Source of the DNA: Paracamarosporium sp. OC-R06-R3
Lineage: Eukaryota; Ascomycota; Dothideomycetes; Pleosporales; Didymosphaeriaceae
Length of the DNA: 19,746 bases
Direction: 5' to 3'
NCBI GenBank assembly: GCA_019828545.1
Contig: JACVRA010000666.1
Location: 1-19,746, forward strand
Shown piece after piece: positions 1 through 19,746 of this stretch. Below the pieces are notes generated by a model. The model did not search any database. It was not told the origin of the DNA and saw only the letters and a program-made list of their open reading frames with translations. The translations under genes and the position numbers were made by a program. The first letter of the stretch is position 1; each line of letters opens with the position of its first letter.

Positions 1-188
1 TTGGCGCACCAAACTAGTGCGGAGTGACTGTAGATCCTAGCCGCTCGTAGAGTCTTACTCAACGCCGTATTATGACTGAGTAGTAAAATGATATAGTCTT
101 TAGGAATTATTAAACTGTTATCTAGTATGGATTATACCTTTAATTTTTAGTAATACTGCCTTTGCAAACTAAATTCCCACATTGTCAT
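1..188. other. Gene-free left edge, AT-rich
   Basis: Short non-coding stretch downstream of the oxidoreductase stop codon. It is AT-rich from about 60 to 180 and would hold that gene's 3' UTR. I see no open frame, no tRNA and no clear transposon end. Confidence 0.5.
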
Positions 189-1858
189 CTACTCGCCATT
201 AAACCTAGGCACACCAACACTCTCAGCATCTAAAACCACGCCTCCCCTAACTAATCTTTCCCTTAATTCTGAATACTTCACATCCTGCACAGGAATTCCA
301 TTCTTGAGCGCAATATCACTTGCCTCCGCACACGCTTGCCCTATCGCGTAGAACTGGTGCTCTAATCTTACAGCTCCATACCCTACATGACTACTACTCG
401 GACACGTCGCGCTTAAAAAGTTCGTTGCTTCCTCCCTCTTTGGTACCAGGCTCCTGTAACTAACTCCAAACGGCCGCCATCTATGTCCGTCCTTGAATAT
501 GAAGCCTTCGTTGTGGACGCGATCGTCACGGATGATGCGTCTTACGGAGTGCGTGTCAGTTGGCCAGAAGGCCACGGCCACAGGGTCATCGACTTGCGGA
601 ACAGGATGCGGGTTCTCCGGAGAAGGTCCCGAGGCTGTAGCCTCCGTGATGATGTAGTCTGAGACCATGCGTCGAGCATCACGCACATAAAGCTCATAAG
701 GGAAGTGCCCGTTATCGGGAAACTCATCTTTACAGTATCCGAATTTGGACCATGCATCGCGGTAGGGTTTCGGTACACCTGGATCGGTGGAGATGAACCA
801 CAGCAGGCCTTTTGTGAATGTGGCAGTCTCTTTCAAGATCTCTTTTCGGCGAGCGTAGGATGCGGTAGGCCACTCATCGTTCATGCCGAGTAGATCTGTG
901 GAGAGCGCTCCTTCGGAGCCAATAAGATCGGTCTTACCATTGGGAAGGCGCTTGTTGGGCATGTAGAAGGTGCCCCCTGCAGCGAAATAGCGGCGGTGGA
1001 GTTCGTACCAGGCCGGGTCGTAGCCTTCTGGCTCCGTGAAAGGAACGAGATTGGAGGGTTGGTCTGTGACGGGAAGACGATAGGAATACGACTGCAAGTG
1101 TTTGTCGCCATCGCCTGGGGTCCCGAATAGTTCGCCTGAGATGCCGTAGAGGAGGCCGCTGGAGGGATTGCCAGGTTCAATATAGGGGTCTAATAGGACA
1201 TCAATCTGGCGGTAAAGTGTTTCGGCGCGAATACCAGCTAGGGACTCAGTGTAATGGCCGGAAGACTCGCGGCCTAGTGTCCAGGAGATACCCACTGCGG
1301 CCAGGAGATCACCTTCGTAAGAGGCTTCGATGAACATATCGCCTGTTACTATGGCGCCATTCGCAAGCTGCATGCTTTTGATAATGCCTTTATTTTGTTT
1401 AATTGCGTCCTGTTTCTCCACGAGTGGTGATTTAAAGATAGTGATACGGTCTTCATACTCTCTCAGCCATTGACCAATCACGTTTTCGGCCACTCGTGCT
1501 TCAAAACGCCAAACATCTACATCTTTGCTCTTTTGAAGTACAACGTTGTTCAAACGCTCCAAGCGACCATAATGCTTGCTTATACGTTGATGAAGTTCGA
1601 GGTTCAGACCTCCCAATGTAGTGCTGTTTTGAAACTCAGCCTGATTGTCGATGTCGGTCGCACCAAGGCCATTAATTTGTATTCCACCTGCGAAAAAGCG
1701 ATCAGTCCGTAGAAACAACGCCTGACAGAGAAGCTCATACCAACGTGTTGTGCTGGGGATACCAGAGCAACTGATCGACCCAAGCGAGCGGCTTGGATGG
1801 AGGCTGCGACAGCTGCTGAAGTCGAGCCATATACAACGAGATCGAAGTGCTCAGACAT
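189..1858 (-). CDS. FAD-dependent oxidoreductase, two exons
   Basis: Exons are 1741-1858 and 189-1687 (minus strand), separated by a 53 nt intron (1688-1740) with donor GTATGA, acceptor TCGCAG and a CTGAT branch-like site. Splicing restores the motif HVGGIQINGLG across the junction, giving 538 aa. The first 40 residues form an FAD-binding Rossmann segment (DLVVYGSTSAAVAASIQAARLG). HVGG-x-x-x-x-GLG-x-TD follows at about residues 38-51. A middle segment (FIEASYEGDLLAAVG) and a C-terminal SHVGYGAVRLEHQFYAIGQA stretch are typical of the FAD_oxidored (PF12831-like) family, often labelled xanthan-lyase-like in fungi. The start chosen is ATG 1858, giving MSEHFD; an in-frame ATG 14 codons upstream (1900) is possible but adds no family sequence. 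No signal peptide is visible, so the enzyme is probably cytosolic. The substrate is unknown. It is transcribed divergently from the sugar permease, so a linked catabolic role is plausible but inferred. Confidence 0.88.
1688..1740 (-). other. Intron of the FAD oxidoreductase
   Basis: 53 nt GT-AG intron. Read unspliced, the frame breaks in the middle of the conserved HVGG motif. Removing it joins CACGTTG to GTGGAATAC and restores H-V-G-G-I-Q, which is strong internal proof of the splice. Confidence 0.9.
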
Positions 1859-2601
1859 CTTCTCTTGGCCAACGGTGAACGAACCGTGTATACCTCTCAC
1901 GACAGGTGTTAACAGGTAACAAAGACCGAAAATTCCAAAACTGGCGAGCTCAAATATTCAAAAGGTCCGACTACGCGTTGTACTATGCCTAGGTAGGTAG
2001 TTCTGCAGCTTTACCGTGCAGGGTGACGTTGCCTGAATCTTTATCCAAGAATATTTGACGCCAGGGTCGAACGGCACCGGGTCACGAACTCCTTGTAATT
2101 ACTTCGGACTACCGCGCGGCCAATGTTCGGTTCTTAATCCGCAATTCGGCGTTGCGCGCGGGGCGACCGCGCTAATAAGCAATGATCACCATAGCCAATG
2201 ACTTTGACTTGACTCAGTTTGCTAATTGATTCGAAGAGGACTTGACATAGGAAGGTTCTTGAAGCAACGTTCACACATCTTCCCGTACGAGTAGCTTGGG
2301 AAACATCATTGTGTGGTAATGCTCCCGTCGTGCCATGTTTGCCAGCACTTTTCGGCCATCTTCCCGGGCTCTCGGCAGACTTCCGAGCCCATGAAATCGG
2401 GACCCACCAGCTAGTAAATAGCGCTCGTTGCTTGGATTGACTTTCTCCAGATTTTCCCCAGAAGACTTCCTTGGATTACCCCGATGCTCGGGAAAGTTGT
2501 ACCGTCGCAGTGGGCGGTCAGAAGTTATATAGTTCGATCGTCGTTTCCACAATGTATCGCAGCCATTGTCATCAATTCCCTTTGCGCGCGATATTGTCAC
2601 C
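1859..2601. promoter_or_regulatory. Shared divergent promoter region
   Basis: 743 bp between the start codons of the FAD oxidoreductase (minus) and the sugar permease (plus). A TATA-like TTATATAG lies at 2525-2532, about 70 nt before the permease ATG. The overlapping open frames here show no family sequence and I read them as chance. I found no carbon-catabolite (CreA) site that I would defend. Confidence 0.5.
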
Positions 2602-4431
2602 ATGGGTCGCGGTGTTTTCGCCGGCAAGGCGGCCTATTCAACGGCCACTCCTCGCCTCATGTTCTACTGTTGCATCTACGCGATGGGCAGTGTGTTCTTC
2701 GGATACGACGGCGCTTCCTTCGGCGGTGTGCAAGCAATGGCGCCGTTCTTGCGACAATTTGGTACCTATAACGCAAAGACGCACAAGTACGCATTAGGAA
2801 AATCTACACAGTCTTTGATGAACTCGCTGCCGTTACTCGGAAAGTTCCTCGGTGCTGTCATTGTTGGGCCAATCATCGAGAGGATAGGGCATAAGCGCAC
2901 AATGTATGCGACTTGCTGTGTGCAGGTTGTGGGGCCGATCATACAAGTGACAAGTAAAGCACCTACGCAATTCATTGTGGGGAGGTTCTTAGTATATACC
3001 GCAGTCGGGCTTGTGGAAAATGTGTGAGTAGAAATTGATCAACTTAGAGAAGCGATGGTCTAACCTAGGCAAACTCTAGGGTGCCGACGTTCCAGTCTGA
3101 AATAAGTCCCGCGCCACTTCGAGGGTTCTTTGTTGGGTCGATCCAGCTCCTGCTTACCTTCGGCTCTCTCATCGCGGGTATCGTAAACGAGTCCATGTCT
3201 AAGAAAATCGACGATTCCGGTTGGCAGATCGCCACGGCCCTGCAAGCGCTGCCGGCAGTTATCATCTTAAGTCTTCTTTGGCTGACTCCAAACTCACCAC
3301 GCTGGCTCGTTTTTAATGACCATTCCGATGAGGCAGTCCGGATCCTCCGCACTGTGCGTAAGAGGGAGGCTGTTGATAGTGGACAGCCAGAGTTAGAAGT
3401 TGCATCTATGAGAGAGCAGGGCGCCATTGGGCGTCAGAAGAAGGGTGGGTGGATGGAACTATTCAACCAGAAGAATCGCACACGAACTCTCATCGCCTGC
3501 ACGATAATGGGGTTTCAACAGCTGACAGGTAATTATTTCGTCTAATTTCTTGCTGGATGATCCGATCAGCAGGAGCTAATGTGTAACAGGTGTGACCTTT
3601 TCCTCTTCGTACGGTCCAACGTTCTACAAACAAGTAGGTTTCGGAGACAAGGCCTTCATTTATGCGGTTGTAAACAACGCAACCTCTGTAGTAACCGCTT
3701 TGATGTCGATGGTGTTTTTCGATATTTTCGGACGACGCAGTCTCGTGTTCTGGGGTGGCTTTGGCCAAGCCGCATTCCTTTTCTCTGTTGCCGCCCTCGG
3801 AAATCTTGCTAGGCCCAGCGTCTCCGAAGCAAACGGTGTCGTTGCCGGTATGCAACTCTATACCTGCATTCTGCATATGACGCTTGGTCCTGGCGCCTAT
3901 GTCACTGCTGCCGAGGTTGGAACGCAGTCGCTCCGTGAAAAGACCATGGCTATATCCGTAAGTGACGTTCCATCACAAGGACACTGACGGTAGCACATAG
4001 CTAATAGCTCTAGACGGCCTGGAATGTTGTCGTCGGTTTCGCTGTTGTCTACTCGACACCATACGGCCTCGCGTCGCTAGGCGCAGGCATCGCCTACGTC
4101 TGGGGAGGTTTTGCTGTTTTGAGTTCGATCTGGGCATGGTTCTTCATGCCAGAACTTAAGGTAAGATTGCCATCTCTAATCATTTGCAACACCCATGAAT
4201 TAACCCTACGCCAAGGGCCGTACTTTGGAAGAAATCGATCAGATGTTTGACGCCAAAATTCCCGCATGGCGGTTCTCAACATACGAAACAGAAGGTCTGA
4301 GCCATGATCTCTCTGTCCTAGAAAACAAGGGCCATCTTGATGCCAAGGCAGTTCAAGATGTGGACGACATAGAAGAAAATGCCGGAAAACGTACAGATCG
4401 GGTGAGCATCGAGGCGCAGAATAAACAATAG
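2602..4431 (+). CDS. MFS sugar transporter (sugar porter family), five exons
   Basis: Exons are 2602-3023, 3080-3528, 3590-3957, 4014-4160 and 4216-4431, totalling 1602 nt and 533 aa. All four introns are 55-61 nt GT-AG, and every junction restores family sequence: ENVVPTFQSE, QQLTGVTFSSSYG, TMAISTAWNVV and PELKGRTLEEID. Sugar-porter hallmarks are GYDGASFGG in TM1, ERIGHKR and FDIFGRR loop motifs, a GRF..VGLVE...P.FQSEISP..LRG signature, PNSPRWL (variant of PESPRWL), QQLTG, and the C-terminal GRTLEEIDQMF. About 12 membrane helices are expected. The start is ATG 2602 in a good context (TCACCATGG); the frame upstream is open but has no better ATG. It would import a sugar or related polyol across the plasma membrane. 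The substrate cannot be read from sequence; the alpha-glucoside/hexose branch is the closest match by eye. It shares a promoter region with the FAD oxidoreductase. Confidence 0.92.
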
Positions 4432-4875
4432 AACAGACCGTATCAATAGCTTTGCCTCCAATATGCTGGCCATGGCACCTTGGTAAGCTAGCCACCTACG
4501 CATTGGCCGATACGCTCTGATTAACGCTAAACCCCGACTCTCTGTAACGACACGATGGGTTTTTATGAAAATGGAACGCCTTATGTAAATTGGCCTTGCG
4601 ACACATAATAATCGTGAATTTTTCAATTCTATGGTGTGGATGTGTAGTAATAGGTCACTGTTCTGGGAGGAGCATGCTGGACGTTGTATGTGGGGCTATC
4701 GCCCTGCTCACTGAGGCGTAGAGTGCCTGCCAAGTTGCCCACTACATGCAACAGCGTACGGTACTGTGCCGTTGAACTCACCCTAGAAGTCCATAGGTAG
4801 TCTGCGTTTCATCGTACGGCCTTTGGCGGGGCTTCACAATTCGGAGGTGAAAAGATATCCGCAAATCTTGTAGCG
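4432..4875. other. Intergenic, no gene seen
   Basis: Downstream of the permease and should include its 3' UTR. I see no gene, RNA or repeat here. Confidence 0.5.
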
Positions 4876-5434
4876 ACTCGAAAAGGGAAACTGGGGGCTG
4901 TTTGAAGCAAAGAAAACAATTGGGGGCTGTTACGGACTTCATTGGGCGACCGACAAATGCAGGGTGGGTACGCACCGTGTGGGCTTTGTAGCGCGCATGG
5001 ACACAGAATCGAGAGGCGGGCTTACTCTGATTCGGAATAACTCAGTGTGTCTCTTGACCAGCACTATATCTGTGCCTACTTCTATCCCACCTCTTTCTTC
5101 AATCAACATCTCGCGTGCAATATGACTTTTGCTAAATTCACAGGACCATGTTCTGCACATCGAACCAGAGCTCTACAAAACAGAAATCTTGGACGGAGAT
5201 ACATGGTATGACCTGCGGCCAATGTATCGGCATACCCTCAAGGTTTCTGAGCTTCTGGTCGCTGCGGCCAAACTTTTACCGCAGCTACAACACGTTGAGG
5301 TTGAGATGCGTACCTACATTTGGGGCAAAATACGCATGACACACCTTAAAACAATATACAAGGATAATATGGTTTGGATCCGCAGGCACGATATGAATAC
5401 TGCAATCAATCATGACTTTTCTCATCAGTGTTAG
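4876..5434 (+). pseudogene. Exon-like frame, unrecognised gene or remnant
   Basis: Two open stretches share one frame. 4876-5122 runs from after a TAG and contains an ATG at 4997 (MDTESRGGLTLIRNN). 5144-5434 follows a textbook branch point and acceptor (TTGCTAAATTCACAG, ending 5143) and ends in TAG. A possible donor at about 5039 (GTGTGTCTC) would join them in phase. The second exon has protein-like composition: VSELLVAAAKLLPQLQHVEVEM looks like an amphipathic helix, and TYIWGKIRMTHL follows. I do not recognise the family. It may be the 3' end of a gene whose front is lost, or a small lineage-specific gene. The function is unknown. Confidence 0.3.
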
Positions 5435-5654
5435 AGTATATTAGGTTAATATTCTTCTTGATAAGCAGCAGCCATTGTCTACCGACTGGCTTTAATGTGC
5501 TCCATTGTATTGCGATTATACCCTTGCGGACTTGAGCATTTTGTCAAGGGTTGAAATGGACTTCTATTGGGTATACATTCGTCTCTACAGAAGCAAAAAG
5601 ATAAGAAGGAAAGGGGTTCCTTTCCTGTACGAGTACAAGTGTTGGCTCGCTTAG
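5435..5654. other. Gap before kinase relic
   Basis: AT-rich, with no sustained coding frame. A kinase-like gene would be expected to have its catalytic loop exons here, but no HRD-like sequence is seen in any forward frame I read. Confidence 0.4.
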
Positions 5655-6140
5655 GCTTCGTGTAGAGAATTAGGAGTATACTACCCTTTATTCATTGGTT
5701 TCGATAATGCACGCCTCGACATCCACACAGCTTTCTCCAAAAGCTCCGAAGAGAACGCAGCAGTCCAAGCATACCAACCTCCACTATACTCACCATCCGC
5801 GCAGTTCGAGATCCCCACAAGCACCACAGATCGTTTCAGGCAAGCGTTCGACTACTATAGTATCGGCCCTGTCCTACTTGAAATCGCTCTGTGGAAGCCC
5901 CTAAGTATCACCATCGCCCAAACAAAGCGCGGACCGGATACCGTACTGGTTGATGTTTTGGACAGACACACGATCATGTCAAGTATATATATCTGTAGAG
6001 TGTATGAAGAGGTGACACAGAAATACGTTTTAGTGTATAAGCATACCAGAGGACTTGATAAAGAAGCAACAAGAGATTGGTTTAGTGCAGAAGTAAAGCG
6101 TCCGTTAGAGATGCGCGCAAGTATGATCTTGCACTGGTAA
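5655..6140 (+). pseudogene. C-terminal remnant of HeLo-associated protein kinase-like gene
   Basis: An open frame of 161 codons between a TAG (5652-5654) and a TAA, with no ATG until about 5976, well inside the domain. The translation begins YYPLFIGFDNARLD, resembling the activation-segment region (GF-x-x-SR) of the fungal kinase-like domain found in HeLo/prion-inhibition-and-propagation proteins. It continues with PPLYSPSAQFE and then DYYSIGPVLLEIALWKPLS, which is the alpha-F/alpha-G part of the kinase fold. It ends with VYEEVTQKYV and WFSAEVKRPLE, matching the usual C-terminal helix. The N-terminal HeLo domain, the ATP-binding lobe and the catalytic loop are absent, so I call it a truncated relic. 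Family membership is recognised by motif only. The alternative is the last exon of a gene with very distant upstream exons, for which I see no evidence. Confidence 0.65.
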
Positions 6141-6365
6141 TGTGTATCTGCTGTACCCATAGTATCGGCTGAGGTTGGAGCCCAGTTTGAAGACCCGATT
6201 TCGTTCACAAGTTTTGGGTTGACTGTTTAGATCTTCGCATTCATCATTAGCAACCATAACATGATTTCTGTGTCTCTTTTCTTCCGCATTAGCAGTAAAG
6301 ATGTCCTTGTTAGTACTTGTCGCGCATTGATTCGCGTTTCCATCATTTTAAACATCAGGCGTAAG

Positions 6366-6720
6366 TCATTCCTCGAATGTTCCTTTCTCCTGAACCTTCG
6401 CTATGAATTCATTGACAATATTACGTATGTATTTAGCTAGCGTCTCAGGGTCTATTAAAGACGGACTGTGACCGCTATCCATGTGTCGCGTGTATCCTAA
6501 GGCGACTATTAGCTCCTTAAATAACTATCACGAAGGGCCTCATGCAGCCGCAAGGCAACATCTAATCGTTGTCACAGACAATATACCACATCAAAACATC
6601 GTCATAACCGGGTCCAATTCTGCAGAGCTTGCCTCAATCAAAGCTGACTAAGTCACAGCTTTCAAGCCCAGTACTCTGCATCCGCCGGTTCTAGGTCTCA
6701 AAAGAGTCTTGGTTTTGACA
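6366..6720 (-). pseudogene. Decayed alpha/beta-hydrolase C-terminus
   Basis: Minus-strand relic ending in TGA at 6366-6368. The last segment reads ATHMDSGHSPSLIDPETLAK followed by YIRNIVNEFIAKVQEKGTFEE. GHSP with flanking D-S is the catalytic-histidine region of fungal alpha/beta-hydrolases (AB_hydrolase_6/EstA-like). Upstream come PGYDDVLMWYIVCDND, then an in-frame TAG, then MLPCGCM, matching the family's WxYxxCxxDxxLP strand. Further upstream, frame-shifted pieces read DLEPADAEYWA and LKAVT-stop-SALIEASSAELD. At least three stops and two frameshifts separate recognisable blocks. The nucleophile-elbow half is not recognisable. It may extend weakly to about 6960. It is non-functional as it stands. 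Confidence 0.65.
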
Positions 6721-7186
6721 TCTTGGTAGGTGATGTCTTCCATATTCTCATCAGGATTGCCGAGAAGAGCTCTCGATAGTACATCACATCCTTGATCACC
6801 ATACTAGTAGTTTGAATAATGCCCCTCCCATGGCCATCTCTTTCTCGGAGATTTAGTTCTGCGTAGCCTGCAATGGTGCTACAACCGGCAATACATCATC
6901 CCACAACGCTAGTTTCAGTCCAACGCCCTCCATTAGCGAAGGAAATTTTTTATTACCCCGCATTTTTGCTTCATCGCCACTCAAATCCCTCATGAAATTC
7001 ATGCATGAATTTCAGCGACTCAGTAGCCCATTGTGTTTTCCGTCGAATGTTTCTAAAATTTGCATTTGTATTGTGGATGTGGGTCATGAAATCTATTAAT
7101 CATCTCATGACAACGACAGCATCGGTAATCTAGTGTAAAATTCAAGAGTTATACGAAGTCGCTAAAGTTAGACCATAAGAACTTCC
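6721..7186. other. Intergenic, possible weak hydrolase remains
   Basis: No intact gene. Minus-strand pieces such as SLMEGVGLKLALWDD (about 6890-6950) are open but not convincingly homologous to anything. The 7140-7186 part should hold the 3' UTR of the ATPase-HET gene. Confidence 0.35.
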
Positions 7187-10100
7187 CTACTCTACAGAAA
7201 CGACTTCTTCTTTGATCCCTTTGAATTCCAAGCTCTCACCATACATAATACCGTGGACATAGGCCTCTCCGACGAGAGCCTGACATTTTTTTGACTCTGG
7301 TTGTGAGATGAGAAATGGTACGACGCCACCATTTATCACGAATACCCAATCGCCTTTCGTAACTGCCGGAGGCCCAACGCCTACATACCCTTTCTCTGTG
7401 ACGAAGAACCTTCCATCTGAGAGCCGCTTCATAAAGGTTGCTGCTGTGGTCCAATACTTCCAGCTCTGCTCACGCTTGGCCTTGGGTCGCTGCAGGAGTT
7501 GGACGATGTCGTGGGCGGAATGGACGTCCATGAAGCTTCTGTTCCAGTCGAACGCGTCTTCTTCTTGGCCGTCAATAGCTATTACTGGATGCTCTATCGA
7601 TGGAATCAAGTCATCAGTGCAAGGTGCTACCGCGTTTCCGATTGGAACTTTAAGCATGACTTTTGCAAGCGACTCCCCAGTCGGATAGACGCCAAGCTCT
7701 TGTATCATACTGCGTGCATCATTGACTACACTAATGATATCGTAATCTCGCATGCTTCTTGAACTAATATCGGAAACGGTATCGACATGCATGCCAGTAA
7801 GCGACAAGAGATTATTGTTGATGTTGTCAATGGAAATGCGTGAATATGTCGTTCCGGCCGCCGAGAAAACACCTTTAGTTCCGCGCCAGGTCGAAATTGT
7901 CTTGCATGGCTCGCAGCCCGTCCAATTTGGAATCCAAGAAGAAAACTCGTACGATTTACCACGCCCAGACCGGTAGAGCATATCCAGTCCGTTTCCCCTA
8001 TGGACGAACTCTTGGGCATATCTGCGCACTACACATTCCAGTGAAGAAGCGTAGTCAGGGTCAAACACCGCATCTCCAGAGTCGGAGGCTATACCAAGCA
8101 TTGAGAAGAGTTTGTCGTACGCTTTCGTGGACTTCGTGTAATGGAATGTATCGAGAAGTGACATGAGATGGAAGCGATGAGACAGTTGTTTGTGTTGGAA
8201 TGCATTTCGAGCGAGCCCGAGGGAATATGCAATCTTTAGTGATGGGAAACTCTGCCTCAACAATGAGTTGGGTTGTAGTAGATCGGTGTCGTTCTCGCAG
8301 CATATCTCCACGGCTTTGAAAATATCTTCCCAATCGACCTCGTAATCGCCACATATCAGCTTGAGCTCATGAGCGAGCACTACTTCTTGGATAATCCATA
8401 CACGTGAAAACCACTCTCGTTTGAAGATATCCCTGATAGCCTGCCACACCTCGTCCGATGGAGGGGGTATCCCATTACGCCACGTATCAGGGATATCTGG
8501 GAGATCTTCTGACCAATCCATTGGCGACAATTCCAAGGTACGTATCTGTAGCAACGTCTGAATCGCCTTATCACTATCTTCGTATACATCTCCGATCCAT
8601 CCGACAACGCCCTCGGCGGATTGGAAGATCCTTGGGAGCATACGAATTTGTTCGGCCTTCTCATGGTCGTCATTTTGATTGATGCAAACTGCATCTGCCC
8701 ATATAAATATCGCTTCGTTATCGTGTCGTAGCCTTTTCAAAGCTTGGGTTAAAGATGTTGTGAGGGGGATGTCACCCCGAGAAGACTTGAGCTGAGAAGT
8801 CACCATCGCTGGACCCCATACGTAGGACAGCGCCTTGTACGGTCGTCTCTCGTCCATATGCATGTGGTGAATCTTTCCAGACAAGGGATCGTCTTCTTGA
8901 CCTGGGAACAGCTCTAAAATTCTTATCGCACTGAATTGCAAGCGTTCGTAGCGATACAGCATCGGTACTGGCTGCGGTGAAGGCGTACGGCTCTCTCGAT
9001 GGAGCTTTCGCCTGTGAAATATCCTCCCAAGGTTTCTCTCCTCCTTGAAGCTACGGGGAATCTCTTCAGGGTCTTTTAGAACGATTCCCTTCGCTTCTTG
9101 CTGGAACATCGCTTGATGCTGACCGATAGAAGCAAGTTTCAGAATTCCTTCGCTGTGTAGCCTCCAAGGATCGACAAAAAGGATCGTTTCTGGTTTGGTC
9201 TGCACGTTGATCACTCTAATGAGGAGATAAACTTGATGAGGCGGCGTTTCCGTCATGCCAGTGTGGCAAGTCCAAGCCTGAGGAAGTTGTCAGCATCCAA
9301 AAGTGTCTTATTGCTCTATAGTCTATGGAGTTACAGAAGTTGAGACTGGTTAGCCATTCACATCGATCACAGACCGCACTTACCTTTTCAACTTGATGCG
9401 GGTCTAAACAGAATACTTCCGATAGGTCTCCCTTGGAAGGTACGACTTCGATATAGTAGATCGGAAACTTTCGCCATGATGTAGCCTTCTTGTACCCTAA
9501 GCGCGTTAGGAGGTTTGAAAAGCCGCCTTGAACATCATCGATGGTGAAAGTTGAACAAGTTTTATCGTATGCCAAGAACGGAAGAATACCTGCTTTGCTT
9601 CGCAGTGGACTCGTCCAATGAAGTTCTGGCGTAAAAGCTGACCCCAAGTGCTTTTCGAATAATCGTGATACCTGTCCAGAGTTTAGAAAATACGGGCCAT
9701 ATTGGAATCTAGCGACCCACATGAAGCTCAGCGGCGAAGAGGATATCTTCTCCGACCATGTTCCTTATCGCTGTGGAAACCTCAATCCGTATGTTCCGCC
9801 GGTTGTCCTCATACATGCACGCAGGAAAGCGATTAGCCGTCTTCGAGATGTTGCCCTTGGCGTGTATTGTTCTCGATTGGTTCCAGCTCACACCTGTGAC
9901 GGTACCTGGCATCTTATCTTGCGCTTTAAGTAAGCTATTCCAATCGTCCCTCTTCTGTGGTAGAAGCATCCAGGGATCGATGTTTTCTAACGTGCAAAGA
10001 TGCGCAAGCATTTCGTCGGCTTCGGCCTCGGCCCATGGCTGATGAAGCCGTTCGCGGAACGAATTAGCCATATCAAACTTCTCAAGAAATGATTGAACAC

Positions 10101-13100
10101 TATCTGGGAGACCCGCTGGGAGGTCAGAAAATTGACGTTTAGTTGGTTTGGGCTTTTTCGTAGATAAACGGCCCCAGAATCGTCGGTGAGTTTTCTGTTC
10201 TTTCTCAAAAATGTCTTCATCCGAATCGCTGCCATATATAGATGCATCATCAAACTCAGGAACGGCTTTGGGTACTCCTCTTCGCGAAAGCTGCCTATCG
10301 ATTTCGTCGAGCTCAGGCTCAGATAGGATGAAATCGAGGAGCCTCAATTGTCCAGTATCGTGAATGTCACAAATTTTTCCAATGTGTTCGCGCAGCTCTA
10401 GAGGCGTTTTGCCGACATTCGCATCGTCTTCTGGCAAATAGATATTTATGGTTTTCCCTCTGTGAGCAATTTTGATGCGTCCAGCGTCTGCACGGCCTAG
10501 GACTTCAACGCCATCAATCTTTACTGCCCATTTGAGGATCACTTCTTCAGAAGTATATACGTTGAGATGACACAATTGGTCGATGATCTCTGCCCGCACT
10601 GGGCTATCCGATGGTAGAAGTCTGATCGCTCACTTAGCCTAGTGTGTTACAATGATGTCTCGTTCACTTACCGTGCAATGTATCTAGCCTTCGCGCGGAG
10701 GACAGCAGTGAACTTTTGGTGAAGTTGCGTTGGCCCGTTCACATTCGCGTATTCTTCCGCGGCACTAGAAAGTAGCCTACCTTCCAGTCCCAACGTAGAG
10801 ATTACAAGGTGAATCTTTTCGATAGTTTCCACATCCAAGGCGAGTAGAGGAACAATGCCGTCAAAGCTCTTTCTTAAATGCCAACGATCTGCAATAAACC
10901 ACATATCAAGGGCTCCTGCGGTACACGTGTAGTCAAATACCCATTTAGATTTGCCAGCAGATATAGGAAATAATCGAGAATTTTTCAGTATCTTTACGAT
11001 TTCAGCTTTCGTTTTGGGGTCTTTAGCATCTTTTAAGCAGACATTGATAGCCTTGAAAACTTCAGCGATGTGCTCGACGTCGTCAGAGGCATCAATGAAT
11101 TCGGCTTCATCAATGATCGTCTTCCAAGTGGCATTCTCGATGCCTAGTGTGAACCATAGGAAAGCATAGAAGTCCGGGTAGGTATCGTGGAGACATGGTG
11201 TTTTGCGGAGCCACTCGGGACCATTCCAGACGCAGAAAGAAGGGCTCGCCCAAGTACCTTTATCTCTGCGGCTTGAAGAAGGGATGTAGATCAGTTCTTC
11301 AGCCTCAAATGCATCTCTAGTAAGATGTTAGCTACATTACGAACGGCACACGACATGTTCCAGGGCGTGCTCATCTTGTAGACTTGTCGCGCTGGTTATC
11401 ATCAGGCCAGGCAATCTTAACTAATTTTCAGCTTGAACAGAACTGACTTACTTGATCTCTTTCCCTTTAGTGGCAGAATGTAGCTGCATTTGCTTGTAGA
11501 TGTCAGACACTCGCTTCACAGACGCTCCATTCTCTTTCATCTGACGAAGATAGGATAAATATTGGCTTAGCCCAGGCTCTACAACGACTCCAAAATGTTT
11601 CAGTATCTTCCAGCGAGCGTCTTGTGGCATAGGTACCTCCAGAAACTTCGTCGACTTGCTAGCATTCGGCATAAGCTCCGTCGCAGGCAGAACAGTATGC
11701 CCCAAGGGAGCTCTTCCCCCTCCTTGGCAGGGTACTAAGAGTCCGGCGATCTTGTCGCGGAATTGGGTTCTGAAATTGTCTGTCTCAGCATCGGACCGCT
11801 CTTTGGATACGAGATAGTTGGAATAATTGTCCCAATTGTCGCGAAGCAGAAGAAGAAGTCGCAATACATTCTTCTCCTCCGCTAACGCTCGAAATTCTCT
11901 TGTCAAAAGCATCTTTGGACCGTCAGACAAAACAAGACGAGGGTATTCCTCAATTCGAAGATTTTCGCGCAGCCATGTTGTCCAAGACTCATCTTTTGGT
12001 AGAACAGTCTCAGAGTAGCTCCTGTGGAGTATCGGAAAAGGCGTCCAGCGTGTAGAAAGATCTCTTAGCAGGACTTTGGCAGAGGCCGGTTTCAGAGAGT
12101 CTGCATATGTTTCGGAACCGCGATTTGCTGTGCCACCCTCAGTAACCACCCATAGATCAATTTTCTCGGGATTCCTCCACCCCGCCTTGTAGAGGTAAAC
12201 AGCGTAAGAGATAAGATCATGTATATCGATGGCATCAGGGTTGAAATTATGTTTCACTTGCTTGCTCACAATGGCAGCGCAAACCAAATCCTTGCTATAA
12301 ATTTGGGCTCCTAGCAAGACGAAAAGGTTACGCCGAGAGGATTGTAAGATGGCTTTTGGGTCGATTTCACCCATCGATATGCCGTTTGGTATGTCTGGAT
12401 CTTCGGCTTGGCTGGCAAAGCAAATCTGCTGCTGATTAGATGCAATCCACCGCCCGTCTTTCAATGGAATAATAGGAAGGGTGACCAGTTTGAATATGAT
12501 TTGTGAGTCTTGTTGAATAGCGTGCTGCAAGGCATTGGTCAAGGAGCAGTGCCATGTAGTTGGCATTTCCTGGAATCCTTTGTGATTTTCAGATAGGAGC
12601 CTCTCAAGATCTTTTATAAAGCCAGAGGTGGACAGTTTGCGTACTCCAAGGCTTATGTAGGCAGCCTCATCCCCAACAGCGTATTTAGTAGACAAATACT
12701 TAGACCGTGTATGTTCTGTCTGGATGAGAGGTGTACCTTCCTCATCACGAAATTCTTGAGGTACAAAGACCAACTTCTGGGGGGTGCACAAGCATCCAGA
12801 AAGTGATTCCATAATCTTGGATTTCTGAAGCGTCTGACGGATACAGGAGTCCAAATGCTCAAAGAAATCGGATAGCGGCGGTCTCTGAGGTAGATAACGT
12901 GACCAAGAGTAGCGTAAATTACCGTCATTTAGAATTTGAGCTGCTTGAAGGAATGCCTCCGGGATTGCCACCAACAAGCGGTGATTCCACGCAGATGACA
13001 CATCAATGTCTTCTCGATTTGCAATAAGCAAAAAATCAGCTTGCATGAGGAACTGAACGTGTCAGTGAATGCCTTAACTTAAGCACTTTGAAGACGCCAA

Positions 13101-14058
13101 CCTTGAATCCATGATCCCTGATGGGTAGGAACGCATAAACCTTTTGCGGGGCAATACAGGGTTCACCGTCCTCATCCACAGGGAAAGCGAGTAATATCTC
13201 CGAAGAATTACATCCTACACGCTTAGGATCATCTGGCATATCGTTGACCGGAAATCGGATCACCTCAAATGTCGACAATGCCTCATCGAAATGTAGATTT
13301 ACCTTACTAGCCCCTTCGAGGGAGGATGGTGAATCTTGACGTCCAAGAGTACACCTCCACACTTGTTCAAATCTCCCGTAAATTGTGACGTGAACCTGTT
13401 TGAGCTTCCTGAGGAACATCAATAGTCGGGGATCGAGGGATTTGAGTTCTTTTTCGAGTTCTGTGGTATCGTATCCATCGGACAATTGAAGAAGAACAGA
13501 GGTGTTTCGTGGTAGTCGAGTGTCAGGGAATTCGGACCAGATGGGGGCAATCATCCCCAAGGGTTGGATTTTGTCGAATTTGAAGGAATATGGGCCGGAT
13601 GATATAGAGACAACGTCGGCCACCTTAAACACTGATTTGAAACCGATACCCTTCTCGCCTATGTATCTGGTTGAACTTCCCGAACTAGCCTTCGTACTTC
13701 GACCTATCTTGCAGATGGCCTCGACATTGGATCTCCCGAAGCCAATCTCATTGCAGTCGATCCTTAGAGTCTTACTGTTGTGAGTGAACGTGATATTCAA
13801 TGTAGGCACATATGTTTCGTAGAAATTGTCATCGGAGTTCTGTATCAACTCCGAAAGGAAGTGTGTGGACTTTTGGTAGAGTTGTTCGGAAAGGCTAATC
13901 AAGTCAATCATTGTTCCCTACACAAGAAATTTGCTCACCTACATGATAAGGGCATTTTCGAGATCGCATATGTTTGTTTCCGGTCCATCAAGTCCTTTGG
14001 CGCGTCTGATTGACCTGATATGTGACCTGGCCTCTTCTTCAGTCGCTGGAATATCCAT
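7187..14058 (-). CDS. NO VEIN-like ATPase / DUF3883 / HET-domain fusion protein, seven exons
   Basis: Exons (minus): 13943-14058, 13102-13894, 11452-13052, 10672-11316, 9721-10603, 9384-9671 and 7187-9277. They total 6417 nt and 2,138 aa, and all six introns keep phase. Residues 1-38 plus exon 2 form a Hsp90/sacsin-like ATPase domain: N box ELIQNSDDN (54-62), variant G1 box CNEIGFG (86-92), and GEKGIGFKSVF (118-128). Further family blocks are YAFLPIRDHGFK/FLMQADFLLIANRED and FAAELH/VSRLFEK...HWTSPLR. An acidic stretch (about 1169-1183) and a basic, NLS-like stretch (about 1189-1209) lie before the DUF3883 domain (about 1347-1480: YYIEVVPSKGDL, LDPHQVEK, YLLIRVINV, FVDPWRLHSEG). A 55-60 residue linker leads into a full HET protein: YKALSYVWG (1589-1597), IWADAVCINQND (1634-1645), WFSRVWIIQEV (1731-1741), and a C-terminal TEKGYVGVGP...GEAYVHGIM. 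HET domains trigger death in incompatible fusions and resemble TIR folds. The proposed role, an ATP-dependent sensor with a death effector, is inferred. Confidence 0.85.
9278..9383 (-). other. Intron 6 of ATPase-HET gene
   Basis: 106 nt, phase 0, donor GTAAGT, branch GCTGACA, acceptor TTCCTCAG. The join reads HQVEK-AWTCHTGMTETPPHQVYLLIRV, linking the two halves of the DUF3883 region. This junction matters because it puts exon 7, which also carries the HET domain, in the same protein as the ATPase. Confidence 0.85.
9672..9720 (-). other. Intron 5 of ATPase-HET gene
   Basis: 49 nt, donor GTGGGT, branch TCTAAACT, acceptor GGACAG. The join reads FAAELH-VSRLFEKHLG, a family-conserved block; unspliced sequence meets a stop at once. 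Confidence 0.88.
10604..10671 (-). other. Intron 4 of ATPase-HET gene
   Basis: 68 nt, donor GTAAGT, acceptor GGATAG, with GGCTAAG as a branch-like site. The join reads ARYIAR-PVRAEIIDQL in phase. Confidence 0.85.
11317..11451 (-). other. Intron 3 of ATPase-HET gene
   Basis: 135 nt, donor GTAAGT, branch GCTAAC, acceptor TTACTAG. The join reads KGKEIK-DAFEAEELIYIPSS and opens the otherwise startless exon 4. Confidence 0.85.
13053..13101 (-). other. Intron 2 of ATPase-HET gene
   Basis: 49 nt, phase 0, acceptor CGTTCAG. The donor GTTGGC is weak, but it is the only one that restores DHGFK-FLMQADFLL across the junction. Confidence 0.75.
13895..13942 (-). other. Intron 1 of ATPase-HET gene
   Basis: 48 nt, donor GTAGGT, acceptor GATTAG. 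Removal joins LENALI to ILSEQLYQKSTHFL, the usual start of the NO VEIN-like ATPase domain. The ATG at 13909-13911, which a simple frame search would choose as start, lies inside this intron. Confidence 0.8.
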
Positions 14059-15040
14059 GAGGTCACCACCTATTTGATTTCAAAGAAAATGTAGCCAGCT
14101 GTGTTGCTTGATCCAATCCTTCATATCCCCTCAAGCTAACAACGGCAACGATATTATCGCACAGAATGTATAGGCGATCAAAATTGAGAGCAGGCTGAGA
14201 ATGTATGATCAGGTCTCGAAAGGGTGTGCCTCGTATTCTTATGCATGTCGCAAGGCTGAGGCTGAGGCTGAGTCGACGCAGCTACCACTCTGGAACACGA
14301 TTTTGGAGCTTCATCGACGATGCCGGAACGTGAGGTAAATCACGTGGCAGTTGAAGGAAGATCAAGTTGTGATGGTGAGTTTGCATAAACCAAACTTCAG
14401 CCACCTTGCGTATGGCCACATATGTGAGCTGCTGAGTGAACATTGTCCAAAAGGTCGTACATGATCTAAACGCCTGGGCACAAGGCAAAGTAACGAAGAG
14501 GAAGTCTCCTTGAGAGATACCAGGCGTGTGCAATGGACTTATATGAAGCTATAGACTTGCTTCTTGGTTCGAAGCAAAGGAGGTTGAGAACAGCGCGCTT
14601 CGGTACAGTGCTACCTACCGTGTCCGTGCACGCGATGCGAGGATTCGCGCAATACGCCAAGCTGCAGAGCCATACTCAATAGCTGCTATCACGGACTGTT
14701 TAATAGATTAATCTCTATAGACCTATGCGACAATATTCTTTCATACAAAACGTGCAGGCAGAGTTGAGGTGCTGCCGCGGCGGATGGTTGTTGTAGGAGC
14801 TTCCCGGAGCGGGCTTGCATTACGACGAGCAGTTTCCACCAATTGGGTAGGGGAACACTTATTGTGGAGCCAGAACGTCATCACTGGGGATGCTTGATCC
14901 ACCCAGATCACGTCGCCACTAGTAAAGCTATGTGCACTTTGAGTTGACCGTCCTGTTGCACGAGATTAAAACCGAGTCCTCATTTCAATAAAATGGTATA
15001 TAAATATAAATCAAAGAATTCTTGCATCAAATCACCAATA
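14059..15040. other. Intergenic, no gene seen
   Basis: Holds the promoter of the ATPase-HET gene. A short hexanucleotide repeat (GGCTGA three times) sits at about 14252-14272. Two overlapping minus-strand frames (14282-14660) show no recognisable family and I do not call them. The frame at 14784-14897 is treated under rejected items. Confidence 0.5.
14252..14272. repeat. Short GGCTGA tandem repeat
   Basis: About three and a half copies of a GGCTGA-type hexamer, roughly 200 bp upstream of the ATPase-HET start codon. A simple repeat with no function I can argue for. Confidence 0.6.
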
Positions 15041-15111
15041 GCATCGGTGGTTTAGTGGGAGTACGCGTGCGGTGACTATAAATACACCGGGTATGCTCAG
15101 GATTTGACTTT
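15041..15111 (+). pseudogene. Decayed tRNA-Gly-like sequence
   Basis: The first 20 nt (GCATCGGTGGTTTAGTGGGA) match the acceptor 5' strand, D-arm and A box of eukaryotic tRNA-Gly with two differences. Similarity collapses across the anticodon arm, then CCGGGT recurs at 15087-15092, exactly where the T-stem start would fall. The B box and 3' acceptor strand are not conserved, and no cloverleaf forms. I read it as a tRNA-Gly pseudogene or the head of a tRNA-derived element. Confidence 0.4.
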
Positions 15112-15488
15112 CAAATACTGAGGTATCGAACTCTTTTTTTCCTTGAAAACGATTTTCGAAAATGGATTCTCAAAACTCATACCCCGGCATGGCCCCCATG
15201 CACTACCCAGATCTATACGGAGGATGAAACAATTCTTTACAAGGTACAACTGGCGCTGACGGTAGTCGAATCTGTAAAGATGTGGGGGCGGGGTTGAGCC
15301 TCCGCGATCCAACAGTTAGGTTGGTATAATACCTGTGACGTCATGCTAGGCACCAGCCTCGGACCCAATTCATTGCCGACAGGTTAAGTCAAGTGATCGA
15401 GGGGCCGCCCTCTGCAGTCTTGAATTTTTGCAACCCACGGCAGTGCATTCTCAGTCTCCTACTACAACACCATATCAAATAGTTTCAT
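15112..15488. other. Upstream region of the 288-aa orphan gene
   Basis: Non-coding. It should contain the promoter of the gene at 15489. The minus-strand open frame across it looks like chance. There is no clear TATA box close to the ATG; the last 60 nt are CA/CT-rich, as in many fungal 5' leaders. Confidence 0.4.
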
Positions 15489-16355
15489 ATGTCGTCTCAA
15501 AACCACGGAGTTGAGCTCTGCCTTAAGTTCAACTTCTGTCCACCAGCCACTCTCTCAATCTCTAACCCCTCGGCATCACCTTTGAAGCTGATCGCCACCA
15601 TCCACCAAACCTCCTCGGTCTTCCCAGATAGACCCGTTACTATCTTGACCAAGTACTCATGTCTCGACACTACGCCTCGTGAGGATGCGTTCCGCAAGGG
15701 CGATATGCACTCACCGGAACTCGCATTTTCTTCCACCCGACAAGTAGATGGCTCTGCAAAAGTGCTTAACCTCCGACCCACAAAGCGCATTACGTTCCAC
15801 CGGATATCAGGCGACCCAGATCTTGCCAAACGCCCTGAGGATCCCGATACCCCTGGATTCACTTTCATCACAATTCCTCCGGTAGGAAAAGATTCTGTAC
15901 AAGTTGCGTGGGAGCTCTCTGCTGAACGGCTTATGTCGAGTCTCGGCGACGACTCAACCTCGCTCCAAGAAAAGCTTGAACATTTTCTACGAGTCGGCGA
16001 CACCTACCATGTCTGGCCCGGCGATCTTTCGATTCGATGGTGGTCATTTGGCTCCTTGGAAGACCCGGAAGGCTTGAAAGGCAAGAAAATCTCGCGCTTC
16101 AGCTTTTCTGACGATCTGGGGTTGGATAGGGAAATGGGAGCAGATGAAAGCGAAGAGGTTGTTAGTAAGATGCAGGATCTTATTGATTTGCATAACGTGA
16201 ACAAGTTGTCTTCGAGAAGCGCCGTGGAAGGAGAAGAGAAGCCGGATATTAAGAAGATGAGGGAGGAAGGGTGGGTTTTCGGAGAACCGCCAGGGCTGTT
16301 GAAGATGATCGCGCAAGACGAAGACAAAGTAGCGACTTTCAAGATCGTAGAGTAA
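15489..16355 (+). CDS. Hypothetical protein, 288 aa, single exon
   Basis: Intact frame from ATG 15489 to TAA 16355. I do not assign a named family. The first 170 residues alternate hydrophobic strands and turns (LSISNPSASPLKLIATIH, PVTILTKYSCLD, GFTFITIPPVG, SVQVAWELSAERLM) and look like a beta-sandwich of the small conserved-unknown type seen in many ascomycete genomes. The PVTILTKYSCLD part is the most family-like. A tryptophan-rich patch (HVWPGDLSIRWWSFG) follows. The last 90 residues are charged (GADESEEVV, EGEEKPDIKKMREEGWVFGEPP) and probably partly helical. No signal peptide, membrane helix or catalytic motif is seen. Reading-frame length, codon usage and the start context support a real gene. 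It does not obviously belong to either neighbour. Confidence 0.75.
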   Translation: MSSQNHGVELCLKFNFCPPATLSISNPSASPLKLIATIHQTSSVFPDRPVTILTKYSCLDTTPREDAFRKGDMHSPELAFSSTRQVDGSAKVLNLRPTKRITFHRISGDPDLAKRPEDPDTPGFTFITIPPVGKDSVQVAWELSAERLMSSLGDDSTSLQEKLEHFLRVGDTYHVWPGDLSIRWWSFGSLEDPEGLKGKKISRFSFSDDLGLDREMGADESEEVVSKMQDLIDLHNVNKLSSRSAVEGEEKPDIKKMREEGWVFGEPPGLLKMIAQDEDKVATFKIVE

Positions 16356-17510
16356 GGCGGTTGGCTCGTTAGGCAAGTCTGTCAACAGTCCATTAAGATA
16401 ATATACCTAAGCCATGCATACTTCGTTCTCAATCACGCGCTGCTTGAGATTGAATTTGCGGAAGAGTGACAGTTCATTCCAGGCACCAGCAGACGATACC
16501 ATCTGTTCGGCGTGCAGTGCTTTTCCAATCTAGATTCTTTCATTTTGAGGCTGTACAAACTGCCCGGTTCCCTATTGAGACAGGATATGTAAGGGTAAGC
16601 GAAAGAGAGCACCTTCCAACAAATCATTTTGCTGCAGCTGCGCCACTTTCGCCCAAAGTAGCCCTACACAAGGATTCGATAGCAGTTCATCTCGCCTAGG
16701 CTGTGCGTCTACGTTCATGCAATATTCTAATCCTCGTGGCTGCAAGAAGATTCTCCCTTCATTCGTCAATCGAGACAAAGGGGACGCTGCATGGATGCAA
16801 TTGATCGAGTCCCCCTGGAATTTCTCGGATCTAAGGGGTCATCACCGCAAGTTCAGAATGGCGATCCTTTGTGGAGAGGATTTTAATCCTGGTCTGCAAG
16901 GTGGTTGAGTATTGACACCCCATCGATTAGCTATCATGCAAAGGCTGGTAATACAGGTGTGTTGGTTCCCAAACAGATAATGACGGAGAATAATGGACCA
17001 GACAAATTGCAGGTTGCAAGGGTCCAGTGGAACGATCACGTTCCCGTTAACGTCGGCTATTGGATGTTATCAAACAGGCAGGGCATGGAAAGCACTTGAG
17101 CGCTATAAACAATCCTCCCCCCGCCCCCCAGGTCTAGGTAGAGAGTGAAACAATAATATAGGCCCAAAAAGTGCTAATGTTTATTGCCCCTATTCGCATA
17201 AAGTATGTAGAGGAAGAATAGGCAGTTTACTAGGACAAGATTGCCACCCTTGTTGCGTTCTATCACTCAATTGAAGTAGTCAAGTACCTACGCATACATC
17301 GAGCCAGTTAGGTGTCCGGCTTTATGTAAACATTAATCGATGCATCATAGCACGTTAAAGAAGGCGGACCCAATGTGCGATACTAGATACATACATAGAT
17401 ATGTTATGTTGTTAAATAATCGCGTGATAAGAATTATTAAGTATCTAATGAAAAGTGATGATTGATTGATTGTGTCTATCCTTGTGGTTTCTATCTTTTT
17501 GTGGTTTTCT
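16356..17510. other. Intergenic, no gene seen
   Basis: About 1.15 kb between the orphan gene and the LTR-like stretch. Open frames at 16466-16699, 16717-16908 and 16905-17099 are short and show no recognisable motif. A CCCCCCGCCCCCC-like tract lies near 17117-17130 and a GATT repeat at about 17457-17471. AT content rises from about 17140 on. Confidence 0.5.
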
Positions 17511-17759
17511 TGTTGAGTGCACTTGTCTTCTTATTGAGTGCATGTGAAATACCGGTGTCGGGATAGGTACAGGTGCACCAGCCACCTCGCAGAGATGACC
17601 ATGTAATCAGACATATGTATTGTAACCCTCTGTGCATATGCCTGCCGTGCAGCTTGCATATATGAACTCTCCTTCCTTGCTAGTATCTATAAACAACCTT
17701 TGCGCCGGTGCCCTTAGGCTCGTTAATTGCTAGGAGTAGGACAATAAAGGTATCCACCA
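17511..17759 (+). repeat. Possible solo LTR of a retrotransposon
   Basis: 249 bp that begins TGTTGAGTGC and ends CCACCA (TG...CA). It contains a TATA-like CATATATGAAC (about 17657), TATAAA (about 17688) and AATAAA (about 17742), in the order expected of a U3-R LTR. A TTGAGTGCA repeat occurs twice near the left end. No matching 5 bp target duplication is seen (TTTCT against TTCGT), and there is no second LTR or retrotransposon coding sequence in the window. The call is weak. Confidence 0.25.
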
Positions 17760-17791
17760 TTCGTATTTTACTAAGCCATCTTTTAGCCATA

Positions 17792-17843
17792 ACGTACATC
17801 ACGGGCGAGTGGCCGACCCGGGCGAGTGGCCGAGAATGCCAAG
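17792..17843 (+). repeat. Left terminal inverted repeat
   Basis: 52 bp. It contains two tandem copies of a unit with GGCGAGTGGCCGA at a 17 bp period (17804 and 17821), probably paired transposase-binding sites. Confidence 0.9.
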
Positions 17844-17856
17844 CCCCCACCAGAAT

Positions 17857-17875
17857 GTACTATCACTTATAGTAC
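17857..17875. repeat. Palindrome copy 1 (GTACTAT-N5-ATAGTAC)
   Basis: Perfect 7-bp-arm palindrome with spacer CACTT, seven nt before the transposase ATG. It could be an operator or secondary transposase site. Confidence 0.7.
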
Positions 17876-17881
17876 AACGCA

Positions 17882-19534
17882 ATGTCTCAACAACAGAATA
17901 CTCTATCGCCACTAAACGAAGCCCGAATACAGCTCGCGCTTCAGGCTATTAAACAAGACGTAACACTATCAGTTACACGCGCTGCAGTAGTCTATAAGGT
18001 CCCTGAAAGAACGCTAAGGCGAAGACGCGCTGGAATCACCTTTCGACGCGATTGCACGCCCAACTCAATGAAGCTGCTTAAGACAGAAGAGCAGGTGATT
18101 GTTCAGCATATCCTTGACCTAGACGCACGAGGATTTCCGCCCCGACTTACTGCTGTAAAGGATATAGCTGACTCTTTGTTGGCTGAGCGGCACCGCGACC
18201 CTGTTGGCAAGAACTGGGCTTCAATATTTGTTAAACGCCAACCAGAGCTCACAGTGAAGTTTAATCGAAAGTACGACTACAAGAGAGCCCTCTGTGAGGA
18301 TCCTGAGATTATACAAGACTGGTTCCGGCTTGTGGAGAATATGAAAGCCAAGCATGGTATCCTAGATGACGACACCTACAATTTTGACGAGTCAGGCTTT
18401 ATGATGGGCATAATATCAACTGGAGCAGTTGTCACAGGCTCTGAGCGTCGAGGACGGCCAAAGAGCGTGCAGCAGGGCAACCGGGAGTGGACTACAGTCA
18501 TCCAAGGCATCAATGCGATGGGGTGGGCGATCCCACCCTTCATCATCTTTCAGGGCAAGCACCACCTCTCTACCTGGTACAAAGAGAAGGATCTACCACA
18601 CGATTGGGTTGTTGCAGTCTCTGAGAATGGCTGGACAACAAATGAGCTTGGTCTACGTTGGCTGAAGCACTTTGATAAGCATACAAAGAAGCGTGTTGTT
18701 GGTGCAGCACGTTTGCTCGTTATCGACGGCCATGAGAGCCACGACTCGCTTAAATTCCAGCAATACTGCAAGGATAATAAGATTATTACTCTCTGTATAC
18801 CTCCACATTCGTCGCACCTCTTGCAGCCGCTTGATGTGGGCTGTTTTGCGCCTTTAAAGAAGGCGTATGGGCGCCAAGCTGAGGATCTAATGCGCAACTA
18901 TATCAACTACATCACCAAAATCGAGTTCCTACCTTGTTTTATTGCGGCTTTTCATGCTTCAATCACTAAAAGCAATATCCAAGGAGGCTTTCAAGGCGCT
19001 GGATTGGTTCCCCTCGATCCAGAGGCTGTGATATCGAAGCTTGATGTGAGGCTACGTACTCCATCGCCTTGTACTATCGTCAATAGTACATGGCAGTCGC
19101 AAACGCCAAAAAACACCCTAGAATTAGGGTCGCAATCGACGCTCGTGAAGCAGAGGATTCAGAGGCATATAGATAGTTCGCCATCTAGCATGGTTGAAGC
19201 CTTTGAGAAGATAGCAAAGGGCGCGGCGTTGATGGCGCACAGGCTGGTGTTGGCGCAAAAACAGATCTCTGAGCTTCAAGCTGCCAACGAGGCCGCCATA
19301 CGACGCAAATCTCATAAAAGAAAGCGTATACAGCGTAAGGGAGTTCTAATAGCTGAGGAAGGCCTACGGCTAGCTACTCTAAAGGACTTTGCAGCGCGTA
19401 GTGATGGCAAGAAGGCGAAGAAGAGGGCGTGCATTAATAGAGGCGAATCGACTCAACGGCGTTGTGGACGCTGTGGCCAGCCTGGGCACAACAGAACAAC
19501 TTGTAAACAGCTTGTAGAAGTAGATTCTGAGTAG
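17882..19534 (+). CDS. Fot1/pogo-type DDE transposase with C-terminal zinc knuckle
   Basis: Intact 550 aa frame. Order: a Pipsqueak-type helix-turn-helix (about 10-52, with VPERTLRRRRAG); a CENP-B/Tc5-type DNA-binding helix bundle (about 65-130, with GFPPRLTAVKDIADSLL and NWASIFVKRQPEL); and a DDE_1 catalytic core (about 155-345). Candidate catalytic residues are D169 (NFDESGF), D282 (LVIDGHESH) and D318 (QPLDVGCFAPLK). The last two are separated by 35 residues, the DD35D pattern of this family. After a basic, coiled-coil-like region (about 460-520) the tail carries a CCHC zinc knuckle (CGRCGQPGHNRTTC), common in Dothideomycete Fot1-like transposases. The enzyme should cut and paste its own element by binding the terminal repeats. 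No internal stop or frameshift is present, so it may be active. The ATG is followed by SQQQNT in a normal context. Confidence 0.95.
   Translation: MSQQQNTLSPLNEARIQLALQAIKQDVTLSVTRAAVVYKVPERTLRRRRAGITFRRDCTPNSMKLLKTEEQVIVQHILDLDARGFPPRLTAVKDIADSLLAERHRDPVGKNWASIFVKRQPELTVKFNRKYDYKRALCEDPEIIQDWFRLVENMKAKHGILDDDTYNFDESGFMMGIISTGAVVTGSERRGRPKSVQQGNREWTTVIQGINAMGWAIPPFIIFQGKHHLSTWYKEKDLPHDWVVAVSENGWTTNELGLRWLKHFDKHTKKRVVGAARLLVIDGHESHDSLKFQQYCKDNKIITLCIPPHSSHLLQPLDVGCFAPLKKAYGRQAEDLMRNYINYITKIEFLPCFIAAFHASITKSNIQGGFQGAGLVPLDPEAVISKLDVRLRTPSPCTIVNSTWQSQTPKNTLELGSQSTLVKQRIQRHIDSSPSSMVEAFEKIAKGAALMAHRLVLAQKQISELQAANEAAIRRKSHKRKRIQRKGVLIAEEGLRLATLKDFAARSDGKKAKKRACINRGESTQRRCGRCGQPGHNRTTCKQLVEVDSE
19071..19089. 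repeat. Palindrome copy 2, inside transposase gene
   Basis: GTACTAT-CGTCA-ATAGTAC, perfect arms, in the coding sequence at about codons 397-403. Confidence 0.7.
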
Positions 19535-19576
19535 ATTGTACTATTACGATTTTTCATAGTAATTTATAGTGATTCT

Positions 19577-19595
19577 GTACTATCGTGTATAGTAT
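19577..19595. repeat. Palindrome copy 3, 3' subterminal
   Basis: GTACTAT-CGTGT-ATAGTAT, one arm mismatch, between the transposase stop and the right terminal repeat. A looser copy (GTACTAT and ATAGTAA, 11 nt apart) lies at 19538-19562. Confidence 0.65.
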
Positions 19596-19610
19596 AGACT
19601 TTAGTGAGGA

Positions 19611-19662
19611 CTTGGCATTGTGAGCCACTCGCTTGTGTGAGCCACTCGCTTATGAAGTACGT
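19611..19662 (-). repeat. Right terminal inverted repeat
   Basis: Inverted partner of the left repeat. Read on the minus strand it has the same 17 bp double unit with AGCGAGTGGCTCA. It differs from the left end at 12 positions. Confidence 0.9.
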
Positions 19663-19664
19663 TA

Positions 19665-19746
19665 GGCCTAGTACAAAAGGATATAGAAAAGCTACTAAGC
19701 TATTTATAACTAAGAGCTGGCTATATAGGTAGACTTAATTTACGTT
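19665..19746. other. AT-rich right edge
   Basis: 82 bp of TA-rich sequence outside the transposon. The composition suggests RIP-affected repeat DNA, but it is too short to identify. Confidence 0.35.

Follow-up and report, generated by a model that had tools for sequence, protein, structure and literature searches.

A predicted single-chain fungal cell-death receptor with an Hsp90-like ATPase, a DUF3883-like domain and a HET domain

The window, a 19,746-nt stretch of DNA analysed at its full length, originates from the fungus Paracamarosporium sp. OC-R06-R3 and contains a locus in which a sequence-only reading recognized a NO VEIN-like ATPase, a DUF3883 region and a HET domain. The locus raises the question of whether these parts belong to one protein and, if so, what kind of protein this is.

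Gene structure and domain order

The gene lies on the minus strand (14058-7187) and consists of seven exons encoding 2,144 amino acids (aa), with an ATG at 14058 and a stop at 7187. Its six introns (48, 49, 135, 50, 49 and 106 nt) are all GT-AG and retain a single frame. The six phase-consistent introns of the sequence-only reading were recovered and its product length of 2,138 aa was not, and a few splice choices must differ. From the N- to the C-terminus, the protein is made up of an Hsp90/sacsin-like ATPase, a large middle region, a DUF3883/NOV_C-like domain and a HET domain. It is 61 % identical to P0001 of Lentithecium fluviatile over 100 % of its length, and all six splice joins are gapless in comparisons with P0001 to P0004; a chance fusion is excluded on these grounds, and the exon chain together with the full-length homolog confirms the proposed gene with a NO VEIN-like ATPase, DUF3883 and HET. 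A variable linker at aa 1151-1345 shows 15-52 % identity to 11 relatives. Exon 7 is open over 2,091 nt and holds both the DUF3883 end (FVDPWRLHSEG) and the complete HET domain, as had been claimed for 7187-9277; PF26639 (accession only), in its C-terminal region, is carried by many relatives. The features of the gene are shown in Table 1.

Table 1 Features of the fused gene, with positions in the window
Feature	Position	Strand	Basis
Whole gene, 2,144-aa product	7187..14058	minus	Exon chain, full-length homolog P0001, gapless splice joins
Exon 1, start codon and N-terminal region	13943..14058	minus	MDIP...EARSHI start common to P0001
Exon 2, Hsp90-like ATPase core: ELIQNSDD (N-box), NEIGF, GEKGIGFKS	13102..13894	minus	Pfam SACS, motif alignment, profile of relatives
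Exon 3, ATPase end and beginning of large middle region	11452..13052	minus	Identity along chain, 11 relatives
Exon 4, middle region	10672..11316	minus	PF27504 (accession only) in most relatives
Exon 5, middle region, variable linker and opening residues of DUF3883	9721..10621	minus	Identity along chain, 11 relatives
Exon 6, DUF3883-like core; Thr1393, Glu1427, Val1429	9384..9671	minus	Alignments with relatives
Exon 7, final DUF3883 strands, short variable linker, HET, C-terminal region	7187..9277	minus	Exon chain, Pfam
HET domain PF06985, ending in W-x-x-x-E (WIIQE)	8384..8839	minus	Pfam, genome profile search, invariant columns, structure model

The ATPase, DUF3883-like and HET parts

The window protein was matched by Pfam SACS at 1e-08 (35.8 bits against a cut-off of 32.8), and a profile built from seven unfused relatives and one fused relative, with the window protein left out, matched Hsp75/TRAP1 (1.3e-05) and sacsin (0.01), which together bear out the label of a NO VEIN-like ATPase. 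The Glu and Asn of the N-box (ELIQNSDD) and the glycine-rich G2 box (GEKGIGFKS) are present, and the position presumably corresponding to the Asp of the Hsp90 site reads NE in the predicted ATPase. Among the 53 NOV-type fused proteins, motif patterns were counted in 45 for the N-box with Glu, 49 for G1 and 47 for G2, the eight without an N-box match including short models. Only HET and SACS were found in the window protein by Pfam at E-values up to 10, with no NACHT or NB-ARC, and the Pfam scan gave none of the C-terminal repeats of NLR type (WD40, ANK, TPR, LRR). An ATPase tree, computed in FastTree with no bootstrap and with P0050 as its root, does not include P0147-P0168; it also omits 11 rows lacking a matching N-box (P0021, P0039, P0078, P0103, P0113, P0127, P0129, P0131, P0133, P0134 and P0136), and all 32 fused rows placed on it fall within one 38-row set (SH-like 94). 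A second sacsin-type ATPase is that of the fungal DUF3684 (PF12449) sacsin-like proteins, for example C24 (L017) in this genome. In three Xylariales proteins (P0162, P0163 and P0165) the DUF3684 ATPase precedes the same DUF3883-HET module that is joined to a NO VEIN-type ATPase in the window gene, and the HET domains of these three and of six other fused proteins form a nine-row set (100/100).

Pfam NOV_C (PF13020) matched neither the window protein nor its DUF3883 stretch alone, and gave 0 matches over the whole genome. The DUF3883 label holds, not by Pfam directly, but by an HMM made from unfused relatives only, which matched the window stretch at 1.2e-25 (reversed decoys: none), and by a joint alignment (A2) in which 6/9 members match NOV_C. 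In the Protein Data Bank, the five matches of the DUF3883 profile were weak and concerned designed repeats and lectins. At the sites of D...[DE]-x-K, a nuclease-type motif defined here from the fungal relatives, the window protein has Thr1393 (Asp in most unfused relatives), Glu1427 and Val1429 (Lys in most unfused relatives). The complete triad is present in 0/53 alignable fused proteins versus 80/98 alignable unfused relatives, a contrast that the tree traces mostly to a single event and that does not count as many independent losses; in the fused proteins Lys is retained at its site in 3/53 and Asp in none. The 18 alignable unfused relatives without the full triad comprise ten that adjoin the fused clade, three models inside it (P0019, P0020 and P0029) and five that are elsewhere or not placed on the tree (P0037, P0076, P0081, P0127 and P0131), and no DUF3883-like region was seen in a further 15 unfused proteins. 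Because the nearest unfused relatives of the fused clade also lack the full triad (0/10), its erosion, as read from the alignments, probably predates the arrival of HET.

The HET domain was matched by Pfam PF06985 at 9.9e-29 over aa 1595-1746 (101 bits against a cut-off of 22.5, profile positions 1-146 of 146), and its W-x-x-x-E is invariant over 30 aligned rows, the window included, invariant columns being read from two alignments of 28 and 30 rows. With the HET domain folded alone, TIR domains ranked 1, 3, 4, 6, 7, 8 and 9 in a VIA search, a weak likeness of the model, and Foldseek listed nothing below an E-value of 0.001. A structure model of exon 7 (696 residues, mean pLDDT 83.7) gave no outstanding fold by Foldseek or VIA, TIR domains having surfaced only with the HET domain folded alone, and exon 7 searched against the Protein Data Bank returned a single match (E 0.86). 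Family membership, the weak TIR resemblance of the model and the conserved W-x-x-x-E support the effector role that had been assigned to HET.

Spread of the fusion

Fifty-five other proteins with the DUF3883-HET module were collected from at least five classes of Pezizomycotina. In three homolog searches, the fusion was recognized by Pfam label in 25/44, at least 18 (with 120 of 1,493 matches listed) and 30/34 proteins; among the 120 matches listed of the 1,493, 102 family members were without HET. In a first HET tree, 36 fused rows formed one clade (100/100) against 30 other HET domains of the same genome, comparators chosen as the 30 best Pfam scorers of this genome rather than by closeness among the HET proteins of all fungi. 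A second tree, adding later matches and four further HET proteins, recovered one clade of 58 rows against 34 others (95/84), with the added row P0172 on a long branch and possibly misplaced. The best-scoring HET proteins without a window-type ATPase in one homolog search were P0169-P0171, in which ankyrin repeats replace the ATPase and DUF3883 of the window protein. Database records with the same domain mix exist and are annotated as hypothetical or HET-domain proteins.

The same genome contains three further HET-linked loci (C268, C319 and C85) and one unfused relative (C245). In C268 and C319 the DUF3883 end and HET share one open frame (734 and 924 aa), and in C85, the one of the four HET-linked loci that carries a zinc-cluster insert, they are in different frames. 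The exon common to the DUF3883 end and HET, present in the window and in two of the three paralogs, supports a single chain together with the full-length relatives in many species, as the sequence-only reading had supposed. A confinement of the fused loci to short contigs was considered and dropped, with C293, C268 and C319 at 18-25 kb and C85 on a 768-kb contig.

Proposed function and alternatives

HET-E, HET-D and HET-R of Podospora are described as HET-NACHT-WD40 receptors in which, as predicted for the window protein, a single chain links a TIR-related HET effector, an NTPase and a recognition region. According to the same descriptions, they differ in that their NTPase is a NACHT (STAND) and not a GHKL/Hsp90-like ATPase, their HET is N-terminal and not C-terminal, and they have WD40 repeats, of which the Pfam scan of the window protein gave none. 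Unfused fungal NO VEIN-type proteins share with the window protein the order of ATPase, middle region and DUF3883/NOV_C, but are without HET and mostly keep intact the catalytic-type residues (80/98) that the window protein has lost. Plant NO VEIN regulates growth or nuclear processes and, unlike the window protein, is without HET. Animal sacsin paralogs with DEATH domains, suggested in PMC3710099 to take part in a suicidal response to unfolded protein stress, resemble the window protein in joining a sacsin-type Hsp90-like ATPase to a cell-death domain, which is a DEATH adaptor in animals and HET in the window; the two kinds of fusion would have arisen independently.

From its sequence, we favour the gene product being a cell-death receptor on a single chain, its TIR-like HET effector gated by an Hsp90-like ATPase in place of NACHT or NB-ARC. 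An ATP-driven clamp of the ATPase would, together with the middle region, keep the HET domain inactive. A ligand, which may be a pathogen or non-self molecule or a damaged client protein, would have its binding site in the middle region, in the variable linkers or in the pseudo-nuclease domain; the clamp state altered by binding would gather HET domains and cause cell death, perhaps through NAD-type chemistry as in TIR domains. With regard to the earlier proposal that an Hsp90-like ATPase replaces NACHT or NB-ARC, the architecture stands, strengthened by the DUF3684 type with the same module, and the switch function is one that we infer. The recurrence of this architecture in filamentous fungi suggests an immune receptor type without the usual molecular switch. 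The sequence-only reading knew of no described fungal receptor class of this kind, and none was found in searches of one open-access library, which takes in a minority of subscription papers and preprints.

It is unlikely that the ATPase is a sacsin-like chaperone or scaffold sensing protein damage, with HET killing cells under overwhelming misfolding, which would make the protein an executioner in stress rather than a receptor for pathogens or non-self. The sacsin kinship of the ATPase (Pfam SACS and the profile of relatives) and the stress role suggested for the animal sacsin-DEATH paralogs in PMC3710099 agree with such a stress function, whereas the window protein has no J or HEPN domain (Pfam, E up to 10), and four HET-linked loci in the genome and a zinc-cluster insert fit a receptor family better than a housekeeping sensor. 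Less likely again is a NO VEIN-like regulator of growth or nuclear processes in which HET is a non-killing interaction or assembly domain; most of the listed family members are without HET and, as the literature reports, no incompatibility function is known for the majority of HET proteins, but W-x-x-x-E is kept in the HET part (30/30 rows) and HET was retained through the ATPase exchange of the DUF3684 proteins.

The remaining two explanations are both highly improbable. An artefact in which a missed stop or the gene prediction links neighbouring NO VEIN-like and HET genes could account for clade database models without HET (P0019, P0020 and P0029) and for the different frames of C85, but was rejected on the single open exon, found likewise in C268 and C319, and on the breadth of fused models from many species. 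DUF3883 as a restriction-type nuclease effector, with HET merely recruiting partners, would agree with its designation as a novel REase domain in PMC3710099; however, D...[DE]-x-K is kept by none of the alignable fused proteins and its sites read Thr, Glu and Val in the window protein, so that this active effector was set aside and a working conflict-system nuclease in DUF3883 is without support.

The single-chain receptor favoured here may, more tentatively and with somewhat less than even confidence, belong to a receptor class parallel to NLRs that uses Hsp90/sacsin-like ATPases as its switch. Such a class could have originated from a nuclease-dead NO VEIN-type protein and HET, followed by DUF3684 exchange in Xylariales and by integrated baits such as the zinc clusters of C85, with the dead nuclease kept as a nucleic acid or protein sensor. 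The intact nuclease-type residues of unfused relatives raise the question of which substrate, if any, fungal NO VEIN proteins cut. The conserved architecture offers defined residues to alter: those of the N-box in the ATPase, of the pocket of the dead nuclease and of W-x-x-x-E in HET. Gating of HET by the ATPase, if it occurs, would place an Hsp90-like clamp among the immune switches, beside NACHT and NB-ARC, and the animal sacsin-DEATH proteins would be a parallel case.

Structure and genomic setting of the putative receptor gene

The putative receptor gene is composed of seven exons with a predicted product of 2,144 aa. The sequence-only reading had placed the end of DUF3883 and HET in one exon, and exon 7 does carry the DUF3883 end together with a complete HET domain. 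The alignment with database relatives P0001 to P0004 is free of gaps at all six exon junctions, and P0001, from Lentithecium fluviatile (Pleosporales), is 61 % identical to the window protein across the full length. No Pfam domain besides SACS and HET was detected, even at E up to 10. The most conserved part of the protein is the ATPase, which retains the N-box and G2 (79 % identity to P0001 and 52-66 % to ten other relatives). The middle region has 30-56 % identity, and the fastest-changing parts are the linkers before and after DUF3883.

Features of the putative receptor gene, its neighbours and two related host-genome loci
Feature	Location	Strand	Remarks
Receptor gene exons	window 14058-13943, 13894-13102, 13052-11452, 11316-10672, 10621-9721, 9671-9384, 9277-7187	minus	six GT-AG introns
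SACS	aa 45-143 of window protein		Pfam, 35.8 bits vs cut-off 32.8
HET	aa 1595-1746 of window protein		Pfam, 101 bits vs cut-off 22.5
FAD-dependent oxidoreductase	window 189-1850	minus	ordinary neighbour
Sugar transporter	window 2533-3545	plus	ordinary neighbour
Divergent frame	window 15483-16355		290 aa
Transposase frame	window 17873-19534		553 aa, DDE_1 and Psq helix-turn-helix
Zinc-cluster frame	L043 (C85) 4355-6010	minus	552-aa open frame
DUF3684-type sacsin protein	C24		1,800-aa frame

The transposase, of the pogo/Fot1-like type, lies 3.8 kb from the receptor gene, and a fragment 41 % alike to it borders the locus of the C319 paralog. The divergent frame, for which there was no Pfam match, is oriented away from the receptor gene, with about 1.4 kb between the two.

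In the host genome, which spans 43.1 Mb in 337 contigs and has at least 151 HET matches, five NO VEIN-type ATPase loci were seen. At four of them (the window, C268, C319 and C85) HET comes after the ATPase in the same orientation. The gene at the fifth, C245, stops after DUF3883, with no HET match within 1.6 kb beyond. A single open frame spans the DUF3883 end and HET at C268 (734 aa) and C319 (924 aa); at C85 the two do not share a frame, and joining them requires an assumed intron. The middle region of the C85 paralog also contains fungal Zn(2)-Cys(6) clusters in two stretches (Pfam Zn_clus, 2.8e-12). They share a reading frame with conserved sequence of the middle region, and this insert looks like an integrated bait domain.

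Distribution and origin of the fusion

The earlier reading had proposed a search for the combination of HATPase, DUF3883 and HET in fungi. The fusion recurs, with 55 distinct proteins beyond that of the window in which DUF3883 is joined to HET. HET was labelled by Pfam in 25 of 44 proteins from a homolog search, an alignment of mostly unfused members had 1,493 relatives (HET in 18 of 120 among the matches listed), and a search directed at DUF3883-HET gave fusions in 30 of 34 proteins, some being short models. The sources include Dothideomycetes, Eurotiomycetes (Fonsecaea), Geoglossomycetes, Leotiomycetes (Halenospora) and Sordariomycetes (Xylaria), and a few environmental records. Fused proteins from Clonostachys (P0023-P0025, about 2,570 aa) and Fonsecaea (P0122, 2,770 aa) exceed the window protein by 400-600 aa, and two hydrophobic, membrane-helix-like segments were judged by eye to precede DUF3883 in P0023. 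Xylogone P0020, a model without HET, and P0158, a 1,217-aa HET model, share one value for the longest contig (9,083,828) and are perhaps neighbouring or split gene models.

The HET domains of 36 fused rows grouped in a single clade apart from 30 others of the host genome (100/100), and an enlarged tree with later matches, three ankyrin-HET proteins and one other separated 58 fused rows from 34 others (95/84). In the ATPase tree, all 32 fused rows placed fell inside a 38-row set (SH-like 94), together with six non-HET rows (P0019, P0020, P0026, P0027, P0029 and P0118), of which P0026 is labelled with PF28131 (accession only) and not with HET. One old origin fits these trees best, with a single fusion followed by losses, truncated models or exchange.

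Changes in DUF3883 and in the ATPase partner

An HMM of DUF3883, for which only unfused relatives lying beyond the fused clade were used, detected a DUF3883-like domain in each of the 34 fused proteins examined with it (weakest 6.5e-10), and reversed decoys gave no match to it. DUF3883 is described as a restriction-type nuclease domain in PMC3710099. The nuclease-type triad, D...[DE]-x-K, was intact in none of the 53 alignable fused proteins (n=56; Asp 0, Lys 3) and in 80 of the 98 alignable unfused proteins (n=113; Asp 83, Lys 89). The window protein has Thr1393, Glu1427 and Val1429 at these sites, and within the host genome the triad is absent at all four HET-linked loci and kept in the unfused C245 gene. 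Erosion of the putative nuclease residues probably began before HET was gained, since the nearest unfused rows already lack an intact triad (0 of 10 alignable, Asp 2, Lys 6, among 12 rows just outside the fused clade and within a 50-row ATPase-tree set of support 100).

Three gene predictions from one lineage, P0162 (Xylaria arbuscula), P0163 (Xylaria cubensis) and P0165 (Nemania), are 29-30 % identical over about 830 aa to the DUF3883-HET half of the window protein, and blastp aligned none of them to its ATPase half. Their corresponding part matches the C24 DUF3684 protein (Pfam DUF3684 8.2e-246 in P0162; the P0165 model begins inside DUF3684, without the N-terminal ATPase part). Their HET domains and those of six other fused proteins form a nine-row set (100/100) within the fused clade, and the ATPase was probably exchanged once.

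Literature and proposed mode of action

As far as one open-access library reaches, the architecture appears undescribed. PMC3710099 mentions DUF3883 and Hsp90-like ATPase, without heterokaryon incompatibility, and among the matches listed for heterokaryon incompatibility with Hsp90-like, the one paper that has the latter term uses it for an unrelated protein. Heterokaryon incompatibility and sacsin occur together in one paper of that library, whose passages do not connect them. DUF3684 by itself had no match there, nor did it occur among the matches listed for DUF3684 with HET, and PMC10197012 and PMC12881547 mention neither Hsp90 nor sacsin. PMC4986451 names HSP90 as an NLR co-chaperone, and PMC8195603 is a match for NO VEIN.

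The clamp-like ATPase and middle region would keep HET inactive; a signal sensed by the middle region, the linkers or the pseudo-nuclease may alter the clamp, and the HET domains would then come together and act. The strongest circumstantial sign that the DUF3883-HET module needs an Hsp90-like ATPase is that the partner acquired in the exchange is another Hsp90-like ATPase.
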